Below, one piece after another: positions 1 through 64,000 of a stretch of 64,000 bases of DNA. The translations under genes were made by a program, and so were the position numbers. Source of the DNA: Alphaproteobacteria bacterium (GTDB lineage Bacteria; Pseudomonadota; Alphaproteobacteria; UBA7985; JAUIBT01); the NCBI GenBank assembly GCA_030428255.1, contig JAUIBT010000015.1, forward strand, positions 1 to 64,000. The letters run 5' to 3'. The notes beneath the pieces are model-generated. The model saw only the letters and a list, made by a program, of their open reading frames with translations. It did not search any database and was not told the origin of the DNA. Every line of letters begins with the position of its first letter. Positions within the stretch are counted from its first letter, which is position 1.

Positions 1-1
1 G

Positions 2-109
2 GCTAGAACATATGACGACCTTTGGAAGGCCGTCGGCCAGATCTGCGACCTGTTCACGCCCCAGGAGTGCTGGAACTTCTTCAAGGCCGCAGGATGCGTT
101 GCAGACTAA
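2..109 (+). CDS. IS630-family transposase, C-terminal end (partial)
   Basis: The window opens inside a reading frame of 35 residues ending in TAA at 107-109. The tail carries the pattern DLFTPQECWNFFKAAG, which is the usual extreme C-terminus of IS630/Tc1-type DDE transposases (family form roughly FTPxECxNYFxxAGY). The catalytic core lies outside the window, so intactness cannot be judged. An inverted terminal repeat should lie shortly downstream, but I could not delimit it because the left end is missing. Only the C-terminal match supports the call. Confidence 0.8.
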   Translation, partial: ARTYDDLWKAVGQICDLFTPQECWNFFKAAGCVAD

Positions 110-193
110 TCGCCCGACGCTCTAGCCCAGGGGCTTAGCGGCAAGCTCAAACCCAGCGATGCAGGCCCAGCGATCCAGACCTAGCCGCGACGC

Positions 194-243
194 AAAAAAA
201 GCGCCTGGAGCTTGCAAGCTGAACCTGCAAGTTTCAGACGCTT
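194..243 (-). terminator. Rho-independent terminator of the lipoprotein gene
   Basis: On the minus strand a long hairpin with arms AAGCGTCTGAAACTTGCAGG and CTTGCAAGCTCCAGGCGCTT, only two mismatches apart and closed by a TTCAG loop, is followed by seven T residues. It lies about 105 bases after the stop of the gene at 349-866 and is oriented to end that transcript. Confidence 0.75.
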
Positions 244-348
244 CGCTGTGACCTTTGCAACGTACACAAAGGCCTCAGACCTTCACCGACTGCCGCTGGC
301 GCAAGAGCCCGCAGGCTCCGCCAATTAGCACAGCGGTGCGCAACCGAC

Positions 349-866
349 CTAGCGGCGCGAGATGCGCGTGGGAAGCTGCAAAACGATGGTGCCGTTGCGG
401 TCGAACACAACGCAGTCCAACTGGCCCGGGGTCACGTCCAAGCGACACTCTGCCAAAGCTGCGGCCTCAGCCTGCTCAGCGGTGGGATAGCCGAAGGCGA
501 CGCCATAAGGGCCCGATGGCGAAATCGCGAAGGCCTTGTTCTGCGGGTCGCTCTTGTACTGGCCGTGATAGTCGCGCGCACCCTCTGGGGTCCAATTGAT
601 ATCGGCCTCTGAAACGGTCACCGTGGCCCCGCCCGCGCTGGCTGTCGAGGTCGAGAAGTTGGGCGATTGGCTCGGCAAGGCACCGACCGGCGGCGGAACC
701 TGTTGAGCTGGCGCCGCGTTGCGGTTGCCTATCGAGCGAATGCGCTCGCTGAACTTGGAAAACCGTGAGCCCACGCGATCGCAGGAGCTCAGCGACATCA
801 CCAGCGCTCCGGCCAAAGCGAGCGCGGCTAGACGGCTCATCTTGCTGTTGGTCAACACCTGGAACA
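349..866 (-). CDS. Small lipoprotein with a DUF4189-like C-terminal domain
   Basis: A protein of about 172 residues. A hydrophobic N-terminus ends in a lipobox (LSSC), so it is probably lipidated and anchored to an envelope membrane. After a Pro/Ser-rich linker, the last ~85 residues contain W-x-P...YHGQY...AFAIS...GVAFG...A...AECR...DCVVF, resembling the small DUF4189-type domain in exported alphaproteobacterial proteins. The gene at 37860-38483 shares the same pattern. An upstream ATG exists at 876, but AAAGAGG lies 9 bases before the ATG at 866, which is preferred; the ATG at 840 is also possible. Function unknown. Confidence 0.7.
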
Positions 867-891
867 TGGGTCCCATCCTCTTTCACTTCTG

Positions 892-2646
892 CTATCGCAG
901 CGCGCGCACCAGCAAAAGCACCGGCGCAAGCCCTATGATAACGATCAAACACGCCCCGGCTGCCGATTCTTCCAGAAGGCCATCGCTGGCAAACTGGTAC
1001 ACGTGCGTAGCCAGAGTATTCATATTGAAGGGCCGCAGCAACAAAGTGGCTGGCAACTCCTTAACAGTATCCACAAATACCAACAAACCGCCCGTCAGCA
1101 GCCCTCCCGCCAACAACGGCAGGTGGATTTGCCACACAATTGCACGTCCTGAGCGACCCAAAGAGCGCGCCGCCCATTCCACATTTGGCCCGATCCGGCG
1201 GCTTACTTCGGCCAAGCTATTGTAAGCGCTCGCAAAAAAACGCAAACTATAAGCCAAGATCAAAGCAAAGGCAGTTCCGGTCAACCACAATCGCGGTCGC
1301 CAATCGAACCAAGCCAAGAACGCATGTGACAGTAGTTTGTCGATGCTCGTAAGCACCAGCAAAACCCCGAGGCCCATGACCACCCCTGGGATTGCGTAAC
1401 CTAAAGTAGCAAAGCTATCTAAAGTTGCAAGCTTTGAATTTGGTTGCAACCGTGCAGTGACAATCAGAGCCAACGCAACCAGGCCTGTAGCCAGCGCAGC
1501 AACCGTTCCAAGCCACAGCGTTGAGCCAAATGCGGCCAGCAAACTGTTGTCCAACCCCCAGCGCGCACTGTTGAGCGCGAGCCACACCAAGCGCGCGATC
1601 GGCAGCGCAAACGCCAGGCCCCAGGTCAGCAGCAAAAAGACATAGGCCAGCAGCAACCCCCTGCCCGCCAAGGGCTTGCGGCGCATGGCCCCGCCCTTAC
1701 TTGCATCCAGGGAGGCCCCCTTGACGTGCAACGCTTGCTTGCCCAGCAGCATGAAGGCCACAAAAACCAGCAGCCCGAGCGCCATTTGCGAAGCGGCTGG
1801 CAGATTGCCCCGATTGATCCAAAGATCGAACATGCCCGTGGTCAGCACCGGCACAGCAAAGAAATCGACCGTGCCGAAATCGGCCAAGCTTTCCATGGCC
1901 ACAATGGCGCTGCCCGCTGCGACTGCTGGCAAAAGCGGCGGCAGAACCAACCTGAAAAACCGCCGCCAAGCATCATGATCCAGCATGCGCCCCGCATCGA
2001 TCAGCGATTGGCCCATGCGTTGGATCGATACCAGCGTAATCAGGTAGACGTAGGGGTAGAGGACCAGCGCCAGCATGATCGCCGCCATGGGTAGGCTGCG
2101 CACCTCAAAGAACCAATAGTCGGCCTTCGACTGCCAGCCAAACAGCCAGCGCAGGCCTTTTTGCAACGGGCCAGCGTACTCCAACAAGTCGGTGTAAACG
2201 AACGCATTGACATAGGCGGGCACGGCCATCGGCAACAACATGAGCCCACCCAACCAGCGCCGCCCGGGGAATTGAAACAGCCCCACGATCATCGCCGCGC
2301 AAGCCCCGATCAAAGCCGCCCCAAGCACAGCAAGAAGCGTCAAGATCAGCGAGTTGCCTGCCAAGTGCCAAAGGCTGGAAGCGTCCAGCGCCTCAAACAA
2401 GCTGGTGCTTGCAGTCAAAGAAACGCCGAGCAGCGCCATCATTGGCAAAGCAAAAATCAGCAGCACGAGCCCGCGCGCCCACGGCCAGGTCGCCAAGCTG
2501 CGCAGCCCGAAGGACCGTAGCCTTAGGATGCCTGCCAGGACAGCCGAAGCCAGGGCAGCCGAAGCCATCCCCGCCCGACCACGCCCAGGTCTCTCACCTG
2601 GTTGAGGAGCTTGATTGCCGCGCTGCACGAAGCCTCCTGTGCGCAT
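892..2646 (-). CDS. Fe(III)-type ABC transporter permease (FbpB/ThiP-like, fused double domain)
   Basis: A protein of about 584 residues with roughly twelve hydrophobic segments in two homologous halves. Each half carries an EAA-type loop that docks to an ATPase: GRMLDHDAWRRFFRLVLPP in the first and ARSLGRSGRAIVWQIHLPL in the second. This layout is typical of FbpB/SfuB/AfuB iron permeases and related thiamine permeases, in the inner membrane. The start is uncertain: the ATG at 2646 has GGGAG four bases upstream, the ATG at 2568 would fit a shorter N-terminus, and the frame stays open to 2778. No binding protein or ATPase gene is adjacent, which is unusual. The last ~600 bases look less GC-rich than the rest. 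Confidence 0.85.
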   Translation of the reverse strand: MRTGGFVQRGNQAPQPGERPGRGRAGMASAALASAVLAGILRLRSFGLRSLATWPWARGLVLLIFALPMMALLGVSLTASTSLFEALDASSLWHLAGNSLILTLLAVLGAALIGACAAMIVGLFQFPGRRWLGGLMLLPMAVPAYVNAFVYTDLLEYAGPLQKGLRWLFGWQSKADYWFFEVRSLPMAAIMLALVLYPYVYLITLVSIQRMGQSLIDAGRMLDHDAWRRFFRLVLPPLLPAVAAGSAIVAMESLADFGTVDFFAVPVLTTGMFDLWINRGNLPAASQMALGLLVFVAFMLLGKQALHVKGASLDASKGGAMRRKPLAGRGLLLAYVFLLLTWGLAFALPIARLVWLALNSARWGLDNSLLAAFGSTLWLGTVAALATGLVALALIVTARLQPNSKLATLDSFATLGYAIPGVVMGLGVLLVLTSIDKLLSHAFLAWFDWRPRLWLTGTAFALILAYSLRFFASAYNSLAEVSRRIGPNVEWAARSLGRSGRAIVWQIHLPLLAGGLLTGGLLVFVDTVKELPATLLLRPFNMNTLATHVYQFASDGLLEESAAGACLIVIIGLAPVLLLVRALR

Positions 2647-2861
2647 CGCTCCCAACACTTGGAAGCCGATCGAAGGCGCGCTGCGTTCCGGTCGGTCACG
2701 CAACCCGCTCCACTCAATGAAAGGTCCCCTGGTCCACGAGCACCGCCAAGGCGGCAGCCCTGCCCGAGCTAGAAGCAAGCTAGACCGCTCCTCGCCCGGC
2801 GCCTTGACCTATAGCAAGACCCGGTTTTCGTGCTGAGATATGGGACGGATTTAGTCCTATG

Positions 2862-3365
2862 TCAAAGAGCTTTCAAAAGCGTCAGCTTGTGCTTGATCGG
2901 TGCATGCTGGTTTTGCTCCCTGCCAAGGGCGTCGGTGGGCCGGTCAGGTTCGCCGTCCTCTGGTCCATCATTGGACTGCCCCAGGCTGCTCCTTTCAAGA
3001 TGCGCTTCGACCTGCTGCTTGATGTTGTGAAGTTCCGCCAGCGTTTCGGTCAGGTCATCCTGCTGCTGCCGCAAACGCTCGATTCGATCCTCGACCCGGT
3101 TCAACAACAAGCGGCTTTGCTCAATTTGGCCGTCGTTGAGCGCGTAGAGCTCCATGTACTCGGCAATCTCCTGCAAGCTGAAGCCCATGCGTTTGCCCCG
3201 CTGAATGATCTCCAACCGCGCACGGTCGCGATAGCTGTAAATCCGCGTGCTATTGATTCGCTGGGGCGACAGAAGCCCCTTTTCCTCATACAGGCGAATG
3301 GCGCGATGGGTCAGGCCAAACTCGTCGGCCAGATCCGAAATGCCATACAGCTTGTCCTTATCCAT
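2862..3365 (-). CDS. MerR-family transcriptional regulator, LiuR-like
   Basis: A 167-residue regulator. The first ~75 residues form the MerR winged helix-turn-helix (YGISDLADEFGLTHRAIRLY, then RIYSYRDRARLEIIQRGKR), followed by a dimerisation coiled coil to about residue 125 and a polar tail. The DNA-binding sequence is close to LiuR, the proteobacterial regulator of branched-chain amino-acid and fatty-acid degradation; no metal-binding cysteines are visible. Its ATG overlaps the end of the upstream acyl-CoA ligase by 8 bases (ATGGATAA), so the two are translationally coupled. It probably controls this operon through the palindrome at 5271-5286. The LiuR assignment is inference. Confidence 0.85.
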   Translation of the reverse strand: MDKDKLYGISDLADEFGLTHRAIRLYEEKGLLSPQRINSTRIYSYRDRARLEIIQRGKRMGFSLQEIAEYMELYALNDGQIEQSRLLLNRVEDRIERLRQQQDDLTETLAELHNIKQQVEAHLERSSLGQSNDGPEDGEPDRPTDALGREQNQHAPIKHKLTLLKAL

Positions 3366-5142
3366 GTTGCTGCTCGCCCGCCTCTTCGGCTTCGATTTCA
3401 GCTTCGATTTCAGCTTCGATTTCCAGGCGTAGGTCTTTGCGCGACGGTTTGCCGATCAAGGTTTTGGGCAGAGCATCGCGGAACACGATATCTCGCGGCA
3501 TTTCGATCTTGGACAAATATTCGGTCAGGAAATCTTCCAGCGCTTCCTTTTCGACAGTTTGACCCGCCTTCAGTGCCACATAGGCCACCGGTGCTTCACC
3601 GCGGTAATCATCCGGCATGCCAAGAACCAAGGCTTCCGCCACCGCTGGGTGCTTATACAGGGCATCTTCGATAGCGCGCGGATAGACCTTGAAGCCTGAG
3701 GCAATGATCATGTCTTTGACGCGGTCGTTGATGAAAATATAGCCCTCCTCATCCTGATAGCCCACGTCGCCAGTACGGAAGTAGCCGTCCACAAAGCTGG
3801 CCTCTGTAGCCTCTGGGTTGTTGTAATAGCCCATAAAGACGTTCGGGCCCTTAAAGCACAGCTCACCACTTTCGCCTTGTGGCATGACCTTGCTGGGCTC
3901 GTCCAGATCGCGCACGCTCAGCTCAACCGCTGGCCAGGTCAAACCAATCGAGCCCGCCTTGTTGACGCCCTCAAAGGGGTTGGAGGTCAAGACCGGCGAG
4001 GTCTCGGATAAACCGTAGCCCTCGACCACCGTCGCGCCCGCCAGCTCCTCAAAGCTGGCCTTGACTTCGGCGGGCAGAGGCGCGCCACCTGAGATGCAGT
4101 ACTCCAACGAACTAAGGTCATACTTCTCGCGCAGGGGCGAGTTGATCACCGCCTGGAATATGGTCGGCACCGCGCACAGCACATTGGGTTTTTGCTTATC
4201 AATCAGAGCCATTAACTGGCGCAGTTCAAAGCGCGGCATCATCACCATCTTCAGCCCTAAGGCAATGGAATAGTTCATCACCGAGGTCATGGCAAAGATG
4301 TGGAAGAAGGGCAGCACCGCCATGTGCGAGGAGCCCTCAGGCAGCGGTGGCAGCCAATCAAGCGCCTGTTCGACGTTGGCTGCTATGTTGCGATGGCTAA
4401 GCATGGCAGCCTTGGGCCGCCCGGTGGTGCCGCCGGTAAATTGTAGCACCGCAAGCTGCTCGGGCTTGATCTCGGGATAGTCCGCCTGCCCTACGCTGGC
4501 CATCAGGACCGCGTGGTGGACCAGCTTGCTGGACTCCAGCTTACTCACCACATCTGCGCCCTTAAAAGCGCGGAACAACAGCGACTTGGTAAAGGGCAGC
4601 GAATTGGTGAAGGGGATCATCACCACATGCTGTACATGCGCCGAGGCTTCTGCCACCTCAGCCACCTTTTGCACGATGGCCTTGAGATTAAAGCTGACCA
4701 GCACCTTGGGCGCGACGGTCTCGACCAAATCACTCAGCTCAGCTTCGGTGTAGAGCGGATTGAAGTTGACCACCACGGCACCCAGCTTGAGCACCGCGTA
4801 ATAGTAAATGATGAACTGCGGTGCATTGGGCATCACCAAGCCCACGCGATCACCCGGCCCCACGCCGAGATCCTGTAGCCCCTTGGCCACCCGCTCGACC
4901 TTCTGGCCAAGCAAACCATAGCTGCGTTGCTGGCCCATGAAGGAGGTTGCGATTGCGTCAGGCTTGTCCGCAACGGTGCGATCAAAGGTCTGCGTTATGG
5001 GCATCGCGCCATACTCGTCGCGCAAGCGGGGGCGCCTTGGCTCAAGGGGGAAATCGGCCAGCGCTGATCCGGCTGCAAGATCTCCGGCCTCGCGCGCTGT
5101 TCCCGCGGCTGCAAAAAGACTGTAACCAGAAAGACGCAACAT
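3358..5142 (-). CDS. fadD: Long-chain-fatty-acid--CoA ligase
   Basis: A 594-residue acyl-adenylate-forming enzyme that activates fatty acids with ATP and CoA. The phosphate-binding motif FTGGTTGRPKA is near residue 235, followed by GYGLSETSP and then YFRTGDVG...DRVKDMIIASGFKVYP in the C-terminal domain, all characteristic of the family. AGGAG seven bases before the ATG supports this start. The C-terminal tail carries a short EIEA repeat (LEIEAEIEAEIEAE) made by a 12-bp tandem repeat at 3389-3424. The gene overlaps the MerR regulator downstream. Chain-length preference cannot be read from the sequence. Confidence 0.92.
   Translation of the reverse strand: MLRLSGYSLFAAAGTAREAGDLAAGSALADFPLEPRRPRLRDEYGAMPITQTFDRTVADKPDAIATSFMGQQRSYGLLGQKVERVAKGLQDLGVGPGDRVGLVMPNAPQFIIYYYAVLKLGAVVVNFNPLYTEAELSDLVETVAPKVLVSFNLKAIVQKVAEVAEASAHVQHVVMIPFTNSLPFTKSLLFRAFKGADVVSKLESSKLVHHAVLMASVGQADYPEIKPEQLAVLQFTGGTTGRPKAAMLSHRNIAANVEQALDWLPPLPEGSSHMAVLPFFHIFAMTSVMNYSIALGLKMVMMPRFELRQLMALIDKQKPNVLCAVPTIFQAVINSPLREKYDLSSLEYCISGGAPLPAEVKASFEELAGATVVEGYGLSETSPVLTSNPFEGVNKAGSIGLTWPAVELSVRDLDEPSKVMPQGESGELCFKGPNVFMGYYNNPEATEASFVDGYFRTGDVGYQDEEGYIFINDRVKDMIIASGFKVYPRAIEDALYKHPAVAEALVLGMPDDYRGEAPVAYVALKAGQTVEKEALEDFLTEYLSKIEMPRDIVFRDALPKTLIGKPSRKDLRLEIEAEIEAEIEAEEAGEQQHG
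3389..3424. repeat. 12-bp tandem repeat, three units, in the acyl-CoA ligase tail
   Basis: Three consecutive copies of gcttcgatttca (last base changed in the third) encode the EIEA repeats at the C-terminus of the ligase. It is in frame and probably arose by slippage. Confidence 0.85.
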
Positions 5143-5270
5143 AAATGGCTCCTCATGACGTGGGCAACTGCCTCGATCTCTTGGGTCGTTCAGCTGGGGT
5201 GTTCAACAGGCTTGGAAACTGGCTGCCCCCCATGTTTCCCATCGAGGCACAACGCGATATGCGCCGCATC

Positions 5271-5286
5271 TTTACCTTAAGGTAAA
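5271..5286. promoter_or_regulatory. Perfect 16-bp palindrome, candidate operator of the MerR/LiuR-like regulator
   Basis: TTTACCTTAAGGTAAA is a perfect inverted repeat about 130 bases upstream of the ligase start. Its form resembles LiuR-type MerR operators (TTTACG...CGTAAA, from memory). Position and symmetry fit autoregulation of the ligase-regulator operon. No convincing -35/-10 pair was identified around it. Confidence 0.6.
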
Positions 5287-5360
5287 GCTGTTAACCCAAG
5301 CAATACATAATTTTCCCAAAGGGCATCACGTTTTCTTGCGATCTTGTTGCATGCCGTAGA

Positions 5361-5435
5361 CCAGCTGCCTGTGGACCAACTGCCTGTGGACCAACTGCCT
5401 GTGGACCAACTGCCTGTGGACCAACTGCCTGTGGA
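5361..5435. repeat. 15-bp tandem repeat, five units
   Basis: Five head-to-tail copies of ccaactgcctgtgga, with one substitution in the first copy, lie in the gap between the acyl-CoA ligase and the ABM-domain gene. No gene is convincingly encoded across them. The rest of the gap 5143-5537 holds only the palindrome at 5271. Confidence 0.95.
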
Positions 5436-5537
5436 CCGGCGCATTTTCGGGCATCGTTGCAGGTCGAAACATTGCTAGCTAAGTTCAGGCCGCCCTGCCA
5501 CACTGGCACGGCTCCATACCAGCAGAGGAATGCCGTC

Positions 5538-5873
5538 GTGTATCTTGTGGTTTTCATGTCCCAGCGCAGCAGCGCAGACGAGACCGGCTATGGCGCCATG
5601 GCCGATGCCATGGAGGCTCTGGCAGCCAAGCAAGCTGGCTTTGTGCGCATTCAGTCTTGGCGCGATGATCACGGCCACGGCTGCACTCTGTCTTGGTGGG
5701 ACAGCCTGGAGGCCATAGCTGCGTGGAAAGCCGACGCCCGCCATCAGGTCGCCCAACAGCGCGGCAAGGCGCTGTGGTACGACAGCTTTGAATTGCAGGT
5801 TTGCAAGGTCGAACGTGCCTATGATTTCAAGGCAAGCCCGAGTGGGCTGACGGCCCCGCACCCGAAGGCCTAG
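5538..5873 (+). CDS. Antibiotic biosynthesis monooxygenase (ABM) domain protein
   Basis: With a GTG start at 5538 this is a 111-residue single-domain protein, the usual length of the ABM dimeric ferredoxin-like fold. The pattern YLVVFMSQ...YGAMADAMEALA...GFVRIQSWRD...LSWWDSLEAIAAWK...HQVAQQRGK..WYDSFELQVCKVERAY matches a common ABM subgroup of heme- or cofactor-free oxygenases and small stress proteins. The frame is open to an ATG at 5457, but AGAGGA eight bases before the GTG and the fold boundary favour 5538. Substrate unknown. Confidence 0.8.
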   Translation: MYLVVFMSQRSSADETGYGAMADAMEALAAKQAGFVRIQSWRDDHGHGCTLSWWDSLEAIAAWKADARHQVAQQRGKALWYDSFELQVCKVERAYDFKASPSGLTAPHPKA

Positions 5874-5901
5874 CGCAAAGCCCGAGCGATCGCCCTGGGT
5901 T

Positions 5902-5935
5902 GCGCGAAAACCTGGGTGGCGCGAAAACCTGGGTG
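5902..5935. repeat. 17-bp direct repeat, two tandem units
   Basis: Two perfect adjacent copies of gcgcgaaaacctgggtg lie just after the ABM gene and before the end of the convergent nucleoside operon. Confidence 0.85.
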
Positions 5936-6045
5936 GCGCCAAAAGCCGCCCGGGGCCTATTTGCCTCAAAATCAAAAAGTCAGTGCCCAGTGAATGCCTG
6001 TAATTCGACGAAACCTGCTCTGGCACGCTTGGGCGGCGCGCAGCC

Positions 6046-7014
6046 CTACTTGATGTAGGGCTGGCCGATTGCAGCAGGCGGCGTCGGCCGGCCGATGAAG
6101 CCCGCCAGCAGCAGCACGGTCAAGACATAAGGCAAGGCCAGCATGAGCTGGGTTGGCAGCTCGCCGACCAAGGGCAATTCCACCCCTTCCAACCGCGTTG
6201 ACAGGGATTCCAAGAAGCCGAACATCAAGCAGGCCCCCAGTGCGCGGAACGGTCGCCAGTTGCCAAAAATCACTGCTGCCAGCGCGATATAGCCCTTGCC
6301 CGCCGACATCTCCCGCGCGAAGCCTGCGCCCAAGGCCACCGACAAGTAGGCGCCCGCGATGCCACACAGCAGGCCACCGAGGATCAGCGCGCGGTAGCGC
6401 AACCAAAAGACCGAAATGCCCGCGGTATCGACGGCCTCGGGCACCTCGCCCACGGCGCGCAGGCGCAAGCCAAAGCGGGTGCGATAGAGAATAAATGCTG
6501 TCGCAGGCACCGAGATCAGCGCCAAGTAGACCAGCAGATTGTGGCCCGACAGCAGCTCGCTATAGATCGGTCCCAACAGGGGTACGTCTTTGAGCATGTC
6601 CGAGAGCCACAGCGTGTTCGGGCTAAAGCGCAAGTCGTTGGTCAGCGCGGGCGTCTGACCGCCGCGCCCATAGACCGCGTGCCCGACCACTATGGTGAGG
6701 CCCATGGCCAGCATGTTGATCGCCAGACCCGACACCACCTGATCGCCGCGGTGGGTGATGGTGGCAAAGCCGTGCAAAGCCGACAGGCTCATTGTCGCGA
6801 TCATGGCCGCACCCAGCCCGACCCAGACCGAGCCACTGGCGGTGGTCACGGCTGCCGCGACGAAGGCCCCCGACAGCAATTTTCCTTCAAGGCTAATATC
6901 AACAATGCCCGAGCGCTCGGCGAAGATGCCCGCCATGGCACAGAGCATAAGCGGTGAGGCCAAACGCAAAGTGGCGTCCAGCGTCAGGATGAAAGGCATG
7001 ATCATCTCGTTCAT
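6046..7014 (-). CDS. Nucleoside ABC transporter permease (NupQ/YufQ-like)
   Basis: A 322-residue inner-membrane permease of the BPD_transp_2 type. AGIFAERSGIVDISLEG in the first loop and about nine hydrophobic segments match YufQ/NupQ subunits of BMP-dependent nucleoside importers. Its start overlaps the end of the other permease by 4 bases (ATGA), so both are translated together as a heterodimeric channel. It is the last gene of the operon running from 13640. Confidence 0.9.
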   Translation of the reverse strand: MNEMIMPFILTLDATLRLASPLMLCAMAGIFAERSGIVDISLEGKLLSGAFVAAAVTTASGSVWVGLGAAMIATMSLSALHGFATITHRGDQVVSGLAINMLAMGLTIVVGHAVYGRGGQTPALTNDLRFSPNTLWLSDMLKDVPLLGPIYSELLSGHNLLVYLALISVPATAFILYRTRFGLRLRAVGEVPEAVDTAGISVFWLRYRALILGGLLCGIAGAYLSVALGAGFAREMSAGKGYIALAAVIFGNWRPFRALGACLMFGFLESLSTRLEGVELPLVGELPTQLMLALPYVLTVLLLAGFIGRPTPPAAIGQPYIK

Positions 7015-8153
7015 GATGGGCCTCCTTCCGGGTTGGCTTTGCGCGGCAAAATCAGCGCCAAGATCCGCGCCAGCCAGGGGTCAAACATGTAGTAGAGCGC
7101 GCCTGAGAAGAGGATGATCAAGCCTTGGATTAAGGTGACCATTTCACGCGTGATGCTTTGGTAGTTGAAATCGATCTCGGTGCCGCCTTGATAGAGCGCA
7201 CCGAACAGCAAACTGGCCAGCAAGATGCCGACCGGGTGGTTGCGACCGATCAAGGCGACCGCAATGCCAACGAACCCATATTGGCCGGAAAAGTTCAAGA
7301 TTACCCGCTGCTGGGCGCCTGCAACCTCGTTCAGCGCCATCATGCCCGCTAGAGCGCCTGAAATCGCCATGGTCAGCAAGACGATGCGCGGCACGCGAAT
7401 GCCCGCATAGTGGGCGGCATCGGGGTTGTTGCCGATACCGCGAATTTCATAGCCAAGACGCGTGCGCCAAATTAGCATCCAAGTGCCGACCAGCGCCAAA
7501 AGAGCCACGAAGAACGACAGGTTCATGGGTGAGTTGGCCACCTGATCGAAGCCCAGCCAGTGCAGCACATCATGGGTTTTGTGCAGCACGGCGTTGCTTG
7601 GGAAGGGTGGTGTCTGCGGCGACATCTGGCCAGGCTGCATCATGGGGCCTGACAACAGACTGACCATGATGGCTGAGGCGATAAAGTTGAACATGATGGT
7701 GGTGATCACGATGTGGCTGCCGCGATAGGCTTGCAAATAGCCCGGGATCAGCGCCCACAGCGCGCCAAAGGCCGCCGAGACCAAAATCACCATCGGCACC
7801 ATCAAAATCGCTGGCAAGGTCGGGCCCAAGGACATGACCAGCAAGCCCACACCCAGACCGCCCAAAGTGACCTGCCCCTCACCGCCGATATTGAACAGCT
7901 TGGCGTGAAAGGCCACCGCCACCGCCAGACCGGTGAAGATAAAGTTGGTGGCATAATACAGGGTATAGCCCAAGTTTCCGGGGTACAAAAAGGGGCCTTG
8001 GAACAAGGTCCACAGCACCTCGCGCGGGTTTTCGCCCAGCGCCCAGATCACCACCGCACAGGCCAGAAAGGCCACCGCAATATTGATCAGCGGCAGCAGC
8101 AAAACCTCGGCCCAGCGCGGCAGAGGCGGTGGTGTGCCCAAAGACTTAAACAT
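7011..8153 (-). CDS. Nucleoside ABC transporter permease (NupP/YufP-like)
   Basis: A 380-residue membrane protein with about nine transmembrane segments. FHAKLFNIGGEGQVTLGGLG near residue 85 is the signature of YufP/NupP permeases, the larger of the two permeases of BMP-type nucleoside importers. It overlaps the upstream ATPase gene by 8 bases and the downstream permease by 4, so it is tightly coupled. Confidence 0.9.
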   Translation of the reverse strand: MFKSLGTPPPLPRWAEVLLLPLINIAVAFLACAVVIWALGENPREVLWTLFQGPFLYPGNLGYTLYYATNFIFTGLAVAVAFHAKLFNIGGEGQVTLGGLGVGLLVMSLGPTLPAILMVPMVILVSAAFGALWALIPGYLQAYRGSHIVITTIMFNFIASAIMVSLLSGPMMQPGQMSPQTPPFPSNAVLHKTHDVLHWLGFDQVANSPMNLSFFVALLALVGTWMLIWRTRLGYEIRGIGNNPDAAHYAGIRVPRIVLLTMAISGALAGMMALNEVAGAQQRVILNFSGQYGFVGIAVALIGRNHPVGILLASLLFGALYQGGTEIDFNYQSITREMVTLIQGLIILFSGALYYMFDPWLARILALILPRKANPEGGPS

Positions 8154-9756
8154 GGCTGGCTTCCCCCTGCGCCGCTGGCACCTTGGGCTTGGCGCGACCG
8201 CCGCCCATCATCAGTCCCAGCTCGTTTTCATCCGCTTGCCCGCGCGCTACTTCGCCCACCAAACGCCCGGCATTCATCACGATGATCCGGTCAGACAGAG
8301 ACATAATTTCTTCTAGTTCGACCGAAATCAGCAAAATCGCGCAGCCGCGATCTCGCAAGGCAATGAGCTGCTTGTGGATGAACTCAATCGCCCCCACATC
8401 AACGCCGCGCGTTGGTTGGCCGACGATGAGAACCTTGGGCACTGCATCGACTTCGCGCGCGATCACGACTTTTTGCTGGTTGCCGCCTGACAGGTGCTTG
8501 GCCAAAACGTTGGAGCGCCCGTTGCGGACATCGAATTCCTCGATCAGGCGCTCGGAGTGTTGGCGGATTTTGTCGCGATCCATCAGCAGCCCTTGGCCGG
8601 TCAAGGGACCATGGTGATAGCCCAAAATCACGTTTTCTTGGACCTGGAAACTCAAAATCAGGCCGTGGTGGTGGCGGTCCTCAGGAATGTGAGCCAAGCC
8701 CAGGTCGCGCATAGCGTCTGGGCCCTTGGGATTGCGGGCATCGACGCGATGGCCCAGCAGGTCAAAGCCGCCCTCCCCCACCGCGCGCATGCCTGCCAGG
8801 GTCTCCATCAGCTCCGATTGGCCGTTGCCCGATACGCCTGCGACGCCCAAAATTTCGCCCGCGCGAAGTTCAAAGCTGATATCCTGCAACACCTGGTGGC
8901 CTGCCTTAGAGCGCGCGCCCAGCCCGTCGACCGTCAAGCGCAGCTCTTGCGGATTGGCGGGGGTATGATCGACCTGCAACAAGACCTTGCGGCCGACCAT
9001 CAGTTCGGCCAGTTCCTGCGGATTGGTATCTTTGGTGTCCCTGTGGCCCACCATCTCGCCGCGGCGCATCACCGACACGCGGTCGGTGATGGCCATGATC
9101 TCATCCAGCTTGTGGGTGATGAGCAAAATGGTAACGCCATCGGCCTTGAGCACGCGCAGGATGTCAAACAGGCCCTCGGTTTCCTGCGGCGTCAACACGC
9201 CCGTCGGCTCATCGAGAATCAGGATTTTTGCGCCGCCCTTCAGGGCCTTAATAATCTCAACGCGCTGGCGGATGCCCACCGGCAGACTGCCGACCAAAGC
9301 ATCAGGGTCAACGCGCATGCCATAGTGTTCGGCAAATTCGGCCAGCAGCTTGCGTGTCGCAGTGCGGCCATCGGCCAGCAGAGCGCCGCCCTCGGTGCCC
9401 AGCATGACGTTCTCCAGCACGCTGAAGGTTGGCACCAGCATAAAGTGCTGGTGGACCATGCCAATGCCTTTGGCAATGGCGTCGGCGCTTGAGCGGATAT
9501 CTTCGTCTTTGCCGTTTACCAGCATGCGCCCGCTGTCCGCGCCCTGCATGCCGTAAAGGATTTTCATCAGCGTGGACTTCCCGGCACCATTTTCACCAAT
9601 GATACCGTGGATCGTCCCACTTTCGACCTGAAGGTCGATGTCCCGATTGGCCCGCACTGGACCAAAACTCTTTGAGATCTTTTCCAGCTCCAGGGCCAGA
9701 CGAGGCGCGGAATGCGCCCCGCCTGCCTGCTGGGCCGAGCCAACGGGTTGGGTCAT
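8146..9756 (-). CDS. Nucleoside ABC transporter ATP-binding protein, tandem nucleotide-binding domains
   Basis: A 536-residue ATPase with two nucleotide-binding domains, as in sugar and nucleoside (RbsA/YufO) importers. The first has a Walker A (GENGAGKST), a degenerate signature (LPVGIRQRVEI) and Walker B (ILILDEP). The second has a degenerate Walker A (GVSGNGQSE), LSGGNQQKVVIAREV and the D-loop region PTRGVDVGA. It energises the two permeases downstream. It starts 21 bases after the binding-protein stop. Confidence 0.92.
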   Translation of the reverse strand: MTQPVGSAQQAGGAHSAPRLALELEKISKSFGPVRANRDIDLQVESGTIHGIIGENGAGKSTLMKILYGMQGADSGRMLVNGKDEDIRSSADAIAKGIGMVHQHFMLVPTFSVLENVMLGTEGGALLADGRTATRKLLAEFAEHYGMRVDPDALVGSLPVGIRQRVEIIKALKGGAKILILDEPTGVLTPQETEGLFDILRVLKADGVTILLITHKLDEIMAITDRVSVMRRGEMVGHRDTKDTNPQELAELMVGRKVLLQVDHTPANPQELRLTVDGLGARSKAGHQVLQDISFELRAGEILGVAGVSGNGQSELMETLAGMRAVGEGGFDLLGHRVDARNPKGPDAMRDLGLAHIPEDRHHHGLILSFQVQENVILGYHHGPLTGQGLLMDRDKIRQHSERLIEEFDVRNGRSNVLAKHLSGGNQQKVVIAREVDAVPKVLIVGQPTRGVDVGAIEFIHKQLIALRDRGCAILLISVELEEIMSLSDRIIVMNAGRLVGEVARGQADENELGLMMGGGRAKPKVPAAQGEASHV

Positions 9757-9777
9757 AACATCAGCCCTAGACTGGAG

Positions 9778-10791
9778 TTAGCTAACAGGACAGGTGTTGT
9801 CCGCGCGATAGTCATGGACCATGATCTCACCTGAGATAATCTTAGCCGCTGCGTCTTCGACAGCCGCCTTCATCTCGTCAGAGATCAAAGCAGCGTTGTT
9901 TTCATCCAACGCCCAACCAACGCCGTTTTCGGCCAAGCCCAAGTTATAGACGCCAGCATCGAAGTTACCCTCCATCGCGTCCTTCATGGTGTTGTAGGCC
10001 GCAACGTCTACGCGCTTCAGCATCGAGGTCAAAACCGAGCCAGGCGCCATATGGTTCTGGTTGGAGTCAACACCGATGGAGTACTTGCCAGCATCAGCCG
10101 CTGCCTGGATCACCCCAACGCCAGTACCGCCAGCGGCCTGGTAGATCACGTCTGCGCCACGGTCGATCTGCGAGCGAGTCAGCTCAGCACCCTTGGCAGG
10201 GTCGTTCCAAGCCGCAGGGGTTGTGCCGGTCATGTTGCCCAACAGGTTGATGTCAGCATTGGCCGCCCGCGCACCTTGCTGATAGCCACACTCGAACGCG
10301 CGGATCAGCGGAATGTCCATACCGCCAACGAAGCCAACGGTGCCAGACTTAGAGAAGCTGGCTGCGATCATGCCCACCAGGTACGAGCCTTCGTGCTCTT
10401 TAAAGGCGTACTGGCGCAGGTTTGGTTGGTTCAGCCAGTTCACGTCGATAATCGAGAAGTTGACGTCTGGATTGTCGCCAGCCACCGCGTTGATGGCGTC
10501 CGCTTGGCCGAAGCCCACGCCCAGAACCACAGTCGCACCGCGCTGTACCATGCGGCGCATGGCTTGCTCACGCTGGGCTTCGTTGGTGACTTCAAACTCC
10601 ATGACTTCGATGCCGGTCTCGTCGCTAAAGCGCTTGATACCGTTGTAAACGCTCTCGTTGAAGGACTTATCGAACTTGCCGCCCATGTCATAAATGACAG
10701 CGGGTTTGAAGTTGCCGTGCGAGGCGGCGAAGGCCGAACCGGCGATAACAGTTGCGACCGCAGTTGCGGCGGCTAACAGAAAGGTTTTCAT
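9778..10791 (-). CDS. BMP-family nucleoside-binding protein
   Basis: A periplasmic substrate-binding protein of about 337 residues with a cleavable signal peptide (MKTFLLAAATAVATVIAGSA). The mature part has family motifs such as YDMGGKFDKSFNE near the start and TVGFVGGMDIPLIRAFECGY in the middle, as in BmpA/PnrA proteins that bind purine nucleosides. The ATG at 10791 is preferred over that at 10821 because the signal peptide then starts normally and GGGAG lies upstream. Ligand specificity is inferred from the family and from the neighbouring nucleoside hydrolase and ribokinase. Confidence 0.9.
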   Translation of the reverse strand: MKTFLLAAATAVATVIAGSAFAASHGNFKPAVIYDMGGKFDKSFNESVYNGIKRFSDETGIEVMEFEVTNEAQREQAMRRMVQRGATVVLGVGFGQADAINAVAGDNPDVNFSIIDVNWLNQPNLRQYAFKEHEGSYLVGMIAASFSKSGTVGFVGGMDIPLIRAFECGYQQGARAANADINLLGNMTGTTPAAWNDPAKGAELTRSQIDRGADVIYQAAGGTGVGVIQAAADAGKYSIGVDSNQNHMAPGSVLTSMLKRVDVAAYNTMKDAMEGNFDAGVYNLGLAENGVGWALDENNAALISDEMKAAVEDAAAKIISGEIMVHDYRADNTCPVS

Positions 10792-10868
10792 GTCTTGTGT
10801 CTCCCTGACAATTTTACCCAAAGGTTTGGGCGATAGATTCGTCTTGATCAGTCGTCGCTAGAGACGGC

Positions 10869-11711
10869 TCAGTCTTGGCGAATTTCGCTCAATCGTTCCG
10901 CCAGGTATTCCCCGGCGGTCATCTTGTCCAACCGCACCTCTGGTCGCGGGTGAACAAACAGTGGCATCGAATAGCGCGCCCGATTTTCTTGACGGGGCGG
11001 GTTTACGACGCGGTGAGGCGTAGAGGGGTAGTAGCCGCGTGTGGCCATCTCTAGCATATCCCCACAGTTGACAGTGATATAACCGGTAGCGCAGGGCACA
11101 TCGTGCCAATTACCGGCCAGGTCCTTGGCCTGCAAACCGGGCTCAGAGCCCGCGACCAGTAAGGTGATCAGATTGATGTCGCCGTGCTCGGCTGCGCGCA
11201 CCTCGCCGGGCTCGACGCCCTCTTCTAGGGGCGGGTAGTGGATGATGCGCAAAAGATTGCTGGTCGACCCTTCGATCATCTCAGAGAAGGGCTCAGAGGC
11301 GATGGCCTTGACCTCGTCTGGCGTTTCCTGCTCCAGCCACTTTAACAACATGGAGCCGATAGCAATCATGCGGGCCTGAAAATCGCGGGTCGTGGTCTCG
11401 ACCTCGGGCGGCACGGGGCGATCCTGATAGATGTGATAGAATTCTTTCAGGTCTTTTTGCACACGTCCCTTTGCGTTCTCGCTCTTGTAGCCGAAGAAGC
11501 CGTGCACTTCGCCCGGCTTGACCGCGTAGTCGGCCTTATTATCGCCACCAAAGAATCCCTTCCAGGTGTCGTACATGACCTCGATTTCATCGTCCGAGAT
11601 GTCGTGATCGCGCAGGATTGCAAATCCGGTCTTACGGAAAGACTCCGCAAATTTGCGCGGAGCGTCGGGATCGGTCAAACTGACCGCCAAGACTTCAAAG
11701 TCGTCAGCCAT
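10869..11711 (-). CDS. 2-oxoglutarate/Fe(II)-dependent oxygenase, isopenicillin-N-synthase-like
   Basis: A 280-residue soluble oxygenase. The iron ligands are visible as H176-x-D178 (AAEHGDIN) and H233 (STPHRVVNP), with R246 (RARYSM) placed to bind 2-oxoglutarate. The N-terminal DIOX_N-type region contains FRKTGFAILRDHDI. Family members hydroxylate, desaturate or ring-close small molecules. It sits inside the nucleoside uptake and cleavage operon, between the hydrolase and the binding protein, so a nucleobase or modified nucleoside is a reasonable but unproven substrate; fungal thymine hydroxylase and xanthine dioxygenase use the same cofactors. Confidence 0.88.
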   Translation of the reverse strand: MADDFEVLAVSLTDPDAPRKFAESFRKTGFAILRDHDISDDEIEVMYDTWKGFFGGDNKADYAVKPGEVHGFFGYKSENAKGRVQKDLKEFYHIYQDRPVPPEVETTTRDFQARMIAIGSMLLKWLEQETPDEVKAIASEPFSEMIEGSTSNLLRIIHYPPLEEGVEPGEVRAAEHGDINLITLLVAGSEPGLQAKDLAGNWHDVPCATGYITVNCGDMLEMATRGYYPSTPHRVVNPPRQENRARYSMPLFVHPRPEVRLDKMTAGEYLAERLSEIRQD

Positions 11712-11774
11712 AGGGCTCTACCTCCTCTGATGCGCACCGATCATTTCGCCGGGCGCGTTTGTTATCAGGACCTA

Positions 11775-12692
11775 TTAATGGCCTGTTTTGATTGTGTTCA
11801 AGAACACATCTTTGATGGCTTGGTCCTGCCCCCCGACACAGGCCTTTACGGGCCTGCGATTTGGATCAACCGAGCGCAAAGTTGCGCCGACCAGCTCTCC
11901 GTCTGGCACAACGCTAATCGCGGTCTCCTCGATAGTAAAGAGCTCTGGATACAAGACCGCGACCATGGCCGCAGGGTCGTGCATCTGGCAGCCCTCAATA
12001 TTGTAGTGGCTCATATAAAAGCGCGAGTAAAACTTGGCAGCCTCGTTCAAGAATCCACCCAGCACGGGCGCGGCTTTTGCCAGCCCTTCGAAGTCGCTCG
12101 GCGGACTGATGATATCGCTGGTCACGTCCAGGCCCACCATAGTCATATCCCAAGTGGCCGCGAACACTTTGTCGGCGGCGTGCGGGTCATTCCAGATATT
12201 GGCTTCCGCATAGGGCGTGACATTGCCGCGATCCAATCCGCCGCCCATCATCACCAAGCGCGTCTTGTTCTGAATGCTGGGGTCCAGCTCAAGAGCAAGC
12301 GCAATATTTGTAAAGGGTCCGATGGGGCACAGGACGATCTCACCGGGCGACTCGTTGATCAAATCCACGATCAGTTGGGCCGACGACCGCTCGTCAATCT
12401 TCCCCTTGGGCTGCATGGCGGGCAGATCGCCAAAGCCTTGCTCTCCGTGTACATAGTCCGAAGGCGGATTGGGTTCCATGACCAGCGGACGGTCCGCGCC
12501 CTTGGCCACGGGAATGTCATGCCCGACCATCTCAGCCAGAACCTTGGCATTGCGCGCTGCGATTTCGCTGGTGACATTGCCAAAAATCGAGGTCAGGGCC
12601 ACCAAGTCCAAATCTGGATGCAGTGCCGAGAACAGGATTGCGAAGGCGTCGTCGATACCCGGATCGGTATCAATAATGATCTTTTGTGCCAT
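11775..12692 (-). CDS. Inosine-uridine preferring nucleoside hydrolase
   Basis: A 305-residue enzyme that splits ribonucleosides into base and ribose. The calcium-binding, catalytic N-terminal motif DTDPGIDDAFAI occupies residues 8-19, diagnostic of the IunH family, and a downstream segment around CPIGPFTNIALAL also fits. With the ABC importer and the ribokinase it completes nucleoside uptake, cleavage and ribose phosphorylation. The preferred base cannot be read from the sequence. Confidence 0.92.
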   Translation of the reverse strand: MAQKIIIDTDPGIDDAFAILFSALHPDLDLVALTSIFGNVTSEIAARNAKVLAEMVGHDIPVAKGADRPLVMEPNPPSDYVHGEQGFGDLPAMQPKGKIDERSSAQLIVDLINESPGEIVLCPIGPFTNIALALELDPSIQNKTRLVMMGGGLDRGNVTPYAEANIWNDPHAADKVFAATWDMTMVGLDVTSDIISPPSDFEGLAKAAPVLGGFLNEAAKFYSRFYMSHYNIEGCQMHDPAAMVAVLYPELFTIEETAISVVPDGELVGATLRSVDPNRRPVKACVGGQDQAIKDVFLNTIKTGH

Positions 12693-12746
12693 GTATTCTT
12701 ATCTTTTTTCTTATTGTTTGATTTTTAGGACAGCAAGTGCTGGATG

Positions 12747-13640
12747 CTAGCCTGCCCCCACGCGTTCTGCAAGAAATGCCTCAACCTTCTGTTTAGCTGG
12801 GATCGCGACCGCCGCACCGTGCGACTGAACTTGCAGCGCAGCAGCCGCGGCGGCATAGCGCAGTGCCGTCTTTGCTCGATCTGGGTTTTGGGTGTAGTGC
12901 GCCAAGAACGCGCCCAAGAAAGTATCGCCTGCGCCGGTGGTATCAACCGGTGTGACCTTGAAGGCCGCTTGTCGCAAATTGCGTCCGTCACCCGACACCA
13001 GCTCAGCGCCTTCGCTGCCCAGCGTCACCAACAAGGTCGCATCAACTGGCGCGGTGTGACCCAAGGCCCGCCGGGCTGCGCGCAGCTCTCCGGCTTCGTA
13101 CTGATTGACGGCCAGCAAATCGACCAAATCCAGCACGGCCAAAGCTTTTTCGGCGTCAAAAGGCGCAGGGCTATAGGCCACCTTCAGGCCAGCCGCCTTC
13201 GCCTTTTGAACGATCTCGATCGTCAAATTGGTCTCGTTTTGCAGCAGCACCCAGTCACCGGGCACGGCGGTCGCCAAGGCCGCGTCGATCTGCTCCAGGC
13301 TCAGCGCCTGATTGGCACCGCCCTGGATAACGATCATATTCTCGGCCTGCTCATCGACGAAGATAATGGCATGCCCCGTCGCTTGTTCGACCCGCGCGAT
13401 ATGGTCCGTTGCAACACCCAGCGCTGCGATGCGCGCAAGTGCCCAGTCGCCATCCGGGCCAACCGCGCCGACGTGGCGAACATGACCGCCAGACGCCGCA
13501 ATCGCGACCGACTGGTTGACACCCTTGCCTCCAAGGAATTTCTGGAAACTATGCGCGCTCAAGGTTTCTCCCGGCTGCGGCATGCGCGCCAGCGCGTAGA
13601 CCAAATCGACATTTATTGAGCCGAAATTTAAAATGGTCAT
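12747..13640 (-). CDS. rbsK: Ribokinase
   Basis: A PfkB-family sugar kinase of about 297 residues that phosphorylates ribose at O5. The N-terminal FGSINVDLVY, the substrate loop GGKGVNQSVA and the C-terminal catalytic motif DTTGAGDTFLGAF are all present. The frame is open to 13697, but the ATG at 13640 gives the normal N-terminus and has AAGG nine bases upstream. It is the first gene of the nucleoside operon and diverges from the CoA-binding gene; ribose released by the hydrolase is the expected substrate. Confidence 0.9.
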   Translation of the reverse strand: MTILNFGSINVDLVYALARMPQPGETLSAHSFQKFLGGKGVNQSVAIAASGGHVRHVGAVGPDGDWALARIAALGVATDHIARVEQATGHAIIFVDEQAENMIVIQGGANQALSLEQIDAALATAVPGDWVLLQNETNLTIEIVQKAKAAGLKVAYSPAPFDAEKALAVLDLVDLLAVNQYEAGELRAARRALGHTAPVDATLLVTLGSEGAELVSGDGRNLRQAAFKVTPVDTTGAGDTFLGAFLAHYTQNPDRAKTALRYAAAAAALQVQSHGAAVAIPAKQKVEAFLAERVGAG

Positions 13641-13700
13641 AGACAGAACCTTTTCATGGCGGGAGATTAGGCGAGCCTCACAGCGATAACAAGCCAAAAT

Positions 13701-13716
13701 TTAACCAATTGGACAA
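13701..13716. promoter_or_regulatory. Inverted repeat centred on CCAATTGG between divergent genes
   Basis: TTAACCAATTGGACAA, with a perfect 8-bp core, lies in the 78-bp gap between the nucleoside operon and the CoA-binding gene, immediately before the latter's ATG at 13719. It could be an operator for the nucleoside operon. No regulator gene is adjacent and an 8-bp core is weak evidence. Confidence 0.3.
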
Positions 13717-13718
13717 TA

Positions 13719-14153
13719 ATGCGCTTAGACAAAGATCAGCAAATCTCTGACCTGCTTGCTGGCTGCAAGACCATCGCCATGATCGGTGCCAGCCCCAAGC
13801 CGTGGCGCGATTCTTATCGCGTGATGGAATTCTTGCAAGCTCGGGGATATCGCGTCCTGCCAATCAACCCCGCTTTTGCTGGCCAAGAGCTGTTGGGCGA
13901 AACTGTGCTCGCGAGCCTGGAGGAGGTCAGCGGGCCGGTCGATCTTGTTGATATCTTTCGCAACAGCGAGGCGGCGGGCGCGGTTGTCGATGAGGCCCTC
14001 GCCCACCAGCAACGCCTGGGTCTAAAAGCGGTCTGGATGCAGCTTGGTGTCATCGACGTGGCCGCCGCGGAGCGTGCTTGCCAAGCGGGCCTTCAGGTGG
14101 TGATGGATCGCTGCCCGAAAATCGAGCTGGCGCGCCGCGAGCTGGCGGCCTGA
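13719..14153 (+). CDS. CoA-binding domain protein (YccU-like)
   Basis: A 144-residue single-domain protein. TIAMIGASPKPWRDSYRVMEFLQ and GYRVLPINP form the Rossmann-like CoA_binding domain, and VWMQLGV and VMDRCPKIE near the C-terminus match the YccU subgroup. The physiological role of the family is unclear. It is divergent from ribokinase and ends one base before the stop of the convergent DMT transporter. Confidence 0.88.
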   Translation: MRLDKDQQISDLLAGCKTIAMIGASPKPWRDSYRVMEFLQARGYRVLPINPAFAGQELLGETVLASLEEVSGPVDLVDIFRNSEAAGAVVDEALAHQQRLGLKAVWMQLGVIDVAAAERACQAGLQVVMDRCPKIELARRELAA

Positions 14154-14154
14154 G

Positions 14155-15063
14155 CTAGGCCACCGTTTTGTTGCGCAAGTGGAAAAACAGCAGGCCAAAG
14201 GCGATCACCACACAACAGCCGACCAACGTTAGCAGGTTTGGCGGCTTGGCGAACAGCAGGGCGTCGTAGGCCACCACCCACAAGATGTTCGAATAGAACA
14301 AGGGCGAGATGATCGACGCAGGCGTAAAGCTGAGCGCCGAGGTCATGAACCAGTGCGCGATCCCGCCCAACAGGCCATAGGTGGCAAGCACCAGCAGCAG
14401 GTACCAATCCAGGTCCGCTGGCCACTGCGTAAGGGCCAAGGGAGCAAAGATCAGACATCCGGCCAATGTTGTATAGACCTGGCTGGTGGCCAGCGAATCG
14501 TAACGGGCCGCCATGCGCGAGAAGAGCTGATAAAAGGCCGTACAAATGGCCATACCAAACGAGAATATGAAGGGCCAGGACAAAGAATCGCTCAACGTCC
14601 AGGGCTCGATCACCAGCGCCACACCAGACAGGCCGCCCAAGATACACAGCCATTGCACCAGCTTAAGACGCTCGCCCAGCAAGGGGTAAGCCAAGGCTGC
14701 GACAAAGAAGGGAATGAGGTAGATGATGGCAACATTGGTGGTCATCGACAGATAACGCAATGCGATGAACAGGCAGGCCGTCGCGGTGGCCAAGGAGACA
14801 GAGCGGCCGACCTGCAACCAGGGCGCCTTGGAGCGCCAGACCGCCCAGCCATCGGAATAGGTAAAAAGCGCGCTCACCGCGATCTGAGGCGAAACAAAGC
14901 GCATCCAGACCACCACAAAGGTTGGCACGCCCATGGTACCCAACCACTTAGCCCCAGTGTCCATGGTGGTCAGCAAAAACACCGCTGCACAGCCCATCAC
15001 TATGCCCAGCCCAAGGGTTTGGGCCATCCGACCCTGCGGGCCTGCGTTTTGTGCCTGGCTCAA
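14155..15063 (-). CDS. DMT-superfamily (EamA) transporter
   Basis: A 302-residue inner-membrane protein with about ten hydrophobic segments arranged as two EamA repeats, each with the helix pattern of drug/metabolite exporters (VVVWMRFVSPQ early, YLIPFFVAALAYPLLGERL midway). The start is TTG at 15063, supported by GGGGAGGGG about seven bases upstream; an ATG at 15027 is the alternative. The TTG overlaps the TGA of lpxB, so it rides on the lipid A operon. Substrate unknown. Confidence 0.85.
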   Translation of the reverse strand: MSQAQNAGPQGRMAQTLGLGIVMGCAAVFLLTTMDTGAKWLGTMGVPTFVVVWMRFVSPQIAVSALFTYSDGWAVWRSKAPWLQVGRSVSLATATACLFIALRYLSMTTNVAIIYLIPFFVAALAYPLLGERLKLVQWLCILGGLSGVALVIEPWTLSDSLSWPFIFSFGMAICTAFYQLFSRMAARYDSLATSQVYTTLAGCLIFAPLALTQWPADLDWYLLLVLATYGLLGGIAHWFMTSALSFTPASIISPLFYSNILWVVAYDALLFAKPPNLLTLVGCCVVIAFGLLFFHLRNKTVA

Positions 15064-16277
15064 TGGATTCGCCCCTCCCCGCGCTCGTGGTGTCCCCCCG
15101 GGATCAGGGCTTGCACGATTTCAGCCGCCAGCTCTGAGGGGCTGTAGCCCTCCTTGGGAGCCGCCAGCATGGCAGCGGTTTCGGTCACAGCGGCCTTGTA
15201 GGTCGCGATGGCCTCAGCGTCGTACAAAAAGCGCTTAGCCTCAGCCAACAGCGCCTCGGGCGTGAAGTCCCACTGCAGCAATTCGGGCTGAATCGCCCGC
15301 TTATTCAAGATGTTGATCAGCGAGGCGAACTCCACCTTGACCACCGCCTTGACGATGCGCGCGGTCAAAGCGTTGACGCGATAGGCCACAACCGTGGGCG
15401 TGCCTACCAAGCCCAGCTCAAGCGCTATCGTGCCTGAGGCCACCAGCGCCAGATCCGCTGCCTTGAAGGCCGACCAGCGCAGAGCCTGGCCGACAATCAC
15501 CTCGTGCGGCAAGCCGGCTTGGCTCATCATCTCACGCACCATGGGCTCGACGGTTTCGACGGTTGGCACCACGAAGTGCAGGCTGGGGTCGTCAGCATAG
15601 AGCTGGGTCGCTGCCGCAATGAAATCGGGCAACAGCTTGGACACCTCGCCCTTGCGCGAGCCGGGCGCTATAATCACCCGCCGCAAGGCCTGGCTATCCT
15701 GCTCCGGGCTCTCTTGATTCTGGCTATCCTGATCCTTGGCGGGGCTTTGCTCCAAGTAGAGATCGGGCGTTGCCAGCTCAAGCAGCTCGGTCACAGGGTG
15801 GCCCACAAAGTCGGTCGCCAGGCCATGCACCGTGAAGTAGGGCGGCTCGAAGGGCAGAATGACCAGCAAGTGATCCAAATAGCCCGCCATGTGCTTGGCG
15901 CGCCACGGCTTCCAGGCCCAGACCGTTGGTGCCACGAAATGCACCTGCTTAAAGGGGGCGTCGCTGAACATTTTGTGGATGCGAAGCGACAATCCGGGGC
16001 TATCCACGGTCAGCAGCACGTCGGGCTCAAAAGCGCGAATATCGGCCGCAATCTCTCGCATGCGCCGCTTGAGGCGCGGGACGTGGCGCAGCACTTCCAC
16101 CAGGCCCATGATGGCAAATTCTTTGATGTCGAATTGGCTCTCAAGGCCCTGTTCAGCCAGCAGGCTGCCGCCAATGCCCCGCAGCTCAACGTCCGGCTTC
16201 TGGGCCTTCAAGCTGCGGACAAAGCGGGCGGCGAGTTGATCGCCCGACACCTCGCCTGCGATGATATAGATCTTCAT
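15060..16277 (-). CDS. lpxB: Lipid-A-disaccharide synthase
   Basis: A 405-residue GT19 glycosyltransferase joining UDP-diacylglucosamine and lipid X in lipid A synthesis at the inner membrane. MKIYIIAGEVSGDQLAARF, LTVDSPGLSLRI and VAPTVWAWKPWRAKHMA are typical of LpxB. Around residues 175-195 there is a Gln/Ser-rich stretch (AKDQDSQNQESPEQDSQ) with a duplicated 12-bp unit, probably an extra surface loop. Its start overlaps the end of lpxI by 4 bases. Confidence 0.95.
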   Translation of the reverse strand: MKIYIIAGEVSGDQLAARFVRSLKAQKPDVELRGIGGSLLAEQGLESQFDIKEFAIMGLVEVLRHVPRLKRRMREIAADIRAFEPDVLLTVDSPGLSLRIHKMFSDAPFKQVHFVAPTVWAWKPWRAKHMAGYLDHLLVILPFEPPYFTVHGLATDFVGHPVTELLELATPDLYLEQSPAKDQDSQNQESPEQDSQALRRVIIAPGSRKGEVSKLLPDFIAAATQLYADDPSLHFVVPTVETVEPMVREMMSQAGLPHEVIVGQALRWSAFKAADLALVASGTIALELGLVGTPTVVAYRVNALTARIVKAVVKVEFASLINILNKRAIQPELLQWDFTPEALLAEAKRFLYDAEAIATYKAAVTETAAMLAAPKEGYSPSELAAEIVQALIPGGHHERGEGRIH

Positions 16278-17209
16278 GCGGACTCCTTTGGACCGTCAAG
16301 GGGCAGCGCCTGTTGAGCTGCACCTGCCAGGGCTTCCGCCTCGCTCATGCCGATCACGAACAGACCAAAGCGGTTGGCCAATTCGACCAACTTCATTTCA
16401 TTCAGCACCAAGGCCGCGCCTGCCTCGATCACCATGCCTGCAAGCCCGGCTTGGGCCAAGGCTTCGACGGTGGCGGGTCCGATGGTGGGGGTATCCAAGC
16501 GGCGGTCTTGCTGGGGCTTCATCACCTTAACCAGCACCCCACCGCCGCGCCCGCGCTTCAGCGCACCAGCGCGAGCAATCATGGCGTCGGTGCCCTCGAT
16601 CGCTTCAATGGCAAGTATGAATGAGCGCTGGACAATCGCCCCCTGCCCGGCATCCAGGGTGCCCAGCGTCTTGGCAATCCGCCAGGCTTGCGCAATGTCC
16701 TGCCGGTCGGCCCGGCTTGGTTCCTTGCGGCTATAGCAGCGCTGCTCGGACAACAGTCCCTGCACCACCTCATCTGCGCCGCGCAGGCGAAAGCCGCGAT
16801 CTTGCAGTGCGTCGCGCGCCGCCTCCAAAATCGTGTTCTCGCCCCCCAGCTTGAACCCGATGCTTAAGACAAAACGCAGGCTGGTCCAATCGGGCCGCAG
16901 CGACCAGAGCGCGGGGCGATCCACCCCGCCCGCCAGCACCAGCTCGTTAACGCCCGCCAGGCGTAGCGCCGCCAGCGCTGCACCGGCTTTGTCCAAACGG
17001 GTGACGGCAAAATCTTCGCTGGCCAGGCCTTGGGTAACGTGCTCGCCGCAGCCCTTGATGGCGGCCACAAAGAAGGGACGCCCTTCGCGCTCGCACGCCC
17101 GGCGGATGGCGAGCGGCAGCTCGCCCCGTCCGGCAATAATGCCAAGCTTGGCCCCTGCCTCAGCCTGGCCTGCCAATCTTGATTGGTTGGTCTCCGCAAC
17201 AGCACTCAT
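16274..17209 (-). CDS. lpxI: UDP-2,3-diacylglucosamine pyrophosphatase LpxI
   Basis: A 311-residue LpxI (DUF1009) protein that hydrolyses UDP-2,3-diacylglucosamine to lipid X, replacing LpxH in most alphaproteobacteria. The N-terminal LGIIAGRGELPLAIRRACE and the C-terminal GGGVLVKVMKPQQDRRLDTPTIGP, with the catalytic-domain Asp residues, mark the family. It lies between lpxA and lpxB, the canonical position. Confidence 0.93.
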   Translation of the reverse strand: MSAVAETNQSRLAGQAEAGAKLGIIAGRGELPLAIRRACEREGRPFFVAAIKGCGEHVTQGLASEDFAVTRLDKAGAALAALRLAGVNELVLAGGVDRPALWSLRPDWTSLRFVLSIGFKLGGENTILEAARDALQDRGFRLRGADEVVQGLLSEQRCYSRKEPSRADRQDIAQAWRIAKTLGTLDAGQGAIVQRSFILAIEAIEGTDAMIARAGALKRGRGGGVLVKVMKPQQDRRLDTPTIGPATVEALAQAGLAGMVIEAGAALVLNEMKLVELANRFGLFVIGMSEAEALAGAAQQALPLDGPKESA

Positions 17210-17263
17210 GGTGCCTCACATGCAAAGCCGCGCAGCCGCGATGCTGGCAGGCGACAGCAAGGC

Positions 17264-18058
17264 TCAGAAGCGCGCGCCATCGCTCGCCTGGGTCAAACCA
17301 CGCTTGGCCGCGCCTTCGACGAAATCTACCAAGTCCTTGACCACCTTGCTCTCGGTCTTATCAGCGGCCAGAGCCTCCATGCGTGCCGCCAGGGTCTCGT
17401 CACCAAAAAAGATGGCCTGCATGGCCTGCTTCAGGTTGCTCAGCTCCTCGCGATCAAAGCCGCGCCGCTTAAGCCCGATTACGTTCAGCCCGACGACCTT
17501 AGAGCGCTCCCCCTGCACCAAAGAGAAGGGCACGACATCGCGCTCAACCGCCGCCATGCCACCAATCATAGCGTGCTGGCCAACGCGCACGAACTGGTGG
17601 ATGCCACAGGCCCCACCCAAAATCGCATAGTCCTCGACCACCACGTGGCCCGACAGGTTTGCAGCATTCACAATGATGGTGTTGTTGTGGATGATAACAT
17701 CGTGCGCGATATGCACGTTGCCCATAATCAGGTTGTTGTTGCCGATCTTAGTCACGCCGCCGAACTGCTCGACGCCCGCATGGATCTGAGTGTGTTCGCG
17801 AATCGTGTTGTTATCGCCGATTTCAACGCGGGTATCCCCGCCCTGATACTTGAGGTCTTGAGGCTCGATCCCAATCACTGTGAAGGGATAAATCTTGCAG
17901 TTGTTACCAATCGTGGTGTGGCCGGTCACATGCGCCTGCGGCTTGATGACGACGTTATCGCCCAAAACGACATGCGGCCCCACATAGGCCATTGCGCCAA
18001 TCGAGACGTTGGTCCCCATTTGTGCGCCCTGTTCAACGACAGCGGAAGGGTGGATCAT
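17264..18058 (-). CDS. lpxA: UDP-N-acetylglucosamine O-acyltransferase
   Basis: A 264-residue cytoplasmic acyltransferase for the first step of lipid A synthesis. It is built of left-handed beta-helix hexapeptide repeats (for example VVEQGAQMGTNVSIG) followed by the conserved YAILGGACGIHQFVRVG region and a helical C-terminus. Its start overlaps the fabZ stop by 4 bases. Confidence 0.95.
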   Translation of the reverse strand: MIHPSAVVEQGAQMGTNVSIGAMAYVGPHVVLGDNVVIKPQAHVTGHTTIGNNCKIYPFTVIGIEPQDLKYQGGDTRVEIGDNNTIREHTQIHAGVEQFGGVTKIGNNNLIMGNVHIAHDVIIHNNTIIVNAANLSGHVVVEDYAILGGACGIHQFVRVGQHAMIGGMAAVERDVVPFSLVQGERSKVVGLNVIGLKRRGFDREELSNLKQAMQAIFFGDETLAARMEALAADKTESKVVKDLVDFVEGAAKRGLTQASDGARF

Positions 18059-18534
18059 TCTTGTTTGTCTACGATCATCGCTGAGAATTCGGCTTCGGTG
18101 GCCAGCTCGCCATCAACATAGCCCTTGCCCCAAAAGCGGCACACAGGACCACGGCGGCGCTCGACCCCAATCTTCAGGCGCAGTTGATCGCCCGGCACGA
18201 TGGGACGACGGAAGCGCGCCTTGTCGATGGTCATGAAGTAGACCAGCTTTTCTTCAACCACCTTATCAGCCACGATGAAGTAGACCGTCGCGGCTTGTGC
18301 CAGCGCCTCAATCGACATCACGCCCGGCAAGATCGGATGACCCGGAAAGTGGCCTTGAAAGATGGGCTCGCCCATGGAAACGTTCTTGATCGCTTCGCAG
18401 GTCTGCTCCTCCAAGTCCACTTCCAAAACGCGGTCGATGAGCAACAGCGGGAAGCGGTGGGGGATCATGTCCATTACGGTTTCGACGGGCAGATTCCGCA
18501 CATAGCGTCCGTCGATCACTTCATATTTAGCCAT
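18055..18534 (-). CDS. fabZ: 3-hydroxyacyl-ACP dehydratase FabZ
   Basis: A 159-residue hot-dog-fold dehydratase of fatty acid elongation. The active-site motif GHFPGHPILPGVMSIEALAQ contains the catalytic His, with the catalytic Glu in the same helix. The position between lpxD and lpxA is conserved; both pathways draw on hydroxyacyl-ACP. Confidence 0.95.
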   Translation of the reverse strand: MAKYEVIDGRYVRNLPVETVMDMIPHRFPLLLIDRVLEVDLEEQTCEAIKNVSMGEPIFQGHFPGHPILPGVMSIEALAQAATVYFIVADKVVEEKLVYFMTIDKARFRRPIVPGDQLRLKIGVERRRGPVCRFWGKGYVDGELATEAEFSAMIVDKQE

Positions 18535-18642
18535 GCAACCTCATTTCTTTTATTCTTTGCTCGTTTGTTTGCTGCGCTCGGTGGCTCTTGCATTTGGCCG
18601 GTTTCCAAGCGTGATCCCATTTCCCCTTAAACTCGCAGGGGC

Positions 18643-19668
18643 CTAGCTGAAGCCCTCGCGCGCCAGAAGCTTTGTGATATTCTCATGTCTGCGCAATTGC
18701 TCGCGAGCCGTCAAGGGTGGGTAGGACAAAACTTCCTGCCCAGGCTTTGTCGAGCGCAAAATTGGCGTAAATGGCCCAACTTTCGACCCTTGCTTCAGCG
18801 TGATGTGGCCATTGATGCCAGCATGACCGCCGATCATCACGAAATCTTCGATCGTGGTTGAACCCGCAATACCGACTTGCGAAACGATGGTGCAGAACTT
18901 GCCGATCTGGACGTTATGGCCAACGCTGACCATGGCTCCCAATTTGGACTGATCGCCGACTACAGTATTGCGCACAGATCCCCTGTCCAAGACTGTACCC
19001 GCCCCCAGCTCAACGCCATTACCGATGATCACCAGCCCGTATTGCGGCAGGTTGACGATGCCGGTCGGGCTCGGCGTGAAGCCATAGCCGCGATTGCCCA
19101 GGCTGACATTGGAGTGAATGAGGTTGTTGTCGCCGATCAGCGAGTAGGAAATCGAGGCATTGGCCCCGATCCAGTTGCCCTTGCCGATGATGACATTGTC
19201 GTCGATCACCGCATTAGGGCCGACCTTGGTGCCGGCGCCAATCTCCACCTGAGCCCCGATGACCGCGCCCGCGCAAATCATTGCGCCGGGATCGACCTTA
19301 GCGGTCTCGTCCACCACCGCGCGCGGGTGAATGCCGGGCTTTATTTCGGGCCACTCCACAAACAGTTTGGCCCCCGCCAGAGCGAAAATCAGATAAGGTT
19401 GCTCACAAGCGATGACCGGAACCTTAGGCTGCAAGCCCGTCAGCAGCTCGGGCGTCGTCAAGACCAAACCGGCTTGGCTGTTTTCGATGTAGCGCTTGTA
19501 CCGACGATTGTGGACCGAGACCATGTCACCCGGTTGGGCGTCTTCCACCGCACTAACACCGGTAATTTCAGCCTGGGGGTCGCCGTTGATCAGCTCGCCT
19601 TCGGCCATAGCAGCAACATCGCCCAGCGTGAGCGGCTCCATTTTCGGGAAGAAACGCGTATCGGTCAT
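18643..19668 (-). CDS. lpxD: UDP-3-O-(3-hydroxymyristoyl)glucosamine N-acyltransferase
   Basis: A 341-residue acyltransferase adding the N-linked acyl chain in lipid A synthesis. A uridine-binding N-terminal domain (to about residue 105) is followed by hexapeptide repeats and the catalytic-region segment SVGHNVQIGKFCTIVSQVGI with its conserved His. A terminator-like hairpin at 19746-19778 separates it from ompH upstream. Confidence 0.95.
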   Translation of the reverse strand: MTDTRFFPKMEPLTLGDVAAMAEGELINGDPQAEITGVSAVEDAQPGDMVSVHNRRYKRYIENSQAGLVLTTPELLTGLQPKVPVIACEQPYLIFALAGAKLFVEWPEIKPGIHPRAVVDETAKVDPGAMICAGAVIGAQVEIGAGTKVGPNAVIDDNVIIGKGNWIGANASISYSLIGDNNLIHSNVSLGNRGYGFTPSPTGIVNLPQYGLVIIGNGVELGAGTVLDRGSVRNTVVGDQSKLGAMVSVGHNVQIGKFCTIVSQVGIAGSTTIEDFVMIGGHAGINGHITLKQGSKVGPFTPILRSTKPGQEVLSYPPLTAREQLRRHENITKLLAREGFS

Positions 19669-19745
19669 AGCATCCTTTGCCGTCCAACCGGCTGTCTTGA
19701 GAGCCTGTGAGCGGCTCCAGTTCTGGCGCGCTCAAAGCGGCGCGC

Positions 19746-19778
19746 AAAAAAACACCGACCGCTGAGAACAACGGTCGG
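19746..19778 (-). terminator. Rho-independent terminator or attenuator between ompH and lpxD
   Basis: On the minus strand, CCGACCG-(10 nt)-CGGTCGG is followed by TG and seven T residues. It lies about 80 bases after the ompH stop and 80 before the lpxD start, so it should end or attenuate the bamA-ompH transcript. Confidence 0.75.
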
Positions 19779-19857
19779 CACGTGTGTAGCGGTTCTAGGC
19801 GCGCTTGGCCAGTCGGCAAACGCGCCCAAATGTCCGTCAGTGGTCGCGCGCTGGATT

Positions 19858-20421
19858 TTACTCCGAGTCGGGCGCTTTGCTGAGGTCAGCCAACTCTGGC
19901 ATGCTTACGTTCAAGCGCTCAATCGCTGCGTCGGTGATGTCGAAGTCATCCGCCATGACGATTACCGCGCCTTTGGCAATCACCATATTCACGCCCTGCT
20001 CAGCGGCCACTTCCAAGGACACCGCATTGAGGGACTGCAAGATGGCAGCGCGTTGGACCCTTGCATAGCGGTCCAATTTGGCGCGTGCATCAACAACCTC
20101 AGCGCGGATCTTGTTGGCCTTGGCGTTGACTTCTAAGCTCTTGGCACGGAAGTCCTCTTGCGACAGGCTTGAGCGCTGATCGTTCAGAGCCTTGGATTCG
20201 TCACGCAGCGCGGTGAGCTGCTCTTTGTTCCAGTCCTCAATGCGTTGGCGCTCGGCGACGACGAAATCTCGCAGTTTTTGACCAACAGTCGACTCGCGCA
20301 CGGCACGGTCCCGGTCAACCACCAAAACGCGGGGAATGAAGGCCTCACCTTGAGCGAAGGCGGGCAGCGCGAAGGCGTTCAACGCCAAAGCGAGCAAAAG
20401 GGTTAGGGACGAAAGGCGCAT
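19858..20421 (-). CDS. ompH: OmpH/Skp-family periplasmic chaperone
   Basis: A 187-residue protein with a signal peptide ending near LPAFAQG and a long charged coiled-coil region (residues ~45-130), the tentacle part of Skp trimers that hold unfolded outer-membrane proteins. PRVLVVDRDRAVRES at the start of the mature chain is typical. AGG lies about nine bases before the ATG. It follows bamA as expected. Confidence 0.9.
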   Translation of the reverse strand: MRLSSLTLLLALALNAFALPAFAQGEAFIPRVLVVDRDRAVRESTVGQKLRDFVVAERQRIEDWNKEQLTALRDESKALNDQRSSLSQEDFRAKSLEVNAKANKIRAEVVDARAKLDRYARVQRAAILQSLNAVSLEVAAEQGVNMVIAKGAVIVMADDFDITDAAIERLNVSMPELADLSKAPDSE

Positions 20422-20462
20422 ATCGCTTACCTACTCTCTCTATTGATCTTTTGGGCGCGGGC

Positions 20463-22943
20463 TTAGAACCCACGCTGGATATTGAAACGGAAGACTTGCT
20501 TCTCATCGCTGGCTTGGCTTCTCATGGCATAGCCGAAATCGAGCTGCAAGGGTCCAATTGGAGATGCCCAAGTTAAACCATAACCTATGGATAACCGGGG
20601 ATCCGCAGTATCGTTCAAAGCGGTGACGCCTTGAGAGGCGCCAAAAGTGGTGTTCACATCCCACAAAGCCCCTACGTCTGTAAAGACCCGGCCTTTGATA
20701 TCCAGGTCAATCGGCAAAGGAACGGGGAAGCGCAGCTCGGCGGTACCGCGGTAAAACTTGGACCCACCAACGCGCTGCAACGTATCGCTGGCGACCGGGC
20801 CAATGCCGCTGCGCGCAAAACCGCGAACCTGCAACGCGCCCATGGTAAAGCGGTCTGCAACATAGGTGCCTTCGTCGTTAAAGGGTTGCAGCCAGCCGCC
20901 CTCACCCTCCAAGGCAACGGTGAAGGTATCATTGATCGCGTAGTAGAAGCCACCCTTAGCGGTGTTTTTGAGATAGGCGACATCGCCGCCCAGACCTGCG
21001 ACCTCGGTACTCAGGCTTCCCACCCAGCCTTCGGTCGGGTTGCTCAAATTATCGCGAATGTCATAGGTGATGGTGTGGGCCAAGCTTGAGCGGGTTGTGC
21101 TGTCGCCCTCGTCCTGGATAATCGCAGAGGTATTGTCCTGTTGCAGGGCTGAATACGAAAAGTTATAGCGCCAGGACTGGGTCAGATCGTTGACCAGCTC
21201 ATAGCCGCCAAAGACGCCCGCGCTATAGGTCTGCTCCAAATAGCCCGAGTCCTCATTGTTGACCTCGCTAAAGCCGCCCGTTAGGCCAGCACTTACGTCC
21301 CAGCCCGCCAGATAGGGTTCTGTAAAACTGAAATTAAAGGAGCGGTTGTTTTGTGCCAAGCTGGCCGAAACACCGACTTTTTGGCCGCGACCCAAGAAGT
21401 TTCTTTGGTTCAGCGCGAAATTTGCCCCAAAGCCCGAGGCGCTTGAATAGGAGCCACCGACCTCGAAGGTCGCCGTTGAGGTCTCCTCAACATCAGCGTT
21501 GATCACCACGCGGTCTTCAGCCTGGCCTTCTACCGGCTCAATCTCCACCTTAGAGAAGAAACCCAAGCGCTGAATGTTGCGGCGGGCGCGCTTCAGTTTG
21601 GTCAGGTTGAAGGCGTCACCTTCCTCAAAGCCGAACCTGCGACGGATGACATAATCGCGGGTTCGCTCGTTCCCGGTGATATTGATACGCTCAACAAATG
21701 CGCGCGGCCCGTTTTCGATCACATAGGTCACCGCGATGGTTTGGGCTTGCTTATCACGGTCCAGCTTGGGCGCGATCTTCACGAATGGCGCACCGTTTTC
21801 GTTGGCGACCTCCACCATACGTTCAACCGACTCGCGCACCCGATCTTCGTTGAAAAATCGACCTGATCGCACCTTGTTGCGGCGCTCAATCAATCCTGTA
21901 TCCAGGCGACTAACTTTGTTGTCGTAACTGACGCTGGAAACGCGATAGCGCAGACCTTCTTCAATGGTGAAGGTCAAATAAAAGCCCGAACGATCGGTGG
22001 TCAGCTCACCCACGGAATCGGCGATCTTCACATCGGCAAAACCGTTTTGGCGATAGAACTTAGTCAGCAACTCCGCATCAACAGCAACACGTGTTGGATC
22101 GTAATTGACCATGGCGTTTGCAAAGCGCCAAAAGCGATTTTCGCGCGACAGGATGACCTGGCGCAACCGCGTATCAGAGTACTTGCGATTGCCAACAAAA
22201 TTGATGCCGACGATCTTGGAGGGGTTCGATTCGATAATCTCAAACACCAGGTCAGCGCGGTTTTGCTCCAGCAAGATAATCTTCGGCTCGACCTCGGTCG
22301 CGAAGCGGCCTTGAGCTTGATACAGCGAGAGAATACGGCGCACCGCCTCTTGCACCTTGGACTTGGTGAAGGGCTGACGCGCGCGGAGCTGAATTTCAGA
22401 TTGAAGCTCTTCGTCCTTGATCTTGTTGTTGCCCTCAAAGGCGATGCGATTGATGACGCGCTGTTCTTGGACCAGCACCACCAGCGTAGAACCCGAGCGC
22501 TCAAGCGTGACATCCAAGAACAAGGTGGTGGCCACAAGGCGCTTCAGGCCCTCGTTGAGCAGGGCCGGATCAAAGGGATCGCCGACTTTGATTTGCATAT
22601 AAGATAAGATGGCCTGGCGATCGACGCGGCGGTTGCCGCGAATATCGATGGCTGCAATCGCGCCGAACTGGCCCGCGTTTTGCACGCTGCCGACTGTAGC
22701 GGCGGCTTGGCCTTGGCTCGCGCCTTGGGTGGCACCAGGTGTGGCACCAGGGGTGGCAATGGTCGAAGGAACCGGCAGACTTTGCGCCTCAAGCTGCGGT
22801 GCGCCAGCCGCAAACACCGCCAGCACCACAGCAGCGCCGAGCACCGCCTGCCGCCATTGACGCATGCAGCAGCCCACGCGCTGAAGCCAGTCTTGGCCCC
22901 GCGCCCCAGCAGTGTTCGACAGGTTAACTGCCTCAGCCCTCAT
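20463..22943 (-). CDS. bamA: Outer membrane protein assembly factor BamA
   Basis: A large Omp85 protein. Five POTRA domains (first at AAIDIRGNRRVDRQAILSYM) precede a C-terminal barrel ending in FRFNIQRGF with the terminal Phe required for insertion. It folds and inserts outer-membrane proteins. The start is uncertain: ATGs at 22973, 22943 and 22865 are in frame. The last gives the most compact signal peptide (MRQWRQAVLGAAVVL); the one at 22943 has AAGGA upstream at a long spacing. A short TPGA-type repeat after the signal peptide is low complexity. Confidence 0.95.
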   Translation of the reverse strand: MRAEAVNLSNTAGARGQDWLQRVGCCMRQWRQAVLGAAVVLAVFAAGAPQLEAQSLPVPSTIATPGATPGATQGASQGQAAATVGSVQNAGQFGAIAAIDIRGNRRVDRQAILSYMQIKVGDPFDPALLNEGLKRLVATTLFLDVTLERSGSTLVVLVQEQRVINRIAFEGNNKIKDEELQSEIQLRARQPFTKSKVQEAVRRILSLYQAQGRFATEVEPKIILLEQNRADLVFEIIESNPSKIVGINFVGNRKYSDTRLRQVILSRENRFWRFANAMVNYDPTRVAVDAELLTKFYRQNGFADVKIADSVGELTTDRSGFYLTFTIEEGLRYRVSSVSYDNKVSRLDTGLIERRNKVRSGRFFNEDRVRESVERMVEVANENGAPFVKIAPKLDRDKQAQTIAVTYVIENGPRAFVERINITGNERTRDYVIRRRFGFEEGDAFNLTKLKRARRNIQRLGFFSKVEIEPVEGQAEDRVVINADVEETSTATFEVGGSYSSASGFGANFALNQRNFLGRGQKVGVSASLAQNNRSFNFSFTEPYLAGWDVSAGLTGGFSEVNNEDSGYLEQTYSAGVFGGYELVNDLTQSWRYNFSYSALQQDNTSAIIQDEGDSTTRSSLAHTITYDIRDNLSNPTEGWVGSLSTEVAGLGGDVAYLKNTAKGGFYYAINDTFTVALEGEGGWLQPFNDEGTYVADRFTMGALQVRGFARSGIGPVASDTLQRVGGSKFYRGTAELRFPVPLPIDLDIKGRVFTDVGALWDVNTTFGASQGVTALNDTADPRLSIGYGLTWASPIGPLQLDFGYAMRSQASDEKQVFRFNIQRGF

Positions 22944-23210
22944 TGATGCGCCGCATCCTTGCAAAAAATCCATCCCCTCGCGCCGGACACAGCCGCTCGC
23001 GCTATGGTGACCGCAACGCGCGGAACCCAAGCGCTGCTAATCGCCAAATGTAGCCTTTTTGGGACCTGGTACAGAACCCCCCAGGCTTCCAGACCCAAGC
23101 TCATCCCCAGCCTGTACAGCTTTGCACGCCAAAAAGCCCAGCCAAAGCCAGCTTGCAAGCTCAAACAAAGCCGCCGCCTCGCCATCTTGAGTAGCGCAAA
23201 CCTCACGCTT

Positions 23211-24563
23211 TTACCCCTGACTCAGATCAAAGATATCGCCAATATTGAGATAGAGCGCCAGTCCAACGATCACCATAAAGCCAATCGTAAAGGCCAGCTC
23301 CTGCACCCGCGCTGGCAAGGGCTTACCAACCACAGCTTCATAGGCAAACATGACAAGATGCCCGCCATCCAGAACGGGGATCGGCAGCAGGTTCAGAACG
23401 CCAAGCTGGATCGAGATAAAGGCCGCGAAGCTCGCCAGAGCAACCCAGCTCCAAGGGATCTGGCCTGCAACCGAGGTAATCTTAACGATGCCGCCAAAAT
23501 CCTTACGCTCCAGTTTGCCCGCAAACAGCAGTTGGAAGGTCGCGCCCACATCCATCACGGTGCGCCCCACCTCGCTGGCAGCAGCGCTGAGTCCCTCAAG
23601 CGGGCCCATCGAGCGCAAGGTGCCCGAGGCGAAGCCAAAGCCAAGCGTATAGAGCCGCTGACCGGTCTCCTCGTCCACGCGTCGTTCGGGGGTCCAGGTC
23701 ACGTCGAACAAGCGGCCCTGGCTTTCGATGCTCAGCAGATAGCTCGGCTGATCGTTGGCTTCCAGATACTGCAGCAAATCAAAGACTTGCCCCAAAGGCT
23801 GGCCATCAATTGCGCTCAAAACATCTCCGGGCTTCAACCCCAGTGCCTCGCCTTGGCTGCCGTCGGGTACGGTGGCAATCAGCAAGGGATAGAAAGGACG
23901 CATGCCGATGATGTAGCGCGTGAAGATCTGGCCGCTGGTCTTGTCTTCCTCTGGCGCCAGCGCCATGACCACCTCGCGCCCGTCCCGTTCGACCCGCATG
24001 TCGGAGGTCTGGCCGCGGCTGAGGTTAACAGCGCGGCTAATATCTTGGAAGCGCTCGATTTTGTAGTCACCAAAGGCGACCACGCGATCGCCGACCTGCA
24101 AACCAGCACGCTCGGCAGGCGAGCCCTCGACCACCGAACCGACCACGGGGTCAAATTCTGTGCGGCCATGACCGATAAACACTGCGGCAAACAAGGCCAT
24201 CGCCAAGATGAAGTTGGCCGCAGGTCCAGCTCCGACGACAATGGCGCGCTGCCAAACCGGCTTGTGGTGCAAGGACAGGGCCCGCATCTCATCGCTCAGG
24301 CCGTCATCTTGGCGACCCGGCGCGCTGGCGGCGTTGCTGTCGCCGTACATGCGTACATAGCCCCCCAGCGGGATTAGGCTCAACCGCCAGCGGGTGCCGC
24401 TGCGGTCATAAAAGCCGATCAACTCCGGGCCGAAGCCAATTGAAAACGCCTCAACACCCACGCCGAAATAGCGCGCTGCCCAGTAGTGACCCAGCTCGTG
24501 AAACAAGATGAGCGGGATCACGACCAAGAAAAATGTCGGTATGCCCAGGGCAAACCATTCCAT
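23211..24563 (-). CDS. rseP: Site-2 intramembrane metalloprotease RseP
   Basis: A 450-residue inner-membrane zinc protease. The HELGH motif at residues 22-26 and the LDGGH motif near residue 390 form the active site, with two PDZ-like regions between them (for example VVEGSPAERAGLQVGDRV). It cleaves membrane-embedded substrates such as anti-sigma factors. It lies between dxr and bamA as in most proteobacteria. The 267-bp gap to bamA shows no gene. Confidence 0.95.
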   Translation of the reverse strand: MEWFALGIPTFFLVVIPLILFHELGHYWAARYFGVGVEAFSIGFGPELIGFYDRSGTRWRLSLIPLGGYVRMYGDSNAASAPGRQDDGLSDEMRALSLHHKPVWQRAIVVGAGPAANFILAMALFAAVFIGHGRTEFDPVVGSVVEGSPAERAGLQVGDRVVAFGDYKIERFQDISRAVNLSRGQTSDMRVERDGREVVMALAPEEDKTSGQIFTRYIIGMRPFYPLLIATVPDGSQGEALGLKPGDVLSAIDGQPLGQVFDLLQYLEANDQPSYLLSIESQGRLFDVTWTPERRVDEETGQRLYTLGFGFASGTLRSMGPLEGLSAAASEVGRTVMDVGATFQLLFAGKLERKDFGGIVKITSVAGQIPWSWVALASFAAFISIQLGVLNLLPIPVLDGGHLVMFAYEAVVGKPLPARVQELAFTIGFMVIVGLALYLNIGDIFDLSQG

Positions 24564-24593
24564 AGCATCAACCTCTTAATGTCAGGCTACTGA

Positions 24594-25757
24594 CTAGCGC
24601 GGGATCAAGGCCTCTGCCAACTGCCGGGCTGACTTATCCGCATGCTGGATATGAGCCAGGCTTGTGATCGCTGCGGACTCGCAGCGCTGCATACCCTCAA
24701 CCACTACCTGAGCTATTGCTCCGAACAGTATTTTTCTACCTAAAAAGGCAGAAACTGCGACTTCATTAAGAGCATTGAAGGCGATCATGGCGCTTGGCCC
24801 GGCCCGCCAGGCTTGTTCGGCCAACTTCAGTAGGGGGAAGGCCTCGTGACGGGGAGCCTCAAAGCTCAGGCTGCCCAAGGTCACCAGATCCAGGGGCGCA
24901 ACATTCAAGGCAGCGCGCTGCGGATAGGTCAAGGCATAGGCGATTGGACTGCGCATGTCGGGCGCGCCAAGCTGAGCCAGATAGGAGCCATCGTGAAACT
25001 GAACCATCGAATGGACGATCGACTGCGGATGGACCACAACTTCGATGTCCTCGGGCTCGAGATCAAAGAGATAAAGCGCCTCGATGAACTCCAGCGCCTT
25101 ATTCATCAACGAGGCCGAATCCACGGTCACTTTCGCACCCATGTCCCAATTGGGATGAGCCAGGGCCTGTTCGCGCTGAGCGGCCTGGATCGCCTCCTGC
25201 TCCCAGGTGCGAAACGGGCCGCCACTGGCGGTCAGCACGATGGAGCGCAGCGCGGCACGAGGCTGCTGGTGCAAGGCTTGGAAAATCGCTGAGTGCTCAG
25301 AGTCTACCGGCAGCACCTCGACGCCTGCAGCGCGCGCCGCCTGCATCAGCAAACTGCCGCCGCAGACCAGGCTCTCCTTGTTCGCCAAGGCCAAACGCTT
25401 GGTATGGCCAAGCGCGGTCAGGGTCGGTTCAAGGCCCGCAAAGCCGGTGATCGCAGACACACAAATATCGTTGGGGCGGGTGCAAGCCTCCAGAACGCCT
25501 TGCGCGCCCACCAGCACCTCGATGCCCTGCCCTGCCAAGGCTGTTTCCAGGGCTTGGCCTTGGCTGTCGTCGGCCAAGGCAACGCAGGCCGGGCGGAATT
25601 CCAGCGCGTCTTGCACCAGCCGTTGCAGATTGGCACCACCGACCAGCGCTTGAATGCGGAATGTGTCGAGATGCTGGCGCACAACGTCCAAACAAGATTG
25701 CCCGATAGAGCCACTGGCCCCAAGCAAAGTGAGTGTCGTCGATGATGCGTCCAGCAT
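24594..25757 (-). CDS. dxr: 1-deoxy-D-xylulose 5-phosphate reductoisomerase
   Basis: A 387-residue enzyme of the MEP isoprenoid pathway. LLGASGSIGQSCLDVV is the NADPH-binding region, LANKESLVCGG and PVDSEHSAIFQAL carry substrate- and metal-binding residues, and NPKxxMG is represented by HPNWDMGAKVTVDSA. It supplies isoprenoid precursors used by UppS downstream in the same cluster. Confidence 0.95.
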   Translation of the reverse strand: MLDASSTTLTLLGASGSIGQSCLDVVRQHLDTFRIQALVGGANLQRLVQDALEFRPACVALADDSQGQALETALAGQGIEVLVGAQGVLEACTRPNDICVSAITGFAGLEPTLTALGHTKRLALANKESLVCGGSLLMQAARAAGVEVLPVDSEHSAIFQALHQQPRAALRSIVLTASGGPFRTWEQEAIQAAQREQALAHPNWDMGAKVTVDSASLMNKALEFIEALYLFDLEPEDIEVVVHPQSIVHSMVQFHDGSYLAQLGAPDMRSPIAYALTYPQRAALNVAPLDLVTLGSLSFEAPRHEAFPLLKLAEQAWRAGPSAMIAFNALNEVAVSAFLGRKILFGAIAQVVVEGMQRCESAAITSLAHIQHADKSARQLAEALIPR

Positions 25758-25775
25758 GTCCGCTTCTGTGCCCCG

Positions 25776-26441
25776 CTAGACCCAAAGCCAAATCACGACG
25801 GCTCCAGCCAACCAGACGGCCAACAAGGAATCCACGCGATCCAGCATGCCGCCATGTCCGGGCAACAAACCGCTGGAGTCTTTCACACCCAGCTTGCGTT
25901 TGGCCACGGACTCCAGCAGATCGCCTGCAATCGAGATGAGCGCGAGCCCTACGCCTGAGGCCAAAAACAGCCCCGTGCGTGGTACTAAATCCAACCCTTG
26001 GAACACTAAGGTCACCAAGACCGGTGCAAGAACACCGCCCAGAGCCCCGCTCCAGGTCTTTTTGGGCGAGATGAGCGGCGCCATTTTCGGGCCACCCACT
26101 GAGGAGCCTACTAGAAAGGCTGTGCTGTCCGCCGCCCAGACAGAGACCAGCAGCCACAAGGAGACCCAAAGCCCCGCCTGCGCATAAATGAGATAGCCGC
26201 CCCAGCAGGCCGCCGCGATATAAGCTGCCCCAAACGCGCCCCACAACAAGCGCGATTCAGAGATGCGCGAGCCGGGTTGAGCCTGTTTGACAAAGATCAG
26301 CAGCCACTCCACCAAGCAGATTAGACCCACGATCCCCATGCCGATTTGCGGAAACGGCGAACCCAGCACTGCCAGCAGCAGCACCAAGCCGATCAGCACG
26401 GAAGCCGTCGCGCAGCGCATGAGAAGTGAGGCCTTAGTCAA
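25776..26441 (-). CDS. cdsA: Phosphatidate cytidylyltransferase
   Basis: A 221-residue inner-membrane enzyme making CDP-diacylglycerol. Several hydrophobic segments are followed by the family signature S-x2-KR...KDSSGLLPGHGGMLDRVDS near the C-terminus. It is slightly shorter than E. coli CdsA but typical for alphaproteobacteria. It lies between uppS and dxr. Confidence 0.93.
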   Translation of the reverse strand: MTKASLLMRCATASVLIGLVLLLAVLGSPFPQIGMGIVGLICLVEWLLIFVKQAQPGSRISESRLLWGAFGAAYIAAACWGGYLIYAQAGLWVSLWLLVSVWAADSTAFLVGSSVGGPKMAPLISPKKTWSGALGGVLAPVLVTLVFQGLDLVPRTGLFLASGVGLALISIAGDLLESVAKRKLGVKDSSGLLPGHGGMLDRVDSLLAVWLAGAVVIWLWV

Positions 26442-26473
26442 GAGCTCTGCCCCTTTGCTAACATGTCCACAGC

Positions 26474-27265
26474 TCAGCGCCCTCCAAAGCGGCGGCTCCG
26501 CTCAGAAAAGGCTTCCAATGCTTGGTCCAGCTCAGCAGCACCGAAATCAGGCCACAACACCGGGGTGAAATAGAACTCGGCGTAGGCGCTTTCCCACAGC
26601 AGGAAATTGGACAAGCGCTGCTCCCCACTGGTGCGGATCACCAAATCCGGATCACAGGTGCCGCAGGTCGAAAGGTGACCCGCAAGGCTGCTCTCGTCAA
26701 TCTCTTGCGGCGTCAAGCGCCCGGCAGCCACAGCTTCGGCCAAGCTGCGCGCGGCCTGAACCAGATCTTGACGCCCACCATAGGAGACCGCCAACTGCAA
26801 CAACAAGCGGCTGTTCCCCGCCGTTTGCGCCTCGACCTCGGTGATCAGCGCTTGCAGATCGCTGGCCAGTGCGCTGCGATCCCCGATCACCCGCAGGCGG
26901 ATTCGGTTCGCGCTTAGGGTTTCAAGCTCGTGCTTGAGATAGTGGCGCAATAGCCCCATGAGGTCTGAAACCTCATCGTGGGAGCGCTTCCAGTTTTCGG
27001 TCGAAAAACTGTAGAGCGTTACCACTTCAAGCCCGCGCTGAGCGGCCTGCTCGACCACACGACGCACGGCTTTGGCCCCTTCGCGATGCCCCAGCACACG
27101 GGGCAGCCCGCGCTTTTTCGCCCAACGCCCGTTGCCATCCATAATAATGGCCACGTGGCGCGGCACGCTTGCGGCATCTGCGACGCCCACAGGACTTGCG
27201 TCTTGCGGAGCCGCCGCTTTGGGCTGCACGGCATGGTGTCGGGGCGTATCGGCGAAGGCGGGCAT
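26474..27265 (-). CDS. uppS: Isoprenyl transferase (undecaprenyl diphosphate synthase)
   Basis: A 263-residue cis-prenyltransferase that makes the C55 carrier for cell-wall synthesis. The catalytic motif IIMDGNGRWAKKRG contains the essential Asp at about residue 43, and the RTSGEQRLSNFLLWESAYAE region near the C-terminus is conserved. The N-terminal ~35 residues form a Pro/Ala-rich extension, so a later start is possible. Confidence 0.94.
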   Translation of the reverse strand: MPAFADTPRHHAVQPKAAAPQDASPVGVADAASVPRHVAIIMDGNGRWAKKRGLPRVLGHREGAKAVRRVVEQAAQRGLEVVTLYSFSTENWKRSHDEVSDLMGLLRHYLKHELETLSANRIRLRVIGDRSALASDLQALITEVEAQTAGNSRLLLQLAVSYGGRQDLVQAARSLAEAVAAGRLTPQEIDESSLAGHLSTCGTCDPDLVIRTSGEQRLSNFLLWESAYAEFYFTPVLWPDFGAAELDQALEAFSERSRRFGGR

Positions 27266-27276
27266 AGGGGCTCTGC

Positions 27277-27831
27277 CTAGACTTTCATGATGTCAGCCTG
27301 CTTGTCTTCCAAGGCTGAATCGACTTGAGCGATGTACTTATCGGTCAGCTTTTGCACATCGTCGCCAGACGAATGCGCTTCGTCCTTAGACATGTCGCCG
27401 TCTTTTTCGGCTTTTTTGAGGCTGTCCATACCATCGCGGCGGATATTGCGCACAGCAATGCGCGCTTGTTCGGCGTATTGACCAGCAACCTTTTGCAGTT
27501 CGCGGCGGCGCTCTTCGGTCAGGTCGGGCAGCGGCACACGGATGACCTGCCCGTCGGTGGCCGGGTTGAGATTGAGGTCTGAATCACGAATGGCTTTGGC
27601 AACCGCCGACACGTTGTTCATGTCCCAAACCTGCACAGACAACATGCGCGGCTCAGGCACGTTGACCGTGCCAACAGCAGAAAGCGGCATCATGGACCCA
27701 TAGACTTCGACCTGCAACGGCTCCAGCAAGCTCGTGCTGGCGCGGCCTGTCCGCAAACCCGAAAATTCTTTGGTCAGCACCTCGATGGCACCCTTCATGC
27801 GCTTTTCCAGATCTTTGAGATCATAGGTCAT
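27277..27831 (-). CDS. frr: Ribosome recycling factor
   Basis: A 184-residue cytoplasmic factor that splits post-termination ribosomes with [22 protein letters not shown] and [17 protein letters not shown], plus the helical C-terminus ending IMKV, are typical. It follows pyrH after a 460-bp gap. Confidence 0.95.
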
Positions 27832-28291
27832 AGTCAGACTTCCTTGTTCTTATCACCCGTCGATCACGGGCTCATGGTGCGCGACTCTGCGGCCCAAAGC
27901 ACGCTGCGCTGAAACCACCAGTCTCGCAGTCGAGCGCAGAGCCCCTTTCAGGCTAGGGGATACGGCCAAACGTGGGGCTTTGGCAAGAGCTAGGCATCGT
28001 GCAACGGCTCTAAGTTGCGCCTCAAGCGACAAGGCCCAAGGCAATCGGTCCATGTTTTAGCGACTGCCTCGATCCAAACTAGGGCCGAGACGATGAGATT
28101 AAACCCAATAATCGTGCAATTTTGAAGCAAGCGGTTGTGGGTGACAGCCGCCAGGAGCTTTCTGCGATTTGCAGAGCGCTGCGCTTCGTGGACCACTTGT
28201 GCTTGCGCTCACGTCCGCCCGGCCCAAAAGTGCTGAGAGCATGACATGCTACTTTGGGCAAGCTGCTTTGGGCAACCAGACGGCTCTGGCT
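27832..28291. other. 460-bp gap between pyrH and frr without a recognisable gene
   Basis: Reading frames here are short and have no recognisable motif. A small direct repeat, ctttgggcaa, occurs twice near 28251-28275. The length is greater than usual for the pyrH-frr junction; it may hold an frr promoter, but none was identified with confidence. Confidence 0.5.
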
Positions 28292-29077
28292 TTAGTCTTG
28301 GACCAGGGTAAAGCGGCCTTTGCCCTGAACCACGTCCGCCATCGCGCCTGGCGCCAGCAAGGAAAACACCAAAATCGGAATATTGGAGTCGCGGGTCAGC
28401 GCAATCGCCGAGGTGTCCATCACCTTCAGATCATCTGCCAACACCTGACGATAAGTGATGGTGTCATAGCGCTTGGCCGAGGGATTTTTGACCGGGTCGC
28501 TGTCATAGATGCCGTCGACTTTGGTGCCTTTCAAAAGAGCGTCACAGCCCACTTCGGCTGCCCGCAGGGCAGCGGCGGAATCGGTGGTAAAGTAGGGGTT
28601 TCCGGTGCCCGCTGCGAACAGCACCACCCGCCCCTTTTCCATGTGGCGAATGGCGCGACCACGAATAAAGGGCTCGCAGACCGACATCATGGGAATGGCA
28701 GACTGGACACGGCAATCCACGCCGATGCGCAGAAGCGCATCTTTCATAGCCAAGGCGTTGATGACCGTGGCCAGCATACCCATGTGGTCGGCGTTGGTGC
28801 GGTCCATGCCTTGGCTGGCCCCGCTGACGCCACGAAAGATGTTGCCACCGCCGATCACCAGCCCGACCTCGACACCCATGTCAACGACCGACTGAATTTC
28901 CTTAGCCACCCGGTTTAGCATTGAAGGATCAACGCCGTAATCCAGCTCGCCCATCAGGGCCTCGCCGGATAGCTTGAGCAAAACGCGCTTGTATTTCAGG
29001 CCCTTGCCGTCAGATGCGGCCTCTGTCGAAGCGTCTGTGCAGGGCATGGGCTGCGGCTGGGACGGTGCATTTGACAA
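28292..29077 (-). CDS. pyrH: UMP kinase
   Basis: An enzyme of about 261 residues that phosphorylates [31 protein letters not shown], the [14 protein letters not shown] segment and [17 protein letters not shown] are family hallmarks. The frame is open to 29152, but a TTG at 29077 has AGGAG eight bases upstream and gives the normal length; an ATG at 29047 is the alternative. The usual upstream partners rpsB and tsf are absent; a TetR gene is there instead. Confidence 0.94.
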
Positions 29078-29174
29078 AGGGCATCTCCTAAAACTGGAAA
29101 CCAAGAGCGGCTTGCCTCTTGCTAACCAATACCGACACCAGGCACAAGCCAACTGCTAGGATATCCACGCAGAA

Positions 29175-29207
29175 AGGCCGAGCCCAGATCTCCGGGCTCG
29201 GCCTTTA
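29175..29207. terminator. Near-palindromic terminator between the TetR gene and pyrH
   Basis: AAAGGCCGAGCCC and GGGCTCGGCCTTT form a 13-bp perfect stem with an 8-base loop. The T tract is short on either strand. It should end the TetR transcript before pyrH. Confidence 0.7.
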
Positions 29208-29322
29208 CACGAGGCAGCGATGCTCAGCCTCTTGTTCGGTACTGCAATCGCCAGCAGGAGGCAGCCCCCCCGCTCCGACGGCTTGTTGCTGTCAACCGAC
29301 ACAAGAGGGCGGTTGGCCAAGC

Positions 29323-29934
29323 TTAGGGGATGTTGGCGGCCACCAAAGGCTGGTGAAGCTGCCCGCGTGGTTCGCACTGGTCAAAGATCGCTTTGAGCAC
29401 GTAGTCTGCCATGCGCTGTAGATCTTCGCTCGATGTGCCCAGCCGGCCCATAGTCGACAGGGCCGATTGCTGAAACACCAGGGCTTTGGCGGACATGTAG
29501 ACGGCCGGCGAACGGTCGAACGCGCTCATCAAATTGGCTGCAAAGTTTGCTTCCAACTTGGCCAAATGTTCACGGCACATTTCAACGGCCATTTCGGGCG
29601 AACGCGCTGACTCGTTGACAGTCAAGCTCGCCAGGTCGCCCTTGTGCGGAAACTCGTGGCAAAGGTAGCGAAAGTAAGCGCGGATATTGGCGCACCCAAG
29701 CGGCTCGGCAGCCAAATACCGCTCCCAAGCTGCTTCCATACGCTGGACGTAAAGGCTCAAGGCCTCGATGAACAGTCCCTCCTTACTGGAGAACTGCTCG
29801 TACAATATTTTTCGGTTCAGCAAAGTTACCTCAACTAGTTTGCTGATGGACGTGGCAAAATACCCTGTCTCGATGAACGCGCCTAATGCCTTATCGATCA
29901 CGTCATCGCGCTTATAGGTTTTCTGTCTGGCCAT
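29323..29934 (-). CDS. TetR/AcrR-family transcriptional regulator
   Basis: A 203-residue repressor-type protein. The N-terminal helix-turn-helix domain covers residues ~10-55 (VIDKALGAFIETGYFATSIS, then FSSKEGLFIEAL), followed by an all-helical ligand domain with no recognisable specificity. No obvious target gene diverges from it; the stretch upstream is AT-rich and gene-poor. It lies between pyrH and rpmJ, an unusual place. Confidence 0.88.
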   Translation of the reverse strand: MARQKTYKRDDVIDKALGAFIETGYFATSISKLVEVTLLNRKILYEQFSSKEGLFIEALSLYVQRMEAAWERYLAAEPLGCANIRAYFRYLCHEFPHKGDLASLTVNESARSPEMAVEMCREHLAKLEANFAANLMSAFDRSPAVYMSAKALVFQQSALSTMGRLGTSSEDLQRMADYVLKAIFDQCEPRGQLHQPLVAANIP

Positions 29935-30378
29935 CGGTGGTCCCTACTAGCTATGAAACGGCGCTGATGTTTTTTTGATTGCTTGCAGACTAGCTGCGCC
30001 CCCAAGGAAAACCAGCGGTGAGGTAACACAAACACACTAACCAAGTGGTTCTTCCCAAACCAGGCGTGCAAAACGGTAAATATTTCTATTTTGCAGGCGT
30101 AACCTATCCTTTACTATAGCTAACTATACTTTCGAGAATTGATGCGAGTCTTAAGATTCGTTGATTTTCGAAAACGCAGATGAATCAGTTACTTTTCTGG
30201 CACGACACGCGCTACCTGCTCGCGGAGCTCATGCCACCCTTCGCACAAATGGTCGGGCGGGACCCTGGCGGCTGCCTTACGGGCTCATATCGACCAAAAC
30301 ACTCCAAATCTGGCGTTGGAGTCGCATCGCAGGGCGTCATGCGTAACAGGGCGTCACGCCTAACAGGGCGTCAAACGC
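29935..30378. other. AT-rich gene-poor stretch upstream of the TetR gene
   Basis: About 440 bp without a convincing gene. Bases 29970-30180 are clearly more AT-rich than the surroundings. A small palindrome AACCAAGTGGTT lies near 30040 and could be an operator. At about 30335-30375 the unit acagggcgtca is repeated, with variants. A 79-codon frame at 30180-30419 runs into the terminator hairpin and shows no family pattern. Confidence 0.5.
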
Positions 30379-30415
30379 AAAAGAGCGAGGCTTGCTGCGG
30401 CAAGCCTCGCTCTTG
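30379..30415 (-). terminator. Rho-independent terminator of rpmJ
   Basis: A 15-bp perfect stem, AAGAGCGAGGCTTGC with its complement, closed by a 3- to 4-base loop, is followed by TTTTGCG on the minus strand. It lies about 65 bases after the rpmJ stop. Confidence 0.85.
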
Positions 30416-30479
30416 TTAACTGGTGCGTTGCGTTCCTAAGGACGCTACCTCGCTGGATCTCTTCAGATCTCCAGGGCAA

Positions 30480-30605
30480 TCAGCCCTGGCGGGTCTTAAA
30501 GCGAGGGTTCTTCTTGTTGATAACGTACAGGCGACCGCGACGACGAATAACTCGGTTGTTCTTGTCGCGCACTTTGGCCGAACGAAGCGAGTTTCGGATG
30601 CGCAT
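30480..30605 (-). CDS. rpmJ: 50S ribosomal protein L36, 41-residue zinc-free type
   Basis: A 41-residue, very basic protein: [17 protein letters not shown] at the start, then [19 protein letters not shown] and a TRQG end. This is the longer L36 form common in alphaproteobacteria and lacks the Cys/His zinc ligands of the short form. It sits on the 50S subunit. It is a stand-alone gene, followed by the strong terminator at 30379-30415. Confidence 0.95.
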
Positions 30606-30782
30606 GGTTGCTAGTCTTTCAGTAAAGGACGACTTAGATCTTCGGAGGCCGGAACCTAGAAAGCCGCGCGGACGGAGTCAAGGTCTGAGTGATGCTTTCT
30701 TGCTGTTTTCCGGCAGTTATTTGCCGCAAGCCCTTGCCAAGGCCGAAATTGACACCACGCGGGCAGCAAAGCCCCGCCTTTT

Positions 30783-31742
30783 TCAGTCCTTTTGTGCCAC
30801 CCAGAGGCAGGCGCGCGGTGCCAGACCGCCTAACGGATGTGGCTTGCTGTCCGCCACCACGCGCCGCACGACCGGGCGCAGCTTGGCCATAGCAAACCAT
30901 GCCTCCATCTCCTCCTGGCCAAAGCCAAGCCATTGATGGGCATGATTGCGTTGCAGCTCTTCGCGGTTGTGACGCTCGTAGTCCAAGACCAGCAGGCGGC
31001 CATTGCTGCTTAGCAGCCGCCCCGCCTCGCGGATGGCCCGACTGGGATCATCCAGAAAATGCAGGACTTGATAGAAGCCCACCGCATCGAATTGACCAGC
31101 CTCAAACGGCAGACCATAGACATTCCCTTCTTGGACGCTAAGGTGATGGTAGGCTGCATCAGCCAGGCGACTGCGCGCGATGGCCAACATCTCGCGATTG
31201 GTATCCACGCCAACGCCCTGATCAATACAAGCAGCAGCTTGCTGAAGAATGCGCCCCGTGCCCGTGCCCATGTCCAAGAAACTGGCCACTATGGGCGTAT
31301 CGCCCGCCGCCAGCTCGGCAACGAAAGCGCGCTCGCTGGTTTCGTCGTCATTATAGCTTGCCCGAAGCTGGTCCCACTTGGCTGCATGCTTGTTGAAGTA
31401 GCCCTGAGCCAGCTTGGCACGGGCCTCCAAGGTCGCGGTCAAGCGGTCCTCATCGGCACGAAGTTCGGCGCTGGAGCCTTGCACCTGCTCGACCAGGGTA
31501 TCGATCAGCGCATTAAAGGGAGTCTCCCGATTGCGGGCAAAGTAGACGTGCTGGCCTTCTGCCGATCGCCGCAAAGCCCCGGCTTCAACCATGATCTTAA
31601 GGTGGCGCGATAAGCGCGGCTGCGACTGGGAAAGAATGTTGGTTAGGTCTGAGACCGTCAACTCGCCCTTGCTGCAAAGCAACAGCAAGCGCAAGCGGGT
31701 CGGCTCGCTGAGCGCCTTCAGCAAATTTAGAGCAGCATCCAT
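30783..31742 (-). CDS. sahR: ArsR-family regulator fused to a methyltransferase-like domain, SahR-like
   Basis: A 319-residue fusion. Residues 1-95 form an ArsR winged helix (LKALSEPTRLRLLLLCSKGELTVSDL, then SQPRLSRHLKIMVEAGALR) without the metal-binding Cys motif. Residues ~145-310 form a class I SAM-binding fold with the glycine loop FLDMGTGTGRILQ. This architecture is known for SahR, the S-adenosylhomocysteine-responsive regulator of the SAM cycle in alphaproteobacteria. It is divergent from ahcY with a palindrome between them, which supports the role. Whether the domain still methylates anything is unknown. Confidence 0.87.
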   Translation of the reverse strand: MDAALNLLKALSEPTRLRLLLLCSKGELTVSDLTNILSQSQPRLSRHLKIMVEAGALRRSAEGQHVYFARNRETPFNALIDTLVEQVQGSSAELRADEDRLTATLEARAKLAQGYFNKHAAKWDQLRASYNDDETSERAFVAELAAGDTPIVASFLDMGTGTGRILQQAAACIDQGVGVDTNREMLAIARSRLADAAYHHLSVQEGNVYGLPFEAGQFDAVGFYQVLHFLDDPSRAIREAGRLLSSNGRLLVLDYERHNREELQRNHAHQWLGFGQEEMEAWFAMAKLRPVVRRVVADSKPHPLGGLAPRACLWVAQKD

Positions 31743-31791
31743 GCGGCCTCATCCAGATTTTGGGGACACCCCACATTAAACTTGACTAATA

Positions 31792-31809
31792 CATAAAGAT
31801 ATATTTATG
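31792..31809. promoter_or_regulatory. 18-bp imperfect palindrome, candidate SahR operator
   Basis: CATAAAGATATATTTATG in the AT-rich gap between sahR and ahcY is symmetric except for one mismatched base pair per side. It lies about 45 bases before the ahcY ATG, where an ArsR-type repressor would block transcription in both directions. Confidence 0.6.
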
Positions 31810-31852
31810 ACCGCACAAGTTTCAATTTCTCATGCTGCGAGAGTCTGCCCGT

Positions 31853-33151
31853 ATGACCGCCTTCACCGACTATAAAGTTAAAGACATTTCTCTTGCCGAC
31901 TGGGGCCACAAGGAAATCGCCATCGCCGAGACCGAAATGCCGGGTCTGATGGGGCTAATCGAAGAATTCGGCTCTGACAAACCGCTGGCAGGCGCGCGCA
32001 TTGCGGGTTGCTTGCACATGACCATTCAGACCGCCGTTTTGATCAAGACCCTGGTGGCGCTGGGCGCTGAAGTGCGTTGGTCGTCCTGCAACATCTTCTC
32101 GACCCAAGACCAGGCCGCCGCCGCCATTGCTGACCTGGGCATTCCGGTCTTTGCTTGGAAGGGCATGAACGAAGAAGAGTTCTGGTGGGCCATCGAGCAA
32201 ACCATCACCGGCCCCGACGGCTGGGAGCTGAACATGATCTTGGACGACGGCGGCGACCTGACCCAGATCATGCACGACAAGTACCCAGAGATGCTGAAGA
32301 AAAACGTCAAGGGCCTATCTGAAGAGACCACAACCGGCGTCCACCGCCTGTATGAAATGGCGCGCGACGGCAAGCTGTTTGTCCCGGCGATCAACGTCAA
32401 CGATTCTGTCACCAAGTCCAAGTTCGACAACGTCTATGGCTGTCGTGAGAGCTTGGTCGATGGCATCCGCCGCGGCACCGACGTAATGATGGCCGGCAAG
32501 GTCGCGCTGGTCGCGGGTTTTGGCGACGTGGGCAAGGGCTCGGCTGCATCGCTGCGACAGGCTGGCTGCCGCGTCGTCGTCACTGAAGCCGACCCGATTT
32601 GCGCGCTGCAGGCCGCGATGGAGGGCTATGAGGTGTCTACCATGGACGATATGGCGCCCCTTGCCGACATCTTTGTGACCGCAACCGGCAACCGCGATAT
32701 CATCACCTGGGACCACATGAACGCCATGAAGGACCGGGCGATCGTCTGCAACATCGGTCACTTTGATAACGAAATCCAGGTCGATACGCTGCGCAACTAC
32801 CCCTGGCACAACGTCAAGCCCCAAGTCGATGAGGTCGAGTTCCCCGACAAGAAGCGCATCATCTTGCTGTCCGAAGGCCGATTGGTGAACCTGGGCAACG
32901 CCACGGGCCACCCCTCGTTCGTGATGTCTGCCTCTTTCACCAACCAAGTGCTGGCACAGATCGAGCTGTGGAACCACTCAGCGAACTACGAAAATAAGGT
33001 CTACGTGCTGCCCAAGCATCTGGATGAAAAAGTCGCCGCTCTGCACCTGGCAAAGGTGGGGGCCAAGCTGACCCAGCTCAGCAAGGAGCAAGCCGAATAC
33101 ATTGGCGTGTCGCTCAACGGCCCCTTCAAGAACGATCAGTACCGCTACTAA
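31853..33151 (+). CDS. ahcY: Adenosylhomocysteinase
   Basis: A 432-residue NAD-dependent enzyme that splits S-adenosylhomocysteine into adenosine and homocysteine. [21 protein letters not shown]-like [26 protein letters not shown] for NAD binding and the C-terminal KNDQYRY are all canonical. The frame is open to 31832 but the ATG at 31853, with GAGAG upstream, gives the normal start. It is first in the ahcY-metK-kinase series and probably repressed by the divergent regulator. Confidence 0.96.
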
Positions 33152-33158
33152 TCACTAC

Positions 33159-33192
33159 GGCGGCGGACCCTTGCAAGTTCCGCCGCCTTTGC
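33159..33192 (+). terminator. GC-rich hairpin after ahcY, terminator or attenuator
   Basis: GGCGGCGGA and TCCGCCGCC form a 9-bp perfect stem followed by TTTGCATTT, between ahcY and metK. The T tract is short, so partial read-through into metK is likely. Confidence 0.55.
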
Positions 33193-33217
33193 ATTTCTAC
33201 CACGGGGAGCAGGCACT

Positions 33218-34384
<1,167 letters not shown>

Positions 34385-34424
34385 TCATCGGCAGCTCCGT
34401 CTGATACCTGGTTCTGGTGCCGCC

Positions 34425-34520
34425 ACTTGGTACCGCTGCTACTTGGCACCGCTGCTACTTGGCACCGCTGCTACTTGGCACCGCTGCTACTTGGCACCGC
34501 TGCTACTTGGCACCGCCGCC
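34425..34520. repeat. 16-bp tandem repeat, about six units
   Basis: Copies of acttggcaccgctgct run head to tail between metK and the adenosine-kinase-like gene: the first differs by one base, four are perfect and the sixth is degenerate. No gene reads through it. Confidence 0.95.
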
Positions 34521-34559
34521 CAAACGCCTCATCGTCTCAACCCTCGCTAAGGAACGACC

Positions 34560-35531
34560 GTGACCGCCTCCCCTGCTTCCAGCACCTTTGATCTCTTGTG
34601 CATCGGCAACGCGATTGTGGACGTGATCGCCACCTGCCCCGAGGCCTTGATTGCCGATGAAAGCATGGTCAAGGGCGACATGCAGTTGATCGATTCAGAG
34701 CGGGCCTTACATCTTTATGATCTCATGCGTGGCACGGTCGAGACCTCTGGCGGTTCCGCAGCCAACACGGCAGCCGGTTTCGCCAAGCTGGGCGGTCCGG
34801 TGGCCTTTGTCGGTAAGGTGCAAGACGATCCCTTGGGCCAGGTCTACATCGACGACATTCAGCGCGTAGGCGTCTCCTTCCCCTGCAGCAAAGCGGCCAA
34901 GGGCGCGCCGACGGGCCGCTCGATGATCTTCGTCACCCCCGATGGCGAGCGCACCATGAACACCTTTCTGGGCGCTGCGGTCGAGCTGACACCAGAAGAG
35001 CTGCCCTTAGAGGCCATCGCAGCCAGCCGCATTTCCTACCTTGAAGGCTACCTGTTCGACTCTCCCACCGCGCGCCAGGCCTGCATTGCCACCGCCGAGC
35101 ACGCCAAAGCCAGTGGCCAGAAGACCGCTCTATCGCTGTCAGCCTTCTTCATCGCTGCGACCCACCGCTATGACTTCTTGGGCATGATGGCCGAAGGCCT
35201 GGTGGACTATGTTTTCGCCAACGCCGAAGAAGCACGCATTTTCGCCAAGACCGACGACCTAGACGCCGCGCTCGACTTCCTGACCGCGCGCGTGCCTTGC
35301 GCTATTGTCACCACGGGACCCAAAGGCTCGATCACCGCAGAGGGCGACCAGCGCATCAGCGTGCCCGCGACGCCGATCACAAAGCGCGTCGATGCCACGG
35401 GTGCCGGCGATGCCTTCGCGGCTGGCTACCTGTTTGGCCTGTCGCAAGGCGAGAGCCACCAGGCCTGCGCGCGGCGCGGCTCGGACATGGCAGCCCAGGT
35501 CATCCAGCAAATGGGCCCACGCCTGGCCTAG
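34560..35531 (+). CDS. PfkB-family kinase, probable adenosine kinase
   Basis: A 323-residue kinase starting at a GTG with AAGGA six bases upstream. CIGNAIVDVIA at the N-terminus, SGGSAANTAAGFAKLGG and the catalytic DATGAGDAFAAGYLFG are PfkB hallmarks; the N-terminal form is that of bacterial adenosine kinases. Placement after ahcY and metK fits recycling of adenosine released from S-adenosylhomocysteine to AMP, which pulls the hydrolysis forward. The substrate is inferred from family and context. Confidence 0.85.
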   Translation: MTASPASSTFDLLCIGNAIVDVIATCPEALIADESMVKGDMQLIDSERALHLYDLMRGTVETSGGSAANTAAGFAKLGGPVAFVGKVQDDPLGQVYIDDIQRVGVSFPCSKAAKGAPTGRSMIFVTPDGERTMNTFLGAAVELTPEELPLEAIAASRISYLEGYLFDSPTARQACIATAEHAKASGQKTALSLSAFFIAATHRYDFLGMMAEGLVDYVFANAEEARIFAKTDDLDAALDFLTARVPCAIVTTGPKGSITAEGDQRISVPATPITKRVDATGAGDAFAAGYLFGLSQGESHQACARRGSDMAAQVIQQMGPRLA

Positions 35532-35657
35532 GCGGCCAAGAGGTCGCGGCTTTGCGTCCGACCTGCTGGCTTGCATTTCCGATCCAGGCCGCTTAGCTCA
35601 AAGACTTACCCATGTGAGCCGACCCCGGCCCACCGCATCGGTTGCAGGAGCAGGACT

Positions 35658-36647
35658 TTGATTGATCCCTTCGGACGCAGTGTCTCTTACCTACGGGTCT
35701 CGGTCACCGATCGCTGCGATCTGCGCTGCCATTACTGCATGTCCGAGGACATGACCTTCCTGCCCAAAAAGGACCTGTTGAGCCTGGAGGAGCTGGACCG
35801 CGTTTGCTCGACCTTTGTTCGCTTGGGCGTCAAGAAGCTGCGTCTGACCGGCGGCGAGCCGCTGGTCCGCAAAGGCATTATGACTTTGATTGAGGGACTT
35901 GGCCGCCACCTGGAAACCGGTGCGCTTGAAGAGCTGACGCTAACGACCAACGGCACCCAGCTCGACCGCTTCGCAGAGCCCTTGTTCGCCGCTGGTGTGC
36001 GGCGCGTCAACGTCTCCTTGGATACGCTGGTGCCTGACAAGTTCCGCGCCATTACCCGTTGGGGCCGCATTGAGCAGGTCTTCCAAGGGTTGGAGGCAGC
36101 CAAGCGCGCGGGCCTGGCGGTCAAAATCAATATGGTGGCGCTGAAGGGCACCAATGACGCCGAAATCCCCGCCATGGTTCAGTGGTGTGGCGAGCAAGGC
36201 TTTGATCTGACCTTCATTGAGGTCATGCCCATGGGCGATTTGGGCGAACAAGACCGCGCCGACCAATACATGCCTTTGACCGAGGTGCGCGCGCGCCTGG
36301 CCCAGCACTATCGCTTGCAAGAGCTGGACGATCAGACTGGCGGCCCGGCGCGCTATGTCCGCCTGGCAGAGACCGGCCAGCGCGTCGGTTTCATCACCCC
36401 GCTGACCCACAATTTCTGTGAAAGCTGTAACCGGGTGCGCCTGACCTGCACTGGCACGCTCTACATGTGTTTGGGCCAAGACGATGCCACCGATCTGCGC
36501 GCGCCGGTTCGGGCTTCGCAGAGCGATCAACCGCTGGAAGAGGCCATCCACGCGGCCATCGCGCGCAAACCCAAGGGGCATGATTTCATGATTGGGCGCG
36601 GTTTGGCTCCGGCGGTTCAGCGCCACATGTCGGTCACGGGCGGCTAG
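35658..36647 (+). CDS. moaA: GTP 3',8-cyclase MoaA
   Basis: A 329-residue radical-SAM enzyme for the first step of molybdenum cofactor synthesis. The N-terminal 4Fe-4S motif C-x3-C-x2-C is in [13 protein letters not shown], the C-terminal cluster motif is in [15 protein letters not shown], and the chain ends in GG, as required for activity. The start is TTG at 35658 with AGGAG eight bases upstream; an upstream ATG at 35571 would add an unlikely basic extension. No other moa gene is adjacent. Confidence 0.95.
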
Positions 36648-36678
36648 CTGGCCAGCAGGAGCGCAGGAAAGCCCGGCG

Positions 36679-37845
36679 ATGATCTACCTCGACAATCAGG
36701 CCTCGACACCTTGCGATCCCCGCGTCTTGGAGGCCATGGCCCCCTTCTGGCAGCGGCTCTATGGCAATCCGCATTCGATCGAGCATGGTCGCGGACAGGT
36801 GCTGGCGGGCCGGGTCGAAGAAGCGCGCGGCCAACTCGCCCAGGCCATAGGGGCCGACCCGCGCGAAGTCGTTTTCACCTCGGGCGCGACTGAGGCCAAC
36901 AATCTTGCGATCAAGGGCGCTGCTCTGTTTGCCCAGCGCCACGCCAAAAGCAAAGGCAGAGGCAATGGCCCGGCGCGCTGCAAGATCCTGACCTTTGCCA
37001 GCGAGCATAAGTGCGTGCTGGAGAGCGTAAAGGCCACCGTTGCTTGGGGCTTTGACCCGGTGATCTTGCCAGTCAAGACCGACGGACTGATCGACTGGCA
37101 GGCCTTCGAGGCGGCGCTCGACGACAGTGTGATGTTGGTGTCGGTCATGGCGGTGAACAACGAGACCGGCGTCATTCAACCCATCGCTGACATCGCTGAA
37201 AAGGTCCATGCGGTGGGGGCCAAGCTGCACTGCGACGCCGCGCAGGCCTTGGGCAAGATTCCGCTGGATGTGGCTCTGCTGGACGTCGATCTGATGAGCC
37301 TGTCGGCCCACAAAGCCTACGGCCCCATGGGCATAGGTGCGCTCTATGTCCGCCGCCGCCCGCGCATGCGCCTTGAGCCGCTGGTCAGCGGGGGCAACCA
37401 AGAGCGAGGCCTGCGCTCAGGCACCTTGCCCTTGCCGTTGGTGGTCGGTTTCGGTGTGGCCGCTCAACTCGCTGCCGAGGAGCAAGCCACAGACGCGGAG
37501 CGCATCAAGGCCTGGCAAGACGCCTGCCTCGACCGCATCGCGCAGAGCCCAGCACTGATGCAGATCAACGGTTCTCTAACCCAACGCGTCGCTCACAATC
37601 TCAACATCTCGTTCCTAAATCTTGATCGCGACGCCATGCTGCGCGCCTGGTGCAGTTTTGCGGTCTCCAGCGGCTCGGCCTGCTCGGCTGCTGATGTTGA
37701 GCCCTCTTACGTGCTGACCAATATGGGCCTGTCGCCCGCACAAGCCGCAGCCAGTTTGCGCATATCCTTTGGTCGCCAAACCCAGCAAAGCGAGGTCGAT
37801 CACCTCTTGGCCTTGCTTGCCAGTCCCGCGATGGAGCGGGCCTGA
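36679..37845 (+). CDS. Cysteine desulfurase (NifS/IscS-like)
   Basis: A 388-residue PLP-dependent enzyme. MIYLDNQASTPCDPRVLEAM, the PLP lysine motif LSAHKAYGPMGIGALY and the catalytic-cysteine loop SSGSACSA are conserved. It releases sulfur from cysteine for iron-sulfur clusters or thio-cofactors. It follows moaA by about 30 bases, so a link with molybdenum cofactor sulfur supply is possible but unproven. The ATG at 36679 is chosen because GGAAAG lies about nine bases upstream. Confidence 0.92.
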   Translation: MIYLDNQASTPCDPRVLEAMAPFWQRLYGNPHSIEHGRGQVLAGRVEEARGQLAQAIGADPREVVFTSGATEANNLAIKGAALFAQRHAKSKGRGNGPARCKILTFASEHKCVLESVKATVAWGFDPVILPVKTDGLIDWQAFEAALDDSVMLVSVMAVNNETGVIQPIADIAEKVHAVGAKLHCDAAQALGKIPLDVALLDVDLMSLSAHKAYGPMGIGALYVRRRPRMRLEPLVSGGNQERGLRSGTLPLPLVVGFGVAAQLAAEEQATDAERIKAWQDACLDRIAQSPALMQINGSLTQRVAHNLNISFLNLDRDAMLRAWCSFAVSSGSACSAADVEPSYVLTNMGLSPAQAAASLRISFGRQTQQSEVDHLLALLASPAMERA

Positions 37846-37859
37846 TAGCAACGCCGCGT

Positions 37860-38483
37860 TCACAGTTTGGTGATGCGTCCTTTGGCCCCGCGCCCAGATC
37901 GTCCGGTGCTGCTCAGCGTCTCCATAGTCTGCATGACCAGGCGATCATAGCCAGGCTCGGCCCCGAAGACCACGAAGTCGCCAATGGCAAAAATCTCACA
38001 ATCGGTGGGGCGTCCCAGCTCACGCGCTGTCGCTTCGCAAGCCGTCAAAGCGCCGTCAATCGCCTCAGCCACGCCCTTGTGGGCCACCGAAAACGCCGCA
38101 ACCGGGCGGGCATTAAGCCCAGAGACGCTGACCGCAAAGGCCTTGATATCGCGATAGTGTGTGTAAGCCTGCCAACTGCTCAAAACGCTGGCTGGAAGAT
38201 AGACCAGGCTACCGTGGCGTGGGTCCAAAACCGCGACATAACTGGGCTTTGCAACCGGCTTAGGCGGCGGCGCGACACTGGGCGCAGCTTGTATTGCCGC
38301 GCTGGACTCCGCGCCGACCGCGGGAACAAGGGAGGTGCTGCTGGCATCGACCTGGCCCAGCGCGATGCGGTTGGGTTTTGGCCAAGGCTTGGGTGCAACT
38401 GCCAAGGCCGAGCCACCAACAGCAAGCATCGCCAGCACAAACGCCAGCATGCGCGCCATGGAAAAGCGGCATTTATCCTGCAT
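37860..38483 (-). CDS. Small exported protein, DUF4189-like
   Basis: A protein of about 207 residues with a signal peptide (MARMLAFVLAMLAVGGSALA after a short leader), a Pro/Ala-rich linker and a C-terminal region with WQAYTHYRDIKAFAVSVSG, AFSVAHKGVAEAIDGALTACE and DCEIFAIGD. This echoes the domain of the lipoprotein at 349-866. It lacks a lipobox, so it is probably periplasmic. Starts at 38483 or 38459 are both plausible. It is convergent with the desulfurase gene. Function unknown. Confidence 0.7.
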   Translation of the reverse strand: MQDKCRFSMARMLAFVLAMLAVGGSALAVAPKPWPKPNRIALGQVDASSTSLVPAVGAESSAAIQAAPSVAPPPKPVAKPSYVAVLDPRHGSLVYLPASVLSSWQAYTHYRDIKAFAVSVSGLNARPVAAFSVAHKGVAEAIDGALTACEATARELGRPTDCEIFAIGDFVVFGAEPGYDRLVMQTMETLSSTGRSGRGAKGRITKL

Positions 38484-38601
38484 CAAGGCGGGCCTAGACC
38501 CAACGGCAGACCCGACAGGGCGATGGCGGACCTGGGGTCGCCCAATATCTTTCATGATCATGTCTCAGTGATTTGATGGGAGCAATCCGGTTCCCATATT
38601 G

Positions 38602-38643
38602 CAAAGACCGGCAAGGCGCGATAACAATTCGACCCGGTCTTTG
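38602..38643. other. Inverted repeat in the gap between divergent envelope genes
   Basis: CAAAGACCGG and CCGGTCTTTG form a perfect 10-bp inverted repeat with a 22-base loop. It could be a weak terminator or a regulatory hairpin. The rest of the gap 38484-38889 shows no convincing gene. Confidence 0.45.
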
Positions 38644-38889
38644 TCAAACCCCCAGATAGCGGTTGCGCAGGTACGTTTGGCTCTGCCAACGCCAAATCCA
38701 AGGGGGCGATGAGGCCATTCGTGGCCGTAACCTTTGGCCCACGCCCCACACAAGAAGCCTTAAGGCTCGCCAATACTCGGGCTTCGCGCCGTCAAGCAAC
38801 GCGTTGTCCAGACTTACAAATCTGCACCCGCTAGCGCGTTGGCGCCGGGGGTGTCTGTCAAACTTTCTCGTAAAGAGCATACCTCACCC

Positions 38890-40755
38890 ATGCTGATCCC
38901 TTCTGTATCAAGTCGCTCCAATCAAGGCCATGCCCCCCTTGTTCAGCCGAGGTCGAGCAAACAGCCGGCCATCGCGCGCTTTGCGGCCTTGGCTTCTGCC
39001 ACAGCACTGTTCGGCCTCGCAGCCCTTGCGCCGCTCACGCTCAGCAGCGTTGGGGCCTTTGCTGCTCCGGTGATCGACACCCAGTTGGCCGAAGACACGC
39101 TGACCAGCGCTTTGCAGAGTTTTGCCTCAAAGAACGATCTAAGCGACGCGCTGCGCTACGACGTTGAAAAGTCAAAGCTTCGTGCACTCTATAAGGCTCG
39201 GGATTACCGCCCGGTCTGGCTGCCCGAGCGCCGCTGGTCGCCCAAAGTCAAAGATCTGATGACCGCAGTGGCGCTGAGCCAACGCGAAGGTCTGGACCCA
39301 AAGCACTATGATGTAACCGCGCTCACCGCTGCCCTGCCGACCAGCGACGAGGCCATTGCGGAAATCGACTATCGCCTGACAGCGGCCTATATGAGCCTGA
39401 CTCGCGACTTTGAAGAGGGCCGTTACAATTTCCGCTATACCATCAATCTTGCTGAGGTCGCTGGCGAAGGCCTGGAGGCCGACGACCTTTTGGCCTGGCT
39501 GGACGGCCGCCTGCCCAAGACCAAGTACTACCGCGATCTGCGTCGTGCGCTGAAGCAATACCAAGACATCGTGGCGCACGGCGACTTCCCCGAGATCGAC
39601 GAAAGCGAAGTGCTGAAGCCCGGGATGGAACATCCCAACGTTGCCGCCCTGCGCGACAAGCTGATCTTGATGGGCGACTTGCGCGTTTCCGCGCCCACTG
39701 AGCAGATTCAACAAGATGAGGGCCTGAGTGCCGCCGAAGTCAAAAACGCCCTGAGCCCCAGCGCTGGTGATCAAGGCGCGACCCGCCGGGCGCTGCAAGA
39801 TCTGATCGCGACCAGCGATGATGACAGCGGACTGCAAGCGCGCGACGAGCAAGCCCAAACGAATGTCGCAGAGGAACAGGCCAGCAACCCCAACTTCTTC
39901 GACGCAGAGCTGGCCGAGGCCGTCAAGCACTTCCAATTGCGCCACAACCTGTCGCCCGATGCGGTGGTTGGCCCCAATACCTACAAACACCTCAACACCT
40001 CCGCTGAGTATCGGGTCTTGCAGATCCGGGCGAATATGGAGCGCCTGCGCTGGGAGTTTGATCCCACCGGCAACCGCTATATTCGCGTCAACATGGGCGA
40101 ATACACCCTGCGCGCCTACGAAGATGGCGAAGAAGCGCTGGTCATGCCAGTTGTGATCGGCAAGCCCAAGCGTCCGACCCCGGTGATTGCCGACAAGGTG
40201 GTGACGCTAAAATTCCGCCCGGACTGGACGGTGCCAAAAACTATTTTCGCGCAAGACTATCTGCCAAACATGGTCGCCAACCCCTACTACCCAGTCAACA
40301 AGGGGTTGGAAATGTACTATAACGGTCGCCAAATCGACCCCTCGACAGCCGCCCGTCGCGGCCTGCTGCCGCACGTGACCCTGCGCCAACCTCCAGGGGA
40401 TCGCGGGGCGCTGGGCGGGGTTCGCTTCAGCTTGACCAACGACTTGTCGATTTATCTGCACGACACGCCGTCAAAGAGCCTGTTTAGCCATCCGACCCGC
40501 GCCTATTCTTCGGGCTGCGTGCGCGTTGGCAATCCAGCCGGGCTGGCCAAATTCATCCTAGGACGCCAAGGCGACTGGTCCATGTCCAAGGTCAAGCGGT
40601 ATATGAGCGAAGGCGACACGCGGTTCGTCAAAGTCGACGATCCGGTGCCGGTCTTCCTGTCCTACATCACGGTTTGGGTCGATGAGGATGGCACCCTGCG
40701 CTTCCAAGATGACTTTTACCGCTACGATAACGAGTTGATTCTCAACTTCCTCTAG
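38890..40755 (+). CDS. L,D-transpeptidase (YcbB/LdtD-like)
   Basis: A protein of about 621 residues. After an exported N-terminus with a hydrophobic stretch (residues ~30-60), a scaffold region contains YRPVWLPERRWSPKVKDLM, then a peptidoglycan-binding module (DAELAEAVKHFQLRHNLSPDAVVGPNT) and a YkuD catalytic domain ending in HPTRAYSSGCVRVGNP, with the nucleophilic Cys and its His. It cross-links peptidoglycan 3-3 in the periplasm, as YcbB does. The start could also lie slightly upstream (38839). It is followed by a murein-peptidase-like gene on the same strand. Confidence 0.92.
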   Translation: MLIPSVSSRSNQGHAPLVQPRSSKQPAIARFAALASATALFGLAALAPLTLSSVGAFAAPVIDTQLAEDTLTSALQSFASKNDLSDALRYDVEKSKLRALYKARDYRPVWLPERRWSPKVKDLMTAVALSQREGLDPKHYDVTALTAALPTSDEAIAEIDYRLTAAYMSLTRDFEEGRYNFRYTINLAEVAGEGLEADDLLAWLDGRLPKTKYYRDLRRALKQYQDIVAHGDFPEIDESEVLKPGMEHPNVAALRDKLILMGDLRVSAPTEQIQQDEGLSAAEVKNALSPSAGDQGATRRALQDLIATSDDDSGLQARDEQAQTNVAEEQASNPNFFDAELAEAVKHFQLRHNLSPDAVVGPNTYKHLNTSAEYRVLQIRANMERLRWEFDPTGNRYIRVNMGEYTLRAYEDGEEALVMPVVIGKPKRPTPVIADKVVTLKFRPDWTVPKTIFAQDYLPNMVANPYYPVNKGLEMYYNGRQIDPSTAARRGLLPHVTLRQPPGDRGALGGVRFSLTNDLSIYLHDTPSKSLFSHPTRAYSSGCVRVGNPAGLAKFILGRQGDWSMSKVKRYMSEGDTRFVKVDDPVPVFLSYITVWVDEDGTLRFQDDFYRYDNELILNFL

Positions 40756-40878
40756 CTTAGCGCGAAATCCACCCAATCTCGCCGCAATCTGGCGCATAGT
40801 CCTGCACATGGTCCTGTGATAGTATTTCTAAGGACTGTTGGAGTCTAAAAACGATGCGCTGAGCGCAGCGAGGATTGG

Positions 40879-42756
40879 GTGAACGCAGGCAAAGGCCGTT
40901 TTCGATTGACCTCAAGGTCGCAGGACTGGAGCGCAATGCCCCAGCCAGACAGGGCGACTGGCCAAACCGCGCGTGCTGATTTCGGTGACGCTGGCGGCTG
41001 GTGGAAGGATGCCTTGACCCCGTCACCGTCTCCCTTTGAGCCCGCACCCTGGCGCGCCAATTTTGCTGATCCATCACTGGAATCGGTGAGCGCTGCGGGC
41101 GCTGGGCAGAACTTTGGCCAAGACTGGGACCCGTCCGCTTGGTCCGGCGACCAGAGTTACGGCGACCAGAATTACGGCGACCAGAGTTACGGCGACCGGG
41201 ACAATGATGGCTTGGGGCATGGCACCTATGACGACCCAGCCTTTGATGAGCAAACTTTAAGCACTCAAGACTGGAATTCCCAAGGCCAGGACTCAAACAC
41301 TTGGCAAACTCTGGACGGCCAACACCAGAACGGGCAACATTGGGACGACCAAAACTGGGACGGCCAAAACTGGGATGAGCCGCATTGGGATGGCCAACAT
41401 TGGGATGGCCAACATTGGGATGGCCAGCAATGGATCACTCCGCATTGGCAGGGTCGAGTCTGGAATGGCCCCATTGTCGATGGCCACAGGTCCCAGCACA
41501 CCAGCCCATACGATGAACAACATGGCGACCCCTGGTGCGAACCTCAGCCGAACATGGACCACGGGCCATACGCCTGGCCTACATCGCTGGCCGCGCCCCA
41601 CGGCGGGCCGCGCTTCGCCGACTTCCCTTCGCCACAGGCCATAGAGGCCCAGAGCACTGCCCACAGCCCAACCCGGCGCGCGGCGTTGCTTGGGCTCTCT
41701 GGCCTGGGATTTGTGGCCATCGGCGGTGCCTCGACCTTTGGCTTTTTATCCGCCTTTCGCGGCCCAGCCCATGCCCTCGGCGATAGAAGCGCCAGCCTCG
41801 CTGGCGTCGCAAGCGCGCGTAGCACCGACAGTACGTGGCTTCAGCCCGTGTCACGGCTCGCACTGGAGCAGGCCGAAGCCCTGGAATACATGGATCAGGA
41901 ATCGGCCCAGGCGATGCTTGAGCGCCCGCCAGTCGCCCGCCTTGAGCTGGCATCACTCGGCGCAGACACAGACATTCCGCCAGCCCTGCCGCTGCGGCGC
42001 CCTTCGGCTAGCCACATGTCTCCCCTACCCCAGACCAAGCCCGCTTCGGTCGAGCAACGTGCCCTCGCTTGGTTGCGCGCGAACCCTGCGCCCAGCGAAA
42101 CAACGCCCGCCAGATCGGATGCCGGCTTAGACGCCATGATTGCCCGCCTCAGCGAGGAACTGGGGGCGCCGCCACAAGTGCCCGCGCAAGCGACAGCCCA
42201 GCCCAAGATACAAGATCAGGCGAAGAAATCACCCGCTCCTACGGCTCCACTGGCGGCACCAAAGGTCCAAAGCACCCGCTCGGCTGCACGGCTGCGCAAT
42301 GTGCACAACGGTGAGACCATCATGGTCGCCCATCGTGACCGCCAAGGTCGCTTGGATCCTGTTGCCTTGCGTGAGCTGGAGGTGTTCATGCGCGATTGGC
42401 GCAATGACCAAACGCGCAGCATAGACGTGGGGCTTTATGACCAGTTGGTCGCGCTGGCCCCAAGCCAAGAGTTGCAGGTTATTTCGGCCTATCGCTCGCC
42501 GCAGACCAACGCCATGCTGAGGGCCCGTTCGGGCGGAGTTGCCAAGAACTCTTATCATCTGCGCGGCCAAGCCATCGATATCAGCCCGTCGGGCGTGCGG
42601 TTGGAGGACTTCTATCACCGCGCGCTGCGTATGAATGCGGGCGGCGTCGGCTACTATCCGGGCTCCGATTTCATCCACATCGACACGGGCCCCATTCGCG
42701 AGTGGCCCAGCCGCTATAAGGCGCGCGCACAAGCCTATCGCAAGGGATTGGCATAG
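40879..42756 (+). CDS. DUF882/YcbK-type murein peptidase-like protein with a repeat-rich N-terminal extension
   Basis: A protein of 625 residues. The last ~150 residues match the DUF882/peptidase M15-like fold: VISAYRSPQTNAMLR, KNSYHLRGQAIDIS and GGVGYYPGSDFIHIDTG supply the zinc-ligand His and Asp residues. A twin-arginine signal (SPTRRAALLGLSGLGFVAIG) lies at about residue 268 instead of at the N-terminus. Before it come ~265 polar residues with GDQ(S/N)Y and W-D-G-Q-(H/N) pentapeptide repeats. Starts: GTG at 40879 with AGGATTGG upstream, or ATG at 40936; a start near the Tat motif would remove the extension. Confidence 0.82.
   Translation: MNAGKGRFRLTSRSQDWSAMPQPDRATGQTARADFGDAGGWWKDALTPSPSPFEPAPWRANFADPSLESVSAAGAGQNFGQDWDPSAWSGDQSYGDQNYGDQSYGDRDNDGLGHGTYDDPAFDEQTLSTQDWNSQGQDSNTWQTLDGQHQNGQHWDDQNWDGQNWDEPHWDGQHWDGQHWDGQQWITPHWQGRVWNGPIVDGHRSQHTSPYDEQHGDPWCEPQPNMDHGPYAWPTSLAAPHGGPRFADFPSPQAIEAQSTAHSPTRRAALLGLSGLGFVAIGGASTFGFLSAFRGPAHALGDRSASLAGVASARSTDSTWLQPVSRLALEQAEALEYMDQESAQAMLERPPVARLELASLGADTDIPPALPLRRPSASHMSPLPQTKPASVEQRALAWLRANPAPSETTPARSDAGLDAMIARLSEELGAPPQVPAQATAQPKIQDQAKKSPAPTAPLAAPKVQSTRSAARLRNVHNGETIMVAHRDRQGRLDPVALRELEVFMRDWRNDQTRSIDVGLYDQLVALAPSQELQVISAYRSPQTNAMLRARSGGVAKNSYHLRGQAIDISPSGVRLEDFYHRALRMNAGGVGYYPGSDFIHIDTGPIREWPSRYKARAQAYRKGLA
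41146..41199. repeat. 15-bp tandem repeat in the DUF882 gene (GDQSY units)
   Basis: Three and a half copies of ggcgaccagagttac, in frame, encode GDQSY/GDQNY pentapeptides in the N-terminal extension. Confidence 0.9.
41341..41430. repeat. 15-bp tandem repeat in the DUF882 gene (WDGQH units)
   Basis: Six in-frame copies of tgggatggccaacat and variants encode W-D-(G/D/E)-(Q/P)-(H/N/Q) pentapeptides. The codons vary between units while Trp-Asp is kept, which hints at selection on the protein. Confidence 0.9.
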
Positions 42757-43052
42757 TGCCGAGCCGGCGCTCCGCCCTCAGCTCGATCAAGCCATCCCAA
42801 TAGACTGAGCCTTTAGCCTTTTGTGCTGCCGCGAATTGACCTGTTTCAATGTTGCAACCGCGGTTCCGTGGCCAAGTAGGTTTGGAGAAAGGCCGCCATT
42901 CGCGGCGGCTCGTCCTGGGCATGGCACGATGAACGAATGCCAGCGCGCCCCTCCTTTTTTAAAGCAAGGCCTAGGTGATTGGTGTCAGTCGCCAGGACGT
43001 GCTCGCCCAAAACAGCGCCAAAAACCGGTGCAAAGACAATTGGATAGCCCCT
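42757..43052. other. Gap before the YdcH-like gene with nothing recognised
   Basis: About 300 bp with only short, pattern-free frames. A promoter for the small downstream gene is expected here but could not be pinned down. Confidence 0.4.
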
Positions 43053-43292
43053 ATGAGCCACACCCCCCACGAACTGCTTGCCGATTTACCCGAGCACAGC
43101 GACACCATCGTCAAGCTGAAGTCTGAGGACCCCCATTTTGCGCGACTCTATGACGAATATCACGAGATCAACCGCCAGGTTCACCGCTCTGAGGCACAGA
43201 TCGAACCGACCTCCGATCTGACCGAAGTCGAGATGCGCAAGAAACGTGCCGCTTTGAAAGATCAGCTTTGGCACAGGATTACTGCGGCCTAA
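43053..43292 (+). CDS. YdcH/DUF465-family small protein
   Basis: A 79-residue helical protein. HFARLYDEYHEINRQVHRSE and MRKKRAALKDQLWHRI match the DUF465 (YdcH) pattern of small coiled-coil proteins common in proteobacteria. The frame is open upstream to 42975, but the ATG at 43053 gives the family's normal length; its ribosome site is weak. Function unknown. Confidence 0.85.
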   Translation: MSHTPHELLADLPEHSDTIVKLKSEDPHFARLYDEYHEINRQVHRSEAQIEPTSDLTEVEMRKKRAALKDQLWHRITAA

Positions 43293-43349
43293 CCCGCTAG
43301 ACCCGCCACCCTTGAGCGCAGCGAAGGCGGCTTCGCAGCCAGCCGCGTG

Positions 43350-44219
43350 CTACCCCTCCAGCGCCGCAGCCATGAGGCGGTAGGTCACCAGCGCGGCGGT
43401 AAAGTCCCAAGCCTCTTGGCCGTTGGGGGCCAGCTCGACCACATCGAGGCCGACGCAGCGTCGGCCGCCGAGCGCGTGCTCGACTAGGTGCAAGGCTTGA
43501 TAGAAGCCCAGCCCACCCGGCACCGGCGTACCAGTCGCTGGCATGCAGGACGGGTCCAGGCCATCTACGTCAAAGCTGACATAGACCAGCGCGGGGAAAT
43601 CGTCGGGCAAATCAACCGCGTGCAAGCCCGTGGTCACCAACTCCTCAGCGTCAGCGCAAAAGACCCCGTTGGCTTCACGGCTGGCGCTCTCATCGCTGGA
43701 CAAGGCCCGCACGCCGAACTGCGCCAGGCGCACGCCCTCCTCAGCCAACAGATGCATGACCGATGCATGGCTGTGCTTTTCGCCCTGATAGGCCACGCGC
43801 AGATCAGCATGCGCGTCCACCTGCACCAAGCCAATCGGCTGGCCGGGATAGCGCGCCGCCAGAGCCCGCTTGACGCCCATGACCGCCCCATAGGTCAGCG
43901 AGTGCTCGCCGCCCAGGGTCACGGGAATGCGGCCCTGCTCCACCACCGCTTGCGTGCGTTGCGCCAGGCGCTCCATCACTTCGGGCAAAGGCCCGTCGCA
44001 GTCCACCGGCGCTTGCGTGTGGACGCCCTCAGCGCAGGGCTCGATGCCTTGGCAGAGGCGTTCCAGTTCGTTGGAAGCCGCCAAGATCGCCGCTGGGCCG
44101 TCCGCCGTACCCGAACCATAGGAGACGGTGCGCTCCAGCGGCATAGGGATGACGTGGAACTTGGCGCTTGCGGCTCGGCGCTCGTCGGCGCTCAGCTCGC
44201 TATCCAGAAAATCAGCCAT
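43350..44219 (-). CDS. speB: Agmatinase
   Basis: A 289-residue ureohydrolase converting agmatine to putrescine and urea. The binuclear manganese ligands sit in GGEHSLTYG, VDAHADLR and SFDVDGLDPSCMPATGTPVPGG. It is the last gene of a four-gene polyamine operon; its ATG overlaps the preceding stop by one base (TAATG). Agmatinase rather than arginase activity is inferred from the adjacent arginine decarboxylase. Confidence 0.92.
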   Translation of the reverse strand: MADFLDSELSADERRAASAKFHVIPMPLERTVSYGSGTADGPAAILAASNELERLCQGIEPCAEGVHTQAPVDCDGPLPEVMERLAQRTQAVVEQGRIPVTLGGEHSLTYGAVMGVKRALAARYPGQPIGLVQVDAHADLRVAYQGEKHSHASVMHLLAEEGVRLAQFGVRALSSDESASREANGVFCADAEELVTTGLHAVDLPDDFPALVYVSFDVDGLDPSCMPATGTPVPGGLGFYQALHLVEHALGGRRCVGLDVVELAPNGQEAWDFTAALVTYRLMAAALEG

Positions 44220-45412
44220 TAGGACAGCCGCTCCTTAAAGTCTTGGTAGCCAAATTCGCGCACCAGCTTGAGGCTGTCGTCGCGCGGATCCCACAGCGCA
44301 ATGGCAGGCAGTGGCACGCCGTTAAAGGTGTTGGTTTTGACCATGGAATAGTGGGCCTGGTCCAAAAAGGCCAAGCGATCGCCCAGCGCCAAAGGCTGGT
44401 CAAAGGCGTAGTCACCAATCACATCGCCTGCCAGGCAGGAAGGGCCGCCCAAGCGGTAGCGATGCGCACCGGTTTCATTTTCACCCATGATATCAGGGCG
44501 ATAGGGAGCCTCGATCACATCGGGCATGTGGCAGGTGGCCGAGATATCCATGATGGCCAGATCCACGCCATTGTGCGGCAGGTCCAGTACTTCGCCGACC
44601 AAGATGCCCGCGTTCAACGCCACTGCCTCGCCGGGCTCCAAGTAGAGCTCGACATCATGGCGCTGGCGCAAATCCTGAACAAACGCAATCAGCCCCTCGC
44701 GGTCATAGTCGGCGCGGCTAATATGGTGGCCACCGCCCAGATTGACCCACTTGAGCTGCGCCAGATAGGGGGCCAGCTTGGCCTCGGCCGCCCGCCAAGT
44801 GCGCTCCAGCGGCTCAAAGCCCTGCTCACACAGGGTGTGCATATGGATGCCGTCGATGCCGTCCAGCATGTCAGCCGTTAGCTGTGACAGCGGCCAGCCC
44901 AAGCGCGAACAGGGCGCGCAAGGGTCGTACTTGGGCACCTCGCCCTCCGAATGCTCGGGGTTAAGGCGCAAACCGATCTCCACTTGCTTGCCCAGCTCTG
45001 CCGCCTTGGCGCGCACTTGCGGAGCAAAGCGCTGCCACTGGGCAGGCGAATTGAAGATGATGTGATCCGACAGAACCACAATCTCATCCATGTCCTGCGC
45101 CTTGTAGCCTGCGCAGTAGGTGGCAAGCTCGCCGCCGTACTCCTCGCGGCCCAGGCGGGCTTCGAAAATGCCCGACGCGCAGACGCCCGACAGGTAGCGC
45201 CGTACCATGGGGGCTAGCTCGAACATGGAAAAGGCCTTGAGCGCCGACAGTACATGCGCGCCTGAGCGCTCGGCCACGTCGGCAAGGCAGGCCAAATTGG
45301 CCTCGATAGCCGAAGCATCGACCACGAAACAGGGCGACGGCACGCGGTTCAGGTCGAAGCGGGTGAAATTGCCCGCTTCACCGGGCTGGGTGGTCATGAG
45401 GGTTTGGCTCAC
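44219..45412 (-). CDS. nspC: Carboxynorspermidine/carboxyspermidine decarboxylase
   Basis: A fold-III PLP decarboxylase of about 397 residues. The PLP lysine is in VLSALKAFSMF near residue 65, GGGHHISRADYD supplies the phosphate-binding glycines and GPSCLAGDVIGDY carries the conserved Cys-Asp region of the active site. It removes CO2 from carboxyspermidine to give spermidine. The start is GTG at 45412 with a full AGGAGG seven bases upstream; the longer frame to 45586 overlaps the neighbouring gene and is rejected. Confidence 0.92.
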   Translation of the reverse strand: MSQTLMTTQPGEAGNFTRFDLNRVPSPCFVVDASAIEANLACLADVAERSGAHVLSALKAFSMFELAPMVRRYLSGVCASGIFEARLGREEYGGELATYCAGYKAQDMDEIVVLSDHIIFNSPAQWQRFAPQVRAKAAELGKQVEIGLRLNPEHSEGEVPKYDPCAPCSRLGWPLSQLTADMLDGIDGIHMHTLCEQGFEPLERTWRAAEAKLAPYLAQLKWVNLGGGHHISRADYDREGLIAFVQDLRQRHDVELYLEPGEAVALNAGILVGEVLDLPHNGVDLAIMDISATCHMPDVIEAPYRPDIMGENETGAHRYRLGGPSCLAGDVIGDYAFDQPLALGDRLAFLDQAHYSMVKTNTFNGVPLPAIALWDPRDDSLKLVREFGYQDFKERLS

Positions 45413-45483
45413 AGCCCGGCCTCCTAATGCAAGACGTTGATAGGGACAAGTGGGGGACAGGCGCGAGGTCCTGCGGGCGGAGC

Positions 45484-46689
45484 CTAGAACTCCACTGGGC
45501 CACTCAGCTCGTGCACTTCCCAGGGCAGGCCTTGGGTGTTGAGCATCTCCATGAAGGCATCGGGGTCCAATTGCTCCATGTTCCAAACGCCCGGCTCACG
45601 CCAGACGCCCTTCAGCACCATGGCCGCCCCGATCATGGCCGGAACGCCGGTGGTATAGGAGACCGCCTGCGAGCCCACCTCGGCATAGCAGACCTCATGA
45701 TCGCAGATGTTATAGATGTAGTAGGTCTTCTCGACCCCATCCTTGCTGCCGGTGATGATGTCGCCAATGCAGGTTTTGCCCTTGGTCAAAGGCCCCAAAT
45801 CGCCGGGATCGGGCAGCACGGTCTTCAAGAATTGCAGCGGGACAATCTCAACGCCCTCGTGCACCACAGGCTCGATTGAGGTCATGCCGATGTTTTGCAG
45901 CACCGTGACGTGGTTGATGTAGGCATCGCCGAAGGTCATCCAGAAGCGCGCGCGCTCGATCTCGGGGTTGTGGGCTGACAGGCTCTCCAGCTCCTCGTGG
46001 TACATGAGGTACATGTTCTTCTTGCCGACGCCGGGGAAATCGAATTCGACTTTGTGCGACATAGCGGGCGATGTCACCCATTGGCCGCCTTCCCAATGGC
46101 GCGCGTCCGCCGTGACTTCGCGAATATTAATCTCGGGGTTAAAGTTGGTGGCAAATGCCTGGCCATTGTCGCCACCATTGCAATCCAGCACGTCGATCTG
46201 ACGGATGGTGTCCAGTTTGTGCTTCTTGATCCAGGTGGCGAACACACTGGTCACGCCCGGATCAAAGCCCGAGCCCAAAATCGCGGTCAATCCGGCGTCT
46301 TTGAAGCGCTCTTGATAGGCCCACTGCCAATGATATTCGAACTTAGCCTCGTCTTCGGGCTCGTAGTTGGCAGTATCCAGGTAGTGTATTCCGGCCTCAA
46401 GACAGGCGTCCATCAGCTTCAAGTCTTGGTAAGGCAACGCCAGGTTGACCAGCAGTTCGGCGCCAGTCACTTTGATCAGCGCCACCACTGCCCCCACATC
46501 CATCGCGTCCACCTGGGCGGTAGCAATCTCAACACCGGTGCGCTCTTTGACCGATTTGGCGATCTCATCGCACTTGAACTTCCGCCGCGACGCCAGCGTA
46601 ATCTTGGTAAAGATCTCAGGGTTCATTGCCATTTTATGAACCGCCGCAGAGGAGACCCCGCCTGCGCCAATGACCAAGGTGTTGCCCAT
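45484..46689 (-). CDS. Carboxynorspermidine/carboxyspermidine dehydrogenase (synthase)
   Basis: A 401-residue saccharopine-dehydrogenase-like enzyme. MGNTLVIGAGGVSSAAVHKM is the NADPH-binding start and GSGFDPGVTSVFATW the conserved mid-region. It condenses putrescine with aspartate semialdehyde and reduces the product to carboxyspermidine. Its place between speA and nspC in one strand-consistent series supports this over lysine metabolism. The supplier of aspartate semialdehyde, asd, lies about 12 kb away. Confidence 0.92.
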   Translation of the reverse strand: MGNTLVIGAGGVSSAAVHKMAMNPEIFTKITLASRRKFKCDEIAKSVKERTGVEIATAQVDAMDVGAVVALIKVTGAELLVNLALPYQDLKLMDACLEAGIHYLDTANYEPEDEAKFEYHWQWAYQERFKDAGLTAILGSGFDPGVTSVFATWIKKHKLDTIRQIDVLDCNGGDNGQAFATNFNPEINIREVTADARHWEGGQWVTSPAMSHKVEFDFPGVGKKNMYLMYHEELESLSAHNPEIERARFWMTFGDAYINHVTVLQNIGMTSIEPVVHEGVEIVPLQFLKTVLPDPGDLGPLTKGKTCIGDIITGSKDGVEKTYYIYNICDHEVCYAEVGSQAVSYTTGVPAMIGAAMVLKGVWREPGVWNMEQLDPDAFMEMLNTQGLPWEVHELSGPVEF

Positions 46690-46763
46690 AGTTTCTACTC
46701 CAAACCGAGGTGAACAAGAGTTGCTGTTTGCAGACTAGCCCGGCGGCACGCAAATGCCGAGCC

Positions 46764-48734
46764 CTATTCGTAATAGGTATAGCCTTCAATGCTGTCGCGG
46801 TAGGCGCCGACCAGCTCGCGACGGTCGCTGGCCTTCAACAGGCCATCTGATATGGCGGCGTCTACCTTTTGCCGGAATGCGGCCAGGCAGTCGTAGGGAT
46901 CATATTCGACGTAGGACAAAACCTGAGCGATGGTGTCGCCGACTTGCTCGTGCAACAGGACGAACCCACCATCATCGCGCAATTGGATGGTCGCCACATT
47001 GGTATCGCCGAACAGATTGTGTAGATCGCCCAAAGTTTCTTGATAGGCCCCGACGAAGAAGACTCCCAGATAATAGGTCTCCTCATCGTCGATACTGTGA
47101 ACCGGCAACGAGGGGGACTCGCCATCGCTCAAGATGAAGCGATCCACCTTGCCATCGCTGTCGCAGGTGATGTCGGCCAGAATGGCGCGCCTGTCGGGCG
47201 CCTGGTTAAGGCGCTGCAGCGGCATGATGGGGTGCAGCTGGTCAATCGCCCAGACATCCGGCAAAGACTGGAACAAAGAGAAGTTGCAGTGGTAGATGTC
47301 GGCTTCTTTATTCAGAGCCTCCATGAGATCGCCCGCCTGCGGGTCGCTGGCCGCTTGCGAGCGAATTTTCGACATGAGGTAGAGGTAGACCCGCTCAGCG
47401 CGCGCCATCTGGCGCAATCCGATAGTGCCGCGACGGAACAGTGCCCGCATCTCGTTGCGATAGAAGCTGGCGTCGTTCCAGCACTCTTGCAGGCGGTTGG
47501 CCGCCAGATAGCCCTGAACCGCAAGAAGGTCGGTCATCAGGTGGTGGTCGTCGGGCTCGGCCTCAGGGCAGGAGGGCCCGTCATACAGCGTCGTCTCCAG
47601 CACGTTGAACAGCAGCATTGAGGAGGTGGCTGTCACAGCGCGCCCGCTCTCGGTCACCAAAACGGGGTGGTCGATGCCCGCCTCGTCCATGGCATAGCGC
47701 ACGATCTCAACCACGTTGTCGGCGTATTCGGCGACCGAGTAGTTGATAGAATTCTCGTTGGCCTTTTTCTCACCTGTGTAGTCCACGCCCAGACCGCCGC
47801 CCAGGTCCAAGTGGGTCAACGGCGCGCCTTCGGCGGTCAGCTCTGTAAAATAGCGACAGGCCTCGATGGCCGCGCGGCGCACGTCGTTCACGTCGGGCAC
47901 CTGGCTGCCCAAATGCGAGTGCTGCAGCTTGAGGCAGTGCAGCAGTTCGGCATCGCGCAACTTGTCCAAGATGGCCACCAGTTGATCTGTATTGAGGCCA
48001 AAGGTCGAGCGGTCGCCCGAGCTTTCCGCCCAGTTGCCGCCTATCTTTTGCGTCAGCTTGACCCGCACGCCCAACAAGGGTTCCACGTCCAGTTCTCGGC
48101 AGACCTCGATCACGGTTTCTACTTCGCGCGGGCTTTCCAACACGATCATGGTGTTGAAGCCCAGCTTGCGCGACAAGATCGCCAGGCGAATGAATTCCGC
48201 GTCCTTAACGCCATTGCATATCACCAACGCATCTGGTGGCAGGTTTTGCGATAGGGCCACAACCAGCTCGGGCTTGGAGCCCGCCTCCAGGCCGTGAGAA
48301 AACGGACGGCCATAGTCAACCACCCGTTCAATAACCTGAGCTTGCTGGTTGACCTTGATCGGAAAGACCGCCCGATAGGCGTTCTTGTAGCCGACCCGCT
48401 CGATAGCGCCCAAGAAGGCCTTGTTGATGGCCTGGATTTCGTTTTCAAGAAAGGACGTTACGCGCAAGAGCATGGGCACATGAACATCGCGTTGCTGCAA
48501 GTCGTGGAGCATCTCCGGCAGCGAGAGTGGCGGAGCAGCGGGATTCAGCGGGTTTTTGATCGCTAGATCGCCGTTTTCCAGCACCTCGAAATAGCCATGC
48601 CCCCATCGATCGACGCCGTACAATTGAGCCGTTCGCGCGGCTTGGGACAAAGGCGTTTCGGCCTCGTTTGTCGGGCTGGTTGCAGCAGTGGCGGTCAAAT
48701 CGGCGGCTCCCCTTCCAGGCCTCTGGCGAGGCAT
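46764..48734 (-). CDS. speA: Biosynthetic arginine decarboxylase
   Basis: A PLP enzyme of about 656 residues making agmatine from arginine. The PLP lysine motif VFPIKVNQQAQVIERV, the HLGSQVPDV segment and GGGLGVDYTGEK are characteristic of the SpeA type. The frame is open to 48776 but the ATG at 48734 has AAGG six bases upstream. It is the first gene of the polyamine operon (speA, dehydrogenase, nspC, speB), which together can convert arginine to spermidine without S-adenosylmethionine decarboxylase. Confidence 0.95.
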   Translation of the reverse strand: MPRQRPGRGAADLTATAATSPTNEAETPLSQAARTAQLYGVDRWGHGYFEVLENGDLAIKNPLNPAAPPLSLPEMLHDLQQRDVHVPMLLRVTSFLENEIQAINKAFLGAIERVGYKNAYRAVFPIKVNQQAQVIERVVDYGRPFSHGLEAGSKPELVVALSQNLPPDALVICNGVKDAEFIRLAILSRKLGFNTMIVLESPREVETVIEVCRELDVEPLLGVRVKLTQKIGGNWAESSGDRSTFGLNTDQLVAILDKLRDAELLHCLKLQHSHLGSQVPDVNDVRRAAIEACRYFTELTAEGAPLTHLDLGGGLGVDYTGEKKANENSINYSVAEYADNVVEIVRYAMDEAGIDHPVLVTESGRAVTATSSMLLFNVLETTLYDGPSCPEAEPDDHHLMTDLLAVQGYLAANRLQECWNDASFYRNEMRALFRRGTIGLRQMARAERVYLYLMSKIRSQAASDPQAGDLMEALNKEADIYHCNFSLFQSLPDVWAIDQLHPIMPLQRLNQAPDRRAILADITCDSDGKVDRFILSDGESPSLPVHSIDDEETYYLGVFFVGAYQETLGDLHNLFGDTNVATIQLRDDGGFVLLHEQVGDTIAQVLSYVEYDPYDCLAAFRQKVDAAISDGLLKASDRRELVGAYRDSIEGYTYYE

Positions 48735-49118
48735 TCTTACCTTAAGGCAGCAATAAACGAGCCGCTGCTGTTTCACAAGCGCTGAACAAAATCAGGGCAA
48801 GCTTCAAGCCGCTGCGGCCAGCTTGTGCTGACACCAGCTTGGATTCGCGTCACAGCGCCACACCGATCTTTGCAACTTGGGTGGCATAGCGCAAATCGCC
48901 TGACCGAAAGGTTATATTCCCTAGTCGAAAGATTTTTCACCTACCTCAATGCGATCTAAGTCTTTCGCATGCTTGAGTTTTTTACACTTTCGGCTCGACA
49001 GCTTGCGAACGGGCCGTTTACCTCGACCAGCAGAATGCACCCTATCCAAGAGACTAGGTTCCATGACTCGGCACAAAGACCGGGCAGCCTGGCTCCTCGC
49101 TCGTCAGGTTAAACGACT
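48735..49118. other. Divergent regulatory gap between speA and the autotransporter gene
   Basis: No gene is recognised. The segment 48905-49000 is AT-rich and contains an inverted pair, CGAAAGA near 48923 and TCTTTCG near 48960. Promoters for both directions are expected here. Confidence 0.5.
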
Positions 49119-51230
49119 GTGTCTAGACATATTGCTTCCGGGGATGGAGCGCCACCCTATGGTCTGCAAATGCAGACTTGCCCATCGCTGCAATGGGCAG
49201 GTTTTGCAGTCGCTGCGGTGGCGGTCTTGATCGGCACCATGCCGAACGAAGCCACAGCCCTGGACGGCAGTCTCAATCAACTCACTTCGATCGCGCTGCC
49301 CGCCAGCAATGGTACATGCGCCTTGCAGGCGCGCGACCAGGCCAGCGACAGTTACGTAGCCCTTGAGGACGGCAGCGGAAAGCTGCAAGGGACCGGTGGC
49401 GGCAAGGTGATCAGCGCGAGCAAGGTGAGGCCCGGCAAGCAGGCCTCGGAAAGCAAATTTCAGACGGCCTGCGGCGTCACCAACGTCACGATCTCTACCG
49501 ATAGTTTCTTGGGCAACGGCACCCAGAACAACGACCCGGCTTCAGGCGTTTACGAAACTGAGCTGAGCTTTTCCTATACCGGCACGGACGGCAAGCCCTA
49601 CTTTGCCACTGCAATATTGAAGGGCCATCAGGGCATTGGCGCCTCCGAGTCCTTAAGCGTGACGGCCAGCGGATTGCTCAGCAGCTTCGCGCTCAGCTCG
49701 CCTGCGGTCTCACCTGGCAGTGCGGACGCGGCGATCTTTGGCCTGGTGTTTGCCGCCAGCGTCCAGAACCTTGACCCAAGCGATTTCCAGACCAGCGCTG
49801 GCACTTTGAGCGTCGCGGGCTCGGGCAGTCGTTATGATATCACGGTGTCCGCAATCCCCGCAGGCAGCACCGCGACGGTCAAATTTGCCGCATCGCAAAA
49901 CATTCAAGATCTGAACGGGGTTGGCCTGGCGACCCCCAGCCTGACGGTGAGTTATGAGCGCTTGGCAACGCCGCCGACTCCTACAGGGCCGACGCCTCCA
50001 GGGCCGACTCCTCCAGGGCCGATTCCTCCCGGACCGATTCCCACGCCAACGCCTTTGCCAGTACCCAGCGGGACAACGCCTGGCAGCTCAAGCGCGAATG
50101 GAGCCCCGCCGCCAAGCAGCCCGACGATCCAGGCCGCCAATCTCTTGCTTGGCGACTTGCAAGGTCGCGCGGCCGTGTCCCAGTATGCCAGCCGCGGCCG
50201 TCAGCGCTTGTCCTTGGGCGCCGCAGCCGGTCTGCTCCCCCATGCAGGCGAAGCCACCTTAGCCCCCCTGGCTGACACCCAAACCTGGAATCAGGTCGAC
50301 AGCGATGCCGTGTGGGCGCTGGTTGAGGACTACAATTTGGCCCGTACTCAGGCCAAGCTGGAGGGCCTGTCGCCAGAGACCGTGGCGCTGTTCGATCCGC
50401 GCTTTGGCCTAGAGACCACCAGCCAGGGGTTTAGTTTTTATGCTGGCCAAGGCTGGGGTGCCGTTGAGCACAGCGGCGATGTCGCTTTCACTGGCGAGGC
50501 CAGCTTTACCACTTTGGGACTAGATCTGGCCCTCGGGTCAGGCGTCTTATTGGGCGGCGGCCTGGCCCACGAGTGGGGCTCGGTGACCTTCGAAAATGAC
50601 GCCGATGGCTGGCTCAAGAAGCAGGGTTGGCGCGCAGACACCTATCTGAGCTGGCAGCTCGCGCCGGGCCTGAACCTTGAGGGCTCAGGCAGCTATGGCG
50701 TATTCGACAACCGCATTCGCAGCCAAAACGCGCTGGGCGAGACAACGAGCTACCGCAGCCAGGTCGCTGGACGCTTGGTCGGTGAATTTACTCCTCTCGG
50801 ATTGAGTCTGCGCCCCTACGCTGAGGCCAGCTACCTCTACGAGGTCAGCGAAGGCTACGTAGACAGCGCAGGACGGCACATCGGAGCCAGCATCAACGAA
50901 TTGAGCCGCTCTGCGGGCGGTGTCGAGCTGCGCGGTGGACCCGATGCGGCACTGTTTGGCCTTGCGCCCTACGTCTCGATCCAAGGTGAATGGGACTGGC
51001 TGCACGGGCCCGATGTCCAAATGGCCTCCGGGCAAAGCCTGGCGCTGGATGATTGGGGCGTGAGCTGGCGTGCGGGCATGGAAGGGCGTTTGACTGGCTT
51101 GCCGCAGGGCTATTGGCTTGGGCAGACACTTGAGCAAGCGCGCTTTGCGCTGTCCGTTGATCAAGCGGCTTTTGGGCGAGCGCAGGACACTTTGCTCGTC
51201 AACGCGTCGCTGGGCTTTGATCTGGACTAA
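49119..51230 (+). CDS. Autotransporter-like outer membrane protein, unknown passenger
   Basis: A 703-residue protein. A hydrophobic signal segment (WAGFAVAAVAVLIGTM, residues ~26-41) precedes a beta-rich passenger of ~240 residues with no recognised domain. A low-complexity PTPPG linker (residues ~287-330) leads to a C-terminal ~280-residue barrel-like domain with alternating aromatic strands and LNxxLGFDLD end. This is type V secretion-like; the terminal residue is Asp rather than Phe. Start: GTG at 49119 with AGG ten bases upstream, or ATG at 49170, which gives a more compact signal peptide. Confidence 0.75.
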   Translation: MSRHIASGDGAPPYGLQMQTCPSLQWAGFAVAAVAVLIGTMPNEATALDGSLNQLTSIALPASNGTCALQARDQASDSYVALEDGSGKLQGTGGGKVISASKVRPGKQASESKFQTACGVTNVTISTDSFLGNGTQNNDPASGVYETELSFSYTGTDGKPYFATAILKGHQGIGASESLSVTASGLLSSFALSSPAVSPGSADAAIFGLVFAASVQNLDPSDFQTSAGTLSVAGSGSRYDITVSAIPAGSTATVKFAASQNIQDLNGVGLATPSLTVSYERLATPPTPTGPTPPGPTPPGPIPPGPIPTPTPLPVPSGTTPGSSSANGAPPPSSPTIQAANLLLGDLQGRAAVSQYASRGRQRLSLGAAAGLLPHAGEATLAPLADTQTWNQVDSDAVWALVEDYNLARTQAKLEGLSPETVALFDPRFGLETTSQGFSFYAGQGWGAVEHSGDVAFTGEASFTTLGLDLALGSGVLLGGGLAHEWGSVTFENDADGWLKKQGWRADTYLSWQLAPGLNLEGSGSYGVFDNRIRSQNALGETTSYRSQVAGRLVGEFTPLGLSLRPYAEASYLYEVSEGYVDSAGRHIGASINELSRSAGGVELRGGPDAALFGLAPYVSIQGEWDWLHGPDVQMASGQSLALDDWGVSWRAGMEGRLTGLPQGYWLGQTLEQARFALSVDQAAFGRAQDTLLVNASLGFDLD
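49976..50040. repeat. 15-bp Pro-rich repeat in the autotransporter linker
   Basis: About four in-frame variants of ccgactcctccaggg encode P-(T/I)-P-P-G units between passenger and barrel. Confidence 0.85.
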
Positions 51231-51337
51231 GACGAGGGACGCGGCGTTGCTAGTATGCTAAAACCCGCCAAGCACTAGGCCCTTAGGTCTCAAAGTCTCC
51301 CAGCCCCCAAGATCCAAAGCCCCAAAGCAATAGATCA

Positions 51338-52087
51338 ATGACACTTGCAGCCGATCAGCATTTTCAGCACGGTGGCAGCGGTTATGCTGCCTTCCGCCCG
51401 ACCTATCCCTCAGCTCTGGCGCGCCAGCTTGCAGCTCTGGCACCCAACCAACAGCGCGCCTTAGATGTCGGCTGTGGTACGGGCCAGCTCAGCGTCTTGT
51501 TGGCGGATGAGTTCGAGGCCGTTGAAGCCGTCGATGTCAGCGCTGACCAACTGAAACACGCCGAAGCGCGCGCCAATCTGCGCTATCAGCAAAGTCCTGC
51601 TGAAAGCCTGCCCTTTGCCGATAACAGCATGTCCTTAATCACGGTCGGCCAAGCCGCGCATTGGTTTGACCTGCCGCGCTTTTATGCCGAGGCGCAGCGC
51701 GTGGCCCAGCCGGGCGCGGTGATAGCGCTGGTAAGCTATAGCGTCTTGTCGATTGCTGACCCCTTGAGCGCGGCCTTTCGGGCCTTCTACGCCGGTGCTT
51801 TGGCCGATTTCTGGCCGCCCGAGCGCCGCCATGTTGAGCGCGGCTATGCCGACCTGCCCTTCCCTTTCGATGAACTCCAGGCCCCAAGCCTGAGGATCGA
51901 GCGCCACTGGGACTGCCAGACCTTTTTGGGCTATGTCGAAACCTGGTCGGCGGTGAAAGCCGCACGGCGACAGGGCAGCTCTGCTGTTGTGGAGGACTTT
52001 GCGCGGCAGGCCCGCGCTCTTTGGCCCACGGGCCAAAGGCTCAACATTGTCTGGCCTGTGACCTGCAGACTCGCGCGCTTGTCCTAA
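51338..52087 (+). CDS. Class I SAM-dependent methyltransferase
   Basis: A 249-residue enzyme with a SAM-binding fold: ALDVGCGTGQLSVLLAD is motif I, VEAVDVSADQLKHAEAR follows, and LPFADNSMSLITVGQAAHWFD is the motif II/III region. The HWFD pattern and the N-terminal YAAFRPTYP resemble the trans-aconitate methyltransferase-like group. No strong ribosome site is visible. Substrate unknown. Confidence 0.88.
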   Translation: MTLAADQHFQHGGSGYAAFRPTYPSALARQLAALAPNQQRALDVGCGTGQLSVLLADEFEAVEAVDVSADQLKHAEARANLRYQQSPAESLPFADNSMSLITVGQAAHWFDLPRFYAEAQRVAQPGAVIALVSYSVLSIADPLSAAFRAFYAGALADFWPPERRHVERGYADLPFPFDELQAPSLRIERHWDCQTFLGYVETWSAVKAARRQGSSAVVEDFARQARALWPTGQRLNIVWPVTCRLARLS

Positions 52088-52270
52088 CGTCCCCAACAGA
52101 CAGCCCTGCGGCGCAGCGGCCGGAACTCATCACGCAGATAGGCGTCTGCCTGCTGCTAGTGGGCGCTTCGTTGAATTGCATTCAACCAAGACACGCTAAC
52201 TATCTGAATTTGCCGCAAATGCATTTCAAGCAGTTTTGGCACAATCGAGGTCGATGGCCCGAGCTTCGCT

Positions 52271-53266
52271 TTAGCGCTGGAAAAAGGGCTGTGCGACGGG
52301 CAGGCCATCTGCGCTGCGGGGCCAAGGCGGCACGGGCAAGCTGGGTGTGGCCTGGCTTTGTTGCAGGACTGGCGGTGCACTCGCGGGGGTAAAGGGAACC
52401 GGCGAATAGGAGCCGCCAATCGGACCCGTTGGTATCGCACCAAGCTGGCCGAAGTTCGCTCCGGCAGACGGCGCGCTGCCCTGCAACTGCGGCGGGCTGG
52501 CAAGCGCCGGAATGACCGGCGCAGAAGCCAAGCTTGGCGCGTCTCTGCGGTGTTGCTCTAGGCCCGCAATCGGGCTGCCTCCCTCAAAGGGATAAGGCAC
52601 GGCGTACCAGCGGCTTTCCAGCCCCTCGGCCTTGCGGTCGCCGGGCTGCGCATCGCCAATAAAGGTGTAAAGCGGGCGATCCTTGACCGTCCATTGGTGA
52701 TAGCCTTCGGGGCGCTGGGCGTGACCATACTCGCGGTAGGTCGGTGCATTGGGCTCAACCAAGTAGGGCTGGAAGCGCAAGTTGCAGTCATCCAAGCACA
52801 GCGGCGTGTTGCGCATGTCCCCGCTGAAGGTATAGAGCGTCATGCCGGACGTCGTGGTCAGCACATCGCGGAAGTGCGTCACAGCTCTGCCGGTTTCGGC
52901 GCGAAACCGCGGGGGAGCCGCAAAATTACCGCCCAAACTGACCGCTTGCTGAACCGGATCGTTCACCGCGGTCTGCACACCACTCAGATCTGCACGGTTG
53001 AGTTCATCAATGGACTCAGCCTTGCTTTTTATTTTTGCGCGATAGCCCCGCGAGGCGGTCTGTTCACCGGCCCCTTCTTTCAGGCGCCAATCGGACGCGC
53101 GTATGGAGTCCAACACTCCCGCTAGGGGCTTGGTTTCTTGCTTAAGCGTCGCGCCAAATTTGCGAGCGGCAGGAATTTCGGCCAGCGGGTTGGTTAGCTT
53201 GATGCCTGAATTTTGGCACCCTGTGAGAATAATCGTTGAAGCGAGCAGCAGCGCGAGCGAGCGCAT
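52271..53266 (-). CDS. Lipoprotein with COG4315/PF03640-type repeats
   Basis: A 331-residue lipoprotein: the signal peptide ends in ILTGC. Residues ~135-230 contain two repeat motifs, GMTLYTFSGD..NTPLCLDDCNLRFQPY and the later QWTVKDRPLYTFIGDAQPGDRKAEG, matching the secreted repeat of unknown function PF03640. The C-terminal ~90 residues are Pro/Ser-rich and disordered. Function unknown. A palindrome upstream at 53305-53323 may be regulatory. Confidence 0.83.
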   Translation of the reverse strand: MRSLALLLASTIILTGCQNSGIKLTNPLAEIPAARKFGATLKQETKPLAGVLDSIRASDWRLKEGAGEQTASRGYRAKIKSKAESIDELNRADLSGVQTAVNDPVQQAVSLGGNFAAPPRFRAETGRAVTHFRDVLTTTSGMTLYTFSGDMRNTPLCLDDCNLRFQPYLVEPNAPTYREYGHAQRPEGYHQWTVKDRPLYTFIGDAQPGDRKAEGLESRWYAVPYPFEGGSPIAGLEQHRRDAPSLASAPVIPALASPPQLQGSAPSAGANFGQLGAIPTGPIGGSYSPVPFTPASAPPVLQQSQATPSLPVPPWPRSADGLPVAQPFFQR

Positions 53267-53304
53267 GGCATGATCCCAATGTCATCTTTGAAATGCCATA
53301 ACTC

Positions 53305-53323
53305 TACCTCAAGTGGTGAGGTA
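53305..53323. promoter_or_regulatory. Inverted repeat upstream of the PF03640 lipoprotein
   Basis: TACCTCA-AGTGG-TGAGGTA is a perfect 7-bp inverted repeat about 40 bases before the ATG on the minus strand, in a compact AT-rich gap. Candidate operator. Confidence 0.45.
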
Positions 53324-53389
53324 AATCAAACCTCAATCGCATTTGCCCCAAAAGAGCCTTAAAGTGGCTTGCGCCCCCCACAAATCGCG

Positions 53390-54955
53390 CTAAGCGGGCA
53401 AGAAAGCGGCGCTGTACGGCAAGATAAGCTGCCCAGCGTAGTCTTGCGCTTCAGCACCAAAGTTGAAAGCACAGATCAAAGTCTGGCTGTCGCTAGCGCG
53501 TTTGAAGACCAGCATGTCATCGGGGCAATCCAACAATTCAAAATCACCGTCCAACAGCGCAGGTTGCTGCTTACGCCAGGCTAGGTGCTGCTTGGTGCGC
53601 TCATAGACCGAGCCTTGGAGGCCGACTTGGGCATTTGCGGCTTGCTTCACATGGCGCTCATCAACCGGAAGCCAGGGTTTGGCCGTACTGAAGCCGCCAT
53701 GTGCCGCCTCGCAGTCCCAGGCGATGGGCGTGCGGCAGGTGTCGCGCCCCATGAAAGCGGGGTAGAATTCGATGCCCCAGGGGTCTTGCATATCCTCACG
53801 GGTCAGGCTGTCGCTATCAACGAAGCCCAACTCCTCGCCCTGATACAGACAGTTGGAGCTGAACAAGCTGGTCTGCATCTGGGTTAGCATGACTTGCAGA
53901 TCCGCGTAGTGTTCCGGTGCGACTGCGTTGGCGCGTGCCATGCGCGACAAGGAACGCGGAACGTCGTGGTTCGACAGAGCAAAGGTCAACCGTTGGCTGG
54001 CACCAAAGTGCTGATGCGCCATTTCCAGAGCCTCCTTCAGCCCTGCGGGGGTCAATCCGCCCCAAGCCAGCAGGCCGAAGTTATAGGTGCCGTGCAATCG
54101 CCCTGGCTGGGTAAAGGTGTCGGAGACCTGCATGTAGTCCTCGCCGTGCACCTCCCCCATCAAGAAACGGTCGCCATAGGAATCCGCCAAAGCCCGCAAG
54201 CGCGCGGAAAAAGCCTGGATCGCTGGCTGGTTCAACTGGCCAGTGTCGTGGCGCTGGCGGAAGAAGGGCTGCTTGTCTTGCGGCATGTCACCAGGCACGA
54301 AGTCTTCGACCGGAAGATTGTCGATCAAGTTGCGGTCGGCCTTCATGGTGTGAATGGCATCCAGGCGGAAGCCATCGACGCCCTTGTCGAACCAGAAGCG
54401 GCAGACATCCAACATGGCCTCGACCACCTCGGGGTTGGCGTAATTGAGGTTCGGCTGCTCTTTGAGAAAATTGTGCAGATAGTATTGCTGGCGGCGCGGC
54501 TCCCAGGTCCAAGCGTGCCCGCCAAAAAACGACAGCCAGTTGGTCGGCTCGCTGCCGTCAGGCTTGGGATCTTCCCACACGAACCAGTCGGCCTTGGGGT
54601 TGTCGCACGATTGGCGGCTCTCTTCGAACCAAACGTGCTGGTCCGAACAGTGCGAGGGCACGATATCGATCATTAGTTTGAGGCCACGTGCGTGGCATCC
54701 AGCCAGCAGAGCGTCAAAGTCAGCCATCGTGCCATAATCGGGATGAATGGCACAGTAGTCCGATACGTCGTAGCCGAAGTCCTTTTGCGGCGAGGCAAAG
54801 AAAGGCGAAATCCAAATGGCGTCCGCGCCCAAATCGGCGATGTGATCCAGCTTAGCGGTGATGCCTGGCAGATCGCCGAGCCCATCGCCATTGCTGTCGT
54901 TAAACGAGCGCGGATAGATTTGATAGATCAGGGCATTGTGCCACCAAGACGACAT
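53390..54955 (-). CDS. GH13 alpha-glucosidase (oligo-1,6-glucosidase-like)
   Basis: A 521-residue cytoplasmic glycoside hydrolase. WWHNALIYQIYPRSFNDSNGDG at the start, GVDGFRLDAIHTM with the nucleophile Asp, LMGEVHG with the acid/base Glu and ALSNHDVPR with the stabilising Asp define the GH13 alpha-glucosidase group. The frame is open to 55033 but the ATG at 54955 gives the family N-terminus. Two LacI-type palindromes lie upstream, suggesting control by an oligosaccharide-responsive repressor encoded elsewhere. No sugar transporter is adjacent. Confidence 0.92.
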   Translation of the reverse strand: MSSWWHNALIYQIYPRSFNDSNGDGLGDLPGITAKLDHIADLGADAIWISPFFASPQKDFGYDVSDYCAIHPDYGTMADFDALLAGCHARGLKLMIDIVPSHCSDQHVWFEESRQSCDNPKADWFVWEDPKPDGSEPTNWLSFFGGHAWTWEPRRQQYYLHNFLKEQPNLNYANPEVVEAMLDVCRFWFDKGVDGFRLDAIHTMKADRNLIDNLPVEDFVPGDMPQDKQPFFRQRHDTGQLNQPAIQAFSARLRALADSYGDRFLMGEVHGEDYMQVSDTFTQPGRLHGTYNFGLLAWGGLTPAGLKEALEMAHQHFGASQRLTFALSNHDVPRSLSRMARANAVAPEHYADLQVMLTQMQTSLFSSNCLYQGEELGFVDSDSLTREDMQDPWGIEFYPAFMGRDTCRTPIAWDCEAAHGGFSTAKPWLPVDERHVKQAANAQVGLQGSVYERTKQHLAWRKQQPALLDGDFELLDCPDDMLVFKRASDSQTLICAFNFGAEAQDYAGQLILPYSAAFLPA

Positions 54956-54986
54956 GGCAGATCTCTTCAGCTTGAGGAACGACGCT

Positions 54987-55000
54987 TCGTAGCGCTTTGA
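54987..55000. promoter_or_regulatory. LacI-type operator-like site, proximal copy
   Basis: TCGTAGCGCTTTGA matches the perfect palindrome at 55096-55109 in 12 of 14 positions and keeps the central AGCGCT. It lies about 32 bases upstream of the glucosidase ATG. Confidence 0.55.
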
Positions 55001-55001
55001 A

Positions 55002-55022
55002 AAAGCCTTAGACGGCTTCGCC
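55002..55022 (-). terminator. Weak hairpin with T tract after mgtE
   Basis: On the minus strand AAGCC-GTCTAA-GGCTTTTT forms a short 5-bp stem followed by T residues, about 100 bases after the mgtE stop. It would separate mgtE from the glucosidase gene, but the stem is short. Confidence 0.4.
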
Positions 55023-55095
55023 GCGCGCTGCAAGCAGGAAGCAAATCACCTGCATGTTAATTGATCTTTTTCACGCCTCGGATTGCAACATGAGC

Positions 55096-55109
55096 TCAAA
55101 GCGCTTTGA
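55096..55109. promoter_or_regulatory. Perfect 14-bp palindrome, LacI-type operator candidate
   Basis: TCAAAGCGCTTTGA is fully symmetric with a central CG, the form typical of LacI-family operators for sugar genes. It lies about 140 bases upstream of the GH13 gene and just after the mgtE stop; a second copy is at 54987-55000. Confidence 0.6.
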
Positions 55110-55119
55110 ATTTTGCCTC

Positions 55120-56547
55120 TTACAGCAGAAAAGCCGAGGCCAAGCCCAAGAAGGCAAGGAATCCAATCACATCGGTGATGGTGGTCAAGAATACGCCCGA
55201 AGCGTTGGCCGGATCGATGCGCAAACGCTCCAATACTAGCGGGATCAGCGTGCCGCTGAAGGCCGCAATCAGCAAGTTGGCCACCATAGCGGTGCCAATC
55301 ACCAAAGATAGGCCCAAATCCTGCCGCCAGGCATAGGTAAAGCCCGCAGCGATCACCGCGAACGCCAGCCCGTTGATCGCTCCAACCGTCAGCTCTTTTA
55401 GCAAAAAGCGCCATTGGGTGGCCGAGGTGATGTCCTTTGTGGCCAAGGCCCGCACCACCACCGTCAAGGTCTGGGTGCCCGCATTTCCGCCCATAGAGGC
55501 CACAATCGGCATCAGCACCGCCAGGGCCACCAGCGACTGAATGGAGGCCTCGAACAGGGCGATAACCGCTGAGGCCAACACCGCAGTCCCCAGATTGACC
55601 AACAGCCAGACAAAGCGCGTGCGTGCTGTGTTCAATGAGCTGTCAAACACGTCGCTTTCACCCGACAGACCCGCCAGCTTCAGCATGTCGTCTTCGGCCT
55701 CTTCGTCGATCACGTCAATCACGTCATCGGCGGTCACGATACCGATCAAGCGCCCGGTCTCGCCGTCCACCACCGGCGCTGTCATCAAAGAATACTTGCG
55801 GAACTGGTAGGCCAGCTCTTCTTGGTCCTCATCCGGCTCGTATGTCTGGAAGTCCACTTCGGCGATTTCGCTCAGGCGGCGGTCACGGCGCTCGCGCAGC
55901 AGCCGCGCCAGGGGCAGCTTGCCCGTCGGCTGAAAGGCGCTGTCGGTCAGATAGAGGTCATAGAAGTCGTCCGGCAGATTGGCGGACGCACGCATGTAGT
56001 CGATGGCCTGGCCCACGCTCCAGGAATGCGGCAGCGCCACGAACTCGCGCGCCATCATACGACCGACCGAATATTCCGGGAAGGTCAGCGACTTAATCAA
56101 ACGGCGGCGTTCGGCCAGCGGAATCGCAGCCAATATCTGCTCTTTTTCCTCATCCTCCAGATCCTCGATCATGTCGATCTGGTCGTCTGAGTCCAACTCG
56201 ATCAGGGCGCGCGCGACCAACTGCGGCGGCAATTGCGGCAACAGCTCTTGGCGCACCTGCTCTTCCAGCTCGGTCAGGATGTCTGAGTGAATAAAGCTGG
56301 GCTGGGTCAAGAAGAGCGACAAGCGCTCGTCGCGGGTCAGGTACTCTAGCGAATCTGCCAAGTCGGCAGGGTGCAAAGCATCACGAATGGCATTGAGCGC
56401 CGCCGCGTCACCCGCCTTTAGGGCGGCGCGCAGGTCCGGAATGATCAATTCGGCGGGTGCTTGCTCAATTGGCGCTAGGCTGCTGCTTTGCGGGTCTAGC
56501 AGCGGCGTTTGAACGGCGTCAGAGCTAAGGTTGGGATTTTGATCCAT
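55120..56547 (-). CDS. mgtE: Magnesium transporter MgtE
   Basis: A 475-residue protein: an acidic N-terminal MgtE_N domain (with DEFS-like LAAIPLAERRRLIKSL), two CBS domains (residues ~165-290) that sense magnesium, and a C-terminal pore domain with about five membrane helices including the PIVASMGGNAGTQTLTVVVRAL region. It is a magnesium-gated inner-membrane channel. Confidence 0.95.
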   Translation of the reverse strand: MDQNPNLSSDAVQTPLLDPQSSSLAPIEQAPAELIIPDLRAALKAGDAAALNAIRDALHPADLADSLEYLTRDERLSLFLTQPSFIHSDILTELEEQVRQELLPQLPPQLVARALIELDSDDQIDMIEDLEDEEKEQILAAIPLAERRRLIKSLTFPEYSVGRMMAREFVALPHSWSVGQAIDYMRASANLPDDFYDLYLTDSAFQPTGKLPLARLLRERRDRRLSEIAEVDFQTYEPDEDQEELAYQFRKYSLMTAPVVDGETGRLIGIVTADDVIDVIDEEAEDDMLKLAGLSGESDVFDSSLNTARTRFVWLLVNLGTAVLASAVIALFEASIQSLVALAVLMPIVASMGGNAGTQTLTVVVRALATKDITSATQWRFLLKELTVGAINGLAFAVIAAGFTYAWRQDLGLSLVIGTAMVANLLIAAFSGTLIPLVLERLRIDPANASGVFLTTITDVIGFLAFLGLASAFLL

Positions 56548-56737
56548 CGCTCTTCCCCCTGGCGTGCGGTTGGTGTGACGCCTGTCATGCGTCCCTGGTT
56601 GGATTTGCTGCCCTGCACAGGCGCGGCACCACTGGCCAGAGTGCTAACTTTTGCGCCCCCGATCTGTCAAGCTGCCATGAGCCGCGGCGTCATGGATGCC
56701 TGCACCGCCGTAGCTATTGCGGGCAAAGAACCCGCCG

Positions 56738-57142
56738 CTATTGCGGGCAAGGGAAATGACGAGACAAAGAGATTTGAACCGCGTGTTCAGGGTCTTTGGT
56801 CAAGTCTTTCAGCGGCGTGTTGTTGGCGTAGTCCAGAAAGTAGCCGCGCACGTCCACCACGTTGAGCCCGCCGACCTCTGCAACTGACAATTCCTTGGCG
56901 GCGAACTGCTTGCCGCCGTCCTTGCGGATTTCACAGTTGCGCACCGCGACCTTGAGCGAAGCCAACAAATAGCCAAAACAAAAGCCAATCGCCGATTCAT
57001 CCTCGCGCTGGCAGATCTGGCTCAAGCGCAGCGTATCAACCGCATGGCTGGCCCCGGCACTGGCGAAGGTCAAGGCAAGGCCAAATAGGGCCAACACGAC
57101 TGTAGAACGAAGGGGTTTTAGAATATCAAGGATGGCACGCAT
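56738..57142 (-). CDS. Small exported protein, Rap1a/Tai-like
   Basis: A 134-residue protein with a signal peptide (VVLALFGLALTFASAGASHA). The mature part has four cysteines in the spacing QIC...GFCFGYLL...RNCEI...HFPCP and a G-Y-helix pattern resembling Rap1a/Tai immunity-type periplasmic proteins, which in other species protect against type VI effectors. No effector or secretion gene is near, so an immunity role is not supported by context. It stands alone, divergent from the FAD oxidoreductase. Confidence 0.7.
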   Translation of the reverse strand: MRAILDILKPLRSTVVLALFGLALTFASAGASHAVDTLRLSQICQREDESAIGFCFGYLLASLKVAVRNCEIRKDGGKQFAAKELSVAEVGGLNVVDVRGYFLDYANNTPLKDLTKDPEHAVQISLSRHFPCPQ

Positions 57143-57492
57143 CTATGGCGCCCTATGTGCAAAATGAAATGTGGCTAGGCTCGGGACCCATGAAACACGG
57201 TTCAAGAGCGCCTCTCCTCAGCAAAGATGGGTGAAATATTCGCAAGATGCTCCGATTTGTGCAGAGTGCAAAAGTATGGGAGGCCAAATTAAACGAGGCG
57301 TTTTGCAAAACCTACCTACCCAAACGGATAAGAAACGATCTCAAAAGAACAGGCGCGATCAAGGCCGCGTGAAGGGTTTGCGCGCAAATCGGTGCACAGA
57401 ACAAGCACTTGCAATGCGGGTCAACTTTGGCCTACCCAGGGACACGCCCCGTTTTCTTGCTCACACCAGCCCTTCAAACGTGCCTTTTTGCC
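57143..57492. other. 350-bp divergent gap, no gene recognised
   Basis: Lies between the Rap1a-like gene and the FAD oxidoreductase. Part of it (57225-57330) is more AT-rich than average. It should carry the promoters of both genes; no motif stood out. Confidence 0.45.
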
Positions 57493-58731
57493 ATGCTCAA
57501 CGACGACGCTAACCCTGTCCTCGACGCCCATACTGCGCAAAGCGATAGCATCGAGACCCTGGTGGTGGGTGCGGGTGTCGTCGGCCTGGCGTGCGCCCGT
57601 GCTCTGGCCGAAGCTGGCCAGGAGGTGCTTGTGGTGGAAAAGAACAGCCAGTTCGGCGAGGAGACTTCAGCGCGCAATTCCGAGGTGGTGCACGCAGGCA
57701 TCTATTACCCCAAGGGCTCGCTGAAGGCGCGGTTTTGCGTCGCCGGTCGCCAGATGCTCTACGCCTATTGCGCTGAGCGCGGGATCGCCTGCGATGCAAT
57801 TGGCAAGCTGGTGGTGGCTTGCGACGAGGCCGAGACCGCCATGCTGGCTGGCATTCAGGACAAAGCACGCCAGAACGGCGTCGATGACATCCGCCTGTTG
57901 ACCAAAGGCGAGGCGCAAGCGCTGGAACCAGCGCTCACTTGTACGGCAGCCCTGCTCTCACCCTCGACCGGGATCGTTGACAGCCACGGCTTTATGCTGG
58001 CGCTGCTGGGCGACATGGAGGCTTGCGGCGGCTTCTTGGCCCTCGAGGCCCCGCTAATCTGGGCCAAGCAGCGGCCTGAAGGCGGCTTTGACTGCCTGGT
58101 CGGCGGCCCCCACCCCATGCGTTTGCACGCCAAACGCCTGGTCAACGCGGCAGGCCTCAACGCCCTGCCCCTGTCCAATCACATCGCTGCTAAGCGCGCC
58201 GCGCTGCGCCCCGTCGCGACCTTCGCCAAGGGCAACTATTTTCGCATTTCCGGGCGCTCGCCCTTCTCGCGGCTCATCTACCCCGTACCGGTCAAGGGCG
58301 GGTTGGGGGTTCACCTGACCGTTGATCGCCAAGGCGCCTGCCGCTTTGGCCCCGATGCGCAGTTCCTTGAGTTGCGCGTCGAGCCCCAGCAGGCCAGCGC
58401 TGAGCCGCCGCAAGACGCCCCAGACTGGCTCAACTTTGATTATACCGTTGATCCGCGCCGCGCGGACTCCTTCTATGCCGCTGTGCGCCGCTATTGGCCC
58501 GACCTGGAGGACGGTGCGTTGGAGCCCGACTATTCGGGCATGCGTCCCAAGTTGGACCCGGCCAGCATGCCGCCCAGCGACTACCACACCCCCAGCGGTG
58601 CGGACTTCGTTATCCAAGGCCCGGACCAGCACCAGGTGCCAGGCCTAGTCGAGCTGTTTGGCATCGAGAGCCCGGGTCTGACCTCCAGCCTGGCCATCGC
58701 CCAGCATGTCCGCGACCTGCTGACCGCCTGA
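57493..58731 (+). CDS. FAD-dependent oxidoreductase (L-2-hydroxyglutarate oxidase-like)
   Basis: A DAO-family flavoprotein of about 412 residues. ETLVVGAGVVGLACARALAE with VLVVEKN is the FAD-binding Rossmann start, and the loop ARNSEVVHAGIYY with YPKGSLKARFC is characteristic of LhgO/L2HGDH-like enzymes. The C-terminal part contains GMRPKL and GIESPGLTSSLAIAQHV. It probably oxidises an L-2-hydroxyacid. The frame is open to 57409; the ATG at 57493 is chosen on alignment with the family, though no ribosome site is clear. Confidence 0.88.
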   Translation: MLNDDANPVLDAHTAQSDSIETLVVGAGVVGLACARALAEAGQEVLVVEKNSQFGEETSARNSEVVHAGIYYPKGSLKARFCVAGRQMLYAYCAERGIACDAIGKLVVACDEAETAMLAGIQDKARQNGVDDIRLLTKGEAQALEPALTCTAALLSPSTGIVDSHGFMLALLGDMEACGGFLALEAPLIWAKQRPEGGFDCLVGGPHPMRLHAKRLVNAAGLNALPLSNHIAAKRAALRPVATFAKGNYFRISGRSPFSRLIYPVPVKGGLGVHLTVDRQGACRFGPDAQFLELRVEPQQASAEPPQDAPDWLNFDYTVDPRRADSFYAAVRRYWPDLEDGALEPDYSGMRPKLDPASMPPSDYHTPSGADFVIQGPDQHQVPGLVELFGIESPGLTSSLAIAQHVRDLLTA

Positions 58732-58742
58732 CCCCAAGCACA

Positions 58743-58772
58743 AAAAAGGAGCCCTGAAACCAGGGCCCCAAT
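58743..58772 (-). terminator. Rho-independent terminator of asd
   Basis: On the minus strand GGGGCCCTG-GTTT-CAGGGCTCC is followed by TTTTTT. It lies about 35 bases after the asd stop; in the plus direction there is no T tract after the stem. Confidence 0.8.
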
Positions 58773-58806
58773 TCTTAGCTTGCGACGCAACGATAAGACT
58801 CTGGGG

Positions 58807-59823
58807 TTAGACCAAACCCATCTCGATCATCTTTTCAGCGATCTGTACGGTGTTGAGCGCCGCGCCTTTGCGCAGGTTGTCGGCCACAACCCACATGGAG
58901 ACGCCATTTTCAACCGTGTCGTCCTGGCGAATACGGCTGACATAGACAGCATCTTCGCTGGCCGCTTCCTTTTGCGTGACATAGCCGCCATCGTCGCGGA
59001 TATCCAGCACCACCAAGCCCTCGGCTTCCTCGCGCAGATATTCGCGCAGCTCGGCTTCATCGATGGGCAGTTCGGTCTCAATGTTCAGCATCTCGGCGTG
59101 GCTGATGAAGACCGGAACGCGCACGCAGTTGGCGTGGACCTTGATCGCCGGATCCAAGATCTTCTTGGTTTCGACCTTCATTTTCCACTCTTCCTTGGTC
59201 GCGCCGTCATCCATGAAGACATCAATGTGCGGGATACAGTTAAAGGCGATCGGCTTGGTATAAACCTCGGGCTCGGTCGGCTGGTTGACATAGACGTTTT
59301 TGGTCATGTGGAACAGCTCGTCCATGGCCTCGCGACCTGAGCCTGACACGGACTGGTAGGTCGAGACCACAACGCGCTTGATCTTATAGCGCTCGTGGAT
59401 CGGCTTCAGCGCCACAACCATCTGGATCGTGGAGCAGTTGGGGTTGGCGATAATCTTGGTCTTGTGCGCATCACGCAGAGCCTCAGGGTTCACCTCAGGT
59501 ACGACGAGTGCCACATCAGGGTCCATGCGGAAGTGCGATGTGTTGTCGATCACATAGCAGCCTTGGGCCGCTGCACGCGGGGCGTATTGCGCAGAGACCT
59601 TTGCTCCTGGAGAGGAAAAGGCAAAGGTGGTGCCGGTGAAGTCGTAGTCGTCCAAGTTCTGGCATTTCAGCGTCTTGTCACCGAACATGACCTCACGCCC
59701 AAGCGAGCGACTGGAGGCCAAGGGCACCAATTCGTCGATCGGAAACCCGCGCTCGTGCAAGATGTTCATCATTTCGGTGCCAACGTTACCGGTCGCGCCG
59801 ACCACTGCCACTTTGTAGCCCAT
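58807..59823 (-). CDS. asd: Aspartate-semialdehyde dehydrogenase
   Basis: A 338-residue enzyme of the aspartate pathway making aspartate semialdehyde for lysine, threonine and methionine. KVAVVGATGNVGTEMMNIL binds NADP, the catalytic Cys is in IANPNCSTIQMV and VSTYQSVSGSG is conserved. The frame is open to 59979, but the ATG at 59823 with GAGGAC upstream gives the correct N-terminus. Its product is also a substrate of the carboxyspermidine route in this window. Confidence 0.95.
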   Translation of the reverse strand: MGYKVAVVGATGNVGTEMMNILHERGFPIDELVPLASSRSLGREVMFGDKTLKCQNLDDYDFTGTTFAFSSPGAKVSAQYAPRAAAQGCYVIDNTSHFRMDPDVALVVPEVNPEALRDAHKTKIIANPNCSTIQMVVALKPIHERYKIKRVVVSTYQSVSGSGREAMDELFHMTKNVYVNQPTEPEVYTKPIAFNCIPHIDVFMDDGATKEEWKMKVETKKILDPAIKVHANCVRVPVFISHAEMLNIETELPIDEAELREYLREEAEGLVVLDIRDDGGYVTQKEAASEDAVYVSRIRQDDTVENGVSMWVVADNLRKGAALNTVQIAEKMIEMGLV

Positions 59824-59827
59824 GGGC

Positions 59828-60082
59828 CTAGTCCTCGTTTTTTGGGGAAGGGTTGGAAGAAGGAATGAAAGGTTTGAGTTCAAGGTCAACCAAGAGCTGC
59901 TCTTGGCTTTGAATGCCTGAAGTCGCCAGCCCCATGCGGTGCACGCAGAAAGTCCGCATTTGGCCGGCCTCGTCTTCAAGGCTCACGTGGCTGCCCTTGC
60001 CGAAATCGGCGTCGGCACGCGTCACCAGCGCTTGAGCCAAGTAGCCGCCTTGATGTGCGATCAGGTTAAAGACCTCGACCAT
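59828..60082 (-). CDS. Small hypothetical protein upstream of asd
   Basis: An 84-residue protein (MVEVFNLIAHQGGYLAQALV at the start), ending four bases before the asd ATG and preceded by GAGG at about eight bases, so it is probably the first gene of an asd operon. It has alternating hydrophobic segments and a Pro-rich tail, no signal peptide and no recognised family. It may be a small regulatory or binding protein, but this is a guess. Confidence 0.6.
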   Translation of the reverse strand: MVEVFNLIAHQGGYLAQALVTRADADFGKGSHVSLEDEAGQMRTFCVHRMGLATSGIQSQEQLLVDLELKPFIPSSNPSPKNED

Positions 60083-60155
60083 AGCTTCGCCTCATTGGGA
60101 CGCCGTGCTGTGCGCCTGCCACCGGGATTGGCCGAAACAAATTGCGATCAGGCAT

Positions 60156-60183
60156 AAAAAAAGCGCCCTGCCTTGGGCGCTAT
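60156..60183 (-). terminator. Strong rho-independent terminator
   Basis: On the minus strand AGCGCCC-AAGGCA-GGGCGCT is followed by seven T residues. It ends a transcript coming from about 60.2-60.6 kb on the minus strand, where the only coding candidate is the tiny ORF at 60213-60332. Confidence 0.85.
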
Positions 60184-60212
60184 TGCAGCACTTACCAGCA
60201 GGTCGACTTTCG

Positions 60213-60332
60213 TCAATCGCCCGTTGTTTTGGTGCCAGTCGTGGTGGTCAGGGCCGCAGCTGCGGCGTCGAACATATCCATGGGGGCCTTTAAAGCGGAG
60301 CTGGTTGCGATTCTCAAGCTCTTTTCTGCCAT
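60213..60332 (-). CDS. Candidate 39-residue ORF or short transcript
   Basis: A short frame starting MAEKSLRIATSSALKAPMDM and ending in an Ala/Thr-rich tail, closed 30 bases before a strong terminator. The upstream sequence has no clear ribosome site, so the transcript could equally be a small RNA. The peptide matches no family I know. Confidence 0.3.
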   Translation of the reverse strand: MAEKSLRIATSSALKAPMDMFDAAAAALTTTTGTKTTGD

Positions 60333-60519
60333 GAGGCGTTTGTTCGCGCTCAAAGTTGGACGTTCAACGGCGACTGGCCTCTATCTTGCAACACCGTCCT
60401 GAGTGCTGCTTGCGCCGCTTTGGCGCTTGCCATCCCAGTTCGAGAGCAAGCTTCGGCCAGCTCCTAGCCCCTTTCTGTCCCATTTTGACCCTTAAGTTGC
60501 ACAAATTGCCAAAAAGCGC

Positions 60520-60548
60520 TTGACTCTTTAAACCTAAGGTTGCATATC
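60520..60548 (+). promoter_or_regulatory. Candidate promoter with a palindromic spacer before the first barrel gene
   Basis: TTGACT and CATATC are separated by 17 bases. The spacer contains the perfect palindrome AACCTAAGGTT (60531-60541), where a repressor could bind. It lies about 40 bases before the ATG at 60587. The -10 box is poor, so the exact hexamers are uncertain. Confidence 0.45.
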
Positions 60549-60586
60549 TAACCTCATATTCGAACTTATTTTTTAAGAGCATTGAT

Positions 60587-61705
60587 ATGATTGATTTTAC
60601 TGCGCGGTCCGCAGTTGCCTCAATCGCCGCTACCCTGGGCTTGGTTTTGGCGGTTCAGGCACAGGCCCAAGAAGGCACCTTCACATTTGACGAAGGCGCA
60701 CCTTTCAGCGGCTTCGATGCCCTCGTTTCGAGTGCGTCGCCCTTGGTAGTAGGCGCGGAGTTTGGCAACTTCTCCCCCGACAACACAATTCCTGGCTCGT
60801 TCCAGGAGGCGACAGCTTTGTCGCTGTTCGGGTTCGGTAAAAAAGCGCCCGCGCCCTCTCAACCGGTCAGCGTGACGCCTCCGGCCCCTCACGATACTAT
60901 GACAGCCAACGGTGTGCAGCCTTACGCGCAGGCCAGCAGCGATTTGACCTTGGCAGCCGCCAACGATCCGATTGTTCGCGGCCCCGATGGACGCCTCTAT
61001 CGCCTGCCCTTGAGTGCCCCTGTGCAACCCAATGGCGGTGCTTATGCCCCCCCGCAAGCCAGCACAGCCCCTGCCTTTGCTCCCGTACCCAACTCGGCGG
61101 GAAGCTTTGAGGACGGTCGCATTCCGGCGTCAATCGGCGCTCACATTGGCACCTTGGGCGCTGGCGTAAATGCCACCTTCTTTTTCTCAGATGCCTACTC
61201 CGTGACTGGCATCTATGAGTACGGTAAAATCGGCATTGATCGCGACACCTCAAAGATCGACAATCTGAGCTTTGACGCAGACGGTGACTCCGGTTCAGTC
61301 TACATGAACTTCCACCCCATGCGTTCAAACTTGCATCTGTCAGCGGGCCTGCAAAAGGGCGCGCCTGGGGTCTATGCTTCTGGCTCCAAGACCTTCTCTG
61401 GAACGACCATTGATTTTCAGGGCTCTTTGAACTCGTCTTGGAACTACGGCCCCTACCTGGGTGTCGGTGTCGGCAGCCGCAAGCGCTCAACCAGCGGCTT
61501 CTCCTATTACGGAGACCTGGGCCTGAGTTATATGGGCCAGTCTGACTCGACCTATAGCCAATCCGCCGCCTGCAATACATTGGCCCTAGCCGCCGATCAG
61601 ACCTCGTGTCTCTCCTCGGCCAAAGCCTTCCGCGATTTGGTTGATGGCTTTGATGGCGAGTACCTCTTCCCCGTACTGCGCTTCGGTGCCAGCTACCGCT
61701 TCTAG
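60587..61705 (+). CDS. Outer-membrane beta-barrel protein, first of a tandem pair
   Basis: A 372-residue protein with a signal peptide ending near VQAQAQ. Residues ~30-180 form a Pro/Ala-rich, low-complexity surface or periplasmic region, and the last ~190 residues form alternating amphipathic strands ending in YLFPVLRFGASYRF with terminal Phe, as in small outer-membrane barrels. Two cysteines in the last loop (ACNTLALAADQTSC) may pair. AAGAG precedes the ATG. It is related to the next gene. Function unknown. Confidence 0.8.
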   Translation: MIDFTARSAVASIAATLGLVLAVQAQAQEGTFTFDEGAPFSGFDALVSSASPLVVGAEFGNFSPDNTIPGSFQEATALSLFGFGKKAPAPSQPVSVTPPAPHDTMTANGVQPYAQASSDLTLAAANDPIVRGPDGRLYRLPLSAPVQPNGGAYAPPQASTAPAFAPVPNSAGSFEDGRIPASIGAHIGTLGAGVNATFFFSDAYSVTGIYEYGKIGIDRDTSKIDNLSFDADGDSGSVYMNFHPMRSNLHLSAGLQKGAPGVYASGSKTFSGTTIDFQGSLNSSWNYGPYLGVGVGSRKRSTSGFSYYGDLGLSYMGQSDSTYSQSAACNTLALAADQTSCLSSAKAFRDLVDGFDGEYLFPVLRFGASYRF

Positions 61706-61774
61706 GCAGGTCCGACGGTAGGGCTGAGCCGGACCATCCGGCCGCCCGCCCTGCCCCAATCTGCCCGGACCGAC

Positions 61775-61816
61775 AGAGCGCGCTTCACTCTCCTGACTTG
61801 TTCAAAGCGCGCTCTT
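61775..61816 (+). terminator. Hairpin between the two barrel genes
   Basis: AGAGCGCGCTT and AAGCGCGCTCT form an 11-bp perfect stem with a 19-base loop, about 70 bases after the first barrel gene. The T tract is weak (TTCCGTT), so it may only attenuate. Confidence 0.5.
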
Positions 61817-61904
61817 CCGTTCGTTTAAACCGACCTCAAAACAAACGAGCTCCAAGTCCAATCCACCATCGGCTTGACGCGATTGTCACAAGGAGGCACC
61901 GCTT

Positions 61905-62906
61905 ATGTCTTCTTATTCCAGACCGACCGCAGCCCTAGCGGCGCTCAGCTTAACCGGCATGCTCGCGCTCAATGCGCCTGGAGCAAGCGCCCAAGACCTG
62001 CCCCAGACCACCACCTTCGACCGCTCAATTTATGACGAGGCCAGCTTGCTGGCCACCTGGTCCTATGAGGAAAACGATCTGTTTTCCAGCCATCCAGTGC
62101 TTGATTGGCACCAGAGCTTCGCGCCGAATACCAGGCCGGATATCAGGCCGGATATCAGGCATGACTGGCAGCAGCTTCACACCGCTGCCTTGAGCGGGGG
62201 GCCGTCCTTGTCAACCAACTCCAATCCCACGGACCCTCTCTATGCCGGACAAGACGACACGCGCCCGAAGCTCTACATCGGCGCGCATACAGGCTCGTTG
62301 GGTTTCGGCTTGCACGCGGGCTTGTTCGCAAACGCCCAGGCCTCTGCACGTTTGTCGGGCGATTTCCTCCATCTCGCCGTGGGTTTGGCAGGCGACGACA
62401 CGGACGGACTTAGCTCCGGCGGCGGAAGCGGAACCAGCGGCTACACCTACAACGCCTCAGCGGTCATCGACAATCTATCGGTCGCGCTAAGCGCCAACTA
62501 CCACCCCGGCAATGGCGGTTTTTTTGTCGGTGGTGGCGCGCAAGTCGGCGCCCCTCACGCGAGCTTCAAAGCCAACGGCACCATTTGGGAAGGCAGCAAT
62601 GCGGTGCCTTATACCTTGAAGGCCAAGGTGCAGCCCTCCTGGCCGATTGGCCCATATGCCAGCTTAGGCTATTCGGCCCAGCTTCAGGCCTCCCCCGGTT
62701 TGAGTTTTTTTGGTGAGCTGGGGGCTAGCTACTTCGGTGCCGTGGACACCAGCCAGAGCGCCAACCTCAACTGCTCGAGCTTTTCTACGAACGAAGCGCA
62801 GTCCGATTGCCAGAACATCCAAAGCGACTTTTCGAACGCGGTCGATAATTTCAGCGCTCAGTACGTCTACCCGGTGCTGCGCTTGGGCTTCAGCTACCGG
62901 TTCTAG
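61905..62906 (+). CDS. Outer-membrane beta-barrel protein, second of the pair
   Basis: A 333-residue protein with a signal peptide ending near APGASAQ. It parallels the preceding gene: a variable N-terminal part, IGAHTGSLGFGLHAG (compare IGAHIGTLGAGVNA), a paired-cysteine loop (LNCSSFSTNEAQSDC) and the end YVYPVLRLGFSYRF. AAGGAGG lies about nine bases before the ATG. The two probably arose by duplication and then diverged. A small PDIR repeat is encoded by a 12-bp duplication at 62133-62156. Confidence 0.8.
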   Translation: MSSYSRPTAALAALSLTGMLALNAPGASAQDLPQTTTFDRSIYDEASLLATWSYEENDLFSSHPVLDWHQSFAPNTRPDIRPDIRHDWQQLHTAALSGGPSLSTNSNPTDPLYAGQDDTRPKLYIGAHTGSLGFGLHAGLFANAQASARLSGDFLHLAVGLAGDDTDGLSSGGGSGTSGYTYNASAVIDNLSVALSANYHPGNGGFFVGGGAQVGAPHASFKANGTIWEGSNAVPYTLKAKVQPSWPIGPYASLGYSAQLQASPGLSFFGELGASYFGAVDTSQSANLNCSSFSTNEAQSDCQNIQSDFSNAVDNFSAQYVYPVLRLGFSYRF

Positions 62907-62938
62907 CGCCAAGCAAATCCGCCACAAAGACAAAGGAG

Positions 62939-62968
62939 GGGAGCCTATAAGGGCTCCTTTTTTATTGT
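62939..62968 (+). terminator. Rho-independent terminator after the second barrel gene
   Basis: GGAGCC-TATAAG-GGCTCC is followed by TTTTTTATTG, about 35 bases after the stop of the barrel gene. Confidence 0.85.
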
Positions 62969-63057
62969 TTAGACATAACTCACATCAATATTAGTAATGT
63001 TAATTGTATTTTTGCGACTTTCTGGTTATGGTGATCCATCAACAAGGGGAGGACCAC

Positions 63058-63816
63058 ATGACCATTATCCGCCAAAGCAACGTCACTTTTGACCGCTGGC
63101 CGCAGTTTCGTAAAGCCGTAAAGGAAATGATCGCCAAAGGGACCTATGAACGGTTGGCACAAATTCATGCGACCCAAAAGATTGAGCCGGACGGTCTTAT
63201 TAGTGCTCGCCACCGCATGCATGGTGCGTTCCACGGGCCCGTCGGCTTCAGACGCTTTTTGCCTTGGCACCGAGCCTATCTTATCATATTCGAGCGTGAG
63301 TTGCGCACGATAGATAACAGCCTATCCTTGCCGTATTGGGATTGGGACAACGATTTGGGGCGGCTGATTGGTGTTTCAGATTTCTCAGCACTGTCTCCGG
63401 GCCGCAACCTTGGTCTGCCACCCGGCCAAAGGAGCGAGAACAACCAAAGCCGGGAATGGGAGTTCAATGAAACTCAGACAATGAACTTGGAAAGCTACCC
63501 TGGTGAGTACTTCACCTTCAGCAGAATCCTTGAGGGCGGGCTTCATGCCATCGGGCACAACTGGATCGGAGGTGACATGGCCAACACCCGGTTCTCGCCG
63601 AACGACATCATCTTTTGGATGCACCATGCCGCAGTAGATCGGGTTTGGGCCAAGTGGCAAACCAACAATCCGGGCGAGCGGGCATTCCTGAGTGGTAACG
63701 ATGCACGTCTTGATCCTTGGGGCAGCCAATTTACAATCGACAATATCAACGATATCTCCGATCTTGGTGCCGATAGCTACAGCTACGAAGACCCACAACG
63801 GCCAGCGACACCCTGA
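63058..63816 (+). CDS. Tyrosinase-family copper oxidase
   Basis: A 252-residue type 3 copper protein. Site A histidines lie in RHRMHGAFHG and FLPWHRAYL, and site B histidines in LHAIGHNWIGG and FWMHHAAVDRVW. These are the central motifs of tyrosinases oxidising phenols or catechols. There is no signal peptide, so it is either cytoplasmic or exported with a partner. GGGGAGG upstream supports the ATG at 63058; the frame is open to 63004. The region upstream is AT-rich. No caddie or copper-chaperone gene is adjacent. Confidence 0.9.
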   Translation: MTIIRQSNVTFDRWPQFRKAVKEMIAKGTYERLAQIHATQKIEPDGLISARHRMHGAFHGPVGFRRFLPWHRAYLIIFERELRTIDNSLSLPYWDWDNDLGRLIGVSDFSALSPGRNLGLPPGQRSENNQSREWEFNETQTMNLESYPGEYFTFSRILEGGLHAIGHNWIGGDMANTRFSPNDIIFWMHHAAVDRVWAKWQTNNPGERAFLSGNDARLDPWGSQFTIDNINDISDLGADSYSYEDPQRPATP

Positions 63817-63835
63817 TCACGACCACAGACCAAAC

Positions 63836-63869
63836 AAAAGGGGGAGAGCCGCCAGACCCTCCCCCTTTT
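63836..63869. terminator. Bidirectional terminator between tyrosinase and leuB
   Basis: AAAAGGGGGAG and CTCCCCCTTTT form an 11-bp perfect stem with T residues on both strands, between the convergent tyrosinase and leuB genes. Confidence 0.85.
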
Positions 63870-63893
63870 CATGTTCAATCATTCCGCGCTTAA

Positions 63894-64000
63894 TCAGCGG
63901 GTGGCAGCATTCAGCTCGGCCAGGATGGCGTCGCCCATTTGCTGGGTCGAGACCAGTTGACCGCCCTTGGTCATGATGTCCGCCGTGCGCTTGCCCGAGG
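63894..64000 (-). CDS. leuB: 3-isopropylmalate dehydrogenase, C-terminal end (partial)
   Basis: The last 35 residues of a minus-strand frame entering from beyond the window: GKRTADIMTKGGQLVSTQQM followed by GDAILAEL. This is the typical LeuB C-terminus, an enzyme of leucine synthesis. In many alphaproteobacteria leuB is immediately upstream of asd; here about 4 kb of other genes lies between. The active site is outside the window. Confidence 0.85.
   Translation of the reverse strand, partial: SGKRTADIMTKGGQLVSTQQMGDAILAELNAATR

Follow-up and report, generated by a model that had tools for sequence, protein, structure and literature searches.

The Deo enzymes handle both ribo- and deoxyribonucleosides, by phosphorolysis together with DeoC. 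In nucleoside hydrolases, Ca2+ is bound via the substrate's O2' and O3' hydroxyls, and every isozyme characterised shows a very low turnover with deoxynucleosides (PMC8910321); with RK9NH, 0% of 2'-deoxyuridine is converted while 2'-O-methyluridine is converted at 100% (PMC6278475). Fungal thymidine salvage involves, according to work cited in PMC4787775, a hydroxylase which turns thymidine into the thymine ribonucleoside ahead of hydrolysis. The same pathway contains thymine 7-hydroxylase (T7H), where Phe292 and an aromatic residue at position 217 (Tyr217; Tyr, Phe or Trp are reported) sandwich the base (PMC4787775). FJS and PHYHD1, both 2-oxoglutarate oxygenases, restore a plain ribonucleoside from a modified one (PMC12709175), and two solved structures, 3ON7 and 3OOX, are placed among enzymes of undefined function in a review (PMC10467617). 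A search of the open-access literature found no paper tying an oxygenase of the type described below to operons for nucleoside hydrolases and BMP importers.

The window analysed here is a stretch of 64,000 nt from an Alphaproteobacteria bacterium (GCA_030428255.1, contig JAUIBT010000015.1, positions 1 to 64,000, forward strand). It displays a run of seven minus-strand genes in which an oxygenase gene, OXY, is flanked by a nucleoside hydrolase gene, IUNH, and a BMP gene (Table 1). The earlier note had described such a run with short gaps or overlaps, and the coordinates and spacings bear this out: from the kinase onwards the intergenic spacings are 54, 63, 47, 21, -8 and -4 bases, the third being 77 rather than 47 if BMP starts at its ATG. 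Pfam assigns the neighbours of OXY to the PfkB/ribokinase-like, IU_nuc_hydro, Bmp, ABC_tran and BPD_transp_2 families, and the importer has the Bmp domain, double ATPase and paired BPD_transp_2 permeases of the BMP/PnrA type. The best NCBIfam matches are ribokinase models for the kinase and RihC for IUNH, all below cut-off, while vitamin B6 importer models match the operon proteins only far below theirs. Past the 5' end of the operon (14155-20421), translated reading frames point to an EamA-like exporter gene followed by apparent lpxB, lpxI, lpxA, fabZ, lpxD and Skp-like genes, as for lipid A synthesis.

Table 1. Genes of the seven-gene run, with positions in the window.
Feature	Position	Strand	Remark
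PfkB-family ribokinase-like kinase	12747..13697	(-)	TTG start; alternative ATG at codon 19 (13640)
IUNH, group I nucleoside hydrolase	11775..12692	(-)	Pfam IU_nuc_hydro
OXY, Fe(II)/2-oxoglutarate oxygenase (DIOX_N + 2OG-FeII_Oxy)	10869..11711	(-)	proposed deoxyribonucleoside 2'-hydroxylase
BMP/PnrA-like nucleoside-binding protein	9778..10821	(-)	TTG ORF; probable ATG start and signal peptide at 10791
ABC transporter double-ATPase subunit	8146..9756	(-)	ABC_tran in two stretches
ABC transporter permease PERM2	7011..8153	(-)	BPD_transp_2
ABC transporter permease PERM1	6046..7014	(-)	BPD_transp_2

The OXY gene starts at an ATG preceded by an AGGAGG ribosome-binding site and encodes a 280 aa protein that matches PF03171 (E 3.8e-18) and PF14226 (2.3e-09) above cut-off, while no NCBIfam model matched. 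Both the HxD...H iron triad and the Arg-x-Ser 2-oxoglutarate motif of an IPNS-like 2OG-Fe(II) oxygenase are present. The cofactor residues named from the letters alone (H176, D178, H233, R246) are invariant among 23 aligned homologues, as is S248. When searched against solved proteins, the sequence matched first Shewanella oneidensis SO_2589 (PDB 3ON7), a putative oxygenase (phmmer 1.2e-69, about 42% identical), then CC_0200 (3OOX) and then T7H. Foldseek gave the same ranking with an AlphaFold model of OXY (mean pLDDT 89.8). By VIA-align 3ON7 ranked first as well (Z 35.5, rmsd 2.2, 268 residues), followed by a tie between T7H (Z 30.5, rmsd 2.3, 264 residues) and 3OOX (Z 30.4, rmsd 2.4, 261 residues). 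OXY belongs to the SO_2589/3ON7 subfamily, to which it is clearly more similar over its full length than to the next groups; in the OXY tree the nine next-nearest homologues split from this subfamily with 100/100 support. The closest characterised structure, Neurospora crassa T7H (PDB 5C3Q; Foldseek E 6e-23), shares the fold and the metal triad, and its 2-oxoglutarate ligands Tyr194, Arg286 and Ser288 correspond to Y159, R246 and S248. By sequence alignment, T7H Arg190 and Phe292 (residues from PMC4787775) equal R155 and F252; in contrast, Tyr217 and Asn294 are replaced by I179 and H254, and identity is 27%. We rejected membership of the T7Hs, since the position of Tyr217 holds I179, which is invariant in the homologues. 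Membership of the PhyH-type demethylases FJS and PHYHD1 was also rejected, OXY matching only PF03171/PF14226 and not PF05721. The genome of the window carries, away from the operon, a second PF03171 oxygenase (L001, G000:C58:8172-8423) with an open frame of 353 aa.

In order to follow the linkage across lineages, OXY homologues were counted from whole-genome searches, a contig search with the OXY protein alone having matched only two loci. A close homologue (over 200 bits) was observed in 18 of 385 alphaproteobacterial genomes. The order kinase-IUNH-OXY-BMP-ATPase-permease-permease is not due to chance; it recurs in five alphaproteobacterial groups, namely the genus of the window (G117/L003), G096, G623, a Paracoccaceae MAG (L004) and the SAR116-like family f111. 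OXY occurs in 42 of the 61 f111 genomes, with IUNH directly upstream in 19/19 loci having enough contig. A cytidine deaminase gene follows PERM1 in f111 and in G623, and in f111 it is adjoined by upp and tdk. The 22 alphaproteobacterial OXY-operon importers of the window type form a single 100/100 group within a tree of importers whose other members are without linked OXY. In the gammaproteobacterial family f306, OXY is present in 12 of the 63 genomes of the order and adjoins IUNH and the kinase in 9 of 10 loci read, either as kinase-IUNH-OXY on one strand or with OXY divergent from kinase-IUNH; in the tenth (L120), OXY comes directly after the importer. In the OXY tree the f306 member L081 falls inside a gammaproteobacterial group, apart from the alphaproteobacterial operons, so that the association arose repeatedly, or is ancestral with frequent loss, or was transferred. 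The earlier expectation that homologues would be linked to iunH and bmp genes thus held, and a role of OXY in the catabolism of nucleosides is strongly supported by this recurrence. Two f111 loci (L067, L069) keep IUNH-OXY, cdd and, where the contig reaches, the kinase, while the importer at the same place is of a different BMP type (identity 30% for BMP, 37-40% for the permeases). Kinase linkage is not universal: the f111 operons L043 (G213) and L071 differ from most others in that a ribokinase-like gene next to IUNH was not found.

IUNH has the features of a group I nucleoside hydrolase: the DTDPGIDD Ca2+ site (motif DTDPGxDD), N39, E163/N165 and H238/D239 are near-invariant in 32 operon homologues. 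Since nucleoside hydrolases hardly cleave deoxynucleosides, IUNH and the ribokinase would cover ribonucleosides only, which leaves deoxynucleoside conversion as the step unfilled in the OXY module. Relatives of the importer without linked OXY often lie at loci that carry cdd, punA, deoC, deoA and deoB in varying subsets; for 12 of 22 such loci the fetched stretch includes deoA. These Deo-linked systems share the importer type (BMP 51-65% identical) and often cdd with the OXY operon, but they have phosphorolysis and the DeoC aldolase where the latter has hydrolysis and an oxygenase. DeoA (PF07831 C-terminal domain) was found in 17/18 importer genomes without linked OXY, as compared with 0/25 OXY carriers of operon-bearing families (the operon itself was read in 17 of these; Fisher p 4e-11 by genome). 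For DeoC (TIGR00126) the figures are 16/18 and 0/33 (operon read in 20 of the 33), or 10/12 and 0/5 by family (Fisher p 0.003); the family-level p is the fairer figure, yet it is built on few lineages, as the independent lineages behind the contrast are few. The contrast applies to importer-bearing genomes and not to alphaproteobacteria at large, where DeoC has a base rate of 32/152 sampled. It is also seen inside family f24, where DeoA and DeoC are both present in six importer genomes without linked OXY and both absent from G623, the carrier of the OXY operon. The window's own genome (99% complete) gave no PF07831 or TIGR00126 match, and within the window the Deo, cdd, udp, upp and tdk queries all remained without a match. 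There are two exceptions: G066 has an adjacent DeoA and no DeoC match, and G563, the only importer genome with neither DeoA nor DeoC, has, in addition to importer and cdd (L105), an OXY that is unlinked (L087). Moreover, f306 and f111 genomes without OXY are likewise without DeoC, so that carriers and non-carriers do not differ in either family; Deo loss does not require OXY.

The module swap suggests that OXY turns DNA nucleosides into RNA nucleosides for consumption. Genomic context and elimination lead us to propose OXY as a putative deoxyribonucleoside 2'-hydroxylase feeding IUNH and the ribokinase, with a probability of about 0.5. The BMP-type ABC transporter would import nucleosides, whose breakdown would bypass the phosphorolytic Deo route. 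From ribonucleosides IUNH would release base and ribose, the latter being trapped by the kinase as ribose-5-phosphate. Imported 2'-deoxyribonucleosides would first be hydroxylated at C2' by OXY, O2 and 2-oxoglutarate yielding succinate and CO2, and the resulting ribonucleosides would enter the same route; in f111 and in G623 the run also includes a cytidine deaminase. A C2'-hydroxylating 2-oxoglutarate oxygenase would thereby supply the missing step, because IUNH can hardly cleave deoxynucleosides. From the context we infer the substrate and reaction of OXY as well as the specificities of importer, hydrolase and kinase. The proposed reaction and its place in the pathway are those of the fungal thymidine 2'-hydroxylase (pyrimidine-deoxynucleoside 2'-dioxygenase, EC 1.14.11.3); the latter differs in being fungal and known biochemically, and the likeness is one of proposed reaction. 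We know of no gene assigned to the fungal enzyme. Slightly more tentatively, OXY may represent the first bacterial deoxyribonucleoside 2'-hydroxylase, and in several lineages of alpha- and gammaproteobacteria an oxidative-hydrolytic route made of OXY, nucleoside hydrolase and ribokinase may stand in for the Deo pathway in the use of nucleosides derived from DNA. If true, the reaction known in fungi would gain a candidate gene, deoxynucleosides could be consumed in the absence of a deoxyribose-phosphate aldolase, and the structurally solved but functionally undefined 3ON7 oxygenase subfamily would have a hypothesis for its substrate; besides, a genome without deoA and deoC that has the OXY module would no longer be taken as incapable of using DNA nucleosides catabolically.

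The earlier note had named free bases and modified nucleosides as possible substrates, and the Deo swap favours ordinary 2'-deoxyribonucleosides over both. The modified nucleoside is retained as a rival, in which OXY would be a 2'-O-methylnucleoside demethylase oxidising the O-methyl group of RNA-derived nucleosides to formaldehyde and a ribonucleoside. We consider this unlikely, if less so than the other alternatives. The chemistry is established for PHYHD1 and for FJS, a 2-oxoglutarate oxygenase from bacteria (PMC12709175), and the ribonucleoside product would feed the same IUNH and ribokinase; yet FJS and PHYHD1 belong to PF05721, 2'-O-methyluridine is a direct substrate of at least one nucleoside hydrolase (PMC6278475), and the operons read had no recognisable gene for handling formaldehyde. 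It also leaves unexplained why the module stands in for deoA/deoC.

Standalone homologues (40-54% identical) are common in many alpha- and gammaproteobacterial families, without nucleoside neighbours or any constant neighbour, and any single substrate for the whole subfamily must make sense in these carriers too. Their active-site residues are nearly identical to those of the operon copies; differences are few and non-catalytic, such as G188, T213, N243, Y247 and I277, and a pocket comparison of the two sets did not separate substrates. Standalone OXY mostly coexists with DeoC in the gammaproteobacteria tested. It follows that either the standalone copies act otherwise or the proposed substrate is wrong. 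OXY might be a general housekeeping or detoxifying enzyme unrelated to deoxynucleosides, its place in the operon reflecting another modified nucleoside or a damage product. The persistence of standalone copies with the same motif in small genomes (1.0-2.1 Mb), next to ferredoxin/isc, dusA-like, A-type carrier and other unrelated genes, would fit with this; but the repeated association of OXY either with IUNH and a kinase or with the importer, in two classes, and its exchange with deo genes, make it improbable, a little more so than demethylation.

It is more doubtful still that OXY oxidises the free base released by IUNH, for example by T7H-like oxidation of thymine. The closest characterised structure does act on a nucleobase, T7H oxidising thymine in three steps, and Arg190 and Phe292 of T7H are conserved in OXY; however, the key aromatic position 217 holds the invariant I179 and none of the OXY operons read had a recognisable decarboxylase gene. 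Such an activity would not explain the deoA/deoC exchange either, because the Deo route too releases free thymine. Oxidation of deoxynucleosides at C1' to base and 2-deoxyribonolactone, an activity reportedly found in the deoxyuridine 1'-dioxygenase of Rhodotorula, would account for the absence of DeoA and DeoC as well, but is the least probable of all, as we recognised neither lactonase nor deoxyribonate genes in the operons, and as such an activity would make IUNH and ribokinase, the usual OXY neighbours, needless as partners.

The neighbourhoods of standalone OXY genes, judged from translated sequence only, differ between families. In family f7, OXY lies directly upstream of a 2Fe-2S ferredoxin gene (L045:9086-9940, L048:9076-10017, L049:6145-6996), which in L045 is the end of an isc-hsc cluster. 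Among gammaproteobacteria, it adjoins a DusA-like tRNA dihydrouridine synthase gene in L078:7474-8454 and L084:5411-6526, and an A-type iron-sulfur carrier gene in L082 and L088. In family f2, of the window's own order, two OXY genes unlinked to nucleoside genes (L046:9179-10018, L047:8835-9815) group with gammaproteobacterial OXYs on the tree; they are divergent from a cluster of aminotransferase, glutamine-synthetase-like and FAD-oxidase genes that resembles polyamine catabolism.
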